Source: Pseudooceanicola marinus (GTDB lineage: Bacteria; Pseudomonadota; Alphaproteobacteria; Rhodobacterales; Rhodobacteraceae). Taken from it: a DNA stretch of 64,000 nt. Every line of letters starts with the position of its first letter. The first letter of the stretch is position 1. Of this stretch, positions 1 through 64,000 are shown piece by piece. The stretch spans positions 434,001-498,000 of the forward strand of contig NZ_PGTC01000010.1 of the NCBI RefSeq assembly GCF_002786295.1, written 5' to 3'. The notes under the pieces are model-generated. The model saw nothing but the letters and a program-made list of their open reading frames with translations. It ran no database searches and had not been told where the DNA came from. Both the position numbers and the translations under genes were made by a program.

Positions 1-1
1 C

Positions 2-148
2 TTCCTGCTGGTCTGCCTGTTCCGCGCCAACGCCGGGCACTTCACGCCAACCAATCACGTCGGTTTCGAGGCTGCCGCCTGGTACTGGCACTTTGTCGAC
101 GTGGTCTGGCTGTTCCTCTTCGCCTCGATCTACATCTGGGGCCAGTAA
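2..148 (+). CDS. ctaE: Cytochrome c oxidase subunit III, C-terminal end (partial)
   Basis: Only the last 48 codons and the TAA stop are inside the window; the gene begins upstream. Subunit III is a membrane subunit of aa3-type cytochrome c oxidase in the inner membrane and helps stabilise the catalytic subunit I. The visible end carries the segment [19 protein letters not shown] followed by SIYIWGQ. This is the hallmark last helix of the heme-copper oxidase subunit III family and ends where the family normally ends. The next gene is a SURF1 homologue, an oxidase assembly factor, which agrees with a cta assembly/structural cluster. A hairpin with a T-rich tail follows the stop. The family call is firm; the rest of the gene cannot be assessed. 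Confidence 0.93.
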
Positions 149-199
149 GGCCTGCGGCGGGCGGGGTTTACCCCGCTGTCCGAAGAGCAGAGGATCCGA

Positions 200-225
200 G
201 GGCGCGGGCTTTCCGCGCCCTTCTT
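200..225 (+). terminator. Intrinsic terminator after ctaE
   Basis: A perfect 8-bp stem GGGCGCGG / CCGCGCCC (200-207 with 213-220) with a 5-nt loop is followed by TTCTTC. It lies between the ctaE stop and the surf1 start, so it probably reduces readthrough from the oxidase operon. An ATG at 227 sits directly behind it and is unlikely to be the surf1 start. Confidence 0.6.
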
Positions 226-241
226 CATGAACGGGGATGAC

Positions 242-931
242 ATGCGGGGAAAACTGATCGGCGCGCTGGTGCTGGGGATCGGCGGTGTGGCTATCCTGCT
301 GGCGCTGGCCAACTGGCAGATTCAACGGCTGGAGTGGAAAACCGGCGTCCTGGCCCGGATCGAGGCGCGCATCGCCGCCGATCCAGTGGCCCTGCCGGAG
401 GCGCCGGACCCCGAGCAGGACCGCTATCTGGCCGTGGCGCTGACCGGACAGTTCACCGGCGCACCGCTGCGTGTGCAATCGGCGCGCGAGGGGCTGGGCG
501 CGGGCTATCTGATCGAACAGGCGTTCGAGACGTCGGACGGACGCCGGGTCATCGTCGAACGGGGCTTCGTTCCCCAGGCTGACCCCATCCCGCAGGCGCC
601 CGAGGGCGTCGTGACGGTCACTGGCAACCTCGTCTGGCCGGATGAAGTCGACGGCTTCACCCCGGCGCCGGACCTGGACAGCGGCTTGTTCTACGGGCGC
701 GACCTGGCTGAACTTGCCCGTGCGCTGGACAGCGAACCGCTGCTGCTGGTACGCCGCGAGGGCCCGGCAGGGGGCGGGGCCCTGGTCGCGGCGCCGGTCG
801 GCACCGCGGGAATTCCAAACGATCACCTGGAATATGCGATCACCTGGCTGTCTCTGGCCGCCGTATGGCTGGTCATGTCGCTTTATCTGATTTATCGCAT
901 GCGCAAACAGTCGAGAGGCGAGACGACGTGA
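242..931 (+). CDS. SURF1 family cytochrome oxidase assembly protein
   Basis: SURF1 (Shy1) proteins assist heme a insertion and assembly of cytochrome c oxidase in the inner membrane. The 229-residue product has the family layout: an N-terminal membrane segment (about residues 5-23) running into NWQIQRLEWK (24-33), a periplasmic domain, and a C-terminal segment (about 199-219) preceded by NDHLEYAITW. I chose the ATG at 242 because GGGGA lies 4-5 nt upstream. The in-frame ATG at 227 abuts the terminator hairpin and has no ribosome site. The stop overlaps the thrC GTG start by 4 bp (GTGA). Position after ctaE fits the role. Confidence 0.9.
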   Translation: MRGKLIGALVLGIGGVAILLALANWQIQRLEWKTGVLARIEARIAADPVALPEAPDPEQDRYLAVALTGQFTGAPLRVQSAREGLGAGYLIEQAFETSDGRRVIVERGFVPQADPIPQAPEGVVTVTGNLVWPDEVDGFTPAPDLDSGLFYGRDLAELARALDSEPLLLVRREGPAGGGALVAAPVGTAGIPNDHLEYAITWLSLAAVWLVMSLYLIYRMRKQSRGETT

Positions 932-2316
932 TTTACGTATCGACCCGGGGGCAGGCCCCGGAACTGAGTTTCGAAGAGGCGATGCTGACCGGGTTGGCAC
1001 GCGACGGCGGCCTCTACGTGCCTGCCGAGATCCCGACCCTCTCGGAGGACGAGATCCGCGCCCTGCACGGCCTCAGCTACGAGGAAACCGCCTTCCGCAT
1101 CATGTGGCCCTTCCTGGGTGGCACCTTCACCGAGGACGAATTCCGCGGCTGCATTTCGCGCGCCTACGAGGGGTTCGGCCACGCCGCCCGCGCGCCGCTG
1201 GTGCAGCTGGAGCCGGGCCATTTCCTGCTGGAACTGTTCCACGGTCCCACCCTGGCCTTCAAGGATTTCGCGATGCAGCTGATCGGTCAGCTGTTCCAGA
1301 CCGCGCTGGCCAAGAACGGCCGCCGCATCACCATTGTCGGCGCCACTTCCGGCGACACCGGATCGGCCGCGATCGAGGCCTTCCGCGGGCTCGATAACGT
1401 CGATGTCTTCATCCTCTACCCGCACGGCCGGGTGTCCGAGGTGCAGCGCCGGCAGATGACCACGCCCGCCGACAGCAACGTGCACGCCCTGGCCGTCGAT
1501 GGCGATTTCGACACCTGCCAGGCGCGGGTGAAGGACATGTTCAACGATTTCGAGTTCCGCGACGAGGTCGGCCTTGCTGGCGTCAACTCGATCAACTGGG
1601 CGCGGGTGCTGGCGCAGGTCGTCTACTACTTCACCTCCGCTGTCAGCCTGGGCGCGCCCGAGCGCTGCGTCAGCTTCACCGTGCCAACGGGCAATTTCGG
1701 CGACATCTTCGCGGGCTACATCGCGCGCAAGATGGGGCTGCCCATCGACACGCTGGTGGTGGCGACGAACCAGAACGACATCCTGCACCGCTGCCTCAGC
1801 ACGGGTGAGTACAAGCCCGACGGCGTGACCCCCTCGATCAGCCCGTCGATGGACATCCAGGTCAGCTCGAACTTCGAGCGGGTGCTGTTCGACGCGCTCG
1901 GCCGCGACGGCGGCGCCGTCGGTCAGCTGATGGACGAGTTGAAGGCGGGCGGCTTCACCGTGCCCCAGGGCGCGCTGCAGGCCCTGCAGGAAGCCTTCAC
2001 CTCGGGCCGCTGCTCGGAGGAGGAGACGCTGGCAACCATCACCGAGATGCGCGATCTGACCGGCGAGCTTCTGTGCCCGCACAGCGCCGTGGCGGTGAAG
2101 GTCGCGCGCGAGATGCGCGACCCGGCGATCCCCATGGTGTCGCTCGCCACCGCGCATCCGGCCAAGTTCCCCGACGCGGTGGAACAGGCCAGCCATATCC
2201 GCCCCGGCCTGCCAGAGCGTATGGCCGACCTCTTCGACCGGGAGGAGCGGTTCACACGAATTGCCGACGATCTGGGCGCCATCGAGGCCCTGATCCGTGA
2301 AAGGAGGGCGCATTGA
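928..2316 (+). CDS. thrC: Threonine synthase
   Basis: PLP-dependent threonine synthase converts O-phosphohomoserine to threonine plus phosphate, the last step of threonine synthesis. The 462-residue length matches the bacterial class. Visible features are the N-terminal family start (YVSTRGQAPELSFEEA), HGPTLAFKDFAMQL with the PLP lysine near residue 112, GATSGDTGSAA for phosphate binding, and PTGNFGDIFAGY. The start is a GTG at 928 overlapping the surf1 stop. A longer frame begins at 865 but lies inside surf1 and adds residues unlike the family. The stop overlaps the next gene's TTG start, so translation looks coupled through surf1-thrC-M16. Confidence 0.97.
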   Translation: MIYVSTRGQAPELSFEEAMLTGLARDGGLYVPAEIPTLSEDEIRALHGLSYEETAFRIMWPFLGGTFTEDEFRGCISRAYEGFGHAARAPLVQLEPGHFLLELFHGPTLAFKDFAMQLIGQLFQTALAKNGRRITIVGATSGDTGSAAIEAFRGLDNVDVFILYPHGRVSEVQRRQMTTPADSNVHALAVDGDFDTCQARVKDMFNDFEFRDEVGLAGVNSINWARVLAQVVYYFTSAVSLGAPERCVSFTVPTGNFGDIFAGYIARKMGLPIDTLVVATNQNDILHRCLSTGEYKPDGVTPSISPSMDIQVSSNFERVLFDALGRDGGAVGQLMDELKAGGFTVPQGALQALQEAFTSGRCSEEETLATITEMRDLTGELLCPHSAVAVKVAREMRDPAIPMVSLATAHPAKFPDAVEQASHIRPGLPERMADLFDREERFTRIADDLGAIEALIRERRAH

Positions 2317-3575
2317 GCGTCGAACTGACGACCCTGAAAAACGGGTTTCGCGTTGTCACTGAAACCATGCCGGGCCTGCAATCGGCCTCGATCGGGATCT
2401 GGGTCAGCGCCGGCGGGCGGCATGAGCGGCCCGAACAGAACGGCATCGCCCATTTCCTGGAACACATGGCCTTCAAGGGCACGAAGACGCGCAGCGCGCT
2501 CGACATCGCCGAGGTGATCGAGGACGTGGGCGGCTTCATCAACGCCTATACCTCGCGCGAGGTGACGGCCTATTACGCCCGCGTGCTGGAGGCCGATGTG
2601 CCGCTGGCGCTGGACGTGATCGCCGACATCCTGCGCGCCTCGGTCTACGATCCGCATGAGATCGAGATGGAGCGTGGCGTGATCCTCAGCGAGATCGGTC
2701 AGGCGCTGGATACGCCCGATGACGTGATCTTCGACTGGCTGCAGGAACAGGCCTACCCGGAACAGCCCTTGGGCCGCACGATCCTGGGCCCCGAAGAGCG
2801 CGTGCGCGCCTTCAGCCGCGACGATCTACAGGCCTTCGTGGCCGAACACTACGGGCCGGGCCAGATGATCCTGGCTGCCGCCGGTTCGGTGGATCACGCG
2901 GCGCTGGTGAAACAGGCCGAGGCGCTCTTCGGGGACATGCCCGCCCATGGCCAGCCCGACATCGTGCCCGCCCGTTTCGTCGGCGGCGACCTGCGCCGGG
3001 TGAAGACGCTGGAACAGGCCCATGTGACCTTCGGCTTCGAGGGGCCGGATTACCGATCCGAGCAGGCCTATGCGGCGCAGATCTACGCCGCGGCGCTTGG
3101 CGGCGGCATGTCCTCGCGGCTGTTCCAGGAACTGCGCGAGAAGCGGGGCCTGTGCTACACCGTCTTCAGCCAGGCCGGTGCCTATGCCGACAGCGGGATG
3201 ATGACCGTCTATGCCGGCACCTCCGCCGACAAGGTGGCGGAACTTTCGGAGCTGATCCTGGACGAGATGAAGCGCGCCGCCGACGGGCTGAGCGTGGCCG
3301 AGACCGATCGGGCCCGCGCCCAGATGAAGGCCGGGCTGCTGATGGGTCTGGAAGGCGCCAGCAACCGCGCCGAACGCCTGGCGCGGATGGTCGAGATCTG
3401 GGGCCGTGTGCCCGCGCTGGAGGAAGTCGTGGCGCGCATCGACGCGGTGACGGCCGAGGGCCTGCGGGCCCATGCAGAGGTCATGGCCGCGCGCGCGCCC
3501 ATGGCGCTGGCGCTGTACGGTCCCGTGGAGGGGGTGCCCGCCTTCGAGCGGCTGCAGGCCCGCCGCGCTGCCTGA
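2313..3575 (+). CDS. M16 family zinc peptidase (mitochondrial processing peptidase-like)
   Basis: A 420-residue member of the M16/pitrilysin family, close in size to mitochondrial processing peptidase subunits. The inverted zinc motif HFLEH is at 47-51 (His47, Glu50, His51), followed by a downstream ERGVILSEI segment that normally supplies the third ligand. The second half carries the C-terminal M16 domain with the glycine-rich loop GGGMSSRLFQELREKRGLCY. The start is TTG at 2313, unusual but convincing: AAGGAGG lies at 2301-2307, six bases upstream, and TTGA overlaps the thrC stop. No signal peptide is visible, so it is probably cytoplasmic. The physiological substrate cannot be told from sequence. 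Confidence 0.93.
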   Translation: MSVELTTLKNGFRVVTETMPGLQSASIGIWVSAGGRHERPEQNGIAHFLEHMAFKGTKTRSALDIAEVIEDVGGFINAYTSREVTAYYARVLEADVPLALDVIADILRASVYDPHEIEMERGVILSEIGQALDTPDDVIFDWLQEQAYPEQPLGRTILGPEERVRAFSRDDLQAFVAEHYGPGQMILAAAGSVDHAALVKQAEALFGDMPAHGQPDIVPARFVGGDLRRVKTLEQAHVTFGFEGPDYRSEQAYAAQIYAAALGGGMSSRLFQELREKRGLCYTVFSQAGAYADSGMMTVYAGTSADKVAELSELILDEMKRAADGLSVAETDRARAQMKAGLLMGLEGASNRAERLARMVEIWGRVPALEEVVARIDAVTAEGLRAHAEVMAARAPMALALYGPVEGVPAFERLQARRAA

Positions 3576-4159
3576 TGTTGCGGTCCCGGCGGAAAGTACG
3601 GATCGAGACGGGGCGCATGGTGCTGCGCCTTCCGGTTCATGCCGATTTCCATGCCTGGACCGATCTGCGCGCCGAAAGCCGCGACTTCCTGACCCCCTGG
3701 GAGCCCGGCTGGTCCCGCGATCACCTGACCCGGCGCAGTTTCACCAACCGTGTCTACTGGGCGCAACGCTCGGTCACCGGGGGCACGGCCCTTCCGCTGT
3801 TCCTGGAACGGAGCGGCGACGGGGCCCTTTTGGGGGCGATCACGCTCGACAACATCCGCCGCGGCCCCAGCATGTCGGGCGTCCTGGGCTACTGGATCGG
3901 CGAGCGCTACAAGCGCCAGGGTTACATGCGCGAGGCGATCGAGGGGGTGGTACAGCACGCCTTCCACCGCATGGACCTCAGCCGCATCGAGGCTGCCTGC
4001 CTGCCCGAGAACACCCCCTCGCGCCGCCTGCTGGAAAGCTGCGGCTTCAAGTACGAAGGCGTGGCCCAGAGCTATCTGCAGATCAACGGGCGCTGGCGCA
4101 CCCATGTCCTCTATGCCTCGCTGCGGCTGGACCGGCGCGGGCGAACGGAGGCGGGGTAG
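3575..4159 (+). CDS. GNAT family N-acetyltransferase (RimJ/RimL type)
   Basis: A 194-residue GNAT acetyltransferase of the RimJ/RimL group, which acetylates N-terminal amino groups, including those of ribosomal proteins. Its features are IETGRMVLRLP at the N terminus, GYWIGERYKRQGYMREAI (the acetyl-CoA pyrophosphate-binding loop), and IEAACLPENTPSRRLLESCGF, the conserved RimJ-like beta5/alpha4 segment. The ATG at 3575 overlaps the preceding stop (TGATG). A much longer open frame extends upstream but lies entirely inside the M16 gene. It is the last gene of the surf1-thrC-M16 run. The substrate is unproven. Confidence 0.9.
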   Translation: MLRSRRKVRIETGRMVLRLPVHADFHAWTDLRAESRDFLTPWEPGWSRDHLTRRSFTNRVYWAQRSVTGGTALPLFLERSGDGALLGAITLDNIRRGPSMSGVLGYWIGERYKRQGYMREAIEGVVQHAFHRMDLSRIEAACLPENTPSRRLLESCGFKYEGVAQSYLQINGRWRTHVLYASLRLDRRGRTEAG

Positions 4160-4187
4160 TCGCGGCTTCGGTCGGGTAGGGGGCCTT

Positions 4188-4234
4188 TCTCCGTTGTCGG
4201 AGAGCGTCAGAGAGGGAGGAAGGGGCAGAGCCCC
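4188..4234. terminator. Paired hairpins between convergent genes
   Basis: TCTCCG-TTGT-CGGAGA (4188-4203) and GGGGC-AGA-GCCCC (4222-4234) form two short stems between the convergent GNAT and flavin-reductase genes. Neither has a clear U tract, so factor-independent termination is only possible. The second resembles the AGGGGGC-NCT-GCCCCCT hairpins found elsewhere in this window. Confidence 0.4.
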
Positions 4235-4255
4235 CGTGCCCCGCGGAATGGCCCC

Positions 4256-4861
4256 TCAGTTCTGACCGGGGCGGCTCAGGGGGAAAAGTTCCGTGATGGC
4301 GGAATAGTCGCGGTAGCCCAGCCGTGACAGGGTTTGCACCTTGGCCACGTCGAACATCCCCTCGGTCAGGGCGGTCTCGTCGATATGCACGCCCACGACC
4401 TCGCCGATGACCATGACGTTGGGGGCCCCGGCCAGGTCGACGATCTGCGTCATCCGGCATTCCAGCGCCGCAGGCGCCGCGGCGACCCGCGGGCAGTCGA
4501 TCATCTGGCACTGTGCCTTCTCCAGACCCGCCACCGCGAACTCGTCCTCGCCGGCGGCCAGTGCTGCGGAACTGGCGTTCATCGCGTCGCGCAGGGCGTA
4601 GGACACGATGTTGCAGCAGAAGACCCCGGTTTCCCGGATCTGCGCCACGCTGTCCTTGGTGCCGTCACGGTCGGGCTTGGCGCTGCTGGAGGCGAACATC
4701 ACCTGCGGCGGGCTGTCCGCCACCGCGTTGAAGAAGGAATAGGGTGCCAGGTTGTCCCCCAGGTGCCCCCGGGTCGAGATCCACCCGATGGGGCGCGGCG
4801 CGACCAGCGCCTTGAACGGGTTGTGCGGCAGACCGTGGCCGTCTTTCGGTTCGTAGAACAT
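4256..4861 (-). CDS. Flavin reductase family protein (FMN-binding split barrel)
   Basis: A 201-residue protein of the flavin-reductase-like family (DIM6/NTAB group), which binds FMN in a split barrel and often reduces flavin for a partner oxygenase. Diagnostic stretches are the N-terminal ALVAPRPIGWISTRG, LAPYSFFNAVADSPPQVMFA, and KDSVAQIRETGVFCCNIVS. The central VMVIGEVVGVHID belongs to the core barrel. It is a single gene, convergent with the upstream GNAT and divergent from the next. No oxygenase partner lies nearby, so the physiological role is open. The start is the ATG at 4861. Confidence 0.9.
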   Translation of the reverse strand: MFYEPKDGHGLPHNPFKALVAPRPIGWISTRGHLGDNLAPYSFFNAVADSPPQVMFASSSAKPDRDGTKDSVAQIRETGVFCCNIVSYALRDAMNASSAALAAGEDEFAVAGLEKAQCQMIDCPRVAAAPAALECRMTQIVDLAGAPNVMVIGEVVGVHIDETALTEGMFDVAKVQTLSRLGYRDYSAITELFPLSRPGQN

Positions 4862-4931
4862 GCGTCTCTCCGATGGGTTTGCCGAGCAGGTAAACCCGTG
4901 CTAGGGGCGTTTCCAACCTAAAAGACTGATC

Positions 4932-5432
4932 ATGAGCGCAGAGACGATGTTCACTCTCACCCCCGAAACCGCGGATGACTGGTGGGAGGTCGAAGCGTTG
5001 TATGATCTCTGCTTCGCCCCCGGTCGGACCGCGCTCAGCTCCTACCGGCTGCGCGAGGACGTGGCGCCCGTTGCGGGCCTGTGCCAGGTGGCGCGGGACC
5101 GGGACGGCAGCGTCGGCGGGGCGATCCGCTACTGGCCGGTGCAGGCGGCGGGCGTGCCCGCGCTTCTGCTGGGACCCGTGGCCGTGCACCCGACCCACCA
5201 GGGCGAGGGGCTGGGCGGCCTGCTGATCAACGCCTCGCTGCATGCCGCGCGCGACAGCGGCTGGGACCGGGTTCTGCTGGTCGGCGACGCCCCCTATTAC
5301 AGCCGGTTCGGATTCTCGAAACTGCCGGACATCTGCATGCCGCCGCCCACCAACCCCGACCGGGTGCTGGGGCTGGCGCTGACGCCCGGCGCCTGGGACG
5401 GGCTGACGGGCAAGGTGACACGCGCGGCCTGA
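4932..5432 (+). CDS. GNAT family N-acetyltransferase (YhbS-like)
   Basis: A 166-residue GNAT protein. The acetyl-CoA loop is VHPTHQGEGLGGLLI (about residues 82-96), followed by RVLLVGDAPYYSRFGFSK, the beta5 region characteristic of the YhbS-type subgroup (predicted small-molecule or protein acetyltransferases). It is divergent from the flavin reductase, with about 70 bp between the two starts, so the two may share a control region. The substrate is unknown. Confidence 0.88.
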   Translation: MSAETMFTLTPETADDWWEVEALYDLCFAPGRTALSSYRLREDVAPVAGLCQVARDRDGSVGGAIRYWPVQAAGVPALLLGPVAVHPTHQGEGLGGLLINASLHAARDSGWDRVLLVGDAPYYSRFGFSKLPDICMPPPTNPDRVLGLALTPGAWDGLTGKVTRAA

Positions 5433-5475
5433 GCGCCCCGGGGGGCGGGGGGCTCTGTTCATCACGGCATCGCCG

Positions 5476-5516
5476 CTTCCCCCCGGGGATATTTCCGGCA
5501 AGGAGAAGATGGGGCG
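5476..5516 (+). repeat. Dispersed intergenic repeat, copy 1
   Basis: The segment CCCCGGGGATATTTCCGGCA followed by AGGAGAAGATGGGG lies between the GNAT and ecsC-like genes. It shares the arrangement G(G/A)TATTT - (N)GGAACAAGG(T)GAAGA - GGGG with copies at about 56709-56745, 61258-61301 and 61391-61436, all intergenic. Copy 1 is the most divergent (GGCAAGGAG in place of GAACAAGGTG). Confidence 0.5.
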
Positions 5517-5594
5517 GGGTCATGCCGGGACGACCCTCCGCCCTTTCCTTTCAGCTCCGTCGCCCCCATCTTCTGAGGGCAGACGGAGGATCCC

Positions 5595-6389
5595 ATGACC
5601 GCAGCCGCCCCCACCCCCCTTGTCCTGCCCCGTGACGTGGCAGAGGACATCACGGAACTGGCCCGCATCCACCGCCGCGCGGGCGGGCCGGGCCTGCAGG
5701 TGCTGACCCTACTGGGCACCCGCGCCGAAGGGCTGTTGGAACGGTTGCCCCTGGGCGTGCGGACCCGCCTCGACAGCGCCACGGAAAGCGCGCTGGAGGT
5801 GGCGATGAGCGCGGCGCAGCGTTCGCGCGGGCTGGTGAAGGATCAGCCGGGCTGGCTCGACCGGGTGGTGACCATGGGCCTTGGTGCCGCCGGGGGCTTG
5901 GGCGGGCTGCCGTCGGCCCTGGCGGAACTGCCGGTGACCACGACGGTGCTGCTGCGCTCGATCCAGGGGGTCGCGGCCGAAGAGGGGTTCGATCCCTCCG
6001 AGCCCAATGTGCAGTTCGATTCCATGCGCGTCTTTGCCTCCGCCGGGCCGCTGGCCGAGGATGACGGGGCCGAGACGGCCTTTCTCGCCACTCGCCTGAC
6101 CCTGACGGGGGCGACGATGCACGGGATGATCTCCGCGGTGGCGCCACGCCTGGCCGCCGCCCTGGGACAGAAGCTGGCCGCGCAGACCGTGCCGGTGCTG
6201 GGCGCCGCTGCGGGGGCCGCCGTCAACTATGCCTATACCAGCTACTACCAGGACATGGCGCGCGTGCATTTCCGCCTGCGCCGCCTGGCCATCGAGTCCG
6301 ACCAGACCCCCGAGACGCTGACCGAAGCTCTGCGCGCCGAGCTGACGAAACGCCCCGTGCGCCAGTCGGATAGCCGCTCGGGCAGCTAA
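5595..6389 (+). CDS. EcsC family protein
   Basis: A 264-residue EcsC-domain protein. EcsC family proteins are poorly characterised; the founding member is the third gene of a Bacillus ABC exporter operon, but proteobacterial copies such as this one usually stand alone. The family pattern is seen in the glycine-rich segment VTMGLGAAGGLGGLPSAL, ELPVTTTVLLRSIQGVAAEEG and the late AAAGAAVNYAYTSYYQDMAR, which may insert into or lie against a membrane. There is no signal peptide. Its stop codon overlaps the convergent downstream stop (6386-6389), so the two mRNAs share 3' ends. The function is not known. Confidence 0.8.
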   Translation: MTAAAPTPLVLPRDVAEDITELARIHRRAGGPGLQVLTLLGTRAEGLLERLPLGVRTRLDSATESALEVAMSAAQRSRGLVKDQPGWLDRVVTMGLGAAGGLGGLPSALAELPVTTTVLLRSIQGVAAEEGFDPSEPNVQFDSMRVFASAGPLAEDDGAETAFLATRLTLTGATMHGMISAVAPRLAAALGQKLAAQTVPVLGAAAGAAVNYAYTSYYQDMARVHFRLRRLAIESDQTPETLTEALRAELTKRPVRQSDSRSGS

Positions 6390-7225
6390 TCGGGATCGCG
6401 CAACGCCTCCGGGCGCAGCACCATGATCGTGGGCCGGTCCGGCAGGTCGCGCAACGAGACCTCCAGCGTGTTCTCCTCGCGCAGCTCTATGGCGAACGCG
6501 CCCGACAGCCGGTCGAGGAAATAGCCCAGACTCGCCCCCGAGAACCAGTGCATCGGCAGCACGATCGACGCCTTCAACCGTTCCACCACCCGCGCCATGG
6601 CGGGCGTGTCCAGCGTCAGCCCGCCGTCCACGGGCACCATCACCACGTCCAGCCGCCCGATGGCCGCATATTGCTGATCGTTGGGTTCATGGTGCAGGTG
6701 GCCCAGATGGCCAATGCACAGGCCCCCCACCTCGAAGATGAAGATCGAGTTGCCGTTCTCCTCCACCCCGCCCATGCGGGAGCGGATATCGGTGGACACG
6801 TTGCGGATCAGCATGTCGCCCACCTCCACCATGTGGTTGACGGGCTGGCCGAAATCCTCGGACCAGCCGGGCAGGACATGGGGGATGGCCGGATCCGGGA
6901 AGGCGGTGAAATGGCTGGAATGGGCGTGGTTCATGGTCACCACGTCGGGCAGGTAATCGGCGGTGCCGATATAGCCCGGGAAGTCGGTGACGGCCCCCAC
7001 GCCGCCGGGCGACTGGATCAGGAAGGCGGAATGGGTCAGGTAGCTGATCCGCACGGTATACTCGGGCACCGGATCGCGGAACGAGGCCAGCTGGACGAAT
7101 GCGGCCCCCGGTGTCGATTGGGCGATGGCGATGCAATGGCTGACCGGCACCTGCGCGCCAGCAGGCAGCGGCGCCAGGATCGGCAGGAGTGGGACGGCCC
7201 CCAGGGCCAGCAGGCGTCGAAACAT
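6386..7225 (-). CDS. Secreted metallo-beta-lactamase-fold hydrolase
   Basis: A 279-residue MBL-fold protein with a cleavable-looking signal peptide (residues 1-24, ending AGA), so probably periplasmic. It resembles the UlaG/UPF0173-like branch: YLTHSAFLIQS at the start of the domain, later GHLGHLHH, and MVPVDGGLTLD in place of the family metal-ligand and turn elements. The usual HxHxDH metal motif reads HAHSSH (100-105), so the aspartate ligand is replaced by serine while the three histidines remain. It may bind one metal or use other ligands. The substrate is unknown. Confidence 0.8.
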   Translation of the reverse strand: MFRRLLALGAVPLLPILAPLPAGAQVPVSHCIAIAQSTPGAAFVQLASFRDPVPEYTVRISYLTHSAFLIQSPGGVGAVTDFPGYIGTADYLPDVVTMNHAHSSHFTAFPDPAIPHVLPGWSEDFGQPVNHMVEVGDMLIRNVSTDIRSRMGGVEENGNSIFIFEVGGLCIGHLGHLHHEPNDQQYAAIGRLDVVMVPVDGGLTLDTPAMARVVERLKASIVLPMHWFSGASLGYFLDRLSGAFAIELREENTLEVSLRDLPDRPTIMVLRPEALRDPD

Positions 7226-7427
7226 CGGCGGATCCTCCTCCGCAACAGCCTAGCACGCCCCGCGCCTCTGACCGCCCTCACGCCCACGTGAGGCCCCGAT
7301 CACGACCCCGTGCTGCCCGCCTTTTCACCAGGGACGCCAGTCGCGCAGCGGACCGGCCCCTTCCGGTGGCCCACATTGCCACGGGGGAGGCGCCACAGGA
7401 GACGTGGGCCGTGCCCGTCCCCCTGCC

Positions 7428-7465
7428 AAACGAAAACGGCCGGCGCGAGGGGACGCGCCGGCCGT
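7428..7465 (-). terminator. Strong intrinsic terminator of the sulP gene
   Basis: A perfect 12-bp stem ACGGCCGGCGCG / CGCGCCGGCCGT (7436-7447 with 7454-7465) has a 6-nt loop. Read on the minus strand it is followed by TTTTCGTTTGG. It lies 20 bp beyond the SulP stop codon. Confidence 0.88.
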
Positions 7466-7486
7466 TCAGATGTCATGCCCCGTGGC

Positions 7487-9121
7487 TCAGTGCCCGCCGA
7501 GGATGCCCGTGCGGACGTGATAATCCACCGCCAGCTCGTAATCGGGGTCATCGTCGCTGTCGACCATCAGGTGACCGGCCTTCTTCAGCAGCTTGTGGCA
7601 ATCGCGGCTGAGGTGACGCAGCTGGATCGTCTTGCCCTCGGCCTCGTATTTCGCCGCCACGGCCTCGATCGCCTGCAGCGCCGACTGATCGACCACGCGG
7701 CTGTCGTCGAAGTCGATGATCACCTGCGCCGGGTCTGCCTCGGGCTTGAACAGCTCGATGAAGCCGTCGGTGGAGCCGAAGAACAGTGGGCCGGTGATGC
7801 GATAGACCTTGGCGCCGGCCTCGTTGATGTCGGTCGAGGCCGAGATCCGGCGCGCGGCGTTCCACGAGTAGGTCAGTGCCGAGACGATGACACCGGCGAC
7901 CACGGCGGTCGCGAGGTCGGTCATCACGGTGACCACCGTCACCAGGATGATGACCACGGCGTCCGTCAGCGGCACGCGCGTCAGGATCTTGAAGCTGTTC
8001 CAGGCGAAGGTGCCGATGACGACCATGAACATCACGCCCACGAGCGCGGCCAGCGGGATCTGTTCGATCAGCGGCGCGGCGAAGAGGATGAAGCCCAGCA
8101 GGCAGAGCGCGGCGAAGATGCCGGCGATCCGCGTGCGGCCGCCCGATTTCACGTTGATCATCGACTGGCCGATCATGGCGCAGCCGCCCATGCCGCCGAA
8201 GAAACCGGTGATAACGTTTGCCGTGCCCTGGGCCACGCATTCCTGGGACGCGCCGCCCTTCTGGCCGGTCATTTCACCGACCAGGTTGAGGGTCAGCAGG
8301 CTTTCGATCAGGCCGACGGCGGCCATGATGATGGCGTAGGGCAGGATGATCTGGAAGGTTTCCCAGGTCAGCGGCACCATGGGGATGTGGAAGGGGGGCA
8401 GCGTGCCTTCGATGCCAGCCATGTCGCCGACGCGCGGCACGTCGAGGCCGAAGACGATCACGATCACGGCGGTGATCAGGATGCCCGCCAGCGGCGCGGG
8501 GATCAGCTTCGTCAGCCGCGGGATGAAGTGGATGACCGCCATGGTCAGCGCCACCAGCCCCAGCATCAGGATCATCTGCGGCCCGGCCAGCCATTCGCCG
8601 CCCGAGGCGCCATGGCCCCCGGCTTCGGTCGTGCCCGGCACCTTGAACTGCGACAGCTGCGCGAGGAAGATCACGATGGCCAGACCGTTGACGAAGCCCA
8701 GCATCACCGGGTGCGGCACCAGGCGGATGAATTTCCCCCACCTCATGAAGCCGACGAAGATCTGGATCAGCCCCATCAAGACCACGGCGGCGAAGAGGTA
8801 TTCGATGCCATGGGTCGCCACCAGCGACACGATGACCACGGCGATGGCGCCGGTGGCGCCCGAAATCATGCCGGGACGCCCGCCCAGCACGGCGGTCACC
8901 AGCCCGATGATGAAGGCGGCGTAAAGGCCGACCAGCGGGTGCACATTGGCCACGAAGGCAAAGGCCACGGCCTCGGGCACCAGGGCCAGGGCCACGGTGA
9001 GGCCCGACAGCAGTTCGATCCGCAGCCGGTCCGGGGAGAAGCTGTCGTTCGTGGTCGGCGCGAGGCGCAGGTCGGGCAGGGTGATGCGATCGGCGAATCT
9101 CGCCAGAATGGCTTTGCGCAT
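7487..9121 (-). CDS. SulP family anion transporter with STAS domain
   Basis: A 544-residue SulP/SLC26 transporter of the inner membrane. Family members move sulfate, bicarbonate or other anions, usually coupled to H+ or Na+. The N-terminal half holds the transmembrane core: LSGLTVALALVPEAVAFAF (the SulP signature helix), GLYAAFIIGLVTAVLGGRPG and ISGATGAIAVVIVSLVA. The last roughly 110 residues form a cytoplasmic STAS domain with VIIDFDDSRVVDQSALQAIE. It is transcribed alone, with its own terminator. The sequence does not show whether sulfate or bicarbonate is carried; the compact STAS tail and lack of sulfur genes nearby leave both open. Confidence 0.93.
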   Translation of the reverse strand: MRKAILARFADRITLPDLRLAPTTNDSFSPDRLRIELLSGLTVALALVPEAVAFAFVANVHPLVGLYAAFIIGLVTAVLGGRPGMISGATGAIAVVIVSLVATHGIEYLFAAVVLMGLIQIFVGFMRWGKFIRLVPHPVMLGFVNGLAIVIFLAQLSQFKVPGTTEAGGHGASGGEWLAGPQMILMLGLVALTMAVIHFIPRLTKLIPAPLAGILITAVIVIVFGLDVPRVGDMAGIEGTLPPFHIPMVPLTWETFQIILPYAIIMAAVGLIESLLTLNLVGEMTGQKGGASQECVAQGTANVITGFFGGMGGCAMIGQSMINVKSGGRTRIAGIFAALCLLGFILFAAPLIEQIPLAALVGVMFMVVIGTFAWNSFKILTRVPLTDAVVIILVTVVTVMTDLATAVVAGVIVSALTYSWNAARRISASTDINEAGAKVYRITGPLFFGSTDGFIELFKPEADPAQVIIDFDDSRVVDQSALQAIEAVAAKYEAEGKTIQLRHLSRDCHKLLKKAGHLMVDSDDDPDYELAVDYHVRTGILGGH

Positions 9122-9290
9122 GTCTCGTCCTGTCTGGGATGTCTGTTCACGGTTCCGATAGCGGTTTTGCCCTCATGCAGCAACCTTGCAGCCCGTGAAA
9201 CAGGAGGTTTCGAGGCGTTTCGGCCCCATGCCTTGCAGCTCGCGCAGCCGGACGGCAAGCTGACGGCGACTGACGAGGAAAGGGCAGAGC

Positions 9291-10175
9291 ATGACGGGCG
9301 TCAAACTGGCGGTGATCGGCGGATCGGGCATCTATGACATCGAGGGGCTGGAAGGGGCCAGCTGGCAGACGGTGGAGACCCCCTGGGGGGCGCCCTCGGA
9401 TGCGATCCTGACGGGGCGGCTGGCTGGTCTCGACGTTTGCTTCCTGCCGCGCCATGGGCGGGGCCACCCGCTGCCGCCGACCGAGGTACCCTATCGTGCC
9501 AATATCGCCGCGCTGAAACAGCTGGGGGTGACCCATGTGCTGTCGGTCTCCGCTGTGGGGTCCTTCCGAGAGGAGATGGCGCCGGGGGATTTCGTCGTCG
9601 TCGACCAATTCATCGACCGCACCGTGAACCGCGCCAAGACCTTCTTCGAGGCGGGGCTGGTGGCCCATGTCTCGGTCGCCCACCCGGTCTGCGCCGACCT
9701 AGCGGCACGGGCGGGCGCGGCGGCCCGCAGCGCCGGGGTGACCGTGCATGACGGCGGCACCTACCTGGCGATGGAGGGACCGCAGTTTTCGACCCTGGCC
9801 GAAAGCCGCATGTACCGTGAAAGCTGGGGCGCCGACGTGATCGGCATGACCAACATGCCCGAGGCGAAACTGGCCCGCGAGGCGGAGCTGCATTACGCCT
9901 CTGTCGCCATGGTCACCGATTACGACAGCTGGCACCCCGACCATGGCGAGGTTGACGTGAACGACATCCGCCGGGTGCTGGCCGCCAATGGCGCCCACGC
10001 GCGGGCCACGGTGGCGGCGCTGGCGGCCGATCTGGCGGGCGCGGCGCCGGGCGCCTGTGCCACTGGCTGCGCCACTGCGCTGGATCACGCGCTGCTGACC
10101 CGGCCCGAGGCGCGCGACCCGGCGCTGGTGGCCAAACTGTCGGGCATCGCCGGGCGCGTGCTGGGCAACGGCTAG
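9291..10175 (+). CDS. mtnP: S-methyl-5'-thioadenosine phosphorylase
   Basis: A 294-residue purine/MTA phosphorylase. It splits 5'-methylthioadenosine with phosphate into adenine and methylthioribose-1-phosphate in the methionine salvage route. The markers are GGSGIYD (10-16) at the phosphate site, PRHGRGH, the central AMEGPQFST, and MTNMPEAKLAREAELHYAS. MTNMPEA with its catalytic-loop partner TDYDSWH typifies MTA rather than guanosine/inosine phosphorylases. The adenine it releases is the substrate of apt, which begins about 100 bp downstream on the same strand, so the pair make a short adenine-salvage unit. Confidence 0.94.
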   Translation: MTGVKLAVIGGSGIYDIEGLEGASWQTVETPWGAPSDAILTGRLAGLDVCFLPRHGRGHPLPPTEVPYRANIAALKQLGVTHVLSVSAVGSFREEMAPGDFVVVDQFIDRTVNRAKTFFEAGLVAHVSVAHPVCADLAARAGAAARSAGVTVHDGGTYLAMEGPQFSTLAESRMYRESWGADVIGMTNMPEAKLAREAELHYASVAMVTDYDSWHPDHGEVDVNDIRRVLAANGAHARATVAALAADLAGAAPGACATGCATALDHALLTRPEARDPALVAKLSGIAGRVLGNG

Positions 10176-10278
10176 GCGATGAGAGGTGGCCGGTTCCCAC
10201 GCGGGCCCGTGCCCTTGCGCTCCGCCCGGGGCTGGGGCATGTCCCGGGCGTTTGAGCCGCAGACCCAGGAGCCGCCCC

Positions 10279-10800
10279 ATGAAGACCCTCGAGGATTACA
10301 TCCGCGTTACCCCGGATTTCCCCAAGCCGGGCATCGTCTTCCGTGACATCTCGACCCTGGTGGCGGATCCCGACGGCATGCGTCTTTGCGTCTCGCAATT
10401 GGCCGAACCCTATCGCGCCGCCGGCATCGACCGGGTCGCGGGGCTGGAGGCGCGCGGCTTCATCCTGGGCGCGGCCCTGGCGCTGGAACTGGGCAAGGGG
10501 TTTCTGCCGATCCGCAAGAAGGGCAAGCTGTCGGGGCCGGTGATTGGCGAAAGCTACGCCTTGGAATACGGCGAGGCCGAGATCGAGATGAACGACGACG
10601 TGCTGCGCCCCGGCGAACGGGTGCTGATGGTCGATGACCTGCTGGCCACCGGCGGCACCGCCGAGGCGGGGATCAACCTGGTGGAGCGCGTGGGGGCCAA
10701 GGTGGTGTCCTGCGCCTTCGTGGTCGACCTGCTGGACGTCGGCGGTCGTGCCCGGCTGGAGGGCCGCGGCATGGAGGTCTTCAGCCTGCTGCGCTACTGA
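10279..10800 (+). CDS. apt: Adenine phosphoribosyltransferase
   Basis: A type I phosphoribosyltransferase of 173 residues that joins adenine and PRPP to AMP. Visible are YIRVTPDFPKPGIVFRDI at the N terminus, GLEARGFILGAALAL, and the PRPP-binding loop VLMVDDLLATGGTAEAG. The ATG at 10279 gives the normal family start; an upstream in-frame start at 10186 adds residues unlike any PRTase. It follows mtnP, whose product is adenine. A strong terminator lies about 130 bp beyond the stop. Confidence 0.96.
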   Translation: MKTLEDYIRVTPDFPKPGIVFRDISTLVADPDGMRLCVSQLAEPYRAAGIDRVAGLEARGFILGAALALELGKGFLPIRKKGKLSGPVIGESYALEYGEAEIEMNDDVLRPGERVLMVDDLLATGGTAEAGINLVERVGAKVVSCAFVVDLLDVGGRARLEGRGMEVFSLLRY

Positions 10801-10871
10801 GGCGGACCCCGGAACGGGCCGTGTCGGATTGGCCCGCGCTTTCGTAAACCATTTGGAAAGATCTGCCGCTT

Positions 10872-10960
10872 AGCCATGTCCTACCGGTCATGGGAGCCGG
10901 TCCTGCTTGCACCAGGTCCCGAAGGGAGCTGCGCGTCCTGCCATTCCCCCGGCAGGACGC
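10872..10960 (+). ncRNA. Possible SRP (4.5S)-like small RNA
   Basis: Between apt and its terminator the DNA contains CCAGGTCCCGAAGGGAGCTG (10913-10932 region). This resembles the conserved apex of bacterial SRP RNA (CAGG-TCC-tetraloop-GGA-AGC). The symmetric-loop bases AGG and AGC and a closing 3-bp stem are kept, but the tetraloop is CGAA instead of GGAA and the arms outside the apex pair poorly in my hand fold. The segment could equally be an apt 3' UTR. Boundaries are guesses. Confidence 0.3.
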
Positions 10961-10966
10961 GTTTTC
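10931..10966 (+). terminator. Intrinsic terminator downstream of apt
   Basis: A perfect 10-bp stem GCGTCCTGCC / GGCAGGACGC (10933-10942 with 10951-10960) with an 8-nt loop is followed by GTTTTCC. It ends the mtnP/apt transcript or a small RNA lying between apt and this point. Confidence 0.85.
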
Positions 10967-11009
10967 CATTCCGGGTCAGAGGACTGGCGTGGCGCTGGCG
11001 GCAATCGGG

Positions 11010-11028
11010 CAGGGGGCGCTGCCCCCTT
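11010..11028. repeat. GC-rich hairpin repeat AGGGGGC-GCT-GCCCCCT
   Basis: A 7-bp perfect stem with a 3-base loop lies 5 bp beyond the stop of the minus-strand FAD-oxidase gene. The same stem recurs at 56672-56688 with loop TCT, and a shorter form occurs at 4222-4234. There is no U tract. Likely a 3'-end structure. Confidence 0.5.
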
Positions 11029-11032
11029 CCGC

Positions 11033-12457
11033 TCAGTCTTCGGCGCGCAACACGGCGCCGGGGTTGAGGATGCCGTTGGGATCGAACAGCCGCTTGATGC
11101 CGCGCATCATCTCCAGCTTCACCGGATCGCCGTAGCGTTCCAGATCTTCGACCTTCAGCCGGCCGACGCCATGTTCGGCGGAGAAGGACCCGTCGTAACC
11201 CGCCACCAGGTCGTGCACCAGGTCCATGATCGCGCGCTTGGCGCCCATGTGATCGGCCTTCGCCTCTCCCGCGGGGGGGAAGACGTTGTAATGCAGGTTG
11301 CCGTCGCCCAGGTGGCCAAAGCAGTTCAGGCGGTAGGGGCCCAGATCGGCCAGTTTCGCGGTACCTTCCTCGATGAATTCGGGCAGGGCCGACAGGGGCA
11401 GGGCGATGTCGTGGGACGAGATCGCCCCGATGGCGCGGTTGGCCTCTGGGATGGCTTCGCGCAGGTGCCACAGCTCATCCGCCTGGGCCTCGGACTGGGC
11501 GATGACGCCATCGGTGACCAGCTCCGCCTCGAAGGCCGCCTCCAGGATGCCCGCCATCATGCCCTCGGCGTCGCCCGTACCCGACAGGCCGACCTCGGTC
11601 AGCACCATCCAGTCGGGCGCCGGGTGGAAGGGGCGGCGAATGTCGGGCAGGGTCGCTTCCAGAAAGCGGAAGCTTTCGCCGGAGATCAGCTCGAAGCCGG
11701 AAATCTGTTCGCCCGCATGGTCGCGCGCCAGGGCCAGCAGCTTCAGCGCCGCGGCGGGCGAGGGGACGACCAGCATCGCCGTGGCGCGGCGCGTGGGGCG
11801 CGAAAACAGTTTCAGCGCGGCGCCGGTGATGACGCCCAGTGTCCCTTCGGAACCGACCATGAGGTTACGCAGGTCATAGCCGGTGTTGTCCTTCCTCAGC
11901 CGCGTCAGCGTGTGCATCACCCGACCGTCGGCCAGCACCGCCTCGATACCCAGACAGAGCTCTCGCGTGTTGCCGTAGCGCAGCACGTTCAGCCCGCCCG
12001 CGTTGGAGGCGAGTGCGCCGCCGATCCGGGCCGACCCCTGGGCGCCGAAGGACAGCGGGAAGAGGCGGTTCACGCCTTCGGCGGCGCGGTGCAATTCCTC
12101 GACCACGACACCGGCATCGGCGGTGATCACGTTTTCTTCGGCGTCCACGCGGCGGATGCGGGTCATGCGTTCCAGCGACAGGATCAGCGGCGCGGGGCCC
12201 TCGGGCATGACCTGGCCCGCCACCAGCCCGGTGCCGCCACCATAGGGCACCACGGCCACGCGCGCCTCGTTGGCTGCGGCCAGCACGGACGAGACCTCTT
12301 CGGTGCTACCCGGGGCCACCACCATGCCGGCCCGGCCGCGGTAGGCGCCGCGAAGCTCCTGGACGTAGGGATCCATATCCTCGCGCAGGGCCTTTTCGGG
12401 CAGCAGCGCGCGCAGGCGGGCGCGGAAGGTGTCATCGACGGGGGAAAGCTGGGACAT
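11033..12457 (-). CDS. FAD-linked D-2-hydroxyacid dehydrogenase (GlcD/D2HGDH-like)
   Basis: A 474-residue flavoprotein of the vanillyl-alcohol-oxidase fold. The N-terminal FAD_binding_4 domain shows VVAPGSTEEV and VPYGGGTGLVAGQV. The C-terminal FAD-oxidase domain shows CFGHLGDGNLHYNVFPP, with the catalytic histidines, and ends FDPNGILNPGAVL. This architecture covers D-lactate dehydrogenase, glycolate oxidase GlcD and D-2-hydroxyglutarate dehydrogenase. Full-length fusion without a GlcE/GlcF partner nearby argues against glycolate oxidase and favours a D-lactate or D-2-hydroxyglutarate enzyme. It lies 12 bp after the ptsP stop on the same strand and may be cotranscribed. Confidence 0.88.
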   Translation of the reverse strand: MSQLSPVDDTFRARLRALLPEKALREDMDPYVQELRGAYRGRAGMVVAPGSTEEVSSVLAAANEARVAVVPYGGGTGLVAGQVMPEGPAPLILSLERMTRIRRVDAEENVITADAGVVVEELHRAAEGVNRLFPLSFGAQGSARIGGALASNAGGLNVLRYGNTRELCLGIEAVLADGRVMHTLTRLRKDNTGYDLRNLMVGSEGTLGVITGAALKLFSRPTRRATAMLVVPSPAAALKLLALARDHAGEQISGFELISGESFRFLEATLPDIRRPFHPAPDWMVLTEVGLSGTGDAEGMMAGILEAAFEAELVTDGVIAQSEAQADELWHLREAIPEANRAIGAISSHDIALPLSALPEFIEEGTAKLADLGPYRLNCFGHLGDGNLHYNVFPPAGEAKADHMGAKRAIMDLVHDLVAGYDGSFSAEHGVGRLKVEDLERYGDPVKLEMMRGIKRLFDPNGILNPGAVLRAED

Positions 12458-12469
12458 GGGGGCGGGTCT

Positions 12470-14713
12470 TCAGGCGGAGGTGTTGCGGAGATGGTCGAGG
12501 ACGGCGCGGCGCACGCTTTGCTCGCCCCGGGCGGCGGCCTCTTCGATGACCTCCCGCAGGGCGGTCAGATCGACGCGCAGCAAGAGCGACTTCACCGGGC
12601 CGATGGAGGCCGGGCGCATCGACAGGGCGCGCAGGCCCATGGCGGCCAGGCAGACGGCCTCCAGCGGGCGGCCGGCATCTTCGCCGCAGAACGACAGCGG
12701 CGTGTTGGTCTCTTCGCAGCGTTCGACGATGCGTTGCAGGAAGGTCAGGAAGCTGACGTTCAGCGTGTCGTAACGTCGGCGCACCCGTTCGTTTTCCCGG
12801 TCGGCGGCGAAGAAGAACTGTTTCAGGTCGTTGCCGCCGATCGACAGGAACTCGACCTCTTCGAAGAAGGCCTTCGGGGCGAAGGCCAGCGAGGGCGTCT
12901 CCAGCATGGCGCCCAACTCGATCTTCTCGGGCAGGATGTGACCGAGGATGCGTTCGCGTTCCAGCGTGCGGGCCAGTTCGGCCTTGGCGGCGCGGTATTC
13001 GTCGTATTGGGCGACGAAGGGGAACATCACGGTCAGCGGGCGCCCGTTGGCGGCGCGGATCAGCGCCTGCAGCTGCATCCGCATGACGCCGGGCTTGTCG
13101 AGGCCGACGCGGATCGCCCGCCAGCCAAGAGCCGGGTTCGGCTCCTCCGCCGGTTTCATGTAGCTCAGCACCTTGTCCGAGCCGATGTCCAGGGTGCGGA
13201 ACACGACGCGCTTGCCGCCGGCATTGTCCAGCACGTGGGAATAGATCTGCTTCAGCTCGGTCCGCGTGGGCATCTTGTTGCGGATCAGGAACTGCAGCTC
13301 GGTGCGGAACAGGCCCACGCCCTCGGCGCCCGAGCTTTCCAGGCTGGGCAGGTCGGCCATCAGCCCGGCGTTCATGGTCAGGGAAATGCGGGTGCCGCAT
13401 TTCGTTTCCGCCGGCGTGTCGCGGATCGAAGCGTAGCGTTCCTGCGCCTTGGCCTGCATGGCGATCTTGTCGCGGAAGGCGGTGGTGACGGTATCCTCGG
13501 GGCGCAGGTGGGCGATGCCCTGGTCGCCGTCGACCATGATGTGATCGCCGTTCAGCGCCTCGTTGGTGATGTCTTTGGCGTGGATCACCAGCGGGATGGC
13601 CAGGGCCCGTGCCACCACGGCGGCATGGCTGCCCACGCTGCCCTGTTCCAGGACGATGCCACGCAGGCTGCGGCCATAATCCAGCAGCTCGGCGGGGCCG
13701 ATGTTGCGCGCCACGAGGATCGGGTCGGCAGGCATTTCCGCGCCCGTTTCCGTGCCCTGGCCAGTCAGGATGCGCAGCAGGCGGTTGGAAAGGTCATCCA
13801 GGTCATGCAGCCGTTCGCGCAGATAGGGGTCAGAGGCCGTCGACAGTCGCAGCCGCGCCTGGGTCTGTTCCTTTTCCACTGCCGCTTCGGCCGACAGGCC
13901 GGAGGTTATGTCGGCCTGCATGCGCCGCATCCAGCCCTTGGAATTGGCGAACATCCGGTAGGCTTCCAGCACCTGCAGGTGCTCGGCATCGGCGCTGGCC
14001 CCTTCCAGCATCTGGTCGACCGACACGCGCAGGCGGTCGACCGCCTCGGTCAGCCGCTCGGCCTCCTTCGCCGGGTCCTCGGCGATGGGATTGGTGATGA
14101 CCACGCGCGGTTCGTGCAGCCAGACATGCCCCTCGGCGGAGCCTTCCTGGGCACAGCTGCCACGGAACAGAACCGGTTTCGTATGTCGCGCCGACAGGGC
14201 GGCGCTGTCGCCGATGAAGGCACCCAGCTCGGCCATCTCGGCCAGCACCATGGCGACCACTTCCAGCGCGTAAAGCTCTTCCTCGGTGTACTTGCGCGCC
14301 TCCTTCGACTGCACGACCAACACGCCCAGGGTTTCGCCCAGGCGCTGGATCGGCACCCCGGCGAAGGAGCTGTAGATCTCCTCGCCGGTCTCCGGCATGT
14401 AGCGGAAGCCCGCCTCGGCGGGGGCATCGGCGGTGTTGATGATCTTGGCGGTGCGCGCGACGCGGCCGACCAGGCCCTCGCCCAGGCGCATGCGGGTCTG
14501 ATGCACCGCCTCGGGCTTCAGGCCCTCGGTGGCGCAAAGCTCCAGCGTTTCGGCATCGCGAAAAAGATAGACCGAGCAGACCTCGGTATGCATCGACGAG
14601 GCGATCAGCGCCGTGATCCGGTCGAGCCGCGCCTGGCCATGGGCATCCTCGGCCATGACCTCTCGCAGACGGCCGAGCATCTGCCGGCTGTCGGTCTTGT
14701 GCTCCACGCTCAT
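12470..14713 (-). CDS. ptsP: Phosphoenolpyruvate-protein phosphotransferase, nitrogen-type (EI-Ntr)
   Basis: A 747-residue EI-Ntr, the PEP-dependent kinase that starts the PTS-Ntr phosphorelay (to NPr and EIIA-Ntr), linking nitrogen and carbon status to regulation. An N-terminal GAF domain (about residues 18-160, CSVYLFRDAETLELCATEG) distinguishes it from sugar-PTS enzyme I. The phosphohistidine segment GSVGSHAAVVARALAIP is centred near residue 363. The C-terminal PEP-binding barrel includes GLFRTELQFL, AILGWRAIRVGL-like and SIGGNDLKQFFFAADR. The start is the ATG at 14713 (MSVEHKTDSRQM); the frame is open further upstream, but those 47 residues look non-coding. It lies downstream of lysC. Confidence 0.95.
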   Translation of the reverse strand: MSVEHKTDSRQMLGRLREVMAEDAHGQARLDRITALIASSMHTEVCSVYLFRDAETLELCATEGLKPEAVHQTRMRLGEGLVGRVARTAKIINTADAPAEAGFRYMPETGEEIYSSFAGVPIQRLGETLGVLVVQSKEARKYTEEELYALEVVAMVLAEMAELGAFIGDSAALSARHTKPVLFRGSCAQEGSAEGHVWLHEPRVVITNPIAEDPAKEAERLTEAVDRLRVSVDQMLEGASADAEHLQVLEAYRMFANSKGWMRRMQADITSGLSAEAAVEKEQTQARLRLSTASDPYLRERLHDLDDLSNRLLRILTGQGTETGAEMPADPILVARNIGPAELLDYGRSLRGIVLEQGSVGSHAAVVARALAIPLVIHAKDITNEALNGDHIMVDGDQGIAHLRPEDTVTTAFRDKIAMQAKAQERYASIRDTPAETKCGTRISLTMNAGLMADLPSLESSGAEGVGLFRTELQFLIRNKMPTRTELKQIYSHVLDNAGGKRVVFRTLDIGSDKVLSYMKPAEEPNPALGWRAIRVGLDKPGVMRMQLQALIRAANGRPLTVMFPFVAQYDEYRAAKAELARTLERERILGHILPEKIELGAMLETPSLAFAPKAFFEEVEFLSIGGNDLKQFFFAADRENERVRRRYDTLNVSFLTFLQRIVERCEETNTPLSFCGEDAGRPLEAVCLAAMGLRALSMRPASIGPVKSLLLRVDLTALREVIEEAAARGEQSVRRAVLDHLRNTSA

Positions 14714-14944
14714 GTCCCCGGCTTCGCCTCCGTTCACTGCGGTCCGACTAGACCACAAAGTCCTTCGAAGTGAAATGCATAAGAGCGGCCCGGGGCACAG
14801 GGGGATTGCGACCTTTTGCCGATGCGCCCGGTCATGTGGCGCCCCCGGCGACACACGCGGGGCACAGGGTGCGGGGAGGTCTTGCGGCCGACGGACAGGG
14901 GCCGAGATGCAAAACGCCCTCGACCGCGGGGCGATCGGGGGCGT

Positions 14945-14971
14945 GGCAGGGGCGGGTTCGGCGCCCCTGCC
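14945..14971. terminator. Hairpin between lysC and ptsP
   Basis: A perfect 10-bp stem GGCAGGGGCG / CGCCCCTGCC (14945-14954 with 14962-14971) lies 24 bp beyond the lysC stop. No U run follows on either strand, so it may pause, attenuate or stabilise rather than terminate. Confidence 0.4.
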
Positions 14972-14994
14972 TTGCGGGGGCGCCCGGTCGGGCC

Positions 14995-16230
14995 TCAGGC
15001 CTTCTCCAGCTCGAAGGCGTCGTGCAGGGCCTGCACGGCCAGTTCCATGTACTTGCGGTCGATCAGCACCGAGATCTTGATCTCGGAGGTGGCGATGACC
15101 TTGATGTTGATGCCCTCGTCCGAGAGCGTCTTGAACATCTTGGCGGCGACGCCGGACTGGCTGCGCATGCCGATGCCCACGGCCGAGACCTTGCAGACCT
15201 CGGTGTCGGCTTCCAGCGCCTCGAAGGCCAGGCTGCCCGCGGCCTTGGCATCGTTCAGCGCCTTCTCGGCGCGCTTCACCTGGTCGATGGGGCAGGAGAA
15301 GGTCATGTCGGTCAGACCTTCCTCGCTGATGTTCTGGATGATCATGTCGACGTTGACGCCGGCTTCGGACAGGGGCCCGAAGATCGCGGCGGCGATGCCG
15401 GGGGTGTCGGCGACCGACACAAGGGTCATCTTCGCTTCCTCGCGGGAGAAGGCGATGCCGTTGACGACGTTGGATTCCATGATGTCCTCCTCGGCACAGA
15501 CAAGGGTGCCGGCTGTGTCGGATTGTTCCTCGAAACTCGACAGAACGCGCAGTTTGACGTTGTAACGCATCGCCAGCTCGACCGAGCGGGTTTGCAGCAC
15601 CTTGGCGCCCAGCGAAGCCAGCTCCAGCATTTCCTCGAAGGCGATGCGGTCCAGCTTGCGCGCCTTGGGGGCAACGCGGGGATCGGTGGTGTAGACGCCG
15701 TCGACATCGGTGTAGATGTCGCAGCGTTCGGCGTTGAAGGCCGCGGCGAAAGCCACGGCGGTCGTGTCGGATCCGCCCCGGCCCAGCGTGGTGATCCGGC
15801 CCTCGGGCGAAATGCCCTGGAAGCCCGCGACCACGGCCACGCGCATGCCTTCGCCGAACTTGGCGGTGATGTTGTCGGTCGGGATCTCCTCGATCCGCGC
15901 CGCACCATGGGCCGAGTTCGTCTTCAGCGGCACCTGCCAGCCCTGCCAGGACCGGGCGGGCACGTCCATTTCCTGCAGGGTCAGGGCCATCAGCCCGGCG
16001 GTGACGTTTTCGCCCGAGCTGACCACGGCGTCATATTCGCGCGCGTCGTACATCGGGCTTGTCTCGCCGACCCAGCCGACAAGTTCATTGGTCTTGCCGG
16101 ACATGGCCGAGACGATGACGATCACGTCATAGCCCTTGGCCACTTCCACGCCCACGCGCTTGGCCGCGCGGCGGATCCGGTCGAGGTTGGCGACGGAAGT
16201 GCCGCCGAATTTCATAACGAGAACAGGCAT
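14995..16230 (-). CDS. lysC: Aspartate kinase
   Basis: Phosphorylates aspartate, the committed step toward lysine, threonine and methionine. The 411-residue monofunctional enzyme has the kinase domain first: VMKFGGTSVANLDRI (lysine and glycine loop from residue 6), SSGENVTAGLMA, and TTLGRGGSDTTAVAFAAA. Two C-terminal ACT regulatory domains follow (VSVADTPGIAAAIFGPLSEA and SAVGIGMRSQSGVAAKMF), the arrangement of lysine- or threonine-feedback-inhibited enzymes. The ATG at 16230 begins the usual MPVLVMKFGGTS. The kinase and threonine synthase (928-2316) lie in the same window but on opposite strands and are not one operon. Confidence 0.97.
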   Translation of the reverse strand: MPVLVMKFGGTSVANLDRIRRAAKRVGVEVAKGYDVIVIVSAMSGKTNELVGWVGETSPMYDAREYDAVVSSGENVTAGLMALTLQEMDVPARSWQGWQVPLKTNSAHGAARIEEIPTDNITAKFGEGMRVAVVAGFQGISPEGRITTLGRGGSDTTAVAFAAAFNAERCDIYTDVDGVYTTDPRVAPKARKLDRIAFEEMLELASLGAKVLQTRSVELAMRYNVKLRVLSSFEEQSDTAGTLVCAEEDIMESNVVNGIAFSREEAKMTLVSVADTPGIAAAIFGPLSEAGVNVDMIIQNISEEGLTDMTFSCPIDQVKRAEKALNDAKAAGSLAFEALEADTEVCKVSAVGIGMRSQSGVAAKMFKTLSDEGINIKVIATSEIKISVLIDRKYMELAVQALHDAFELEKA

Positions 16231-16329
16231 GCCGGTCTCAAACCCCGTCGTTGGGAGAAACTGCGCGCCGGTTTACGCATCGTCGGGCACCGGCGCAAGC
16301 GTGATTGCGTCTGGCAGGCACTTGCGGTC

Positions 16330-16974
16330 TCAGAAGGGGACGGGGCTGCCGTCGTAGCTCTCGAAACAGCCCGTGCTGGCCGGGCTCAGCGCTTCGAAGC
16401 GCGCGATCAGGCCGGCGGCGGAGGTCGGTGCGTCGATGTCGGCCGCCGCGCTGCCCATGTCGGTCTGCACCCAGCCTGGGTGATAGGCGCCCACGGCGAT
16501 GCCTTCGGGGGCCAGATCGGCGGCCAGGTTGCGGGCCAGGTTTACCGCCGCCGCCTTGGAGGCGCGGTAGATGTAGGAGCCGCCCGGCGCCCGATGCTGA
16601 CTGCCCATGGCCGAGGCGATGACGGCGATCTTCGCGCCCGTCGCGGCCCGCAGGCGCGGCAGCAGGGCCTGTACGGTCAGGAAGGGGCCGGCGACGTTCA
16701 CCTGCATCTGCCGCGCCCAGGTCGTGGCGTCGAAGCCCGTTTCCAGCGCCTGGCCCTTGTCCAGGTAGATCCCGGCGTTGCAGATCAGCAGGTCGACGGG
16801 CGCGGTGATCTGCCCGGTCAGGGCAGCCAACTGTGCCGGGTCGGTCACGTCGAGGGGCAGGAGCCCGTCGCCGCCAGTGGTCGAGGTGCCGGATACGGTC
16901 GCGCCGCGCGCCTCGTACTGGCGTTTCAGTTCCGCGCCGATACCACGGCTGGCGCCGGTGATGACGATATGCAT
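16330..16974 (-). CDS. Short-chain dehydrogenase/reductase
   Basis: A 214-residue SDR with a Rossmann fold. The NAD(P) motif is TGASRGIGAE (6-15), NAGIY follows beta4 (about 66-70), and the catalytic Tyr and Lys are in YRASK (about 137-141), with Ser in the SAMGS segment. It is on the short side and ends soon after the substrate loop (HPGWVQTDMG). Similar small SDRs resemble C-factor/csgA-type and sniffer-like proteins of unknown substrate. It lies between DUF1178 and lysC on the same strand, with about 100-bp gaps. Confidence 0.88.
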   Translation of the reverse strand: MHIVITGASRGIGAELKRQYEARGATVSGTSTTGGDGLLPLDVTDPAQLAALTGQITAPVDLLICNAGIYLDKGQALETGFDATTWARQMQVNVAGPFLTVQALLPRLRAATGAKIAVIASAMGSQHRAPGGSYIYRASKAAAVNLARNLAADLAPEGIAVGAYHPGWVQTDMGSAAADIDAPTSAAGLIARFEALSPASTGCFESYDGSPVPF

Positions 16975-17084
16975 GGGGATCCTCCTGTCTGGCCAAAGGC
17001 CTAGCGCGCGGGGCGGGGCTGGGCAAGCGCAGGGGGCGGTTCGGCCTCACCCGCAGGCTGACGATGCCGAAGGCGGGCCCGGGA

Positions 17085-17552
17085 TCAGTTGGTCTTGCGG
17101 CCCGTGGCGAAGGGCAGGGGCAGCACCGGCACGCCCTCCTCGATCAGCGCGCGGGCCTCCTCGGGCTTCGCCTCACCGTAGATCGGGCGGTCGGGCTTTG
17201 TGCCCTCGTGGATCGCGCGGGCCTCTGTCACGAAGGTGTCGCCGACATAGGTCGCGTTCTCCTCCACCCGGCGACGCAGCTCCGACAGGGCGGCCTCGGC
17301 TTCGGAGGAGGGGCGCGACAGGGGGCGCTCCGCCGGGCGGCTTGTCGGGGCGTCTTTCGATGCGGCCTGCGGGGCTGCGGCGTTGCGCGAGGGGCGCACG
17401 CGCGGCGCCATCAGCGCCTTTTCCACCATGGTGGAGCCGCAGGCGGGGCAGGAGACGTGGCCCGCCGACGACAGGCTGTCGAAGGCGGCGGAGGATTGGA
17501 ACCAGCTGTTGAAACCGTGTCCCTGGTCACATTTCAGGTCGAAGTTGATCAT
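17085..17552 (-). CDS. DUF1178 family protein
   Basis: A 155-residue DUF1178 protein, a family common in alphaproteobacteria with no established function. The N-terminal part holds a probable zinc ribbon: the pair in IKFDLKC-like NFDLKCDQGHGFNSWF (Cys8) plus CPACGS (Cys36 and Cys39 area). The middle is low-complexity and probably disordered (about 50-85). The C-terminal ALIEEGVPVLPLPF is the family's most constant tail. It is cotranscribable with the NUDIX gene upstream and the SDR downstream. Confidence 0.85.
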   Translation of the reverse strand: MINFDLKCDQGHGFNSWFQSSAAFDSLSSAGHVSCPACGSTMVEKALMAPRVRPSRNAAAPQAASKDAPTSRPAERPLSRPSSEAEAALSELRRRVEENATYVGDTFVTEARAIHEGTKPDRPIYGEAKPEEARALIEEGVPVLPLPFATGRKTN

Positions 17553-17658
17553 CCTGTCAGATCCGCGAAGTGATCTTATTGAGATAGAGAGATTTCTCGC
17601 GGATGCAAGATTCCAACCCGCGTCCGCGGCGCCCCTGTAGGGCGGGGGTCATGCCCGC

Positions 17659-18129
17659 TCAGTTCCGCAGTTTCGACGGGTCGAAGGTCTTCAGGATGCG
17701 CGCCAGTTCCGGCTCGGCCACCTGTTTGGCCGCCTTTTTGCGCGAGAACCACTTGCGCTTGCGCTCCCCCGCCTCCGGGTACTCGGCCTTCAGCAGACGG
17801 ACGTGCACAGGGTAGACGATGCCGACGCAGGGGATCTCCTCCCTCTTGTCGGCGGTTTTCATGTAGGGGAAAAGCCCGAGCGCCGTTTCCGAAACGCGGC
17901 CGATGACGCCGGCCTCTTCATAGGCCTCGCGCAGCGCCGCTTGGCCCGGGGTGCGGGACTTCATCGGCCAGCCCTTGGGCAGGATCCAGCGCTTCGTCCC
18001 GCGGGAGGTGATCAGCAGGATCTGCGGCTTGTCCTTCACGATCCGGTAGCACAGCGCGCAATACTGCGTCTGCACCTCCTTGCCGGTGGTGCCGGGGATC
18101 TGGAACGAGGTCTGAACGAGCGCGCTCAC
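17659..18129 (-). CDS. NUDIX hydrolase
   Basis: A 156-residue NUDIX protein, probably hydrolysing a nucleoside diphosphate linked to another moiety. The box reads GWPMKSRTPGQAALREAYEE followed by AGV. The helix core REAYEEAG is intact, but the first glutamate of GX5EX7REUXEEXGU is arginine. The rest of the pattern (TKRWILPKG ahead of the box, then RVSETALGLFPY) matches the DIPP/alphaproteobacterial subgroup, in which this first position varies. The C terminus is basic (KRKWFSRKKAAKQV). The substrate is not predictable. Confidence 0.85.
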   Translation of the reverse strand: MSALVQTSFQIPGTTGKEVQTQYCALCYRIVKDKPQILLITSRGTKRWILPKGWPMKSRTPGQAALREAYEEAGVIGRVSETALGLFPYMKTADKREEIPCVGIVYPVHVRLLKAEYPEAGERKRKWFSRKKAAKQVAEPELARILKTFDPSKLRN

Positions 18130-18324
18130 CCTTGCCTGCCTTCCTGCCGTAATCTGCCCTCACTGCCTGGCCCTCGCCCGATCGGATCGGGGGCGGGACC
18201 GGCGGTCGGTCTTCTGACCGTCCCGTGGAATGAGAATATGAAGGTCCGGTTAAGGTTGAAAAGAACTGTATACAGCCGGGGCGCCCAGCTGGCACCATTT
18301 TGAGCCATATATTGTGGATAAGTC

Positions 18325-18356
18325 GCGCCCTGCCATGTCTTCAGGCGGCAGGGCGC
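18325..18356. terminator. Hairpin just beyond the betA stop
   Basis: A perfect 10-bp stem GCGCCCTGCC / GGCAGGGCGC (18325-18334 with 18347-18356) lies 6 bp beyond the betA stop codon. A TTTTC run follows on the plus strand but not on the minus strand. It could end the bet operon, probably with Rho help, or serve as a 3' stabiliser. Confidence 0.5.
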
Positions 18357-18362
18357 CGGTTT

Positions 18363-20024
18363 TCAACGGTCGCTGACCTGCCAGCGGGGATTGATCCAGG
18401 GTTCCGCATTCTCGCGCGGCAGCGGCGCGCGGCCCAGGATATGGTCGCTGGCCTTCTCCCCCACCAGAATCGAGGGACCGTTCAGGTTGCCGTTGGTGAT
18501 CCGCGGGAAGATCGAACTGTCCGCGAGGCGCAGCCCGTCCACCCCGATCACCCGGCATTCGGGGTCGACCACCGCCCAGGGGTCATCGGCGCGGCCCATG
18601 CGGGCGGTGCCGCAGGGGTGATAGGCGCTTTCGGCGTGTTCGCGGATATGGGCGTCCAGCTCCTCGTCCGTCTGCTTGTCGGCGCCCGGGCTGATCTCCT
18701 TGCCGCGGAACGGATCGAAGGCCTGCTGGCCGAAGATCTCGCGGGTGACGCGGATGCAGTGGCGGAAGTCCTCCCAGTCGGATTGTTCCGACATGTAGTT
18801 GAAGAAGATCCGCGGCGCCTCCCTCGGGTCCGAAGATTTCAGCGTCACCTCCCCGCGCGAGGCCGATCGCATCGGGCCGACATGGGCCTGGAACCCATGC
18901 CCTTCCGCTGCCGCCTTGCCGTCGTAGCGCACGGCGATGGGCAGGAAGTGGAACTGGATGTCGGGGTAGTCCACCCCAGCTTTTGAGCGGATGAAGCCCG
19001 CGCTTTCGAACTGGTTCGACGCGCCCAGGCCGGTCTTGGTCAGCATCCACTGGGCGCCCGACAGCGCCTTCCCCCAGAGGTTCCAGTGCTTGTAGAGCGT
19101 GATCGGCTGCGTGCTGGCCTGCTGGATGTAAAGCTCCAGGTGATCCTGCAGGTTCTGGCCGACGCCCGCGCGGTCGGCCACCACCTCGATCCCGTGCTCG
19201 TGCAGGTGCGCGGCCGGACCGATCCCGGACAGCATCAGCAGCTTGGGCGAATTGATCGAGGAAGCGGCGATGATGACCTCGCGCCGGGCGCGCACCACCT
19301 CGATTGTGCCCCCGCGCTCGATCTCCACCCCGGTGGCGCGACCGTCCTCGATCACCACGCGCCGGGCGAAACAGCGGACCATCTCCAGGTTCTCGCGCTT
19401 CAGCGCCGGTTTCAGGTAGGCATTGGCGGCGGACCAGCGGCGACCTTTCCAGACCGTCTGTTCCATCGGGCCGAAGCCCTCCTGCTTCTCCCCGTTGTAG
19501 TCATCGGTGGTCTCGAACCCGGCCTGGGCGCCGGCATCGACGAAGGCCTGAAACAGCGGGTTGGCACGCGGGCCGCGGGTGACATGCAGCGGGCCGTCGG
19601 TGCCGCGCCAGCTGGCATCGCCGCCGTGGCCGCCGTCATGCCAGTTCTCGGCGCGCTTGAAGTAGGGCAGCACGTCGGCATAGGCCCAGCCGGTGGCGCC
19701 CTGTTCCTCCCAGTGGTCGTAGTCGCGGGCGTGGCCGCGCACGTAGACCATGCCGTTGATCGAGGACGATCCGCCCACGACCTTGCCGCGCGGGGTGACC
19801 AGACGCCGCCCGCCCAGCCCGGGTTCCGGTTCCGACATGAAGCCCCAGTCGTAGCGCTTCATGTTCATCGGGTAGGACAGGGCGGCGGGCATCTGGATGA
19901 AGGGCCCGGCGTCGGTGCCGCCGTATTCCAGTACCAGCACCCTGTGCTTGCCGTCCTCGCTGAGCCGCGCGGCAATGACGGAGCCGGCAGAGCCCGAGCC
20001 GATGATGACGTAGTCCGCTTCCAT
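18363..20024 (-). CDS. betA: Choline dehydrogenase
   Basis: FAD-dependent GMC oxidoreductase that oxidises choline to betaine aldehyde at the membrane. The 553-residue product has [20 protein letters not shown] (FAD site, about 4-23), [14 protein letters not shown] (GMC signature 1), GPAAHL-type SGIGPA signature 2, and the C-terminal catalytic region [10 protein letters not shown] (His near 470) and [10 protein letters not shown]. The start is the ATG at 20024 (MEADYVII), preceded by GAGG at the betB stop. An alternative ATG at 20054 adds ten residues and would overlap betB. It is third in betC-betB-betA and is transcribed from the betI side. Confidence 0.95.
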
Positions 20025-20034
20025 CAATGGATCC

Positions 20035-21489
20035 TCAGAAGGCCGCTTCGACATCGCCCATGGCGACGTAGACGGATTTCACCTGGCTATAGTGTTCGAT
20101 CGCGGCCTTGGAGTTCTCGCGGCCCACGCCCGACATCTTCACCCCGCCGAAGGGGGCCTCGACCGGCGTCAGGTTGTATTCGTTGATCCAGCAGGTGCCC
20201 GCCTGAAGCTGGGCCACCACGCGGTGCGCACGGGTGAAGTCCTTGGTGAAGAGCCCCGCGGCCAGGCCGAACTGGGTGTCATTGGCGCGGGCCACCACCT
20301 CGTCCTCATCCTTGAACGTCAGGATCGACAGCACGGGGCCGAAGATTTCCTCGCGGGCGATGGTCATCTCGTCGGTGACATTGCGGAAGATCGTGGGCTC
20401 GATGAAGAAACCGGGGCCTTCGGGCGCATGGCCGCCCAGGATCAGCTCGGCGCCTTCCTCCTGGCCGATGCGGATGTAGTCCAGCACCTTCTTCCGCTGT
20501 GCATCGGTGATCATCGGGCCGATCTGAGTATCCGGGTCCAGCGGGTCGCCAAGGATCGCGGTGCGGCTGCGTTCCACCAGCCGTTCGATGAAATCCTCGA
20601 CGATGTTCTCATGCACGAAGACCCGTGTGCCGTTGGAACAGATCTGCCCGGTGGAGTAGAAGTTGGCGTTGATCGCCGCCGAGATGGCGTTTTCCAGGTC
20701 GGCGTCCTCGAAGATGATGAGGGGGGACTTGCCGCCCAGCTCCATCGTCACGTGGCGCAGGCCTTCGGCTGCGGCGGCATAGACCTTCTGCCCCGTGGGC
20801 ACGGACCCGGTCAGCGAGACCTTGGCGATGCGCGGGTCGGTGACCATGGAGGCGGCTGCGTCGCCGTAGCCATTGACCACGTTGAACAGGCCCGCAGGTG
20901 CACCCGCCTCGATGAACAGCTCGGCCAGTTTCAGCGCGCAAAGCGGGGTGACCTCCGACGGTTTGAAGACCATGGCGTTGCCGCAGGCCAGCGCCGGGGC
21001 GGCCTTCCAGGCAGCGATCTGCGTGGGGTAGTTCCAGGCGCCGATCCCCAGACAGACGCCCAGGGGTTCGCGGATGGTGTAGACGAAATCGCCACCCAGA
21101 GGCACGGTTTCGCCGGTCAGCGTCGCGGCGAGGCCCGCGTAGTATTCCAGCGCCTCGGCGCCGGAGGTGGCATCGGCCACCAGGGTTTCCTGGATCGGCT
21201 TGCCGGTGTCGATGCTTTCCAGCTCCGACAGCTCGGCGTTACGCTCGACCAGCAGGTCGGCCACGCGGCGCAGCACGCGGCCGCGCGCCACGGGGGCCAG
21301 GGCCGCCCATTCCTTCTGCGCCCGCTCGGCCGAGGCGATGGCCGCCTCGACAATGGCCGGGGTGGCGGCATGCAGGGTGGCGACGGTTTCGCCAGTGGCG
21401 GCGTAGACGCAGGAGATTTCGCGGCCCGCTGTGTCGTCCACATAGGCGCCGTCGATGAAGTGTGAGCCCTTGGGCTGAACGGATTTCAT
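20035..21489 (-). CDS. betB: Betaine aldehyde dehydrogenase
   Basis: NAD(P)-dependent aldehyde dehydrogenase that converts betaine aldehyde to glycine betaine, an osmoprotectant and methyl/carbon source. The 485-residue enzyme shows [31 protein letters not shown], the catalytic glutamate in MELGGKSP (about 250), and the nucleophile in [12 protein letters not shown] (Cys about 284). Two starts compete: the ATG at 21495 overlaps the betC stop (ATGA), and the ATG at 21489 has GGAG seven bases upstream. I chose 21489; the difference is two residues. An apparent longer frame upstream lies inside betC. Confidence 0.95.
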
Positions 21490-21491
21490 GG

Positions 21492-23033
21492 TCATTCTCC
21501 GCGGGGGTAGCGCTGGTTTTCCTCCAGCACGTTGAGGTCCATGTGATTGCGCATGTAGCGTTCCGAGGCCTTCTGCAGCGGCTCGAAGTCCCAGGGGAAA
21601 TACTCGCCGTTGCGCAGCGCCTCGTAGACGATCAGGCGGCGGGCCTGGCTTTCGCGCACCTCGGCGTCGAAGCGGGGCAGATCCCAATAGTCATCCGCCA
21701 TCCTTGCAAACTGCTCTTCCACGCTTTGCAAGGCGGGGTCGCCGGCGCGGTTCACCAACTCGTTCGGGTCCTCAGACAGGTTGTAAAGCTGTGGCGGATC
21801 CAGCTCGCAACGGATGTATTTCCAGTCGCCCTGCCGCAGGCCGACCAGCGGCGCGTAGGAGCCTTCGGCGGCATATTCCATGCGGACGGGGGAGGTGCGT
21901 TCGACGCCATTGGCCAGGCCCACCAGGCTTTCGCCATCGGTCCAGGGGGCAATCTCTGAAATGTCGATGCCCGCCAGTTCCGCCAGGGTCGGGTTCACGT
22001 CGATGGTCGAGACGGGGGTTTCCACCAGCCCTGGCGCCATCTGCGGCGCCGCGACCATCAGGGGCACCCGGGCCGAGCCTTCGAAGAAGGTCATCTTGAA
22101 CCACAAGCCCTTGTTGCCCAGCATGTCGCCGTGGTCCGACACCAGCATCACGATGGTCTCTTCGGTCTGGCGGGTGTTGTCCAGCGCCTCCAGGATCTCG
22201 CCGATCTTGTCGTCGAGGTAGGAGATATTGGCGAAATAGGCCCGGCGGGAGCGTTTCACGTCCTCTTCGGTGATGTCGAAGTTGCGCCAGTCGTTGGCGT
22301 CGAAGATGCGCTGCGAATGCGGGTCCATCTCCTCGTAGGGCTTGGCGGGGACCTCGGGCAGCAGGTGTTCGCAGTCCTCGTAGAGATCCCAGTACTTCTT
22401 GCGCGCCACGTAAGGGTCGTGGGGATGGGTGAAGCTGACGGTCATCATCCAGGGGCGATCATCCAGGCGGCGGCCCAGGTGGCGCACCTTGGCGGAGGCC
22501 TGGAAGGCGACCTCGTCATCATATTCCATCTGGTTGGTGATCTCGGCCACGCCGGCGCCGGTGACCGAACCCATGTTGTGATACCACCAGTCGATCCGCT
22601 CGCCGGGCTTGCGGTAGTCGGGCGTCCAGCCGAAATCGGCGGGGTAGATGTCGGTGGTCAGGCGCTTTTCAAACCCGTGCAGCTGGTCGGGGCCGACGAA
22701 GTGCATCTTGCCGCTGAGGAAGGTCTGGTAACCCGCCCGGCGCAGGTGGTGCGCATAGGTGGGGATGTCCGAGGCAAACTCGGCCGCGTTGTCATAGACC
22801 TTGGTGCGGCGCGGCAGTTGGCCGGACATGTAACTGGCCCGGCCCGGCGCGCAGAGGGGGCTACCGGTGTAGGTATTGGCGAAACGGGTCGAGCGTTCGG
22901 CCAGCTTCCGCAGGTTGGGCGTGTGCAGCCAGTCTGCGGGGCCGTCGGGGAACAGCGTCCCGTTCAACTGGTCGACCATGAGAATCAGGATATTGGGGCG
23001 TTTGCCGCCGGTCTGTGCCGCGGTGTCAGTCAC
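21492..23033 (-). CDS. betC: Choline-sulfatase
   Basis: Type I sulfatase that hydrolyses choline-O-sulfate to choline and sulfate. The 513-residue sequence has PLCAPGRAS (Cys61), the CxPxR sulfatase signature whose cysteine becomes formylglycine, VDQLNGTLF near the N terminus as a metal-site segment, [16 protein letters not shown], and [14 protein letters not shown]. The C-terminal tail ([20 protein letters not shown]) is typical of BetC rather than of other sulfatases. The start is GTG at 23033, overlapping the betI stop by 8 bp. Adjacent betB and betA complete a choline-O-sulfate to glycine betaine pathway. Confidence 0.94.
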
Positions 23034-23616
23034 GGGTCGTCCTTTCGAGCCAGAGGGTCAGGTAGTCAGCGATGGTCGCCTTGATCTTCGCGCGTTCGGG
23101 AACCGAATCCTGCAACGCGGAGCGGATGTAGAAGCCGTCGATCAGCGCGGCGATGCCCTGCGCGATCTCCACGGCGATGTCGGTGGGGAAGATTTTCCTT
23201 AGGTCATACAAAAGATTCGACTGCAGCCGGTGCGCATAGATGTTCAGCAGCCGCCGGGTGTCGGCGGAATGCAGGGCGCGCACGTAGAAGTTCAGCCAGG
23301 CCGCCACGACCTCGCGCTCGAACTGGTTGGAGTCGAAGGAGGAATCGCTGATCGCCAGCACGCGCTCCGCCGAGGTGGAGGCTTGCGCCAGGTTCCGCCG
23401 CACGGTTTCCCCCCACAGGCGCAGCACGTAGCGCATGGTCGCCAGGAAGATCTGTTCCTTTGATCCGAAGTAATGATGTGCGAGGGCTGAGGACATGCCG
23501 GCCCGCTTCGCGATCTGGCTGACAGTCACGTCGAGGGTCCCGGCCTGGCCGATCTCGGTGATGCAGGCTTCGATCAATGCCTGTTTTCGCACCGGTTCCA
23601 TTCCGACCTTCGGCAT
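23026..23616 (-). CDS. betI: TetR family transcriptional repressor BetI
   Basis: A 196-residue TetR-type regulator that represses bet genes until choline is present. The N-terminal HTH (about residues 15-60) includes TVSQIAKRAGMSSALAHHYF, a BetI hallmark, and the C-terminal ligand domain ends IADYLTLWLERT. The ATG at 23616 (MPKVGMEPVRKQAL) gives the family N terminus. It is first in betI-betC-betB-betA, overlapping betC, and is divergent from choX across a 106-bp AT-rich gap holding a palindrome that could be its operator. Confidence 0.92.
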   Translation of the reverse strand: MPKVGMEPVRKQALIEACITEIGQAGTLDVTVSQIAKRAGMSSALAHHYFGSKEQIFLATMRYVLRLWGETVRRNLAQASTSAERVLAISDSSFDSNQFEREVVAAWLNFYVRALHSADTRRLLNIYAHRLQSNLLYDLRKIFPTDIAVEIAQGIAALIDGFYIRSALQDSVPERAKIKATIADYLTLWLERTTRD

Positions 23617-23665
23617 CCTGGTTGTCCTCGCATCTGAATGCTTTACATTTTGAACCACTTGTATT

Positions 23666-23685
23666 TTGATTAACTCATCAATCAA
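23666..23685. promoter_or_regulatory. Inverted repeat in betI-choX divergent region (candidate BetI operator)
   Basis: TTGATT (23666-23671) and AATCAA (23680-23685) are perfect inverted copies separated by 8 bases. Nested inside, TTGAT and ATCAA also pair (23666-23670 with 23677-23681). The element lies 37 bp before the choX ATG and 50 bp before the betI ATG, in the most AT-rich gap of the region. Palindromes of this kind are normal for TetR regulators. That BetI binds here is an inference from position. Confidence 0.5.
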
Positions 23686-23722
23686 GAAAAACGCAACCCC
23701 AAGTCCAACGGAAGGAAACGAC

Positions 23723-24646
23723 ATGACCCGTTTGAATCTGATGATGACCAGTGCGGCGGCACTGACCCTCTCGGCCGGCCTGGCATCGGCCCAGTGCACC
23801 GAGGTCAGCTTGTCGGACGTCGGCTGGACCGACATCACCACCACCACCTCGGCCACCAAGCAGGTGCTGCAGGCGCTGGGCTACGACGTCGACGTGAAGG
23901 TGCTGTCGGTGCCGGTGACCTTCGCCTCGCTGGAAAGCGATGACGTGGACATCTTCCTGGGCAACTGGCTGCCGGCACAGCAGAGCGCCATCGGCCCCTA
24001 CCTGGACTCGGGCGAGATCGAGACGGTCGCCACCAACCTCGAAGGCACCAAGTACACCCTGGCCGTGCCCGCCTACACCTACGAGAAGGGCCTGCAGTCC
24101 TACGCCGACATCGCCAAGTTCGCCGATGAGCTGGACGAGACGATCTACGGCATCGAGCCGGGCAACGAGGGCAACGCCTACCTGATCGGCCTGACCGAGA
24201 ACGACACCCACGGCCTGGGCGATTTCACCGTCCGTGAAAGCTCCGAACAGGGCATGCTGTCGATGGTGCAGCGCGCCTACGAGGACCAGGAAGACATCGT
24301 CTTCCTCGGCTGGGAACCCCACCCGATGAACGCCAATTTCGACCTGGAATACCTGCCGGGCGGCGAGGAGTTCTTCGGTGGCGAGGGCATCGTGAACACG
24401 GTGACCCGCAAGGGCTACGTCGAGGAGTGTCCGAATGTCGGTGCCCTGCTGAACAACCTGAAGTTCACCCTGCCGATGGAGAACGAGATCATGGGCGCCA
24501 TCCTCAACGATGGGGAAGATCCCGATGACGCCTCCATGGCCTGGATGAAGGCCAACCCGGACCTGGTGATGTCCTGGCTGGACGGCGTGACCACCGTGGA
24601 CGGCGAAGACGGTGCCGCGGCGGTGAAGGACGCCTTCGGTCTCTGA
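23723..24646 (+). CDS. choX: Choline ABC transporter substrate-binding protein
   Basis: A periplasmic binding protein of the OpuAC/ProX-like glycine betaine/choline group, 307 residues. The signal peptide covers about 1-23 and cleaves at ASA|QC. The mature domain shows DVGWTDITTTTSATKQVL, LESDDVDIFLGNWLPAQQ and EPHPMNANFDLEYLPGGE, matching ChoX, whose aromatic cage binds choline. The start ATG at 23723 has GAAGGA 8 bases upstream; an earlier in-frame ATG at 23666 lies in the operator. It is first of choX-choW-choV, and a terminator hairpin follows the stop. Confidence 0.93.
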   Translation: MTRLNLMMTSAAALTLSAGLASAQCTEVSLSDVGWTDITTTTSATKQVLQALGYDVDVKVLSVPVTFASLESDDVDIFLGNWLPAQQSAIGPYLDSGEIETVATNLEGTKYTLAVPAYTYEKGLQSYADIAKFADELDETIYGIEPGNEGNAYLIGLTENDTHGLGDFTVRESSEQGMLSMVQRAYEDQEDIVFLGWEPHPMNANFDLEYLPGGEEFFGGEGIVNTVTRKGYVEECPNVGALLNNLKFTLPMENEIMGAILNDGEDPDDASMAWMKANPDLVMSWLDGVTTVDGEDGAAAVKDAFGL

Positions 24647-24660
24647 TCAACATGGTGGAA

Positions 24661-24690
24661 AGGCCCGGACGCACAGGACCGGGCCTTTTC
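24661..24690 (+). terminator. Intrinsic terminator/attenuator between choX and choW
   Basis: An 8-bp stem AGGCCCGG / CCGGGCCT (24661-24668 with 24679-24686) has a 10-nt loop and is followed by TTTC. It lies 15 bp beyond the choX stop and inside the cho operon, so partial readthrough would make binding protein in excess over permease and ATPase. Confidence 0.75.
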
Positions 24691-24723
24691 GCTTCCAGGC
24701 ATTAGCCCAAAAGGAGGTCCGCT

Positions 24724-25610
24724 TTGGATTGGCTGACACAGCTACTTAGCCATGTTTCGTATTGGCTCCATTTTCCAATTGAATGGGTGCGGTCTGCGAA
24801 GATCCCCGTAGGGGACTGGGCCAGTGATTTCTTCGACTGGCTGAGGGACAATTTCGAGGGTGTCGTCGACATCCTGGCCAGCGGCGCCGAAAGCATGATC
24901 GACGGTCTGCTGTGGCTGCTGCAGGAACCGCCCGAACTGCTGGTGATCGCCGCCTTCGTGGCGCTGACCTGGGTGCTGCAACGCAACTGGAAGACCTGCC
25001 TCTTCGTGGCCGTGGGCTTCCTCTTCATCCTCAACCAGGACTACTGGGAAGAGACGACCGAAAGCCTGACGCTGGTCATGTCCTCCTGTATCGTCTGCAT
25101 GGCCATCGGGGTGCCCATAGGCATCTGGGCGGCGCACCGCCAGAAGGTCTATACCTTCCTGCAGCCGGTGCTCGACCTGATGCAGACCCTGCCGACCTTC
25201 GTCTACCTGATCCCGGCGATCGTCTTCTTCGGCATCGGCATGGTGCCGGGCCTGATCGCCACGGTGATCTTCGTCGTGCCCGCGCCGATCCGCCTGACCT
25301 ACCTCGGTGTCAGTTCCACCCCGACCCCGCTGCTGGAAGCGTCGGAGGCCTTCGGTGGCACCAAGTGGCAGACCCTGACCAAGGTCGAGCTGCCCTATGC
25401 GCTGCCGCAGATCATGGCGGGGCTGAACCAGACCATCATGCTGTCGCTTTCGATGGTCGTCGTCGCCGCCCTGGTGGGCGCGGACGGCCTGGGCGTGCCG
25501 GTGGTGCGAGCACTGAACTCGGTCAACACCTCGCTGGGCTTTGAATCGGGATTCGTCATCGTGGTGGTCGCCATCATCCTGGATCGCATGCTTCGCATCG
25601 GAGGTCGCAA

Positions 25611-25614
<4 letters not shown>
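24724..25614 (+). CDS. choW: Choline ABC transporter permease
   Basis: The inner-membrane permease of the choline importer, 296 residues with about six to seven transmembrane segments. The binding-protein-dependent transport domain occupies roughly residues 110-285, with the EAA-type loop EASEAFGGTKWQTLTKVELP that docks the ATPase. The N-terminal part (about 1-75) carries amphipathic and membrane segments typical of ProW-type permeases. The start is TTG at 24724, supported by AAGGAGG at 24711-24717. A strong Shine-Dalgarno with a weak start codon lies just downstream of the attenuator. The stop overlaps choV (ATGA). Confidence 0.93.
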
Positions 25615-26678
<1,064 letters not shown>

Positions 26679-26702
26679 ACCGCGCCACAGGCGGACCGCA
26701 AC

Positions 26703-26737
26703 GGACCCCGGCAGGCCTTCTGCCGGGGTCCTTTTTG
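26703..26737 (+). terminator. Strong intrinsic terminator of the cho operon
   Basis: A perfect 12-bp stem GGACCCCGGCAG / CTGCCGGGGTCC (26703-26714 with 26720-26731) with a 5-nt loop is followed by TTTTTG. Confidence 0.95.
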
Positions 26738-26766
26738 TTGGTTAGGTCTTCGTTACCCCCGCGTCC

Positions 26767-26772
26767 TATAGT
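26767..26772 (+). promoter_or_regulatory. Possible -10 element ahead of the sulfotransferase operon
   Basis: TATAGT lies 24 bp before the GTG start and 30 bp after the cho terminator. No good -35 hexamer is visible at the right distance, so this is a weak call; a promoter is nevertheless expected in this gap. Confidence 0.3.
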
Positions 26773-26795
26773 CCTGCGGGAGAGGGAGGAGCTGC

Positions 26796-28037
26796 GTGAA
26801 ACACGAAAGGACAGGGCGCCGGGCAGGGCATCAGGGGCTGCCCGCAGAAGCGGGGCAGGGGGCCGCGCGCCCGCGCCCGCGCCAGCCCACGCGACCGCGG
26901 GATTTCGGCTATTCCCCCCTGATGCCGCGGCTCTGGCACGGGATGACCTGGGGCGACTGGCGGGCCCTGTCGCGCGGGCAATGGGCGCGCTGTCGGGGCG
27001 ACCTGCGGCTTGGTCTCTATGCCTCGATCACGGCGCTCAGCCTGGGCAACTCGCTGATGCACGGGCTGGCCCAGCTGATCCACGGCCGCGCCCTGGCCCG
27101 GACCGAGATCAGCCCCGATCCGGTCTTTGTCCTGGGCTACTGGCGGTCCGGCACCACCTGGCTGCACCAGCTGCTGAGCTGCGATCCGCGCTTCTGTTCC
27201 CCGACCTCGTTGCAGGTCTTCATGCCCAAGAGCTTCTTGATGCTGCGCCACGTGATGCGGCCCCTGGCGCCGCTGTGGCTGCCCGGACGCCGCCCGATGG
27301 ACAACGTGGCGCTGGAGGCCGACAGTTCAGAGGAGGACGAGGTGGCGCTGCTGGTCGCTGGCGCCCCGTCGGTGATGCGGGGCATGGCCTTCGAGGACCC
27401 CAGGGCCCCCGCGATGACCGGTGACATCATGGATCTGCCCGAGGCCCTGCGCGCTGACTGGCATCGCCGCTGGCGCGAGTTCCTGACGGCGGTGCAGTAC
27501 CTGGCGCCGGGCCGGCAGCTGCTGCTGAAATCCCCGGCCCACACGATGCGCCTGGCTGAGGTGCTGCGCGCCTTCCCGCAGGCGCGTTTCGTTCATATCG
27601 TCCGCGATCCCTACGAGATCGCTCAGTCCAACATCCTGACCGCCGAGGGCATGACCGCCACCCAGACCCTGCGCCGCACCATGCCCGCCCGCGCCGACCT
27701 CGAAGACGGCGTATTCCGCGCCTTCAGGGCCTTTCATGAGGCCTTCGAGCGCGACCGCGCCCTGATCCCCGAGCGGCACTACACTTGCATCCGCTATGAG
27801 GATCTGCGCCGCGATCCGAAAGCTGTCATCAAGGGCGTTTACGACGCAATCGGGCTGGGCGAGGCCGATGCACTGGAGCCGGCCCTTGACCGAATGCTCT
27901 CGGCACGTAAGGGCTATAGGGTAAATGAATTTTCCATGGACCCGGCGCTGGAACGGCGGGTCGAACGGGACTGGGCGGCCTATTTTCGGCGCTACGGCTA
28001 TTCCCGGCGATCAGGGTGGATAACCGAAGACGAATGA
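26796..28037 (+). CDS. Sulfotransferase family protein
   Basis: A 413-residue PAPS-dependent sulfotransferase. The 5'-phosphosulfate loop is GYWRSGTTWLHQLL (114-127), and the 3'-phosphate site is in FVHIVRDPYEIAQSN (about 263-277). The rest of the sequence (SPTSLQVFMPKSFLM, then the late YTCIRYEDLRRDPK) resembles the bacterial Sulfotransfer_3 group, which acts on lipids, glycans or small alcohols. The first 45 residues are basic and proline-rich. The GTG at 26796 has GGGAGGA 5 bases upstream. Its stop overlaps the RND transporter start (ATGA), so the two are translationally coupled, suggesting that the transporter handles the sulfated product. The acceptor is unknown. Confidence 0.88.
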   Translation: MKHERTGRRAGHQGLPAEAGQGAARPRPRQPTRPRDFGYSPLMPRLWHGMTWGDWRALSRGQWARCRGDLRLGLYASITALSLGNSLMHGLAQLIHGRALARTEISPDPVFVLGYWRSGTTWLHQLLSCDPRFCSPTSLQVFMPKSFLMLRHVMRPLAPLWLPGRRPMDNVALEADSSEEDEVALLVAGAPSVMRGMAFEDPRAPAMTGDIMDLPEALRADWHRRWREFLTAVQYLAPGRQLLLKSPAHTMRLAEVLRAFPQARFVHIVRDPYEIAQSNILTAEGMTATQTLRRTMPARADLEDGVFRAFRAFHEAFERDRALIPERHYTCIRYEDLRRDPKAVIKGVYDAIGLGEADALEPALDRMLSARKGYRVNEFSMDPALERRVERDWAAYFRRYGYSRRSGWITEDE

Positions 28038-30316
28038 GCACCTCGGACCGGATTGCAGAGTTCATCCTGCGCCATCTCGTCAAGCTGACCCTGTTGGTCC
28101 TGGCTCTCGTGCTGGGGCTGGGGGTCGGGGTGTCGCGGCTCTCCTTCTCGGCCGACAACACGTCGTTCTTCGGCAAGGACAACCAGGAAAGCCGCGACCT
28201 GGCCGAGTTGTCGCAGCATTACGCCAGCGCCAGTGGCTTCCTCATCATGATCGTCCCGCCGGAGGGGGAGATGTTCGCCCGCCCGACGCTGGAGGCGTTG
28301 CGCGACATGACGTCGGACGCCTGGATGGCGCCCTATGCGCTGCGGGTGGATTCGCCGGCGAACTTCCCCCACAGCAGGGCCGAGGGGGACGACATCCTGG
28401 TCGAGCCGCTGCTGGACGAATGGGCCGAGATCACACCGGAGGTGGCCACGCGCTTCCGCGAGGTGGCCAGCACCAGCCCCGAGTTGCGCAACCGGCTGGT
28501 GGCCGAGGACCTGACCGCCTACGGCATCATGCTCAACGTGGTGCTGGGCGGGGACTTCGAGGCCCGGCGGGCCGAGCTTCTGGCCTACCTGGATGAGATG
28601 CGCGCCGACTGGGCCGAGCGCTATCCCGGTTTCGAGGTGCATGTGACCGGCGACGTCATCGGCGGGCTGACCCTGGCGCAGGCGGCGCGTGACGACATCA
28701 TGACCCTGGTGCCCGTCGCCTTCGTGCTGGTTCTGGGTCTCTTCCTCTACTTCCTGCGCTCGCCGATGGCGGTCATGGCTTCGGCGGTGGTGGTGCTGTC
28801 GGGCACCCTGGCCACCTTCGGCTTCGCTGGCTTCCTCGGGATCGAGCTGACGGCGGGCACGGCGATCAGCCCGATGGCGGTGATGGTGCTGACGGCTGCC
28901 TCTTGCATCCACATCATCCTCAGCTGGATCCGCGAACTGGACCACCTGGACGGCCCCGGCGCCGTGCGCCACGCGCTGGCCGGGAACCTGGCGCCGGTGC
29001 TGGTGACCACGCTGACCACCGCCATCGGCTTCCTCGGCCTGAACTTCGCCGAGGCGCCGCCGCTGCAGGACATGGGCAATATCGTGGGCTTCGGGCTGCT
29101 GATCGGTATGCTGGCCACTTTCACCATCCTGCCCCTGGGACTGCGGATGAGCCGGGCCAGGGGCGGCGACAGCCTGCCGCTGACCGTCGGCATGATGCGG
29201 CGCCTGGCGGAACTGGCAATCCGCTATCGCCGCGGCTGGTTGGCGGGCTTCGCGGCGCTGGTGGTCCTGTCGATCTTCGGTATCTTCCGCATCGGCTATG
29301 ACGACAGCCTGGTGCGCTATTTCGATCAGCGCTACGAGTTCCGCCGCGAATCCGACGAGATCCGGGCGCATCTGACCGGGTTGTCGAACCTGCAGTTCTC
29401 CTTCACCGCGCCGGAGGGTGGCTCGGTCTTCGAGCCGGACTTCCTGCGCGACATCGACCGGTTCACCGCCTGGATCGAGGCCCAGGACAACGTTGTCGGC
29501 GTCACCAGCATGACCCAGATCGTCAAGCGCATGAACATGAGCATGAACGGCGACGATCCCGCCTTCGCGCGGATCGCCGACAGCCGCGAGGCCAACGCCC
29601 AGCTGATGATGTTCTACGAGCTGTCGCTGCCCGTGGGGCTGGACCTGAACACGATGATCGACGTGGACCGGTTGCATACGCGGGTGGTGGTGCTGCTGCG
29701 CTCGGACCATTCGCACCAGATCCGAGACCTCGGCGATCGCGCTCAGGCCTGGATGGCCGCGAACACGCCGGCCACGACGGCGCGACCGGCCGGGATCTCC
29801 TACGGCTTTTCGACCGTATCGGAACGCAACAACTCGCAGATGCTGGCGGGGCTGCTGGTGGTCCTGGTTCTGGTGTCGATGATCATGATGGCGACGTTGC
29901 GCAGCCTGAAGATGGGGTTGATCAGCCTGGCGCCCAACCTGATGCCGGCGATCATCGCCTTCGGGATCTGGGGCATGACGTTCCGCGACGTGAACCTGGG
30001 CTCCACCGTGGTCACGACCATGACATTCGGCATCGTCGTGGATGACACGGTGCATTTCCTGATGCACTATCTCGACGGGCGGCGCCGGGGACTGGCGCCG
30101 CGCCCGGCGTTGCACGACACCTTCCGCGTCGTCGGCTCCGCCATCATCGTCACCTCGATCTGCCTGGCGGTCGGTTTCCTGACCATGGCCACGTCGGGCT
30201 TTGCCATCAACCAGCACCTGGGGGCGCTGACGGCCATCGTGATCGTGTTCGCGCTGCTGGCCGATCTTATGTTTCTCCCCGCGCTGCTGCTGACCCTCGA
30301 CAGGACCAAGGACTGA
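28034..30316 (+). CDS. RND superfamily transporter (MMPL family)
   Basis: A 760-residue MMPL/HAE3-like RND permease. It has one helix near the N terminus (about 20-38), a large periplasmic loop, a five-helix bundle (about 224-372), a seventh helix (about 400-420), a second periplasmic loop, and a second bundle (about 600-755). Repeats of the two halves are seen in ALAGNLAPVLVTTLTTAIGF and FRVVGSAIIVTSICLAVGFL. FGIVVDDTVHFLMHY carries the transmembrane acidic pair expected for proton coupling. Relatives move hydrophobic cargo such as hopanoids, sterols or glycolipids. The ATG at 28034 overlaps the sulfotransferase stop, and its own stop overlaps the next start (TGATG). Confidence 0.92.
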   Translation: MSTSDRIAEFILRHLVKLTLLVLALVLGLGVGVSRLSFSADNTSFFGKDNQESRDLAELSQHYASASGFLIMIVPPEGEMFARPTLEALRDMTSDAWMAPYALRVDSPANFPHSRAEGDDILVEPLLDEWAEITPEVATRFREVASTSPELRNRLVAEDLTAYGIMLNVVLGGDFEARRAELLAYLDEMRADWAERYPGFEVHVTGDVIGGLTLAQAARDDIMTLVPVAFVLVLGLFLYFLRSPMAVMASAVVVLSGTLATFGFAGFLGIELTAGTAISPMAVMVLTAASCIHIILSWIRELDHLDGPGAVRHALAGNLAPVLVTTLTTAIGFLGLNFAEAPPLQDMGNIVGFGLLIGMLATFTILPLGLRMSRARGGDSLPLTVGMMRRLAELAIRYRRGWLAGFAALVVLSIFGIFRIGYDDSLVRYFDQRYEFRRESDEIRAHLTGLSNLQFSFTAPEGGSVFEPDFLRDIDRFTAWIEAQDNVVGVTSMTQIVKRMNMSMNGDDPAFARIADSREANAQLMMFYELSLPVGLDLNTMIDVDRLHTRVVVLLRSDHSHQIRDLGDRAQAWMAANTPATTARPAGISYGFSTVSERNNSQMLAGLLVVLVLVSMIMMATLRSLKMGLISLAPNLMPAIIAFGIWGMTFRDVNLGSTVVTTMTFGIVVDDTVHFLMHYLDGRRRGLAPRPALHDTFRVVGSAIIVTSICLAVGFLTMATSGFAINQHLGALTAIVIVFALLADLMFLPALLLTLDRTKD

Positions 30317-31113
30317 TGCCCAGACGTTCCCTCTCCCACCTCCTCGCCGCGCTGGTGTTGCTGACCCTGCTTCCGGGACCGGCACTGGCGGAAACCGCAC
30401 AGGAGAAGGGCCGCCGCCTGGCCGCCCAGGTGGGGGTGGAGCCGGGGTTCCGCGACCAGTCGGTCTCGGGCGAGATGATCCTGACCACCGCCAGCGGTCA
30501 GACCAGCACCCGCCGCTTCAAGGCCCGCTCGGTGGAGACCGGTCCCGAGGAGGCGCGGTCCGTGCTGATCTTCGACTGGCCGGGCGACATCCGTGGCACC
30601 GCCCTGCTGACCCATTCCCACGGCGGCGGGCGCGACGACGACCAGTGGCTCTACCTGCCGGCGGTGTCGAAGGTTCGCCGCATCTCCTCGTCGGGGCGGT
30701 CCGGTGCCTTCGTCGGCAGCGAGTTCGCCTATGAGGACATGGTCGACCAGGACGTGGAGAAATACACCTATGCCTTCGTCTCGACCGGGGCCTGCCCCGG
30801 GGGCGGGCGCTGTGACATCGTCGACCGCTTTCCGACCGGCCGCTCCGCCTACAGCGCGCAGCGGCTTTGGATCGACGCCGGGCGCCACCTGATCCGCCAG
30901 GTCCAGTACTTCGACCGCCGCCAGGCCCATGTGAAGACCATGGTGGTCTCGGGCTACCGCCAGTACCAGGGCCGCTACTGGCGCGCGTCGCAGATGGTGA
31001 TGACCAACCACCTGACCGGCAAGGGCACGACGCTGACCTGGACGGACTTCCGGTTCAACCAGGGCCTGAAACCTGCCGATCTGACCGTCAACGCCCTGCG
31101 CCGGGGTCTTTAG
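30316..31113 (+). CDS. LolA-like outer-membrane lipoprotein-sorting protein
   Basis: A 265-residue periplasmic protein with a signal peptide (about 1-25, ending ALA). It matches the LolA-like family usually annotated outer membrane lipoprotein-sorting protein, with KARSVETGPEEARSVLIFDW, DDDQWLYLPAVSKVRRISSS and SEFAYEDMVDQDVEKYTY. This family is typically encoded beside MMPL/RND transporters rather than lolCDE. It is thought, from its LolA-type half-barrel fold, to carry hydrophobic cargo across the periplasm. It overlaps the RND stop by one base. A possible cysteine pair lies in ACPGGGRCDI. The cargo is unknown. Confidence 0.88.
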   Translation: MPRRSLSHLLAALVLLTLLPGPALAETAQEKGRRLAAQVGVEPGFRDQSVSGEMILTTASGQTSTRRFKARSVETGPEEARSVLIFDWPGDIRGTALLTHSHGGGRDDDQWLYLPAVSKVRRISSSGRSGAFVGSEFAYEDMVDQDVEKYTYAFVSTGACPGGGRCDIVDRFPTGRSAYSAQRLWIDAGRHLIRQVQYFDRRQAHVKTMVVSGYRQYQGRYWRASQMVMTNHLTGKGTTLTWTDFRFNQGLKPADLTVNALRRGL

Positions 31114-31352
31114 GCCCCGCCGGACCGGCCCTGCGGTGGGGTGGGCGACCTTCGCCTCGCACCGTTGCGCGCATGAACCGCGCCAAAAGGCGGCACTCGC
31201 GCGATCCGGACCCTGTTTGTGTGGCTTTGCTGCATCTGAGCCCCTGTCACGACGCCCCGGCGCGGTCCTGAGCCGGCCGGGCCAGCCGTCCCTGTGCCTA
31301 TGATCGGTGAACATAGTGATTCTTTTAATTTCCCGATTTCACGGAGTGTCAG

Positions 31353-32738
31353 ATGACGGTCTCTCTCCCTCTGCGCATGGCAGCCCCCGGCGCTGCGGCG
31401 CTTTTGACCTTTGCCGCCGGTTCGGCCCTGGCGCAGGAGGCTTCCTTCAACGCCAGCCTCAGCGCCGGGCTGCGCTACTACCCCGAAGACGGGCTTTATG
31501 CCGGCCAGTCCTCTTCCGGGGTGGAGGCCTTCGGTGAAATGACCCTGGGGGGAGAGATCGCCCTGGGCGCCGGTCGCCTGACCTTCGACCTGGACGGGAT
31601 CCTGGACAGCACCGGCACGCTGGACCGGGGCAATGTCGCCGAGCTGCATTATTCGCAAAGCTTTGGCGACTGGAGCCTGCTGGCCGGCTTCCACACCGAG
31701 AACTGGGGCGTGGCCGAAAGCCGGTCGGTGATGAACGTGATGAACCCGGTCGACGGCACCGACCCACTGGTCCAGGACACGCTGCTCGGCACGCCGATGG
31801 TGAACCTGAACTACCACAGCGGTATCGGCACCTTCAGCGCCTACGCGCTTCTGGGCTTCATCGAGCCGACCTTCCCCAAGGGCGACGAGGGCCGTTTCCG
31901 CTCGCTGCTGCAATGGGACCCGGACCGGGCCTACTATGATGAGGACCGGGACGCACGGAACGTCGACCTGGCGCTGCGGTACTCGGGCTACTTCGCACTC
32001 GGCAACGGCTCTCTTGACGTGCAGGCGACCTATTTCAACGGCACCAGCCGCGAGGCGCTGGCCATGCCGGGCTGCATCAAACCCCTCGGGCCGGTCAACG
32101 AGGCCATGTGCGATGCGATCAACGATGCCATCGCCGATGGGATCGCCCAGGGCGACCTGCCGGTCGACGCGGATGACTTCTGGGACACGATGGACGAGAT
32201 CATGACCGATGACCTGGCCAGCGCCCTCTCCGGGCTGCCGCCGGTCGCCGGGCTGATCCCCTACTACCGCAAGGTCGAACAGGTCGGGCTGTCGGCCGTT
32301 TATGCTCTCAACGACCTGCAACTGCGGGCTGAGGCCTCCTGGCATGATGTCGGGACGGAAGAGTACCTCTCGGCCGTGGTTGGCGGCGACTACACGTTCA
32401 ACGGGCTGGGTGGCGGGGACGGCGATCTGACCATGGTGATGGAATATCTCTACGATGATCGCGGAGCGCTGCAGCCGGCGACGGTCTTCGAGGATGATCT
32501 GTTCCTCGGCATGAACTATCGCCTGAACAACGCCAGCGATACCGAGGTGAAGCTGGGCGTCTTCCACGACATCAGCAGCGAGGCGCGTCTCTACACCCTG
32601 CGCCTGTCCTCGCGCCTGACCGATTCCAGCAGCTTCGAGGTCAATGCCAGCCATGCGACGACCACGGGCTGGAACGATCCGCTGGCCTTCATAAAGGACG
32701 ACAGCTTCGTCGAGGTGAAGCTGACCACCTACTTCTGA
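31353..32738 (+). CDS. DUF1302-like outer-membrane beta-barrel protein
   Basis: A 461-residue protein with a signal peptide (about 1-27, ALA|QE). Alternating beta-strand patterns continue to a C-terminal aromatic (LTTYF), the signal for outer-membrane barrel insertion. The segment MNVMNPVDGTDPLVQDTLLG, with GWGV-like NWGVAESRSV before it, resembles the NP.D region of DUF1302 barrels that co-occur with RND transporters and LolA-like proteins. A helical, acidic insert (about 225-275) interrupts the strands. There is a 239-bp gap from the LolA-like gene, with TATGAT at 31299 as a possible -10, so it may have its own promoter. Proposed role: the outer-membrane end of the export path. Confidence 0.75.
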   Translation: MTVSLPLRMAAPGAAALLTFAAGSALAQEASFNASLSAGLRYYPEDGLYAGQSSSGVEAFGEMTLGGEIALGAGRLTFDLDGILDSTGTLDRGNVAELHYSQSFGDWSLLAGFHTENWGVAESRSVMNVMNPVDGTDPLVQDTLLGTPMVNLNYHSGIGTFSAYALLGFIEPTFPKGDEGRFRSLLQWDPDRAYYDEDRDARNVDLALRYSGYFALGNGSLDVQATYFNGTSREALAMPGCIKPLGPVNEAMCDAINDAIADGIAQGDLPVDADDFWDTMDEIMTDDLASALSGLPPVAGLIPYYRKVEQVGLSAVYALNDLQLRAEASWHDVGTEEYLSAVVGGDYTFNGLGGGDGDLTMVMEYLYDDRGALQPATVFEDDLFLGMNYRLNNASDTEVKLGVFHDISSEARLYTLRLSSRLTDSSSFEVNASHATTTGWNDPLAFIKDDSFVEVKLTTYF

Positions 32739-32922
32739 TCCATCCAGCTCGCGTGGTGTCGGCCCCCGCGATTCGGGCTGGGGCTGCCCTGTGCCGGGTC
32801 TTCCGGTCCGCCTCGGCGACTGGATCGACTTTTCCGGGTTTATGACTGCTGCCTTCAGCGCAATTGATGTCCCGTTAAACGTCTCTTCCTAGGCTGCGCC
32901 CGTTTCAGCGAGGGAGAAACAG

Positions 32923-34128
32923 ATGCCTTTCAGCCGGATTCTGCGCGCCATCCTCATGGCGGTGCTGCCCGTGCTCATGCCCGCGGGCGTGGTACGGGCC
33001 GAAGAGGGCGTGACCGCCGACAGCGTCACCTTCGCCCAGGTCGCGGTGCTGGACGGGCCGGCGGCCGCGCTCGGCCAGGGGATGAAAGCGGGGATCGAGG
33101 CCGCCTTTGGCGAGGCCAATGCCTCGGGCGGCGTGCACGGGCGACGGGTGCTGCTGGAAAGCCAGGATGACGGCTATGAACCCGACCGTTCGGTGCGGGC
33201 GGTGAAGGCCGTTCTGGCCCGCAACGATGCGATTGCCCTGATCGGCGCCGTCGGCACGGCGACCTCCACCGCGGCCCAGCCGGTCGCGGCCCAGGCGCAG
33301 GTCCCCTTCATCGGGCCGCTGACCGGCGCCGGGGCCCTGCGGGAGCCAGGTCGCGGCAATGTCTTCAACCTGCGGGCCAGCTATGCCGCCGAGACGGAGG
33401 CCTGGGTGGCCTACCTGGTGGATGACCTCGGCCTGTCGGAGATCGGCGTGCTCTACCAGGACGACGGCTTTGGCCGCAGTGGCCTGGACGGCGTGACCCG
33501 CGCCCTGGCCGAGCGAGGCAAGGCGCCCGTGGCCCAGGGCAGCTACATCCGCAACACCACGGCGGTGAAGACCGCGCTGCTGACCCTCCGCAAGGCCCGG
33601 CCACAGGCGGTGGTGATGGTCGGGGCGTCGAAACCCGTGGCCGAGTTCGTACGCCTGTGCCGGATGCTGGAGTTCACCCCGACCTTCGTCGCGATCTCCT
33701 TCGGCGGTGACGGGCTGGTGGCCGATCTCGGCCCGGAGGGGGAGGGGCTGATCGTCAGCCAGGTCGTGCCCTATCCGGGTGATCGGTCGCTACCGCTCGT
33801 CGCCCGTTACCAGGCAGCGTTGGCCGCTCATGCGCCTGGGGTCGACCCCGGATTTGTCTCCCTCGAAGGCTACATGGTCGGGCGCCTGGCCCTGACCGCG
33901 CTTCAGGCCGCGGGCCGCGACCTCAGCCGGGCCGCGCTGCAATCGGCGCTGGAAGGGCTGCGGTTGGTTGATCTGGACGGGCTGAGCCTGACCTTCGGTC
34001 CGGATGACAATCAGGGCATGGACCAGGTGTTCCTGACCCGCGCCGGTCCGGACGGGCAGTTGCACCCGCTGGCCACCGGCGCGGAGACGGAGGCCGCGGA
34101 GAGTGAGACCGGGGGCGACAATGGCTGA
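32923..34128 (+). CDS. Periplasmic binding protein, branched-chain amino acid type
   Basis: A 401-residue type I binding protein (Peripla_BP_6 family) with signal peptide 1-26 (VRA|EE). Family features are TFAQVAVLDGPAAALGQGMK, LLESQDDGYEPDRSVRAV, IGAVGTATSTAAQPVA and ISFGGDGLVADLG. Livestock-type transporter partners (livHMGF) are absent. Instead it lies 78 bp from a chemoreceptor gene on the same strand, so it may serve as a ligand-presenting sensor component rather than an importer part. The last 15 residues are acidic and likely flexible. The ligand is unknown. Confidence 0.9.
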   Translation: MPFSRILRAILMAVLPVLMPAGVVRAEEGVTADSVTFAQVAVLDGPAAALGQGMKAGIEAAFGEANASGGVHGRRVLLESQDDGYEPDRSVRAVKAVLARNDAIALIGAVGTATSTAAQPVAAQAQVPFIGPLTGAGALREPGRGNVFNLRASYAAETEAWVAYLVDDLGLSEIGVLYQDDGFGRSGLDGVTRALAERGKAPVAQGSYIRNTTAVKTALLTLRKARPQAVVMVGASKPVAEFVRLCRMLEFTPTFVAISFGGDGLVADLGPEGEGLIVSQVVPYPGDRSLPLVARYQAALAAHAPGVDPGFVSLEGYMVGRLALTALQAAGRDLSRAALQSALEGLRLVDLDGLSLTFGPDDNQGMDQVFLTRAGPDGQLHPLATGAETEAAESETGGDNG

Positions 34129-34206
34129 TCGGTGTCAGGCAGCCCCCTTGTTTGGCGGCGCCGGCCATCTGGATGGAAGCTGTGTCTGGGTGCCCAGGGG
34201 ATGGTG

Positions 34207-36837
34207 ATGTCTCTTGTCAGGCGCGTGACGGGGTCGATCGGCACCAAGGTCACGCTGATACTCCTGGCCATGGCGGCCACCACCGCCGTGGGTGGCGCCA
34301 CCGCTTTGATGGTGTTTGACCGGATCGCGCGGGACATGGACCGGCTGACCGGCGAGATGCTGGTGCAGGTCGAACACAGCGCGGAGCTGATCGGCGCCGC
34401 CGACCTGGCCCGGGACACGGTCACCCGGACCCTCCTGGCCGCCACGCCCGAGGCGTTGGAAGAGGCGCGCGCAGACACCGCTACGGTCCTGTCGCAGCTG
34501 GAAAGACGTATCTCCGCCCTGCCGCCTGACGCGGCGCACGACCTGGGCCCGGCCTTCGATGAGGTGTCGGCCGGGCTGCGACGCCTTGCCGACAGCCGCG
34601 CGGCGACCTTTGCCAGCGAAGCCCGTATAGACGAGTTGATCCTGGATCTGCAGACCCAGATGGGTGCGATGCAGCGCGGGTTGGTGGAACTGGCCGACGA
34701 CGCCTATTTCGATGTGGTGCTGCGGGGGGAGGAAACCATGGCCTCGGTCGCCGGAACGCTGCAGAGGCTGTCGGAAGAAGGGTTCGCCGTCGTCAGCGCG
34801 GTCCTGGAAACGCGGGCGGACCTAAACCTGCTGACCGGGCTGGCCCTGGCCGCCGGCGCCAGCGCCAGCCCGGGCGAGGCGGCGATCCTGCGCGACCTGG
34901 CGCAGGCGGCGAGAGGGCGCCTCGATCAACGGCTGGAAGAGCTGGCGGACAACCCCGCCGTTGCCATGCCCGGGGCGCCGATCCGCGAGGCGATGGCCGT
35001 CTTCTCCGCCGCCATCAACAGCGGCAGGGTGGCCGCCGACAGCCTGCGCGGCGAGGTCCTCGCGGCGCGTCAGTCCAGCGATGTCGTGCTGGCGATCGCC
35101 GTAGATGACCTGCTGTTTGACCTGACCCTGGGCGCCGAGGCCGCCAGTGCCGAGAACGGCGCCACGATCCAGGGTTTGCTGGACGAGGAATTCGGCTTCC
35201 TGATGGACCTGGTGGTGCTGAACGGCGCCCTGGGCGACTTCGCCGCCGCCGCGCTGCAGATCGTCAGTGGCGCGGACGCTGACGCGGTCGGCGTGGCAGC
35301 CGATGCCCTGCGCAGCGCCGCGGGGCACTTGTCGGATCGGCGCGATCTTCAGGACGGGCGCATCGCCGGCGAGGTCGACCGGCTGGTCGCCCTGGCCGCG
35401 CCCGACACCGGTCTTGCGGCGGCGCGCCTCGCCACCCTTTCGGCGACAGCAGACGCCGAGGCGGCCTCCATCGGGGCGGTGGATCGGGTCATCGCGATTG
35501 CCGAGCGGGCCGCCGAACTTGGCGCCGACAGCCGCGATCAGATCGACAGGATGGCTGAGACGATCACCGAAGACGTGGCCGGCGCGGGCCGCCGCATGCG
35601 GGACATGGCCCTGGCCTCCGCCGGGGTGCTGGTGCTGGCCCTGCTGCTGACCTGGGCGCTGATCCTGCGTCCCCTGGGCGCGATCAGCCGCACGACGGAA
35701 CGTCTGGCCGGGGGGGACCTTGGCCCGGTGACCGGCTTCGACCGGCAGCATGGGGAGGTCGGGCGCATTGCGCGGGCGCTGAAGATCTTCCGCGACGGGC
35801 TGGTGGAACGGGCCGAGGTCTCCCGCGCGGCGGAGGCCGAACGCGAGGCCCGCCGACAGGAGCAGGAGGCCATGATGGCCCTTCTGGCCCGCGCGCTGGA
35901 ACGGCTGTCTGCCGGGGATCTGACCGTGCGCATCGGCACCCAGATGCAGGGCGGCTACGCCAAGCTGCGGGATGATTTCAATGCCGCCGTGGAAACCCTG
36001 GAGGCCTCGGTGCGCAGTCTGGCGACCAGCGGCCAGTCCATCGCCGGGGCCAGCTCCGAGATCACCAATGTCTCGCGCGAACTTGCGGCGCGGTCGGAGC
36101 AGACAGCGGGGACCCTGGCCGCGACTGCGCTATCGATCGACAAGCTGTCGGCGTCGATCTCCGACACCGCCCAGGCCTCGGGCGAGGCACGGGACGCGGC
36201 CACACGGGCGCGCCTTCGGGCCGACGAAAGCGTCAGCGTGGTGCATCAGACCATCGGCGCGATGGAACAGATCCGCAGTTCGTCGAAGAAGATTGAGCAG
36301 ATCATCGACATGATCGAGACGATCACCTTCCAGACGAACCTGCTGGCGCTGAACGCCGGGGTTGAAGCGGCGCGGGCGGGCGAGACGGGACGCGGCTTTG
36401 CCGTGGTCGCCAGCGAGGTGCGCGCCCTGGCGCAGCGGTCCAAGGAAGCGGCGGAGGAGATCACCGGCCTCGTGCAGGAGAGCCGACGTCAGGTCGACGT
36501 GGGCTTCGACCTGGTCAGCCGGGCCAGGGGCACGATCGAGGATATTTCCGAGACGGTCGGCATGGCCACAGGGCTGATGGCGTCGATCTCCGACGCGGTG
36601 GTGAAGCAATCCTCGAACCTGAGCGACATCAACGCCTCCATGTCCAGCCTCGACGAGGCGACGATGAAGAACACCGCGATGCTGGAGGAGGTCTCCTCGG
36701 CCAATGTCGCGTTGAACGAAGAGGCGCAGGGCATGGCCGGGGCCATTGCCCAGTTCAAGGTGACGCTGGACGGGGCGGCGGCCCATTTCGATACCGGGCT
36801 CGGGACCTGCGACGGGCGAGCGGCGCAGGTCGCCTGA
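34207..36837 (+). CDS. Methyl-accepting chemotaxis protein
   Basis: An 876-residue chemoreceptor. A transmembrane helix (about 13-33) is followed by a roughly 430-residue alanine-rich helical periplasmic region, much longer than the common four-helix bundle, then helix two (about 467-486), a HAMP domain and a second HAMP-like stretch ([20 protein letters not shown]). The methyl-accepting signalling domain follows, with the conserved tip [20 protein letters not shown] near 700. There is no C-terminal CheR pentapeptide; it ends GRAAQVA. The start is the ATG at 34207 with AGGGG 6 bases upstream; 34201 and 34132 are alternatives. Pairing with the binding protein upstream suggests indirect ligand sensing. 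Confidence 0.93.
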
Positions 36838-37162
36838 TCTCTCGGGCGCGGGTGGTGCGAGCTTTGACCGGGATCGGCGGGGCCGGAAGACGCAGGGCGG
36901 GCGTCGCCGACAGGAGGGCGGCTTGGCCCCCCCTGGACGAGAAGCGCAGTGGCGTTTGGCACATTGCCAGGCGGGCAGGTCTGCGCGGGCCGCCTGATCG
37001 GGCGTCGTCACTAGGTGCCCGGGGCAGGCGGCGCCACTGCGGCCAGTGCCGCGCGGGTCGTTCGAGAGAGCTGGCGCGGGCCTCTGGCAAGGCGTCGCCG
37101 CCAGCAGTGGGCATGCTGCGGCCCGTCTTACGCAGGGCGGCCGGGGGGGGGGGCAGTCGCGG
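36838..37162. other. Gene-free interval between the chemoreceptor and iclR
   Basis: A 325-bp very GC-rich interval at the convergent ends of the chemoreceptor and iclR. It holds no ORF with a plausible start, no clear terminator with a U tract, and an 11-G tract near its right edge. Open frames running through it look like composition artefacts. Confidence 0.6.
37143..37153 (+). repeat. Homopolymer tract of 11 G
   Basis: Eleven consecutive G residues lie 9 bp beyond the iclR stop codon. Tracts of this length are prone to slippage in replication and to error in sequencing. Confidence 0.95.
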
Positions 37163-37975
37163 TCAGTCCGGCTTGGGCTCGCCGAGGGCGCCCGGTGGGG
37201 CGACCCCGCCCAGCCGTTCGGTCAGTTGCCGCGCGGCCTCGCGCACTTGCTGACCGGCCTGGTCCAGCCGGTCCCGGGTCAGCCGGGCCGCAAGGCCGGA
37301 GATCGAGATCGCGCAGGCGGGTTCGGCACTGGGCGCCCAGACCACGGCGGCGACGCAGCGCAGGCCGGGCACGTGTTCCTCGTCATCCAGCGCATAGCCC
37401 CGCTGCCGGACCCGCGCCATGTCGGTCAGGACCGCCTCGGTCGTGACCAGGCTGCGGGGGGTCATCGGTGGCAGGCCGACCCGCGCCACCAGCGCCGTGA
37501 TCTCAGCATCCGGCCAGGTGGCCAGCAGGGCCTTGCCCATCCCCGAACAGAAGATCGGCGCCTGGCCCCCGGGCGGGGCGATGGCGCGCACGATCTCGCG
37601 GCTTTCGACCTGGCTGATCGTCACCAGCCGATCCCGGTCGAGGATGCCGAGGTTGGCCGTTTCATGGGTCTGGTCGCGGAGCCGCCGCAGGAAGGGCAGG
37701 GCCGGGCCGGTGAAACTGTGGCGCCGGCCATAGGCGGCGCCCACGGCAAAGGCGGCGCGCCCGACGCTCCAGCTGGCGGTGTCGGGGTCGCATTGGGCAA
37801 ACCCCTGCGCTTCCAGCGTTGTCAGAAGGCGATGCGTGGTCGACACCGCTAGCCCTGCGCGGCGCGCGAGGGCGCTGACGCCCAGCCCCTCTTCCTGTTG
37901 TTGGCCGAGCAGCTGCAGCAACTCCAGCGCGCGCCGCACCGACTTCACCCCGTCCGATCCTGTCGCGCCCGTCAT
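37163..37975 (-). CDS. IclR family transcriptional regulator
   Basis: A 270-residue IclR-type regulator. An N-terminal winged helix (KSVRRALELLQLLGQQQEEG, then RRAGLAVSTTHRLLTTLEAQ) is followed by the effector-binding GAF-like domain (PPGGQAPIFCSGMGKALLA, and RGYALDDEEHVPGLRCVAA). The ATG at 37975 (MTGATGSDGVKSV) is the likely start; an earlier ATG at 38074 would reach into the promoter of the divergent kinase gene. It is divergent from the hybrid histidine kinase with a 142-bp gap, so it may regulate that gene. Effector and targets are unknown. Confidence 0.9.
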   Translation of the reverse strand: MTGATGSDGVKSVRRALELLQLLGQQQEEGLGVSALARRAGLAVSTTHRLLTTLEAQGFAQCDPDTASWSVGRAAFAVGAAYGRRHSFTGPALPFLRRLRDQTHETANLGILDRDRLVTISQVESREIVRAIAPPGGQAPIFCSGMGKALLATWPDAEITALVARVGLPPMTPRSLVTTEAVLTDMARVRQRGYALDDEEHVPGLRCVAAVVWAPSAEPACAISISGLAARLTRDRLDQAGQQVREAARQLTERLGGVAPPGALGEPKPD

Positions 37976-38117
37976 TTCGTTGCCCCGCTCGGTTCCTGCC
38001 GGGCCTTGCCGCCCTGCCGCCGTGATGCCGCCGCATTCGCGGTTTCTGGTAGCAAGAGGAGTAGGCAGTGCCAATCACTTCGCCTAGAACGGAAGTGGTA
38101 TCAGTCAGGGAACCCGC

Positions 38118-41100
38118 ATGTACCGTCGTTTCGCCCGTTTCAAGATCTGCGTTCTTGGTCCGCTTCTTGTGCTTCTGTTTCTTGCGGTGCCGGTCGCGAC
38201 CCCGGCACAGGACGCGCCGGGCCCGGAGGAGGCGACTTCGGACCGCCCGCTGGTGCGGGTGCCCTGGTCACCCTACGCCGGCATCTACGAGATGCAGTCC
38301 GACGGCACGCTGACCGGCTACTTTGCCGAGCTGGCCCGGCTGGTGGCTGACGAGGCGGGGTTCGACGTGGAATTCGTGGGCTACGAGTCCACACCCGACG
38401 TGGTCGCGGCGCAGATGGTCGGGGATACCGACATGCTGGCGGGCGCATCGGGGGAACAGGCGCTGCGCCGCACCAATATCCTGTCGAGTCCCGTCCTGAA
38501 AAGCAGCGTCTACCTGATCGCCCGCATCGATGCGCCGGCGGACTGGTCGCCGGAGACGCTGGAAGGCGCGCGGATCGGGGTGATCCGCAACACCACCGGC
38601 AGCGAACCCGGTGCACTGGCGGAGCGCAATACGATCCTGCCCTACGGCGGGGTCGAGGACGCCCTGGGCGCCCTGCTTCTGGGTCAGATTGACGCCGTGG
38701 TGAGCGTGCGCAAGGTGATCTTCGACACGCTGCGCCAGTGGCGCCTGGATCATCGGGTGCGCACGGTCGGCCCGCCCCTGATGGAGCCGGAGCACTACGT
38801 CCTGCTGCACCAGAGCCGGGCCGAACTGATGCCGCGCATCAATGCCGCGCTGGCCCGCCTGCAGGACAGCGGCGCCCTGACACAACTGGGCGAACGCTGG
38901 GGCCTGGGCCTGGCCGCGCCGGTGCCCGATGTGCTGACCGTGGGGGTCAGCCACTTTCCGCCCTACCAGGTGGTGACCGAGGACGGCACCTTGACCGGCT
39001 TCGGCGTCGAAGGCCTGCGCGACCTGGCGGAACGGGCCGGCATCCAGCTGCAGTTCAAGCAAATCTCGGCGGAGGAATGGGCCGCGGGCCCGGCGCCGGA
39101 TCGCTACGATATTCTGCCGCCGATCAGCGTGAACGCCGATCGCCAGCGGCGGATGGATTTCACCACGCCGATCCAGCAGTCGCCCTATTCGATCTTCGTG
39201 CGGGCGGGCAACGGCGAAGGGATCGCCGCTCTTGATGACCTGGTGGGCCTGCGCGTCGGGGTGGGGGAGCAGAACGTGGCGCGCGCCCGGGCCGAGGCCC
39301 ATGGCGGGCTGGACCTGGAGGTCTATGACAATGCCGGCGGTTTGCTGGACGGGCTTCTGGCGGGGGAGGTCGATGCGATCCTCTATCCCACCATGACCGT
39401 CCGGCGTCTCGCCGCGTCCGGCGGGTTCGAGACCCGCATTGAGGAGGTGCGCCCGCCCTTCGAGGTGACAGAACGGGCCATTGCGCTGCGTCCCGGGCTT
39501 GCGACGGTGCGCGAGCGGCTGAACGGGGTGATCCCGGGCTACCTCAGCTCGGAGCAATATATTGCCCTGCGAGAGGATTGGCTGGGCACCCCCGAGTTCT
39601 GGACGCCGGAGCGCCTGCGCATGGCGCAGATCGGGGTGGTGCTGATCTCGCTGCTGGTGATCGCCGCCTTCCTCGTGCAGAACGTGCTGGCGCGGCGCAA
39701 CGCCGAGCGGCTGGCGGCCGAGACACGCCAGGTCAGCAACCGCCTGACCGCGATCCTGGACGCGGCGCAGAGCGGCGTGATCGGCCTGACGGCGGGCGGC
39801 CAGATCGCCGCTGTGAACCCCTGCGGGCGCCTGATGCTGGGCGAGATGGATCGTCCGATGCCCTTCCCCTGGCCGGAGGCCCTGGCCTTCATCGACCCGG
39901 AGAAGATGGTGCCCGTGGGCGCCAACACCCCGGTGGCGCGCGCCATGGGCGGTGAGGTGCTGCGGGGGGAAACGGCCCTTCTGCGCAGAGCCGACAGCGA
40001 CGAGCCGCGCTACGTGCGTGTGTCCACCGCGCCAGTGAAGGCGCGCGATGCCGGCGATGTGGCCACCGTGGTGATCCTGGACGACATCACCGAACAGGAG
40101 CGCAACCGCCAGCAGATGGAACGCTCGGGCCGGCTCGATGCACTCGGCCAGCTGACCGGCGGCGTGGCGCATGATTTCAACAATATCCTGGCCACCATCG
40201 AATACGCGGTGCAGCTGGTGAAATCCGAGGCCTCGCCGCGGATGATGCCCTTCCTCGACACGGCCCATGCCTCGGTCCGGCGGGGGGCGGAGCTGACCAA
40301 GCGGCTGCTGGCCTTCGCCAAGCGCCAGCCGGGCATGGAAAGTTCGGTAAGGACGTCCCGCGTGCTGGCCGATTTCCGCGATCTGGCCGCGCCCACGATC
40401 GAGAAGAGCATCGATCTGATCATCAACGACGAAGACGAGGATCTGCGCGTCTTCTGCGATGTGGGGCAGCTTGAGAACGCCCTGCTGAACCTGGTGCTGA
40501 ACAGCCGCGACGCGATCATCGCCTCCGGCATGGGGGACCGGATCAGCGTCAGCGTGCGCAGCCTGTCGGAGGTCGACAGCCGTTCCAGCCTCTATCGCTC
40601 CGGTGGGGGCGAAGATGACGGCCAGAACCTGCGCTATGTCGAGTTCTCGGTCACCGACAACGGCCCCGGCATGACCGAAGAGGTGCGCCGCCGCGCCATC
40701 GATCCCTTCTTCACCACCAAGGGCCAGAACTCCGGCACCGGGCTGGGTCTGTCGATGGTCTACGGCTTCGTCGAACAGTCCAACGGCGAGTTGCGGATCT
40801 ATTCGGAGGAGGGGTTGGGGACCACCGTCAGCCTGGTCCTGCCGCGCGGCACCGAGAACAACCGGCGCGAGGCCCCGCACAAGCGCGCCAAGGCGCCGAA
40901 GGGGCAGGGGCAGCGGATCCTGGTGGTCGAGGACGAGGAAAGCCTGCTGAGCATCGTGACCGAGGTCGTCCGGTCCCTGAACTACGAGGTCCTGCCGGCC
41001 AGTTCGGGGCGCGAGGCCCTGGACCTGGTGGAGGCCGGCGAACCCTTTGACTTGCTGCTGACCGACGTCGTCATGCCGGGGGGCATTGGCGGGTTCAAGC

Positions 41101-41267
41101 TGGCGGCCGAGGTGCGCAAGCGCCGACCCGACATGCCGGTGGTCTACATGACCGGCTATTCCGGGCTGCTGGAGGTCGAGATGGGCGAGGTGGTCGCGCC
41201 CACGTTGCAAAAACCCTGCCCGCCGGTGGACCTGGCGAAGACCCTGAAACAGGAGCTGGAGGGCTAG
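38118..41267 (+). CDS. Hybrid histidine kinase with tandem periplasmic binding domains (BvgS-like)
   Basis: A 1049-residue sensor kinase. A signal/anchor segment (about 8-30) is followed by two SBP_bac_3-type Venus-flytrap domains in tandem (about 45-270 and 275-495; both contain paired segments such as YFAELARLVADEAGFDVEF and GFGVEGLRDLAERAGIQLQF), a transmembrane helix (about 502-524), and a PAS-like domain. The kinase core has His in GGVAHDFNNILA (about 685), and the ATP lid includes SVTDNGPGMTEEV and GTGLGLSMVYGF. The C-terminal receiver has the aspartate in LLTDVVMPGG (about 983). The layout is that of BvgS/EvgS but without an Hpt domain. No response regulator with an output domain is adjacent. 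It is divergent from iclR. Confidence 0.93.
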   Translation: MYRRFARFKICVLGPLLVLLFLAVPVATPAQDAPGPEEATSDRPLVRVPWSPYAGIYEMQSDGTLTGYFAELARLVADEAGFDVEFVGYESTPDVVAAQMVGDTDMLAGASGEQALRRTNILSSPVLKSSVYLIARIDAPADWSPETLEGARIGVIRNTTGSEPGALAERNTILPYGGVEDALGALLLGQIDAVVSVRKVIFDTLRQWRLDHRVRTVGPPLMEPEHYVLLHQSRAELMPRINAALARLQDSGALTQLGERWGLGLAAPVPDVLTVGVSHFPPYQVVTEDGTLTGFGVEGLRDLAERAGIQLQFKQISAEEWAAGPAPDRYDILPPISVNADRQRRMDFTTPIQQSPYSIFVRAGNGEGIAALDDLVGLRVGVGEQNVARARAEAHGGLDLEVYDNAGGLLDGLLAGEVDAILYPTMTVRRLAASGGFETRIEEVRPPFEVTERAIALRPGLATVRERLNGVIPGYLSSEQYIALREDWLGTPEFWTPERLRMAQIGVVLISLLVIAAFLVQNVLARRNAERLAAETRQVSNRLTAILDAAQSGVIGLTAGGQIAAVNPCGRLMLGEMDRPMPFPWPEALAFIDPEKMVPVGANTPVARAMGGEVLRGETALLRRADSDEPRYVRVSTAPVKARDAGDVATVVILDDITEQERNRQQMERSGRLDALGQLTGGVAHDFNNILATIEYAVQLVKSEASPRMMPFLDTAHASVRRGAELTKRLLAFAKRQPGMESSVRTSRVLADFRDLAAPTIEKSIDLIINDEDEDLRVFCDVGQLENALLNLVLNSRDAIIASGMGDRISVSVRSLSEVDSRSSLYRSGGGEDDGQNLRYVEFSVTDNGPGMTEEVRRRAIDPFFTTKGQNSGTGLGLSMVYGFVEQSNGELRIYSEEGLGTTVSLVLPRGTENNRREAPHKRAKAPKGQGQRILVVEDEESLLSIVTEVVRSLNYEVLPASSGREALDLVEAGEPFDLLLTDVVMPGGIGGFKLAAEVRKRRPDMPVVYMTGYSGLLEVEMGEVVAPTLQKPCPPVDLAKTLKQELEG

Positions 41268-41330
41268 GCGCCCGACGCTGCCCGCCGGCTCTGCCCCAGA
41301 TGTGAAATCAGACCTGCAAACGGACGTTCC

Positions 41331-42161
41331 ATGCCCCTGACAGATGACGTGATGACCGGCCTGATCGAGGCCGTGCGCGACGCCGCGCGGACGGAGATCC
41401 TGCCGCGCTTTCGCAACCTTTCGGCCGACCAGATCGACACCAAGAGCGGACCCGATGATCTGGTCACCGTGGCCGATCGCGCCGCCGAGGCGCGGCTGAC
41501 CGCCGCCGCGCAGACGTTGCTGCCGGGCGCCCTGGTCGTCGGCGAGGAAGGGGTGGCGGAGGATCCGACGATCCTCGACCGCTTCGCCGAGACGGAGTTG
41601 GCGGTGGTCATCGACCCGGTCGACGGCACCTGGAACTTTGCCAACGGGCTGGCCAATTTCGGGGTGATCCTGGCGGTGGTCGAGGGTGGGCGGACGATCT
41701 TCGGCCTGCTGTATGATCCGGTGCTGGACGACTGGATCACGGCCACCCCCGGCGGCGGGGCCTGGTTCTGCCGTTCAGATGCGGCACCGCGCCGCCTGTC
41801 GGGCCCGCCGGCGCGGCCGCGCGACCGCTGGCAGGCCTTCGTGCCGTTGCGTCTTTACGCGCCCGAACAGCGCGCCGCCCTGTGGCAACAGGCGCAGGGG
41901 TTCGGCGATGCCTTCACCCTGCGCTGTTCCTGCCATGAATACCGCATTATGGCCCTCGGCCACGCCGACCTTATGCTGGCGCCGGTGGTGAAACCCTGGG
42001 ACCACGCCGCGGGCGTCCTGATCGTCGAGGAATGCGGGGGCGCGGTCTGGTCCGGCGGCGCGCCGGGCTACCGGCCCGCGGGGCCGGCCCATCCCCTGAT
42101 GGTCACGGGGCGCGCCGAGGCAGGCGAGGATCCGGCGCTGTGGCTGCCCGCGGGCCTCTGA
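41331..42161 (+). CDS. Inositol monophosphatase family protein (HisN/SuhB-like)
   Basis: A 276-residue member of the IMPase family, Mg-dependent phosphatases for inositol-1-phosphate, histidinol phosphate or related substrates. Metal motif 1 is IDPVDGTWNFANG (from about 94), preceded by VGEEG, which supplies the catalytic glutamates; motif 2 is KPWDHAAGVLIVEECGG near residue 225. HisN-type and SuhB-type enzymes cannot be told apart from sequence alone, and no his genes are nearby. It stands alone between the hybrid kinase and a bidirectional terminator. Confidence 0.9.
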   Translation: MPLTDDVMTGLIEAVRDAARTEILPRFRNLSADQIDTKSGPDDLVTVADRAAEARLTAAAQTLLPGALVVGEEGVAEDPTILDRFAETELAVVIDPVDGTWNFANGLANFGVILAVVEGGRTIFGLLYDPVLDDWITATPGGGAWFCRSDAAPRRLSGPPARPRDRWQAFVPLRLYAPEQRAALWQQAQGFGDAFTLRCSCHEYRIMALGHADLMLAPVVKPWDHAAGVLIVEECGGAVWSGGAPGYRPAGPAHPLMVTGRAEAGEDPALWLPAGL

Positions 42162-42183
42162 GGCGCTTTGATCCGGATCATTG

Positions 42184-42215
42184 AAAAGGGGTGGTCCCGG
42201 CGGGCCGCCCCTTTT
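42184..42215. terminator. Bidirectional intrinsic terminator
   Basis: AAAAGGGG (42184-42191) pairs with CCCCTTTT (42208-42215), with extra inner pairs (GG-CC, CC-GG) and a 4-base loop. The A-rich and T-rich flanks are part of the stem, so it can work in both directions. It sits between the convergent phosphatase and M20 peptidase genes. Confidence 0.9.
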
Positions 42216-42237
42216 CGTCTCTACAGCGCGGCGTGCC

Positions 42238-43608
42238 TCAGCCGCGGGCCAGCGCCTCCATCAGCTGTCCATAGGCCAGCTGGCCGGTGCGGAAGGCATC
42301 CAGCCGGAAGAACTCGTTCGGGGCGTGAATGTTCTCGTCGCCATGGCCGAAGCCGAACATCACCGCATGCACGCCCAGCTCCCCCAGCAGGGTGGTCATG
42401 ACCGGGATCGAGCCGCCGACGCGGGTGCGGTAGGGCGCGCGGCCGTAGACCTCCTCCAGAACCTGGGCGGCGATGGCGGTGGCGTTGTGGCCGACGGGCA
42501 CCTGGAAGGGCTCGGCCCGGCCAGGGTTTCGGGTGACCTCCGCCGTTACGCCCGGTGGGCAATGGGCGGCCACATGGGCGCGGATCGTCTCGAAGACCGC
42601 TTCGGGGCTTTGCCCGGCGACAAGGCGGCAGGTGATCTTGGCGCTGGCCTGTGCGGGCAGCACCGTCTTGGTGCCCGCGCCCTGCCAGCCGCAGGTCATG
42701 CCGTTCACTTCCAGCGTGGGCCGGGCCCAGAGGCTTTCGCGGACCGTATAGCCCGGTTCGGGCAGCACGGCGGGGGCGCCGGTTTCGGCCAGGTAGTCGG
42801 CCTCGTCATAGGGCACGCGGGCGATGGCGGCGCGGGTCTCCGCATCCAAGGGCAGCACGTCGTCGTAGAAACCTTCGACGGTGATCTGGCCTTCGGGGGA
42901 TTTCATCGAGGCCAGGATCTGCGCCAAGGCCATGCCGGGGTTGGCCACGCCGCCGCCGTGCTGCCCGGAATGCAGGTCCGCCGCCGCGCCCTGCACATGA
43001 ACCTCCAGGCTGACCAGCCCTTTCAGCGCCTCGACGATCTGTGGCTGCCCCGGTGCCCATTGCGAGCCGTCGGCGGAGAAGATCATGTCGGCCTTCAGCC
43101 GGTCGGCGTGTTCGGCCACGAAGGGCGGCAGGTCGGGGGAACCGATCTCCTCCTGGCCCTCGAAGAAGAATTTCACGTTGACCGGCAGCCTGCCGTCGGT
43201 CTTCAGCATCGCCTCGACCGCCAGGATGGGGATCAGCATGCCGCCCTTGTCGTCCGAGGCTCCGCGTGCCCAGACCCGGTTGTCACGCACCTCGGGCTCG
43301 AAGGGTGGGCTTTGCCACAGGTCGAAGGGCTCGGCGGGTTGCACGTCGAAGTGGCCGTAGATCAGGATCGTGGGTTTCTCCGGCCCGGCGCCCATCCACT
43401 CCGCCAGGACGACCGGGTGGCCGGCGGTCGGCAGGATCTCGGCCCCGGTCACGCCCGCTGTCTCCAGCCGGTCGCGCACCCAACGGGCGGCACGCATCAC
43501 GTCGCCGGCGTTCTCGGGCTTGGCCGAGACCGAGGGGATGCGCAGGAAGTCGAGAAGCTCTTTAGTGAAACGCGCCTGGTTGGCGTCGAGATAGCCGGTC
43601 CAATTCAT
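42238..43608 (-). CDS. M20 family dipeptidase/metallopeptidase
   Basis: A 456-residue M20 (carnosinase-like) peptidase. Metal ligands: GHFDVQP (His86, Asp88), the region around ASDDKGGML, and FEGQEEIGSPDL, which supplies the catalytic and metal glutamates. The lid/dimer domain follows (LHSGQHGGGVANPGMAL). The C-terminal FGHGDENIHAPNEFF holds the last His ligand. The length and these signatures match the non-specific dipeptidase/cytosolic aminoacyl-dipeptidase branch. There is no signal peptide, so it is cytoplasmic, where it would break down dipeptides taken up from outside. It is a single gene. Confidence 0.93.
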   Translation of the reverse strand: MNWTGYLDANQARFTKELLDFLRIPSVSAKPENAGDVMRAARWVRDRLETAGVTGAEILPTAGHPVVLAEWMGAGPEKPTILIYGHFDVQPAEPFDLWQSPPFEPEVRDNRVWARGASDDKGGMLIPILAVEAMLKTDGRLPVNVKFFFEGQEEIGSPDLPPFVAEHADRLKADMIFSADGSQWAPGQPQIVEALKGLVSLEVHVQGAAADLHSGQHGGGVANPGMALAQILASMKSPEGQITVEGFYDDVLPLDAETRAAIARVPYDEADYLAETGAPAVLPEPGYTVRESLWARPTLEVNGMTCGWQGAGTKTVLPAQASAKITCRLVAGQSPEAVFETIRAHVAAHCPPGVTAEVTRNPGRAEPFQVPVGHNATAIAAQVLEEVYGRAPYRTRVGGSIPVMTTLLGELGVHAVMFGFGHGDENIHAPNEFFRLDAFRTGQLAYGQLMEALARG

Positions 43609-43746
43609 CGCGGGGTCTTTCGTCTGGGGGATCCTTGCCCCCAGCTAGACCCATTCGCGCGCGAATGGCCAGAGCGGTGGCGCCGTGCGGCGCTGCCCGG
43701 CGGGCCCCACGCCCAAGCGGCAGGCGATCCGGCGCGCCGGTCCCGT

Positions 43747-44823
43747 TCAGGCGGTCCCGTTCACCGAGCCGCGCAGGTATTGGGCCGTCATATGGGCGAT
43801 GACTTCTGCCACCACGGTGGGGCGGACGTGGACATTGTCGTTGTCGAAGGCCGCGAGGCCCATCGAGGTGACCATCTCGTAGCTGGGGAAGTAGTCGACG
43901 CCATCGAACCGCTCCGCGACCTCTTCGGCCACCACGCGCAGGACGGCCTTGGAATAGGCGTTGCGCATGATCGCATCGCCTTCGGCAAAGGTGGTCTGAA
44001 GGGGGACCGGTGACAGGGTCAGCAGCACCCGTTGGCGGCGCTCGGTGACCAAGCGGTCCATCATCTCGAACAGCATGTCGCGGCAGGTCGGGATGTCCAG
44101 CCGGCGAAAGACAAAGCGGTCGGGTTCGGCGCGCAGCAGGCGTCGGTTTGGCACCTCGTTCAGGTAGATGCCGTCGAACTGGTCGAACCAGCATTCGATC
44201 AGGCCCAGGGTGACCACCACGGTCTCGCAGGTCGCCAGCCCTTCGGCATAAAGACGGCGGATCTGGGCGCGCCGTTCCAGGGCGCGGGCGCGGGGCACCG
44301 CGCGCCCGCCGGTGGCCAGAAGGCAATCCTGCACCATCTCCTCGTCGTCCGCCGCAGCCTCGCCCTGATCCGCTCCGGTGGCGGTTGGCAACCGGTAGAG
44401 GCCGGCGCTGGTTTCGCCGGTTTCGGCATCGCGCAGGCATTGCAGCATGGTGGCGGGGTTGTACTGGTTCAACAGGCGGTTCGACCGCCCCGGTGCCTCC
44501 TCCGGCGGGGCGGTGAAGGTGGTGGTGGGCACCTCCAGTCCGGCGGCGGTCAGGGCGTCCTCGACATTGCGGGCGAAGCAGGAGCCGATGGTGAAGACCG
44601 CCTCGCCCGGGGCCAGATGGAAGCCCGGGGTGATCTGCGGGCGCAGCATGCCGCCGGCGCTACGGGCGTCGGACCGGTCGGGATAACGGCGCACGGTATT
44701 GCGTAGAGCGCGGGCGACGACCTCCTCGCCGCCGAGCTCGGCGGTTCGGCCCCCGGGCATGCGGTAGCCTTCTGTCCGTGGCTTCTGCGACGGCGGTTGC
44801 CTGTCTTCTGACATATCCCTCAT
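43747..44823 (-). CDS. GSCFA domain-containing protein
   Basis: A 358-residue protein with FTIGSCFARNVEDAL (Gly80-Ala84), the motif that names the GSCFA family. The family belongs to the SGNH-hydrolase-like group, in which the GS segment corresponds to the catalytic Ser block; here SCF replaces the usual DS. Later pieces include VVTLGLIECWFD (compatible with block III) and the C-terminal NDNVHVRP (His of block V). Members are often linked to surface-polysaccharide acyl or sugar modification, but there is no such neighbour here. AGGAGG lies 6 bases before the ATG at 44823. Confidence 0.85.
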   Translation of the reverse strand: MRDMSEDRQPPSQKPRTEGYRMPGGRTAELGGEEVVARALRNTVRRYPDRSDARSAGGMLRPQITPGFHLAPGEAVFTIGSCFARNVEDALTAAGLEVPTTTFTAPPEEAPGRSNRLLNQYNPATMLQCLRDAETGETSAGLYRLPTATGADQGEAAADDEEMVQDCLLATGGRAVPRARALERRAQIRRLYAEGLATCETVVVTLGLIECWFDQFDGIYLNEVPNRRLLRAEPDRFVFRRLDIPTCRDMLFEMMDRLVTERRQRVLLTLSPVPLQTTFAEGDAIMRNAYSKAVLRVVAEEVAERFDGVDYFPSYEMVTSMGLAAFDNDNVHVRPTVVAEVIAHMTAQYLRGSVNGTA

Positions 44824-45029
44824 GGGCGCCTCCTGGCGTCGATTCTTGGCGGTACAATCGGGCAGGGTGGGTTAATATGCCTTCAATCGCTGTGGCTGTT
44901 CCGGCCGGGGCGATGCAAAATGTGACGCCGGAAGCGCAATGCGCGAATGCAGGACATCGCGGCGTTGCCGTGGTCGCATCCTTGTGGCACAACCGGGTCC
45001 GAGAGGATTCTGAACGAAAGAGTCTAGTT

Positions 45030-45683
45030 ATGACCGACTACGCCGCCCGCCGCACGATGATGGTCGATGCGCAGGTCCGCCCCTCCGACGTGACCAAATT
45101 CCCGATTATCGAGGCCATGCTCTCGGTTCCGCGCGAGCTGTTCGTGCCGCAGGAGCGCAAGGAGGCCGCCTATCTGGGCGAGAACCTGCCCCTCGGCGGG
45201 AACCGTGTCCTGCTGGAACCGCGCACCTTCGCCAAGATGCTGGACGCGCTGGACATCCAGCCCGAAGAGCTGGTGCTGGATCTGGGCGCCGCCCAGGGCT
45301 ACTCCGCCGCCGTCATCGCCCGCATGGCCGAGGCCGTGATCGCCGTCGAGGAAGACAGCGAACTGGCTGGCGACAGCCAGCAGATCCTCAGCGATCTGGG
45401 CGCCGACAACGTGATCCTGCATGAGGCCAAACTGACCGAGGGCGCGCCGGAACACGGCCCCTATGACGTGATTCTGATCGAGGGCGCGGTGGAACACCTG
45501 CCCGAGGCGATCACCGACCAGTTGAAGGACGGCGGCCGCATCTGCGTGCTTTTCGCCGAGGGTCATCTGGGTGTCGTGCGCGTCGGCTACAAGATCGACG
45601 GCAAGATCAGCTGGCGCTTCTCCTTCAATGCGGGGGCGCCTGTCGTGCCCGGTTTCGAACGACATGCGGCCTTCACCCTTTGA
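45030..45683 (+). CDS. Protein-L-isoaspartate O-methyltransferase family protein
   Basis: A 217-residue PCMT-family methyltransferase. It shows MVDAQVRPSDVTKFPIIEAM at the N terminus and VLDLGAAQGYSAAVIARMAE (about 82-101) as the SAM-binding motif I, with acidic residues in EEDSEL and the DVILIEGAVE segment. True PIMT repairs isoaspartyl residues, but this branch lacks the tight GTGSGYQ motif of E. coli Pcm, so another substrate is possible. The start ATG at 45030 gives the expected N terminus; a longer frame upstream is non-coding. It lies 73 bp before tolC. Confidence 0.85.
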   Translation: MTDYAARRTMMVDAQVRPSDVTKFPIIEAMLSVPRELFVPQERKEAAYLGENLPLGGNRVLLEPRTFAKMLDALDIQPEELVLDLGAAQGYSAAVIARMAEAVIAVEEDSELAGDSQQILSDLGADNVILHEAKLTEGAPEHGPYDVILIEGAVEHLPEAITDQLKDGGRICVLFAEGHLGVVRVGYKIDGKISWRFSFNAGAPVVPGFERHAAFTL

Positions 45684-45756
45684 TCCTTCGGGTCGGACAG
45701 GCGCCGCGTCTCAAACAAACTGAGCCGGGCCAACCGGCGGAACGAGGAAGAACAGG

Positions 45757-47193
45757 ATGATGGAACAGGTCAAGGCGCCCCGGCGTCGCGGAATCTTCGC
45801 CGGGCTGCGGCACTCGGCACGGGCGCTCCTGTCTGGGGCGGCCTGCGCCGCAGCTCTGGTGGCGCTTCCGGGCGCCGCCAGTTCGGAAACGCTGGGTCAG
45901 GCCCTGGCGGATGCCTATCGCAATTCGGGCCTGCTGGAGCAGAACCGTCTGCTGTTGAAGGCCACCGACGAAGATGCGGCCGGCGCCCTGGCGGCGCTGC
46001 GCCCGGTGCTGGCCTGGAGCGCGAACGCCTCCAGCGACTACAACGATGCCACCGGCGTGACCACCAACGGTCTCGGGGCCGGCCTTTCGGTCAGCTATAC
46101 CCTGTTCGATTTCGGCAAGGGGCAGCTGGGTCTCGATATTGCCAAGGAAACCGTTCTGGTGACCCGGCAGCAGCTGCTGGCCATCGAACAGCAGGTGCTT
46201 CTGCGGGCCGTGACCGCCTACATGGAGGTGCGCCGCGCCCTGCAGACGGTGCAGCTTCGCCGTGCCAACGTCCGCCTTCTGAGCGAGGAAATGCGGGCCG
46301 CCAAGGACCGCTTCGAGGTGGGTGAGGTCACCCGCACCGACGTGTCCCAGGCCGAGGCTGCGCTGGCCGGCGCCCGCTCCGGTCTGACCGCTGCCCAAGG
46401 CGCGCTGATCCAGGCCCAGCTGGAGTACGAGGCGGCCGTGGGGCACAAGCCCGGCGATCTGGCGCCGCCCGCCCGCCTGGGCCGGGTGCCCGGCCAGGTG
46501 TCAGAGGCCGTCAACATCGGCCTGCAGACCCATCCCAGCATGAATGCCGCCCGCCGCCAGGTGACGGTGGCGGAGCTGCGCATGCGGCAGGCCGACCTTC
46601 AGGTGGCGCCCGACATCGACCTGTCGGCCAGCGTGTCGATCTCGCGTAACGTGGACAATGATTTCACCACCAACAACCGTTCCATCGGCCTCGGCGCCTC
46701 CGGCCCGATCTACAGCGGGGGCGCCATCGCATCGGCCCGTCGCCAAGCTGTCCTGAACCGGGACGCGCAGCTGGCCAACCTGCGTGTGGTCAGCACCGAC
46801 GTGACCCAGAACGTCGGCAATGCCTTCTCAGGCGTTCAAATCGCCCGTGCGGCCTCGGTCGCCGGCGAGGAACAGGTGCGCGCCGCCGAAGTGGCCTTCG
46901 AGGGCGTTCGCGAAGAGGCCAACCTCGGGTCCCGCACGACGCTTGACGTGCTGACCCAGGAACAGGCGCTGCTGGATGCCCGTGTCGACTACCTTTCTTC
47001 ACAGGTCGACGAGGTGCTGTCGCGCTACTCGCTGCTGTCCACCATGGGCCTGCTGACGGCCGAGAACCTCGGCCTGAACGTCGAGATCTACGACCCGGCG
47101 GCCTACTACAACATGGTCAAGGATGCGCCCGCGGGCATCTCCGCTCAGGGGCGGAAGCTCGACTCCGTTCTGCGTCGCATCGGGAAAGAGTAA
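45757..47193 (+). CDS. tolC: TolC family outer membrane efflux protein
   Basis: A 478-residue TolC-type channel that lets type I secretion or RND efflux systems cross the outer membrane. The signal peptide covers about residues 18-43 (ending ASS). The two repeat halves each carry barrel and coiled-coil helices; the first half shows EMRAAKDRFEVGEVTRTDVS, the second VRAAEVAFEGVREEANLGSR. Both contain the (F/V)GE(V/L/A).TR.DV and (E)GSRTTLDVL(T) repeats typical of TolC. It follows the PIMT-like gene and precedes a PopZ-like gene. No dedicated ABC/HlyD partner is near, so it likely serves several systems. Confidence 0.95.
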   Translation: MMEQVKAPRRRGIFAGLRHSARALLSGAACAAALVALPGAASSETLGQALADAYRNSGLLEQNRLLLKATDEDAAGALAALRPVLAWSANASSDYNDATGVTTNGLGAGLSVSYTLFDFGKGQLGLDIAKETVLVTRQQLLAIEQQVLLRAVTAYMEVRRALQTVQLRRANVRLLSEEMRAAKDRFEVGEVTRTDVSQAEAALAGARSGLTAAQGALIQAQLEYEAAVGHKPGDLAPPARLGRVPGQVSEAVNIGLQTHPSMNAARRQVTVAELRMRQADLQVAPDIDLSASVSISRNVDNDFTTNNRSIGLGASGPIYSGGAIASARRQAVLNRDAQLANLRVVSTDVTQNVGNAFSGVQIARAASVAGEEQVRAAEVAFEGVREEANLGSRTTLDVLTQEQALLDARVDYLSSQVDEVLSRYSLLSTMGLLTAENLGLNVEIYDPAAYYNMVKDAPAGISAQGRKLDSVLRRIGKE

Positions 47194-47266
47194 AACTCTG
47201 CTCATCCATTGTGAAAAACCCTTGCCCGGGCTAGACTTCGGGCTTGGGGATTAACGGTTAGAGCAG

Positions 47267-48595
47267 ATGAACGACCCTGTCAGCAACGTCCAGATCGAGG
47301 ATGTCCTGGCTTCCATCCGGAAGCTGGTATCGGAAGAAGTGCGCGCCCAGACGCAGCCGGAGGAGGCCCGCAAGGGGCCCACGGCCTTCGGGCGCAAGGG
47401 CGAGGCGTCCCGGGAAGAGGAAGCCCCCGCCGCGGCCGAGAAGCTGATTCTTGCACCGCACCTGCGTGTTGCCGATCCGGATCCGGCCAGCGATCCCGAG
47501 AGGGACGCAGAGTCCGCGATCGGCGCCGACCGTGATGCCGATGGCGATGATCTGAGCGACAGTTTTGCCGATGCCGGCCTGTCCTTCGGGCGGGAAGACC
47601 ACCCCGACCTCTTTGCCGAGGACGAGATCGAGGAGGCGCCTTTTGCCGAGATCTCGGATGAGGCCGCCCTGCGCGGCTTCGACGATGCGCCGGTGGCCTT
47701 CGACGGCAGCAGCTGGATGCCCGCCGAGACCGGGGCACAGCGGGACGATGAGCTGGCTGGGGACGCGGCGGACGCCCGCGCCCTGCGCGCGCGGCCTGAA
47801 GATGACGCGTCCGAAGATGACGCTTTTGCGGGCGCGGCGGAAGACGACGGCGAAGAGTTCGATTTTGAAGAGATGCTCGCCTCGCTGAACGCCGATCATG
47901 CCCGGTCCACCGATTTCTCCGATTTCGGCGATGGTGCCGCAGAGGCGCTGGCCGCCGCTCCTCACGTCGATACCACGCCCGCCGATGACTTGGCCGATAC
48001 TCCCGCCGAGGACGATGCCGCGGAGGATGCGCGGTTCGACGATCTGGATGCGGTTCTCAGCCACCTTGATTTCGATGCCGACCCGGCGCCGCGCCACGAC
48101 CGGTCCGAACTGCGGGACGACATCGAGGACGCGGAACTTGTCGAAGGGCAGGGCGACAACGTCCGCAGCTTCGAGTCGCTGTTCCGCCGCAACGAGACCG
48201 TCACGCCGAAGTCGGAGCCGGAGCCGGCTGAGGCCGAAGAGGCGCCCGAAGGATACCGTTTCGTCGCGCCGGATGCGGATGATCCGACACAGGACGTAGA
48301 TTTCCTGGATGACAACAGTACGGGGACCCAGCCCGAGGCGGACTTCGACGCGATGCCGGAGCATGACGCCCTTGTCGGGCGTGCAGCGCACTCCCGGTCC
48401 GAGCCGGCGGATCCCTATCAGGACGACGCGGAAGACGGCGACGTCACCGTGGACGAGGAGGCCCTGCGCGAGCTCGTGTCCGATATCCTGCGACAGGAGC
48501 TTCAGGGCGCCTTGGGCGAGCGGATCACTCGCAACGTGCGCAAGCTGGTGCGCCGTGAGATCCAGCGCGCGCTGCAGAGCAAGGATTACATCTGA
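47267..48595 (+). CDS. PopZ/DUF2497-like acidic protein
   Basis: A 442-residue protein with a conserved N-terminal helix (VQIEDVLASIRKLVSEEV, 8-25) that closely resembles the N terminus of PopZ, the alphaproteobacterial cell-pole scaffold. Residues about 60-395 are highly acidic and rich in Asp, Glu, Ala and Pro, probably disordered. The last 45 residues form a charged helical domain (EALRELVSDILRQELQGALG then basic RKLVRREIQRALQ). The tripartite layout equals PopZ, but the linker is about three times longer and the C-terminal helix is basic. It lies 73 bp beyond tolC and precedes the convergent cobQ. Role as a polar organiser is an inference. Confidence 0.7.
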   Translation: MNDPVSNVQIEDVLASIRKLVSEEVRAQTQPEEARKGPTAFGRKGEASREEEAPAAAEKLILAPHLRVADPDPASDPERDAESAIGADRDADGDDLSDSFADAGLSFGREDHPDLFAEDEIEEAPFAEISDEAALRGFDDAPVAFDGSSWMPAETGAQRDDELAGDAADARALRARPEDDASEDDAFAGAAEDDGEEFDFEEMLASLNADHARSTDFSDFGDGAAEALAAAPHVDTTPADDLADTPAEDDAAEDARFDDLDAVLSHLDFDADPAPRHDRSELRDDIEDAELVEGQGDNVRSFESLFRRNETVTPKSEPEPAEAEEAPEGYRFVAPDADDPTQDVDFLDDNSTGTQPEADFDAMPEHDALVGRAAHSRSEPADPYQDDAEDGDVTVDEEALRELVSDILRQELQGALGERITRNVRKLVRREIQRALQSKDYI

Positions 48596-48666
48596 GGCCG
48601 GGTGAGACGAGGCGCGGGTCGCAGGGCCCGTCCTTGGGGCGCCGCTGTGGCGCCCCTGTGGCCTGC

Positions 48667-50145
48667 TCAGCCCGCCGGGGGGCTGATCTCTGCTGACATC
48701 GCAAGAAGTTCGTCCAGATCCAGGTGTGCCGCCATGTGGCCCGCCAGCCGGTCCAGCACGCTGTCCACCTCCGTCTCGTAGCGCAGGGCGGAGGCGGGGG
48801 CGCCCAGCTCCGTCAGCAGCGCGGCGCGGAAGCCATCGGCGGCAAAGAGGCCATGCAGGTAACTGCCCCGCACCAACCCGTTCTCCGACATGGCGCCCTC
48901 GGGGCGACCCGCGATTTCCAGCCAGGGTCGGTCCGTGTCGGGGCCAGTGGTTTCGCCCAGATGGATTTCATAACCTTCGACCGGGCTGCCGCTGGCCGGA
49001 TGCGTTCCCTGGCGCAGGTGCAGCTGTTTCTCTGGTTGCAGCACGGTGTCGATCTGCAGGTGCCCCAGGCCTTCCGTGACGCCCGGAGGGCCTTCGAGGC
49101 CCCCGGGGTCCGACAGCGTGCGGCCGAGCATCTGAAAGCCGCCACAGAGGCCCATGACATGCCCGCCGCGCCGCAGGTGCGCCGCCAGGTCGATATCCCA
49201 GCCTTCGGCCCGGAAGGCGGCCAGGTCTGCGCGGGTGCTTTTTGAGCCGGGCAGCAGGATCAGCGCCGCATCGGCGGGCAGGGGGCGGCCGGGCGGCACC
49301 AGGTCCAGCGTGACGCCCGGTTCGGCAGCCAGCGGGTCCAGGTCGTCGAAATTGGCGATCCGGGGCAGGCGGGGCACGGCGATCTTCACTGCGCCGGCAG
49401 CGGGGGTGCTCGCCGGGCGGTCCAGATCCATCAGGTCCTCGGCCGGCAGGCGCCAGGCCTCGGCGAACCAGGGCAGCACTCCTAGGCCGGGCCAGCCGGT
49501 GCGCGCCGCGATGGCGGCGTAGCCCTCGTCGAAGAGGCGTGGATCGCCGCGGAACTTGTTGATAAGGAAGCCGCGGATCATGGCCCGGTCTTCGGCGTCC
49601 AGCACCTCGGCCGTGCCGACCAGCTGGGCAATGACACCGCCCCGGTCGATATCGCCCGCCAGCACCACTGGCACGCCTGCCGCCCGAGCAAATCCCATGT
49701 TGGCGATGTCGCGGGCCCGCAGGTTGATCTCTGCGGGGCTGCCGGCGCCTTCGACCAGAACCAGGTCGGCGTCACGGGCCAGGCGGTGGAAGCTGTCCAG
49801 CACCCGGTCCATCAGCCCCGCGCGCAGGGCGGGGTAGTCGGCGGCGGCGCTGCTGGTCAGGCGCCGGCCCTGGACGATGACCTGGGCGCCGGTCTCGCTT
49901 TCGGGCTTCAGCAGGACGGGGTTCATGTGGACCGAGGAGGGCAGGCCACAGGCCCGGGCCTGCAGGGCCTGGGCGCGGCCGATCTCGCCGCCGTCGGCGG
50001 TCACGGCGGCATTGTTCGACATGTTCTGCGGCTTGAAAGGAGCCACGCGCAGGCCGCGCCGGGTCAAGGCTCGGCCAAGCCCGGCCACCAGCAGCGACTT
50101 GCCCACGTTGGAGCCGGTCCCCTGGATCATGATCGCGCGGGCCAT
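48667..50145 (-). CDS. cobQ: Cobyric acid synthase
   Basis: Amidates cobyrinic acid a,c-diamide at positions b, d, e and g to cobyric acid in vitamin B12 biosynthesis. The 492-residue protein has the P-loop GTGSNVGKS (9-17), followed by [20 protein letters not shown]. The C-terminal glutamine amidotransferase domain has [10 protein letters not shown] (catalytic Cys) and GSYLHGLF (catalytic His). The ATG at 50145 has GGGAGG upstream; the ATG at 50175 would add 10 atypical residues. It is isolated from other cob genes in this window, with no cobalamin riboswitch visible upstream. Confidence 0.95.
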
Positions 50146-50181
50146 GGTGCCTTCCTCCCTTAGACCTGTTCTCACAAAAGG

Positions 50182-50210
50182 AAAACGCGCCCCTTTCGGA
50201 GCGCGTTTTT
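50182..50210. terminator. Intrinsic terminator between the small conserved gene and cobQ
   Basis: AAAACGCGC (50182-50190) pairs with GCGCGTTTT (50201-50209) around a short inner stem. Read on the minus strand the stem is followed by CCTTTTG, so it ends the 50248-50568 transcript before cobQ; it also works as a plus-strand stem with TTTTT. Confidence 0.85.
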
Positions 50211-50247
50211 CATGGCGAAACCGGCTGGGCTGGTTCCGTCAATGGGC

Positions 50248-50568
50248 TCAGGCCGCCTCGGCCTGTTCCGCTGCGTGGCGACGCTCGCTCTCTTCGCGCG
50301 AGAGGGCGACGGAGGTCCGGACACCTTTGGAAACGAACTCCATCAGGCCAACGACCACGCGTTCGTTCGGGTCGATGCCGGCACAGGACAGAACTTCGCG
50401 GCCGTCACGAGACCGGGCCCAGCGGGCGATCTGTTCCGGGCCGTTGCCGTATTTCTTGTCGTCTGCAATGGCGTCATCGAGGGCCGCCAGTACGACAGCG
50501 GCAAACAGTTTGCGTGCGCGGTTGCCCTGTTCGTTATTGAAGGCGGTGCCGTCAACGAAATCTTTCAT
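50248..50568 (-). CDS. Small conserved protein, DUF6280-like
   Basis: A 106-residue protein that looks like the short, strongly conserved alphaproteobacterial family annotated DUF6280 (I match it from memory of the pattern, so treat the family name with care). Residues 1-75 form a compact helical region (NRARKLFAAVVLAALDDAIA, then ARSRDGREVLSCAGIDPNER), and the tail is a charged helix (EESERRHAAEQAEAA). There is no signal peptide or known motif. AAGGA lies before the ATG. It has its own terminator and is divergent from efp across a 219-bp gap. The function is unknown. Confidence 0.75.
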   Translation of the reverse strand: MKDFVDGTAFNNEQGNRARKLFAAVVLAALDDAIADDKKYGNGPEQIARWARSRDGREVLSCAGIDPNERVVVGLMEFVSKGVRTSVALSREESERRHAAEQAEAA

Positions 50569-50722
50569 GATCCGTCCTTGCTTATTGCTCTTGTGTTTCG
50601 GGCGTGCCGCCCCTTATGACCAAAAAGAACCGATTCGGATAGCGCAATCACGCATCCCTGCGTTGCGCTCACCGCATGGCTCATTGGGCCACACCCAAGC
50701 GTGACACCCCCGTGGCGATGAC

Positions 50723-50751
50723 TTGTCACGGGGCTGAAGGCCATATATAGG
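50723..50751 (+). promoter_or_regulatory. Sigma-70-type promoter of efp
   Basis: TTGTCA (50723-50728) and TATAGG (50746-50751) are separated by 17 bp, overlapping TATATA at 50744-50749. They lie 37 bp before the efp start. Confidence 0.65.
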
Positions 50752-50787
50752 CTGGCCCGGAAACGGATCAACACGCAGGCTTCCCGA

Positions 50788-51351
50788 ATGCCCAAGATCA
50801 ACGGAAACGAAATTCGTCCCGGCAACGTGCTGGAACACAACGGTGGCCTCTGGGCGGCCGTCAAGGTGGACCACGTCAAGCCCGGCAAGGGCGGCGCCTT
50901 CGCCCAGGTCGAGATGAAGAACCTGCGCAACGGCTCCAAGCTGAACGAGCGTTTCCGCAGCGCCGACAAGGTCGAGCGTGTGCGGCTGGAACAGAAGGAC
51001 ATGCAGTTCCTGTTCGAGAGCGACGGGATGCTGAACTTCATGGATACCGAAACCTTCGACCAGGTCGAGGTTTCCGCTGATTTGCTTGGCGATCGTCGGC
51101 CCTTCCTTCAGGATGGCATGACCATCGTGGTGGAATTCTACGACTCCGAGGCGCTGAACGCCACGGTGCCGCAGAAGGTGACCTGCAAGATCGTCGAGAC
51201 TGAGCCGGTGGTGAAGGGGCAGACGGCGGCGAACTCGTTCAAACCGGCGATCCTCGACAACGGCGTCAAGGTCATGGTGCCCCCCTTCGTGGGCCAGGAC
51301 GAGGACATCGTGGTCAACACCGAGACCATGGAATACGCCGAACGCGCCTGA
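50788..51351 (+). CDS. efp: Elongation factor P
   Basis: EF-P relieves ribosome stalling at polyproline motifs. The 187-residue length and the three beta-barrel (KOW-like plus two OB) layout are standard. The tip lysine is Lys34 in VKPGKGGAF, the site beta-lysylated by EpmA in enterobacteria. Other landmarks are [20 protein letters not shown], and near the C terminus [21 protein letters not shown] clear promoter and an independent terminator frame it as a single-gene unit, consistent with its housekeeping role. No epmA or epmB homologue is visible in this window. Confidence 0.98.
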
Positions 51352-51385
51352 GCGTCCCCGCCGCGGCGGAATCGGATCGAAACGG

Positions 51386-51410
51386 AGGCCGCGCATTGCG
51401 CGGCCTTTCG
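51386..51410 (+). terminator. Intrinsic terminator of efp
   Basis: A 9-bp perfect stem AGGCCGCGC / GCGCGGCCT (51386-51394 with 51398-51406) with a 3-base loop is followed by TTCG, 35 bp beyond the efp stop. The U tract is weak. Confidence 0.7.
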
Positions 51411-51723
51411 CGTTCTCAGGGGGGATCGGGCTGGCGTTGCCGGCTCCGAAAAGCTGTATCTTCCCAGTGCATATGAAGCCGCTGCATGGCTGCGGCGACC
51501 CGTCGTGGCTCTGGCCACTTGGTGAAATTTCCGCAATTATGGACCGCTTCCGGCCGGATCTTCCCTCGGCGCGACCGCGGTTGCCAGCTTTGTGCGTTGT
51601 GACCAGCGGGCCGGCAGATGAAGCTATAGGCGTGTTTGCCTAAAAGTTGTGCGACTGTATGTGGCGGCGCTGCAACTCGGCCCTGGGGCCTGTTGGCCCG
51701 GCGGCGGACCCGTCGGGCGCGGC
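51411..51723. other. Gene-free interval between efp and the fructosamine-kinase-like gene
   Basis: About 310 bp between two convergent genes, noticeably less GC-rich than its surroundings. I see two small stems, GCCGC...GCGGC near 51480-51500 and TAGGC-GTGTTT-GCCTA at 51627-51642, the latter followed by AAAA on the plus strand. No ORF has a plausible start. It could hold a small RNA, but nothing recognisable. Confidence 0.5.
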
Positions 51724-52557
51724 TCAGAGCCGGTCCAACAGGTCCTCGACCAGCGTGCGGTAGCTGGGCCCGAAGAGGCGCAGGTGCACCAGTGCGGGCC
51801 AGAGCTGATAGATCACGCGGCGCGTGCCCCAGCCTGGCGGCAGGGAGCCGTAGTTGGCGGTGAACCCCGGACCCGGCTGTCCGAAGAGATGCAGCATCGC
51901 CAGGTCGACCTCCGCGTCGCCGCGGGCGCAGGCGGGGTCGATCAGGTGGACATTGCCCGACGGGCCGAACAGCAGGTTGCCGGCCCAGAGATCGCCATGC
52001 AGCAGCGAGGGGCGCGGGGCGGCGGGCAGCATGTCGGGCAGGCGCTGCGCCAGGGCTTCGATCCGCCGTGCGAGCGGCATGGGCAGGGTCTCTATCCCCT
52101 GCAGCAGCCGCGCCTCGGCCCAGAAGCGGGGCCAGTCGGTTGCCGTCCCCGGCGCCTCGCCGGGCAGGCCGCAGGGAATGGGGACCGGGCCGAAGGCATA
52201 GTCCTCGGGCCATCCATAGCCCGCGCCCTCGGGGGGCGGCGCATCGTGCATGGCGCGCAGGCGCCGCCCGAGACGGCCCCAGGCCCCGGGCAGGGCATGG
52301 CTTTCGGGCAGGTGTTCGAGGATCAGCATCAATGGCCGCACCTCCAACACCTTGGGCACGGGGGCCCCCGTCCGCGCCATCGCCTCCAGCATGCCGGCCT
52401 CGGCGCGGGCATGGCTGCCCAGCTTGGCCACCCGGTGGCTGCCGTCCGCCAGCGTCAGCAGGCGCACTTCCGACAGGTCGCCGCCCTGCAACTGGCGCAT
52501 CCCGGTGACGGGCTGGCCCACCAGGTCGGCCAGCAGGGCGGAGGACGGATCGCTCAT
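51724..52557 (-). CDS. Fructosamine kinase family protein
   Basis: A 277-residue kinase-fold protein of the fructosamine-3-kinase / aminoglycoside phosphotransferase group. Bacterial members phosphorylate protein-bound or free ribulosamines and related glycation adducts, leading to deglycation. The catalytic loop is LLHGDLWAGNLLF (Asp189 as base), and DPACARGDAEVDLAML, with the metal aspartate, follows; this GDxEVDLAM stretch is the fructosamine-kinase signature. The ATG at 52557 overlaps the ygfZ stop (ATGA), so the two are cotranscribed and translationally linked. The upstream extension of the reading frame lies in ygfZ and is not coding. Confidence 0.9.
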   Translation of the reverse strand: MSDPSSALLADLVGQPVTGMRQLQGGDLSEVRLLTLADGSHRVAKLGSHARAEAGMLEAMARTGAPVPKVLEVRPLMLILEHLPESHALPGAWGRLGRRLRAMHDAPPPEGAGYGWPEDYAFGPVPIPCGLPGEAPGTATDWPRFWAEARLLQGIETLPMPLARRIEALAQRLPDMLPAAPRPSLLHGDLWAGNLLFGPSGNVHLIDPACARGDAEVDLAMLHLFGQPGPGFTANYGSLPPGWGTRRVIYQLWPALVHLRLFGPSYRTLVEDLLDRL

Positions 52558-53309
52558 TCGGGCGCGTCGGGCAGGGCGGTGACCCGGGCGTCGCCGGCGT
52601 GCAGCACGCCCGTGGCACGGTCGAAGCGCAGGTAGGCGATGCCTTCGCCGCCCGCCTGCGTGTAGAGCGTGCCGGCGGCCTTGCCGTCGTCTGTTTCCAG
52701 CGCGGTGCCCGGGGGCACGCTGCCCTCCACGGCGACACGGCGCAGGCCCTTGCGCAGCTCGGTCTTGTGCTTCATCCGCGCGGTCACCTCCTGGCCGACG
52801 AAACAGCCCTTGCGGAAGTCGACCCCGTGCAGCCGCTCGAAGCCGGCCTCCAGGATGAAGGTGTCCGGCGTCAGCTCGATCCCCGTCTCGGGGATGCAAT
52901 GAGCCACGCGGATGGCCGCGAAATCGCTGCCGTCATCGCCCGCCTCGGCCCCGTAGAGCCGCCAGCCAAGCGCCGGGTGACGCGGATCGGGCACGGCGCC
53001 CTCGGGCGCCTCGCCGGTGCCGCGGCAGACCTTCAGATCGGTCTCCTCGATCTGCACGTCGGCGCGCAGCTTGTAGAGGGTGAGCTTCTGCAGCAGGGCA
53101 GGGGCCAGATCGGCCGCCACGTCCAACAGCAGGGCATCGCCCTGGGGGACCAGCAGGAAATCGGCCTGGTACTTGCCCTGGGGCGTCAGCAGGGCGGCGT
53201 AGACCGGCCCCTGGTCGAGGCGCCCCAGGTCATTGGTGACGAGGTTCTGCAGGAAATCGCGTGTATCGCTGCCGGTGAGGCGCAGCACGCGGCGATCTGT
53301 TTCGGACAT
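52554..53309 (-). CDS. ygfZ: YgfZ/GcvT-domain folate-binding protein
   Basis: Tetrahydrofolate-dependent factor for iron-sulfur cluster proteins. The 251-residue sequence starts VLRLTGSDTRDFLQNLVTND, with the GcvT-like fold, and has KGCFVGQEVTARMKH (Lys167, Cys169), the family signature KGC(Y/F)xGQE with the functionally important cysteine. The ATG at 53309 gives the standard N terminus; a longer frame reaches back across the divergent glycosyltransferase and is not coding. It is coupled to the downstream fructosamine-kinase-like gene. The two starts with the divergent gene are only 66 bp apart. Confidence 0.94.
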   Translation of the reverse strand: MSETDRRVLRLTGSDTRDFLQNLVTNDLGRLDQGPVYAALLTPQGKYQADFLLVPQGDALLLDVAADLAPALLQKLTLYKLRADVQIEETDLKVCRGTGEAPEGAVPDPRHPALGWRLYGAEAGDDGSDFAAIRVAHCIPETGIELTPDTFILEAGFERLHGVDFRKGCFVGQEVTARMKHKTELRKGLRRVAVEGSVPPGTALETDDGKAAGTLYTQAGGEGIAYLRFDRATGVLHAGDARVTALPDAPE

Positions 53310-53375
53310 CGGGGACTCCCGGTTTTCGATTTGCTCCCTTATAGCGGGCCGAGGAACTGGCCGACAGGGGGTGAC

Positions 53376-53846
53376 ATGCGCGCAGCGATTTCGGTGATCG
53401 TGACCACGCGAAATGCGGAGCGGCATCTGCCGGATCTGGCCCCGCTGATCTTCGAGGCGGTGCAGGAGGGGATCCTGCGGGAGCTGATCTTCGCCGATGC
53501 GGGGTCGACCGATGCCACCGCCGAGATCGCCGAGGCGATCGGGGCCGAGGTGGTGCCCGGGGATCGCGACACCGCCGCCGCACAGGCGCAGGGCGAGTGG
53601 CTGCTGTTTCTCGATCAATGCGACCGGCCCGAAAGCGGCTGGACCCGGGCCGCGGCGGATCACCTGGGCGCGCGGGCGCCGGCGGTCTTCCGGCAGGGCA
53701 GGATCGGGGATCTGCGGGCGCGGGCCCTCGCACCGGGGCGCAGCCGGGCGCTGATGATCCGCGCCGTGGACTGGCGGGCCGGACGCCTGGGGCGCGCGCA
53801 GGTCTGGCCTGCGCGCAACCGTCCCGTCAGCCGCCGAACAGCCTGA
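53376..53846 (+). CDS. Short GT2-like glycosyltransferase (truncated family member)
   Basis: A 156-residue protein that begins like a family 2 glycosyltransferase: AISVIVTTRNAERHL at the N terminus, ADAGSTDATAEIAEAIGAEV, then GEWLLFLDQCDRPESGW, where the usual DxD appears as DQCD. The C-terminal catalytic and acceptor half of a normal GT2 (about 230-320 residues) is missing. The last part, RALMIRAVDWRAGRLGRAQV, looks like a separate short tail. It may be a naturally short family, since the tail has no stop or frameshift remnant. The end overlaps the convergent ABC exporter by 20 bp. The sugar donor is unknown. Confidence 0.75.
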   Translation: MRAAISVIVTTRNAERHLPDLAPLIFEAVQEGILRELIFADAGSTDATAEIAEAIGAEVVPGDRDTAAAQAQGEWLLFLDQCDRPESGWTRAAADHLGARAPAVFRQGRIGDLRARALAPGRSRALMIRAVDWRAGRLGRAQVWPARNRPVSRRTA

Positions 53847-55824
53847 GGAAGGCGCGCCGGAACACGCCGACTTCATCGGCATCCGCCGCGCGGCCGCGAT
53901 TACGGGTGCGGTCGCGTTCCTGTTCCAGCGCCATGCGATCGGCGGTGCGGCCATCGGTGCGGAACTGCAGGTCGTGCAGATGCGCATAGATCCCGCCGTG
54001 CGCCATCAGCTCGTCATGGGAGCCATGGTCGGTGGCCCGGCCGCGATCCATCACCACGATCTGATCGGCGCCGCGCACCGTGGACAGGCGGTGCGCGATG
54101 ACCAGCGTCGTGCGGCCTTCCGCCAGCCGGTCCAGCGCCGCCTGCACCACGGCCTCGGATTGCGCATCCAGCGCCGAGGTTGCCTCGTCCAGCAGCAGGA
54201 TCGGCGTGTCGCGCAGCAGGGCGCGCGCGATGGCGACCCGCTGACGTTGGCCGCCCGACAGGGACGACCCGCGCGGGCCCACGGGCGTATCGAGGCCCTG
54301 AGGCAGCTTCTCGGCGAAGTCGCTGACATGGGCGGCGGCCAGCACCTCGGACAGACGGTCCTCGCTGACATCGGTGCGGCCCAGCAGGATGTTCTCGCGC
54401 AGGGTTTCGTCGAAGAGGGCGGCATCCTGCGACACGACGGAGAAGAGGCTGCGCAGGTCGGGCAGGGACATGGCCGAGACCGGCACGCCGTCGATCTCGA
54501 TCTTGCCGGAGGTCGGGTCGACCAGCCGGGTCAGCAGGTTGAAGACGGTGGACTTGCCCGCGCCCGACGCACCAACCAGCGCCGTGGTCTGCCCTGGCCG
54601 CGCGGTGAAGCTGAGCCCGTTCAGCACCGGCGTCTCGCCGTAGGACAGGTGGACATCGGTCAGGGTCACGCCCGGCATGCCCTTCGGCGGGGCGACGGGA
54701 TTGGCGGGGGAGACGAGGGTGGGCTTCGTCTCCATCAGCTCCTTGATCCGCTCCAGCGCGGCGGCGGCCACCTGCCAGGTGCCCGAAACGGAGCCCAGAC
54801 GCCGTAGCGGCTCGAAGGCGAAGCCGATGGCGGTGAAGAAGGACATGAACTGGCCCACGGTCTTCTCGCCGGCGATGATCTCGGAGCCGCCGAAGATCAG
54901 CACGCCGAGGAAGCCGAAGCCGGCCATGATGTCGATCATGCCGGGGATCGAGGCGGTGCCGATGGTGGAGCGGATCGAGGCGCGGACCAGGTCGTCAGTC
55001 AGGGCCCCGTATTGCCGCGACTGGTACTCCTCCAGGCGGTTCAGCTTCACCGGGACGATGCCGTGGAAGATTTCGTCCAGCCGGGTGGCCAGACGCGCGC
55101 CGAGGTCGCGCGCCTCGCGCGAACGGGCGCGGACGAAGCGTTGCACGATCATTGAGGGCGCCACGAGGACCGGCGCGCCGATCAGTGCCACGGCGGTCCA
55201 TTGCCAGTCCACCGAGATCGCCACGCCCATAAGGATCACCAGCGAGATCAGGTCGCGGCCCGCGCCGGTCAGGATGGCGGTCCAGACCCCGTTGACAGCG
55301 GCCACGTCCGCCTGCACCCGCTGGATCAGGAAGCCCGGCGGATGGGTCTGGTGAAAGGTGCCGTCCTGGCGCATCAGGTTGGCCAGCAGGTCCATGCGCA
55401 GATCCGCCGCGTTCAGCTGACCCACGCGCGCCAGCAGCGCCTTCTGCCCCATGGAGCTGAGCGCGCGAACGATGAAGATCGACAGGATGGCGGCGCCGAC
55501 CCAGCCGAGCGCCCCGGTCTGACCCTCGATGAAGACGGTGTCGAACATCGGCTTCATCATCCAGCTGAGCGCCCCCAGCATCGAGCCTTCCAGCGACATC
55601 AGCACGAAGGCGGCGATCAGCGCCCAGCTGTGCTTCTTCAGGTAGTTGACCCAAAGCCAGCGCGCCAGGATGCGGCCGGGCACATGGGCGTCCGTGCCGG
55701 GGACAGGCTTGCCGCCCATGGTCGGGGCGGCCTTGGAAGCCTTGTCGCCCTTGGCAGTCGGGCCGGGACGGCCTGTCGCGGCGCCGGCCGGGGCGGTGCT
55801 CTTCGGGGTCGTGTCGTCAGTCAT
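53827..55824 (-). CDS. ABC exporter, fused permease and ATPase (MsbA-like)
   Basis: A 665-residue half-exporter with the transmembrane domain first (about residues 50-370; six helices from LIAAFVLMSLEGSMLGALSW on) and the ATPase second: Walker A ALVGASGAGKST, signature LSGGQRQRVAIARALL, Walker B ILLLDEATSALDAQSE. The layout and length match MsbA/LipidA-type or peptide exporters, and such proteins act as homodimers. The first about 45 residues are low-complexity and Lys/Ala/Pro-rich. The start is the ATG at 55824, overlapping the phosphatase stop (ATGA); a GTG at 55833 is the alternative. The last 40 residues are charged. Confidence 0.93.
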   Translation of the reverse strand: MTDDTTPKSTAPAGAATGRPGPTAKGDKASKAAPTMGGKPVPGTDAHVPGRILARWLWVNYLKKHSWALIAAFVLMSLEGSMLGALSWMMKPMFDTVFIEGQTGALGWVGAAILSIFIVRALSSMGQKALLARVGQLNAADLRMDLLANLMRQDGTFHQTHPPGFLIQRVQADVAAVNGVWTAILTGAGRDLISLVILMGVAISVDWQWTAVALIGAPVLVAPSMIVQRFVRARSREARDLGARLATRLDEIFHGIVPVKLNRLEEYQSRQYGALTDDLVRASIRSTIGTASIPGMIDIMAGFGFLGVLIFGGSEIIAGEKTVGQFMSFFTAIGFAFEPLRRLGSVSGTWQVAAAALERIKELMETKPTLVSPANPVAPPKGMPGVTLTDVHLSYGETPVLNGLSFTARPGQTTALVGASGAGKSTVFNLLTRLVDPTSGKIEIDGVPVSAMSLPDLRSLFSVVSQDAALFDETLRENILLGRTDVSEDRLSEVLAAAHVSDFAEKLPQGLDTPVGPRGSSLSGGQRQRVAIARALLRDTPILLLDEATSALDAQSEAVVQAALDRLAEGRTTLVIAHRLSTVRGADQIVVMDRGRATDHGSHDELMAHGGIYAHLHDLQFRTDGRTADRMALEQERDRTRNRGRAADADEVGVFRRAFLRLFGG

Positions 55825-56504
55825 CTTCGCCACCAGGGTAGGGCGCGGAAGTCCGCCTTGATCCTGTCCGCATCATATTCGGTCCGTATCCAGTCCTCGA
55901 AGCCGATCGGCTCTCTCGCATTGCGCGCGGCGTAGACGTCGAGCAGGTGATCCAGCACGCCGGTCTTGCTCTTGCGGATGTGGATGTATTTCAGCGACAG
56001 CATCTTTCGGGCCTCTTCCACGGGGCGGCCTTCGATCACCATCAGGTAGATCGCCGAGGCCAAGCCTGCCCGGTCCGCCCCGGACTTGCAATGCATCACG
56101 AAGGGGCGGGGGATGGTGCGCAGGGTTTCGATGACCGCCAGCACTTCCTCCCGGCTCGGGGCCTTGCGGGCATGCAGCCGACGCGCGATCAGCGTCAGGC
56201 CCAGCTCGCGGCAGCTCTCGACCTCGGTCAGGTAATGCGCCGTCGGCTTGTCGCCGCGCAGGGTCAGCACATGGGTGATGCCCATGGCCTTCATCTTCGC
56301 GAAGCGTCTGTGGGTGGGATGGTTCGAGCGCCAGACGCCTGGGGCGATCTGGAAGAAGTTGGTCCACAGGATGCGCAGCGCGGCGTGATCGAACCAGAGG
56401 TTGTAGACATTCGCGCGCCGCCGCAGCTCGGGCGTGGAAAGATCTGTGTTGTAGTGGTCGCGCAGCTCGCGCTCAAACTTGCGGATCTTGTCAGCCAGTG
56501 TCAT
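55821..56504 (-). CDS. Tyrosine/dual-specificity phosphatase family protein
   Basis: A 227-residue cysteine phosphatase. The P-loop is MHCKSGADRAGLAS (His138, Cys139, Arg145), the HCxxGxxR motif of tyrosine and dual-specificity phosphatases. The region before it (GVWRSNHPTHRRFAKMKAMG) resembles the DSP/PTEN-like arrangement. The general-acid aspartate is not clearly placed; TEVESC or IARRLH are neighbours. No signal peptide: cytoplasmic. Start ATG at 56504. It overlaps the exporter gene and may dephosphorylate a lipid or phosphoprotein connected with the exported substrate, but that is conjecture. Related enzymes include PTEN-like phosphoinositide phosphatases. Confidence 0.85.
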   Translation of the reverse strand: MTLADKIRKFERELRDHYNTDLSTPELRRRANVYNLWFDHAALRILWTNFFQIAPGVWRSNHPTHRRFAKMKAMGITHVLTLRGDKPTAHYLTEVESCRELGLTLIARRLHARKAPSREEVLAVIETLRTIPRPFVMHCKSGADRAGLASAIYLMVIEGRPVEEARKMLSLKYIHIRKSKTGVLDHLLDVYAARNAREPIGFEDWIRTEYDADRIKADFRALPWWRR

Positions 56505-56865
56505 CCCGAACCCTTGTCTGTCAGTTCCGGCGTCCGTACCGGCGCGTCCCCGCGAAACCCGCCCCCATGTAGGCGAGCAGGGGCCGTCGCGCAAGCGTGG
56601 CGGCGTGACGTGGCGATCTGGCGGAGGAAAGCGGTACGGGGGCCGGGGAAGGGCGTGGGCAGGCCGGGGGCAGGGGGCTCTGCCCCCTCTTGAGCCTGCG
56701 GCTCAATTCACCCCCGGAGTATTTCGAACAAGGTGAAGACGGGGTCGGCGGCCCGCCGCAGGCGCAGCTGCCCATGAGCCGGAGGGGGTAGGCCGGACAA
56801 CGCGATAGGCGCCGGCCTGGCGGCGGGGCGCATGGGGTCGTGCAGCGCAGTCGGTCGGTGGCGTA
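56505..56865. other. Gene-free interval with repeat and hairpins
   Basis: About 360 bp between the phosphatase start and the end of the acidic-protein gene. It contains the hairpin pair and dispersed-repeat copy listed separately (56672-56745) and nothing with a reading frame of convincing length or start. The right half is rich in short inverted repeats. Confidence 0.6.
56672..56745 (+). repeat. Compound repeat: two hairpins plus dispersed repeat copy 2
   Basis: AGGGGGC-TCT-GCCCCCT (56672-56688) is followed by TTGAGCC-TGC-GGCTCAA (56690-56706) and then TTCACCCCCGGAGTATTT and GAACAAGGTGAAGACGGGG. TTCACC (56707-56712) can pair with GGTGAA (56732-56737). The last part is copy 2 of the dispersed repeat; the first part repeats the hairpin at 11010. 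Confidence 0.7.
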
Positions 56866-59439
56866 TCAGCCAGCGGCGCGTTTCTCGGGGCGGAAGCCGA
56901 TGCTGTCGGAAACGGTGAAGCGCCCGGCCTCGGCCTTGCGGATCTTGCCGTCGCGCAGCAGCTGGCCGAAGGCGCGAAGCCCGTCCTCGCGAGAGTATTC
57001 ATCGGGGGCCAGGGTCTTCACCCGGGTCATCAGCTGTGGCCGCGAGAACAGAGGCTGGCCTTCCAGGAAGCACATGTAGGAGGCCGCGGCCTCCAGCAGG
57101 TCCCCCAGGGAACTGGCGCCAACCGAGGCGGCGTAATCCTCAAAGCTCTCCTCCGGGGTGCGGGCCGGGGCCTGCGGGGCGGTCGCGGCCTCGCGCCGTT
57201 GCTCCGCGCTGTCATGGCGGGCCAGGTCGGCCACCGAGATGCGGCGCGGGCGGACCGGGCCGCGCGGGGCGGCGGAGACGTCCACGCGTTGCTCTGCCAC
57301 CAGTTTCAGTGGCGCCGGGCGGCTGTCCAGGCGCCGGGCGGGGGCGGTGCCTTGGTGCGCGATCGCCGGGCGGCGCGGGCGCACGACCTGGGCCAGGTCC
57401 TCGCGATAGGCATCGGTAGTGTCCTCGCGCGCGGCAAAATCCGAGCCGGCGGCCTTCTCGGCCTTCTTCGCGGCCACGGCGGCGCGCAGATGCGCCAGGG
57501 CGGAGCGACGCCGGGTGCTGTCTTCCTGCTCGAAATGGTGATCCGTCTCGCGCAGGATGCGGTCCATCTGGGCGGAATGATCGGCGGCGCGCAGCGTATC
57601 GCGGGCGGCCGGACGGGGGCGCGCGGTCGGGGCCTGGGCTGCCGTCGTGCTGTCTTCTTCGGGGGCGGCGTCCTCGTCCGCGACCTCTGCCGTCAACTCA
57701 CCCGCCATCGGATCGTCCGTCAGATGGTCGTCTGCCGTCAGGTCGACTGCCGGCGCGTCCTCGTCCATCTCCTCGGGCGAGACGCCGGTGGCGGCGTTGC
57801 TGCTGGCGATCTCGTCTTCCAGCGCGGCCAGTTCGCGCTGCAGCTCGGCCTCTTCCTCGGGCGAGAGGGTGCTTTCTTCCGGGGCGACATCCGGACGCCG
57901 CTTCACCTTCACCACGCGGGCCATGACACGCGGGGCGCTGTTGAGATCGCTGTCTTCGCCGTCGTCGGAGAAGAGGGAATCGGCACCTTCACCGTCCTCG
58001 GGCAGGTCATCCTCGGCCTCGGCGGCGCCGATGGTCGAGGAGAAGGCGGCCTCTTCGTCCGCGATCGGCGGCAGCGGGGCGCTGTCCCCGTCCTGCGGGG
58101 GCACGACGGTCGCGGGCGCGTCCAGGCTCTCGGCCAGAGCACGGCGGCTGGCGACCACGTCGCGGATGCGCTGCAGTTTCAGCGCGACATCGGTGACGTC
58201 GGGACGGGCCGGGGCGACGGGCAGGTCTTCGGCCTCCCGGGCGCGGGCGGCATCAATGGCGTCAGCGGCCTCGGCGATGGAATCCTGGCCCTCGCCCGCG
58301 GGGGTCAGATCGGGCAATTCGATCGTTTCATCCGCCTTGGGCGCGTCGCCGACCAGGATGGCGTCCTCGGTGCCTTCGACCGCGGAGGACGCGTCCATCT
58401 CCGAAAGGGCGGCGTCGAGCGGCGCAGGGGATGTCTCGGCGCGCAGGTCATCCTCGTCGGGCGCCACAAGCTCGGGGGCGTTGAAGGTGGTCTCCGTGTC
58501 GTCGGCGTCTGCCGTCAGCGGTGTATCGAGCAGCAGCGCGTCCAGCGCCTGCTCCTCCGGGGCCGCGCCCTCGGTGTCGGCCAGAAGCGTGTCGAGCGAC
58601 TCGCTCTCTTCGACCGGAGTCTCGATCTGGGCGCTGTCGTCTGCCGCGATGGCGTTCACGGTCGGCGCCGCATCCAGAAGACCGTCTCCGGCTTCCTGCG
58701 CGATCTCGTCGTCCTGGGGGGCGGGCGCCCCGGCCTCGGGCGCGGTCGTCAGGAGATCGGCCGTTTCAATCGGGGGTTCGAGGGCGTCGGCCGGGGAAGA
58801 TGCTGCGGTTTCGGTCGACTCGGGGTCGGACGGCTCGGTGTCACGCTGGTCGGTTTGGGGGACCGTCTCGGTGATCTCTGCCACGGCTTCGCTGTCCGCC
58901 TGCGGCAGGTCTTCTGCCGGCGTCTCGGGGACCTGTGTCTCGTCGGTCTCGGCGCGGGGCGGAGCCGAGGCCAGCAGGGCGGCGCCGCCGGCGGCGGCCA
59001 GGGCTGCGGCGATGCGCGGGGCACGTTGCGGCTGCGGCGCGGGGCCGTCTTCGTCGTCCTCGTCGGGGCGTTCGGCGGCAGGAGCCGGGGTCCCGCTGTC
59101 GGCCCGCGTCTCGGGCTGCGGCGCAGGCTTGGGGCGGGCTGCCGTGCCCTGCGCGGGGTTCTGGGTCACGGGGGCGGCCTGCTGCGCGTCGGGGCTGAGG
59201 ACGATATTGCCGTCCTCGCTGCGGGCGGTCACCCGTCGCGAGATGCTGCGCTCGGCCAGGCGGGCCAGCATGTCGGCATCGGGGGTGGGCGGCTCGGCGC
59301 CGAAATAGCGGTCATCGGCGGCCAGGTCGCGGAAGTACTCGGCAATGGCCTTCATCGTGTCGAAAGCATCGTCGAACCCCTCAAGGGTACAGGAGAACGT
59401 CCCGTAGGAAACCGTGAGGATCTTGTTCGACTCGACCAC
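56866..59439 (-). CDS. Large acidic protein of unknown function
   Basis: An 857-residue protein. Residues 1-75 (ILTVSYGTFSCTLEGFDDAF, then AIAEYFRDLAADDRYFGAEP) form a conserved N-terminal domain seen in many related genomes. Residues about 90-700 are dominated by Ala, Asp, Glu, Thr and Pro, probably disordered. The last about 95 residues (AASVGASSLGDLLEAAASYM, then EDGLRAFGQLLRDGKIRK) look like a helical, possibly winged-helix domain. No signal peptide, membrane helix or known motif is visible. Homologues in databases carry misleading names such as lipoprotein or CheA-like; nothing in the sequence supports those. It is a single gene, divergent from the thiamine pyrophosphokinase gene. Confidence 0.85.
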   Translation of the reverse strand: MVESNKILTVSYGTFSCTLEGFDDAFDTMKAIAEYFRDLAADDRYFGAEPPTPDADMLARLAERSISRRVTARSEDGNIVLSPDAQQAAPVTQNPAQGTAARPKPAPQPETRADSGTPAPAAERPDEDDEDGPAPQPQRAPRIAAALAAAGGAALLASAPPRAETDETQVPETPAEDLPQADSEAVAEITETVPQTDQRDTEPSDPESTETAASSPADALEPPIETADLLTTAPEAGAPAPQDDEIAQEAGDGLLDAAPTVNAIAADDSAQIETPVEESESLDTLLADTEGAAPEEQALDALLLDTPLTADADDTETTFNAPELVAPDEDDLRAETSPAPLDAALSEMDASSAVEGTEDAILVGDAPKADETIELPDLTPAGEGQDSIAEAADAIDAARAREAEDLPVAPARPDVTDVALKLQRIRDVVASRRALAESLDAPATVVPPQDGDSAPLPPIADEEAAFSSTIGAAEAEDDLPEDGEGADSLFSDDGEDSDLNSAPRVMARVVKVKRRPDVAPEESTLSPEEEAELQRELAALEDEIASSNAATGVSPEEMDEDAPAVDLTADDHLTDDPMAGELTAEVADEDAAPEEDSTTAAQAPTARPRPAARDTLRAADHSAQMDRILRETDHHFEQEDSTRRRSALAHLRAAVAAKKAEKAAGSDFAAREDTTDAYREDLAQVVRPRRPAIAHQGTAPARRLDSRPAPLKLVAEQRVDVSAAPRGPVRPRRISVADLARHDSAEQRREAATAPQAPARTPEESFEDYAASVGASSLGDLLEAAASYMCFLEGQPLFSRPQLMTRVKTLAPDEYSREDGLRAFGQLLRDGKIRKAEAGRFTVSDSIGFRPEKRAAG

Positions 59440-59607
59440 TTTACTTCTCGCTCATTCTGGCGCTACCGACCCTGCGACCCGGTCCGACCGGGGCGAGATG
59501 GCGCTTGCTTGGACTCAGGGATGAGACACAACCCGCCCGAATCTAAGGTGCAGAAGGTTTCATTTTGTGACGATATTGTGGTTTCTGTCGAATCCAGGGG
59601 GAATTAC

Positions 59608-60300
59608 ATGGGTCTAGATGCGGTGGTGACAAGCCCGCGGGCCGTGGCCCTGGTCGGCGGTGGCGGTGTGCCCGAGGCGGTGCTGGACCGGATCCTGGCG
59701 CTGACCGGGCCGGTGGTCGGCGCCGATGGCGGGGCAGCGGCACTGCTGGCGCGGGGGGTGTCGCCCGACGCGGTGGTGGGCGACATGGACAGCCTGGCGC
59801 CGCCGGTACGGGCCCAGGTGCCTGGTGCCCGGGTCCATCACATCCCCGAGCAGGCCAGCACGGATTTCGAGAAATGCCTGACCCGAATCGCGGCGCCGCT
59901 GGTGCTGGGCACCGGTTTTCTCGGCCCGCGCGCCGATCACATGCTGGCGGCGCTGTCGGTGCTGACGACCCATCCTGACCGCCGCTGCCTGCTGGCCAGC
60001 GACAGTGACGTGGCCTTTCTCGCCCCGCCGGAACTGCGGCTTTCGCGGCCTGCGGGCGAACGCCTGTCACTCTTTCCCATGGGGGCCGTCACGGGACAGT
60101 CGGAGGGACTGGAGTGGCCGATCGAGGGGCTGTCCTTCGCCCCGGACGGCCAGATCGGGACGTCGAACCGGGTCACCGGCCCGGTGCGGCTGCGTTTCGA
60201 CGCGCCGGCGATGATCGTCATACTGCCGGTGGCGGCGCTGGAGGATGCGGTAGTGGCGCTTGCCGGCTCGCCCGCGCGATGGCCCGCTCGCGCAGGATGA
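59608..60300 (+). CDS. thiN: Thiamine diphosphokinase
   Basis: Pyrophosphorylates thiamine to thiamine diphosphate with ATP. The 230-residue protein carries GADGGAAALLARG (39-51), VVGDMDS (56-62), STDFEKCLTRI (84-94) and GPRADHMLAALSVL, the family's metal, ATP and thiamine site segments. AGGGGG lies 7 bases before the ATG at 59608; an ATG at 59521 is far upstream and has no ribosome site. The final 83 bp overlap the convergent EamA gene, an unusually long antisense overlap, yet the C terminus (PAMIVILPVAALEDAV) still matches the family. No TPP riboswitch is visible upstream. Confidence 0.88.
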   Translation: MGLDAVVTSPRAVALVGGGGVPEAVLDRILALTGPVVGADGGAAALLARGVSPDAVVGDMDSLAPPVRAQVPGARVHHIPEQASTDFEKCLTRIAAPLVLGTGFLGPRADHMLAALSVLTTHPDRRCLLASDSDVAFLAPPELRLSRPAGERLSLFPMGAVTGQSEGLEWPIEGLSFAPDGQIGTSNRVTGPVRLRFDAPAMIVILPVAALEDAVVALAGSPARWPARAG

Positions 60301-61165
60301 TGTAGAGGCCGGCGGCGATGGTCACCACGATCCCGGCCAGGGCCAGGCCGTCGGGGAAATCGCGGAAGATCAGCCAGCCGATCAGGGTCGCCACGGGGAT
60401 CTCCAGGTATTGCATCGGGGCCAGGGTGGCGGAGGGCGCATAGCGCAGGCTGGCCGCCATCAGCAGGTGCCCGAAAGAGCCGATCAGCCCGATGGCCAGG
60501 ATCAGTAGCCAGCTTCCGGGATCTGGGGCCACCATGGTCAGCGGGGCGAGGCCGGCCCAGTGGCCGAGCCCGATCACGGGTGCGAGGATCGCCACGGCCA
60601 TCACCCCGCTCAGCCCCTGCATCCCGATCGGCGCGATGTCCTTGGCCATCTGCCGTGTCGACAGCATGAAGAGCGAAAAGAGCACCGCCACCCCGAGCGG
60701 CAGAAGCGCAGGCCAACCGACCTCGGCGAAGGAGGGCTGGACGACCAGCAAGGTCCCGACGAACCCGACGGCGCAGGCGGCCAGGCGACGCGGGCCGACC
60801 TCCTCGTCCAGCACGAACCAGCCCAGCAGGAGCATCAGGAAGGGCATGACGAAGGCGATGGCCACCGCGTCCGCCAGAGGCAGGTACAGAAGGGCGGTGA
60901 ACATGCAAAAGATCCCGCCCATGTGGAACAGCGTCCGGTAGAGCGTGAACCGCAGGACCCGCGGGCTAAGCCCGCGCAGCTCGCCTCGCCACAGGGCGAC
61001 GGGGCCGAGAAAGATCATCTGCGCCAGGAAACGAAACAGCAGCAGCTGCATCACCGGCAGCACCCCGCCCAGCAATTTGGCGATGGAATCGCCCAGGGGC
61101 GCCAGCACGCAGAAACCCAGCATGAGGGAAATGCCCAGGAGCGGGCGGTCGAGATCCTTGGTCAT
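60218..61165 (-). CDS. EamA/DMT-family transporter
   Basis: A 315-residue drug/metabolite transporter with ten predicted helices in two EamA repeats, the first from LLGISLMLGFCVLAPLGDSI and the second from LLPLGVAVLFSLFMLSTRQM. Glycine-rich motifs such as FVMPFLMLLLGWFVLDEEVG match the family signature. The C terminus has a proline-rich tail (HPPAPPPAV) encoded in the overlap with thiN. The substrate cannot be predicted. Single gene; start ATG at 61165. Confidence 0.9.
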   Translation of the reverse strand: MTKDLDRPLLGISLMLGFCVLAPLGDSIAKLLGGVLPVMQLLLFRFLAQMIFLGPVALWRGELRGLSPRVLRFTLYRTLFHMGGIFCMFTALLYLPLADAVAIAFVMPFLMLLLGWFVLDEEVGPRRLAACAVGFVGTLLVVQPSFAEVGWPALLPLGVAVLFSLFMLSTRQMAKDIAPIGMQGLSGVMAVAILAPVIGLGHWAGLAPLTMVAPDPGSWLLILAIGLIGSFGHLLMAASLRYAPSATLAPMQYLEIPVATLIGWLIFRDFPDGLALAGIVVTIAAGLYIILRERAIARASRQAPLPHPPAPPPAV

Positions 61166-61257
61166 GGCGCGACGCTAGGGGGCGTTCCGCGGAATGTCCA
61201 TTGTCCAGCGCGTTTGCGGGGGAAGGGGGCGGCGTTGGTATCGGCCTGGCGGCCGAT

Positions 61258-61301
61258 GGCCTCCGGCGGGAGTACTTGGAACAAGGTGAAGAAGGGGGGC
61301 G
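61258..61301 (+). repeat. Dispersed intergenic repeat, copy 3
   Basis: CCTCCGGCGGGAGTACTTGG followed by AACAAGGTGAAGAAGGGG. It matches copy 2 over AACAAGGTGAAGA and is the longest clean copy. Confidence 0.65.
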
Positions 61302-61390
61302 GCGTCCAGGCTGGTCAGCGGTCCGAGGACGGAGACCTGCCACGCTCGGGGAGGAGAAAGAGGCCGCCTTTCCGGGCGCCGTTCTGCCTG

Positions 61391-61436
61391 GGTTATCTGG
61401 CTGGAAATATCCGGGAGTCTTCGGAACGAAGACGGG
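61391..61436 (+). repeat. Dispersed intergenic repeat, copy 4 (short form)
   Basis: GGCTGGAAATATCCGGGAGT followed by CTTCGGAACGAAGACGGGG. The AAGGTG portion is missing, leaving GGAAC directly joined to GAAGACGGGG. GGAAATATCC is the reverse complement of the GGATATTTCC of copy 1. Confidence 0.5.
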
Positions 61437-61465
61437 GGCAAGGCCCCATCTTCCAGCCTTTCGCC

Positions 61466-62836
61466 TCAGCAGTTGGGCACGTTCACAGCCAGGCCGCCCA
61501 GCGAGGTTTCCTTGTAGTGCTCGTGCATGTCGCGGCCCGTCTGGCGCATGGTCTCGATACAGGCGTCCAGCGGCACGAAATGGCGCCCGTCGCCGCGCAG
61601 GGCCAGCGAGGCCGCCGAGACCGCCTTGATGGCGCCCAGCCCGTTGCGCTCGATGCAGGGCACCTGGACGAGGCCCGCCACCGGATCGCAGGTCATGCCG
61701 AGGTGGTGCTCCAGCGCGATCTCGGCGGCGTTCTCGATCTGCTCCGGCGTGCCGCCCATCACGGCGCAGAGGCCCGCGGCGGCCATGGCGGCAGCGCTGC
61801 CCACCTCGGCCTGGCAGCCCGCCTCGGCGCCCGAGATCGAGGCGTTGTATTTCACCAGCCCGCCGATGGCGGCGGCGGTCAGCATGAATTCGGTGATTTT
61901 CGAGGGTGTCGCCGTGGGCACATGGGTCAGCCAGTATTTCATCACCGCCGGCATCACGCCCGCCGCACCGTTTGTGGGCGCCGTCACCACTTGGCCTCCG
62001 GCGGCGTTTTCCTCATTCACCGCCATGGCGTAGCAGCTGATCCAGTCGTTCACCACGTGGGGCGGCGCCAGGTTGCGGCCCGCTTCTTCCTTCAGCGCCT
62101 CGTGGATGGCGCGGGCGCGGCGGCGCACGGCGAGGCCACCGGGCAGCAGACCGTCGCTGTCGAGGCCGCGGTCGATGCAATCCGACATCACCTTCCAGAT
62201 CTGGCCAACGCCCGTGCTGACGTCCGGGCGGCCGCGCGCGGCCTCGTTTGCGGCCTTCATCTGGGCGATGGTCAGCCCAGAGGCGCGGGCCATCTCCAGC
62301 ATCTCTGCGGCGGAATGGAAGGGGTAGGGGATCGGCGCGCCCGGCGCCTTGTCCTCGCCCGCCGCCAGTTCGGCCTCGGTCAGGACAAAGCCGCCGCCCA
62401 CGGAATAGTAGACCTCCGACAGGATCACGTCGCCCTGGCCATCCAGGGCCATCAGTTTCATTCCGTTGGGGTGGCCCGGCAGTGCCTCGTCATAGTCGAA
62501 GAGCATGTCGCGCGCCGGCTCGAAGGCCATCGGCGGCAGGCCGTCGGGCGTGACCTCGCCGGTCTCGGCGATCCGGGTCAGCGCCGTCTCGGCCTTCTCG
62601 TTGTCGTAGGTGACCGGTTCGAACCCCGCCAGGCCGAGGATCGTCGCCCGGTCCGTCGCATGCCCCTTGCCGGTGAAGGCCAGCGAGCCGTGCAGCGAGG
62701 CGCGCAGGCCCTTCGCCTCGAAGGGCGCTTCGCGCAGCCGGTCGAGGAAACGCGCGGCGGCCACCATCGGCCCCATGGTATGGGACGAAGACGGGCCGAT
62801 GCCGATCTTGAAGATCTCGAAGACGGAAAGGAACAT
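61466..62836 (-). CDS. sdaA: L-serine ammonia-lyase (iron-sulfur type)
   Basis: Deaminates serine to pyruvate and ammonia with a [4Fe-4S] cluster. The 456-residue single-chain enzyme has an N-terminal beta domain (SVFEIFKIGIGPSSSHTMGP) and a C-terminal alpha domain. The three cluster cysteines are near 341 (GAEAGCQAEVG), 382 (GMTCDPVAG) and 393 (VPCIERN). PTNGAAGVMPAVMKYW is the catalytic-loop stretch. AGGGG precedes the ATG at 62836; a longer frame upstream is not coding. It is divergent from xseA. Confidence 0.96.
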   Translation of the reverse strand: MFLSVFEIFKIGIGPSSSHTMGPMVAAARFLDRLREAPFEAKGLRASLHGSLAFTGKGHATDRATILGLAGFEPVTYDNEKAETALTRIAETGEVTPDGLPPMAFEPARDMLFDYDEALPGHPNGMKLMALDGQGDVILSEVYYSVGGGFVLTEAELAAGEDKAPGAPIPYPFHSAAEMLEMARASGLTIAQMKAANEAARGRPDVSTGVGQIWKVMSDCIDRGLDSDGLLPGGLAVRRRARAIHEALKEEAGRNLAPPHVVNDWISCYAMAVNEENAAGGQVVTAPTNGAAGVMPAVMKYWLTHVPTATPSKITEFMLTAAAIGGLVKYNASISGAEAGCQAEVGSAAAMAAAGLCAVMGGTPEQIENAAEIALEHHLGMTCDPVAGLVQVPCIERNGLGAIKAVSAASLALRGDGRHFVPLDACIETMRQTGRDMHEHYKETSLGGLAVNVPNC

Positions 62837-63003
62837 GAGGCACCCCTGTTTATACCGTGACCCTAGCGCAGGCAGGGCGGGCGACAATGCCGAAAGCGAC
62901 AGGGGCGGCCCCGGCTGCGGCGTGGCACCGCCCGGGCCACCGGTCCGGGTCTTTTGTCTGCCGACCGGCGCCGCTAGGATGGCGCCAAAGCAAGGGCAGG
63001 CGC

Positions 63004-64000
63004 ATGGACCTTTTCGAAGACGACACCCCCGACAATGGCCCGGGAAATTCACCGGAATTCACCGTCTCGGAAATTTCCGGCGCGGTGAAACGCGTGATCG
63101 AGGGCGAGTTCGCCCATGTGCGCATCCGGGGCGAGATCGGGCGCGTCAGCACGCCGCGCTCGGGCCATGTCTACATGGACCTGAAGGACGACCGCGCGGT
63201 CATCTCCGGCGTGATCTGGAAAGGGGTCGCCAGCCGACTGGAGACCCGCCCCGAGGAGGGGCTGGAGGTCGTGGCGACGGGCCGGCTGACGACCTTCCCG
63301 GGCCAGTCGAAATACCAGTTGGTGATCGAGGATCTGGCGCCGGCGGGCATGGGCGCGCTGATGGCCATGCTGGAAAAGCGCAAGCAGGCGTTGGCCGCCG
63401 AGGGGCTGTTCGCCCAAGAGCGCAAGAAACCGCTGCCCTTCCTGCCGGAGGTGATCGGCGTGGTCACCTCGCCCTCGGGCGCTGTCATCCGCGACATCCT
63501 GCACCGGCTGCGCGACCGCTTTCCCCGCAAGGTACTGATCTGGCCCGTGGCGGTGCAGGGCAAGGCCTGTGCGCCGGAGGTGACCCGCGCCATCGAGGGC
63601 TTCAACCGGATGACCCCGGGGGGCGCCATGCCGCGTCCGGATCTGCTGATCGTCGCGCGCGGCGGCGGCAGCCTGGAGGATCTTTGGGGGTTCAACGAGG
63701 AAAGCGTGGCGCGGGCGGCCGCCGCCAGCCAGATCCCGCTGATTTCCGCCGTGGGGCATGAAACCGACACGACGCTGATCGATTTCGTGTCCGACCGGCG
63801 GGCGCCCACGCCCACGGCGGCGGCGGAACTGGCGGTGCCGGTTCGGGGTGAACTGCTGGCCTGGGTGGCCGATCAGGGCGCCCGGCTGACCCGCGCCCAG
63901 ACCAGCGCGGTGGAAACCCGCGCCCGCTGGCTGCGCGACCTGTCGCGGGCCCTGCCGCGGGTGGAAACGCTGGTCGAAGGGCCGGCGCAGCGGCTGGATC
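63004..64000 (+). CDS. xseA: Exodeoxyribonuclease VII large subunit (5' part)
   Basis: Only the first 332 codons are in the window. XseA with XseB degrades single-stranded DNA in both directions. The N-terminal OB-fold is visible ([20 protein letters not shown], about 19-38, then [20 protein letters not shown]), followed by the start of the catalytic domain: [38 protein letters not shown] and [20 protein letters not shown]. The ATG at 63004 has AAGGG about 8 bases upstream and matches the usual N terminus. It is divergent from sdaA, with a 167-bp gap. The rest lies beyond the window. Confidence 0.95.

Follow-up and report, generated by a model that had tools for sequence, protein, structure and literature searches.

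A sulfotransferase, RND pump, LolA-like carrier and barrel cassette as the probable sulfation and export part of a gene cluster for a sulfated lipid with a polyketide chain in Rhodobacteraceae

The four adjacent genes described here, encoding a sulfotransferase (STF), an RND/MMPL inner-membrane transporter, a LolA_like periplasmic carrier and a predicted outer-membrane β-barrel, appear on balance to form one half, for decoration and export, of a cluster of six genes whose product would be a sulfated lipid with a polyketide chain. They lie in a stretch of 64,000 nucleotides (the window) within contig G000:C10 of a 4.5-Mb assembly of 30 contigs (genome G000; 99.66% complete), and some near relatives of the window's proteins are labelled Oceanicola or Pseudooceanicola. 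The reading comes from sequence comparison with related loci, most of which carry, next to the same four genes, those for a polyketide synthase (PKS) and for a condensation-fold acyltransferase that stands alone. The first-pass annotation had proposed a complete path from the inner to the outer membrane for a sulfated molecule. Sulfated-lipid export gains strength for the family, as the lipid-type genes beside the cassette in relatives make a sulfated, exported amphiphile more likely; the complete path does not hold in the window, where the PKS and the acyltransferase are missing, and no APS kinase was found in the assembly.

All four genes are on the plus strand, and the first three are tightly coupled. 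The STF gene (26796..28037; 413 aa) has a GTG start after GGGAGGAG and overlaps the ATG start of the RND gene (28034..30316; 760 aa) by ATGA at 28034, and the RND gene in turn overlaps the LolA_like gene (30316..31113; 265 aa) by TGATG at 30316. The barrel gene (31353..32738; 461 aa) follows, and its product ends with LTTYF. Upstream, the junction at 26679..26795, to which no strand is assigned, contains the choV terminator, a 13-pair hairpin and its T run (26703..26731), and the STF ribosome-binding site; in congeners, it is the site of the PKS and acyltransferase genes. The gene order, both overlaps, the barrel terminus and the terminator had all been noted in the first pass and are confirmed. 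A scan gave 6 terminator-like sites against 3.3 (SD, 2.3) expected, so that the choV hairpin alone is distinguished, by its strength. Rfam gave no matches, and the one promoter-like site between 25500 and 34500 (0.8 expected) is on the minus strand. Beyond the cassette, at 32923-36837, the window encodes a periplasmic binding protein (PBP) and then a 901-aa chemoreceptor (MCP), and kin of one or both are found downstream of the cassette in all five species of the genus that have the STF.

STF matches Sulfotransfer_3 (8.9e-33), and the only Pfam families matched are PF13469, PF00685 and, weakly, PF17784. The motifs RSGTTW, KSPAH and RDPYEIAQS, which we take to act in PAPS binding, are intact, in agreement with its labelling as a PAPS-type sulfotransferase. 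Three further Sulfotransfer_3 matches are located elsewhere in the genome (G000:C24, C10:109849 and C15; L002-L004), and a protein 95% identical to STF (P0005) carries the source label Ferrimonas balearica, an organism name that is perhaps wrong. The transporter contains an MMPL domain well above the cut-off (4.5e-26; PF03176, 92 bits against 20.5, in two stretches) and 10 hydrophobic segments at a strict threshold, as expected for an RND/MMPL pump. It scores best as HAE3-like, under the cut-off. HpnN, an RND protein for a lipid cargo, is its second-best NCBIfam match, but TIGR03480 reaches 100.1 bits against a cut-off of 751.85, far too few for the hopanoid transporter itself; NF052374 reaches 20 bits against 1100. 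The carrier assignment also stands, with a PF17131 match far above the cut-off (1.3e-50; 172 bits against 30), a hydrophobic, signal-like N terminus and the solved relatives 3bk5, 9tp6 and 4z48. In three family genomes, RND and LolA are fused into one polypeptide of 1061-1103 aa (L137, L138 and L144), which fits a direct hand-over from pump to carrier. In another protein, P0270, PKS domains are joined to half a LolA domain, possibly a frame or assembly artefact. The label that did not survive is that of a DUF1302-like barrel, since the protein matches no Pfam family at an E value of 0.01. Its fold model (mean pLDDT, 87) predicts an outer-membrane β-barrel of the OprD/AlgE type, and a signal-like N terminus and a C-terminal aromatic residue are present. 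A relative of the barrel at 74% (P0128) is known from Pseudooceanicola sp. 200-1SW.

The four-gene order recurs at nine loci: four in the family set including the window, the other four of the genus set, and one extra locus, L025, in a collection of named genomes. Such recurrence rules out a chance arrangement. With starts chosen mechanically, STF and RND either overlap or have a gap of no more than 13 bp at all nine, and RND and LolA overlap at every one. Within the genus, STF is present in 5 of 22 genomes (G000, G303, G298, G312 and G308), each time with RND, LolA and barrel. Across the family, a search in which up to six candidates were scored per genome, and in which weak or second matches can be missed, found STF at 1e-20 in 10 of 295 genomes. 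In four of these ten (the window, G277, G064 and G239), RND, LolA and barrel follow STF directly; the remaining six encode distant STFs (about 30-38% identity) around which no RND, LolA or barrel was found at 1e-4 in 16.9-20 kb. The linkage of STF to RND, on which the sulfated-lipid idea had been made to depend, is therefore kept in the close clade and was not seen in the DNA around these six. Among other STF loci (the best 80 of 565, mostly from Planctomycetes and many on short contigs), 79 lack RND, LolA and barrel, one of them (L036) having a 30% PKS match about 8 kb away, and a class-wide search at an E value of 1e-40, with up to four candidates scored per genome, returned only the window's own genome out of 385. 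Conversely, LolA occurs in 23 of the 295 family genomes at 26 places (up to eight candidates scored per genome), four being the known cassettes. Of the 22 others, 19 were inspected, and none has an STF match at 1e-8; the G133 contig starts inside or just before LolA and the G227 contig shortly before it, which leaves the upstream genes out of view.

In an RND tree of 24 rows, from which G209 and all loci lacking a 700-1110-aa RND frame were dropped and which has three long branches, the nine cassette RNDs form a fully supported branch together with two PKS-linked RNDs from Sulfitobacter and one RND without a PKS. The placement of G239 within this clade is tentative. G184, which falls in the clade, has SnoaL-like and AsmA genes, and no PKS match, beside its RND gene, a point against the lipid-cluster reading. 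Distances among the four genes mirror one another (rho, 0.94-0.98; 36 pairs, with species kinship ignored).

The case for a lipid product is carried by the neighbours in relatives. A PKS and a stand-alone condensation-fold acyltransferase are found at 7 of the 9 loci, and at 6 of them (G298, G312, G308, L025, G064 and G239) both genes are directly upstream of STF. At the seventh, G277, two contig ends each hold part of the PKS, and the Condensation protein is encoded downstream in the opposite orientation. The G308 PKS likewise extends across two contigs, and the reading frame of its acyltransferase is broken. Whole PKS copies are 2535-2592 aa, and unbroken Condensation proteins are 451-482 aa. 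The L025 PKS has the domains KS-AT-DH-ER-KR-ACP and a C-terminal Condensation-like part, and the best solved relative of its residues 15-2151 is mycocerosic acid synthase (MAS; 964 bits, E 1.3e-288), the next protein scoring 668. KS, AT and ACP motifs were found in the whole copies of G312, G298, L025 and G064, and a DH-type motif in three of these four, being unmatched in G298. The HHxxxD motif, which we take to be catalytic in stand-alone Condensation proteins, is present in all seven of them and in none of the C-terminal parts of the PKS copies. The 55 solved matches of the stand-alone acyltransferases are chiefly NRPS condensation domains rather than PapA. Among the 295 family genomes (two candidates scored per genome, so that a weak or second match can be missed), a PKS match of at least 48% identity occurs only in G064, G239 and G277, which are the other cassette-bearing family genomes. 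In a co-location test on protein-database entries, using 46 of 120 STF rows listed out of 1093 matches, 12 of 30 rows on contigs of at least 12 kb shared their contig, as judged by equal size, with a close PKS row, against a mean of 0.017 in a shifted control.

Two Sulfitobacter plasmids (NZ_CP085169.1 and NZ_CP085145.1; L179 and L180) carry a related set in the order PKS-MMPL-LolA-galE-barrel, which differs from the cassette kind in having galE and in showing no STF or acyltransferase match. Identities to the cassette kind are 43% for the PKS, 46% for RND, 48% for LolA and 30% for the barrel, and a PKS of that strain is named MAS-like in one source. The plasmid records state no function for these sets, which adjoin a gene annotated as BapA prefix-like. 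Export sets with a PKS and no STF indicate that sulfation is not integral to the module and that STF is one option of a wider one.

The window's copy is a partial one. Neither the window nor G303 has the PKS or the acyltransferase next to its cassette, and the G000 genome has no match to the Condensation domain. In both genomes, 121 bp separate STF from the end of the choV match (in the window, 117 bp between the stop and start codons), whereas in G298, G312 and G308 about 405-424 bp separate choV from the PKS match. The window, G303, G298 and G312 each have a hairpin after choV as read by eye, the T run being weaker in the latter two. Since the window and G303 nest among PKS-bearing loci on the RND tree (nested branches 97/96 to 100/100), a single deletion of the two genes beside choV would be the simplest history. 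Relocation of the PKS within G000 was rejected: the only other large PKS (G000:C9) is about 33% identical to the cluster PKS over its first 1000 residues (best piece only) and sits in a capsule-like locus. That second iterative PKS locus (G000:C9:411197-426164; L166 and L167) also contains GT2 genes, an aminotransferase, a UDP-galactopyranose mutase and a Capsule_synth protein, and the G303 copy has in addition a GT with a weak galactofuranosyltransferase match under the cut-off. The second kind of PKS is present in 6 of 22 genus genomes, namely, all five with STF and 1 of 17 without. As the five STF species cluster on a choV tree (support 80/80; 21 of 22 genomes, G300 having no choV match), common descent explains this co-occurrence, and it was not used as evidence.

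Are the four genes, then, a decaying remnant that is on its way out because it has no substrate without the PKS and acyltransferase? Besides that loss, the missing APS kinase in G000 speaks for such decay, and so does the dN/dS of STF, which at 0.161 between the window and G303 (Nei-Gojobori, own script) is the highest of the four genes (RND, 0.066; LolA, 0.069; barrel, 0.071). However, all four frames are open in both species, the values lie within the range of the flanking genes (choW, 0.182; choV, 0.043; PBP, 0.135; MCP, 0.131), and STF diverges faster than RND in three PKS-bearing pairs as well. The four genes are thus still under purifying selection, STF least, and with their open frames are probably functional, acting on a lipid of other origin. 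We regard decay as unlikely and retain the reading of a decorating and export half.

Whether STF could act in this strain is a separate matter of PAPS supply. APS kinase makes PAPS. A search of 8 cassette-bearing genomes, all except that of L025, found the enzyme in 7, the exception being G000. The contig ends of G000 (20 kb from both ends of large contigs) and its small contigs taken whole, 49 stretches of 742,066 bases, also gave no APS kinase match. Neither the 20 kb round cysDNC of G303 (blastn, 1e-20) nor the first 54 kb of the 55-kb G303 contig matched these stretches, the latter giving only weak translated matches. In G303, APS kinase is on this contig (G303:C18; L243, L293 and L294) with a ParA-like gene and its neighbour, a stretch whose best match is a Pseudooceanicola algae plasmid with ParA/ParB-type genes. 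The plasmid-like contig holds genes of the cysD-cysNC-cysQ type and a Sulfotransfer_2 gene. To judge by these sequences, PAPS supply may be plasmid-borne in the species of G303, and the cysDNC plasmid is probably absent from G000 or unassembled there. PAPS may therefore be missing in G000, and either sulfation is impossible in the window's strain as sequenced or the plasmid is missing from the assembly.

In the full cluster, the iterative, MAS-like PKS would make a long reduced acyl chain, the HHxxxD-containing acyltransferase would move it to an acceptor, and STF would add sulfate from PAPS to the lipid. The RND pump would then extract this amphiphile from the inner membrane, and the LolA_like protein would take it across the periplasm to the barrel, for delivery to the outer membrane or through it. 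The window's lineage would have lost the PKS and acyltransferase by deletion, while selection kept the remaining genes; these would probably serve a lipid made elsewhere, with sulfation dependent on PAPS supply.

A different cargo is conceivable. The AmeABCD monoterpene transporter of Castellaniella, proposed to expel toxic hydrophobic compounds, also combines an HAE3 RND, a LolA-superfamily protein and an outer-membrane protein in one set (PMC6394551, accessible part), and the LolA_like protein has a weak match to DUF1329 (25.7 bits over 23.1), the family of AmeB; STF would in that case tag the compound. We consider this improbable, given that the cluster clade is mostly accompanied by a dedicated PKS and acyltransferase. 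Moreover, the Ame outer-membrane protein is of the DUF1302 type, which the barrel does not match, none of the four proteins reads as AmeC-like, and the accessible part of PMC6394551 names no STF or PKS. It is still less probable that STF makes a sulfated quinone or another housekeeping lipid for export by the RND pump, as Stf3 does for menaquinone in mycobacteria. Some STF homologs are labelled omega-hydroxy-beta-dihydromenaquinone-9 sulfotransferase, and three distant family sulfotransferases (L019, L020 and L021; 35-38%) have a cytochrome P450 directly after them, an arrangement like that of stf3 and cyp128, which share an operon according to the accessible part of the literature. However, no P450 is among the cassette genes, and in relatives a PKS and acyltransferase adjoin instead. 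Least probable of all is that STF, like CurM and olefin synthase, activates a β-hydroxyl on the PKS so that decarboxylation yields a terminal alkene and no sulfated product leaves, although the CurM and Ols sulfotransferases are among its solved relatives (for the haliamide ST-TE, see the accessible part of PMC5577590).

The closest parallel to a sulfated polyketide-chain lipid cluster is the mycobacterial sulfolipid-1 (SL-1) system, where Pks2 is MAS-like and Stf0 forms a sulfotransferase family of its own. Like SL-1, the full cluster combines a MAS-like iterative PKS, a condensation-fold acyltransferase, a sulfotransferase and an MMPL-family exporter (for the roles of Stf0, Pks2, PapA1/PapA2 and MmpL8, see the accessible part of PMC9989471). 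It differs in that its STF is of the Sulfotransfer_3 kind, the window's STF showing no match to the Stf0 type, in an RND that scores best as HAE3-like, though under the cut-off, and in adding a LolA_like carrier and an outer-membrane barrel. BstABC of Methylococcus, too, has RND, periplasmic and outer-membrane-associated proteins with a proposed role in lipid delivery, here of sterols, but according to the accessible part of PMC10942540, BstB belongs to the phosphonate-binding proteins (PF12974) rather than to LolA, and the system is tied to sterol genes. None of the four window proteins matches PF12974. The literature searched, which left out most subscription papers and all bioRxiv preprints, did not link a sulfotransferase, PKS and MMPL to Rhodobacteraceae or to a condensation domain, a weak indication at most; PKS, MMPL and LolA came together there in one study, which by its title concerns alkane degradation (PMC6304351).

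Taken together, it is possible, and we suggest it tentatively, that the mycobacterial sulfolipid pathway has a counterpart, adapted to two membranes, in marine Rhodobacterales. A single operon would there produce a lipid with a polyketide chain, add the sulfate and bring the product to the surface by a pump, a soluble carrier and a dedicated barrel; some lineages would have lost the lipid-making half and kept the rest for a different lipid, a PAPS-making plasmid acting as the switch for sulfation. To our knowledge, the route of hydrophobic lipids other than LPS and lipoproteins to the Gram-negative surface is poorly understood. If the reading is true, a compact operon with genes for synthesis, sulfation, RND export, LolA-type carriage (by a carrier fused to the pump in three relatives) and a barrel of its own would offer a tractable model, a sulfolipid-like combination of gene kinds would exist outside mycobacteria, and a class of marine sulfated lipids would be predicted.
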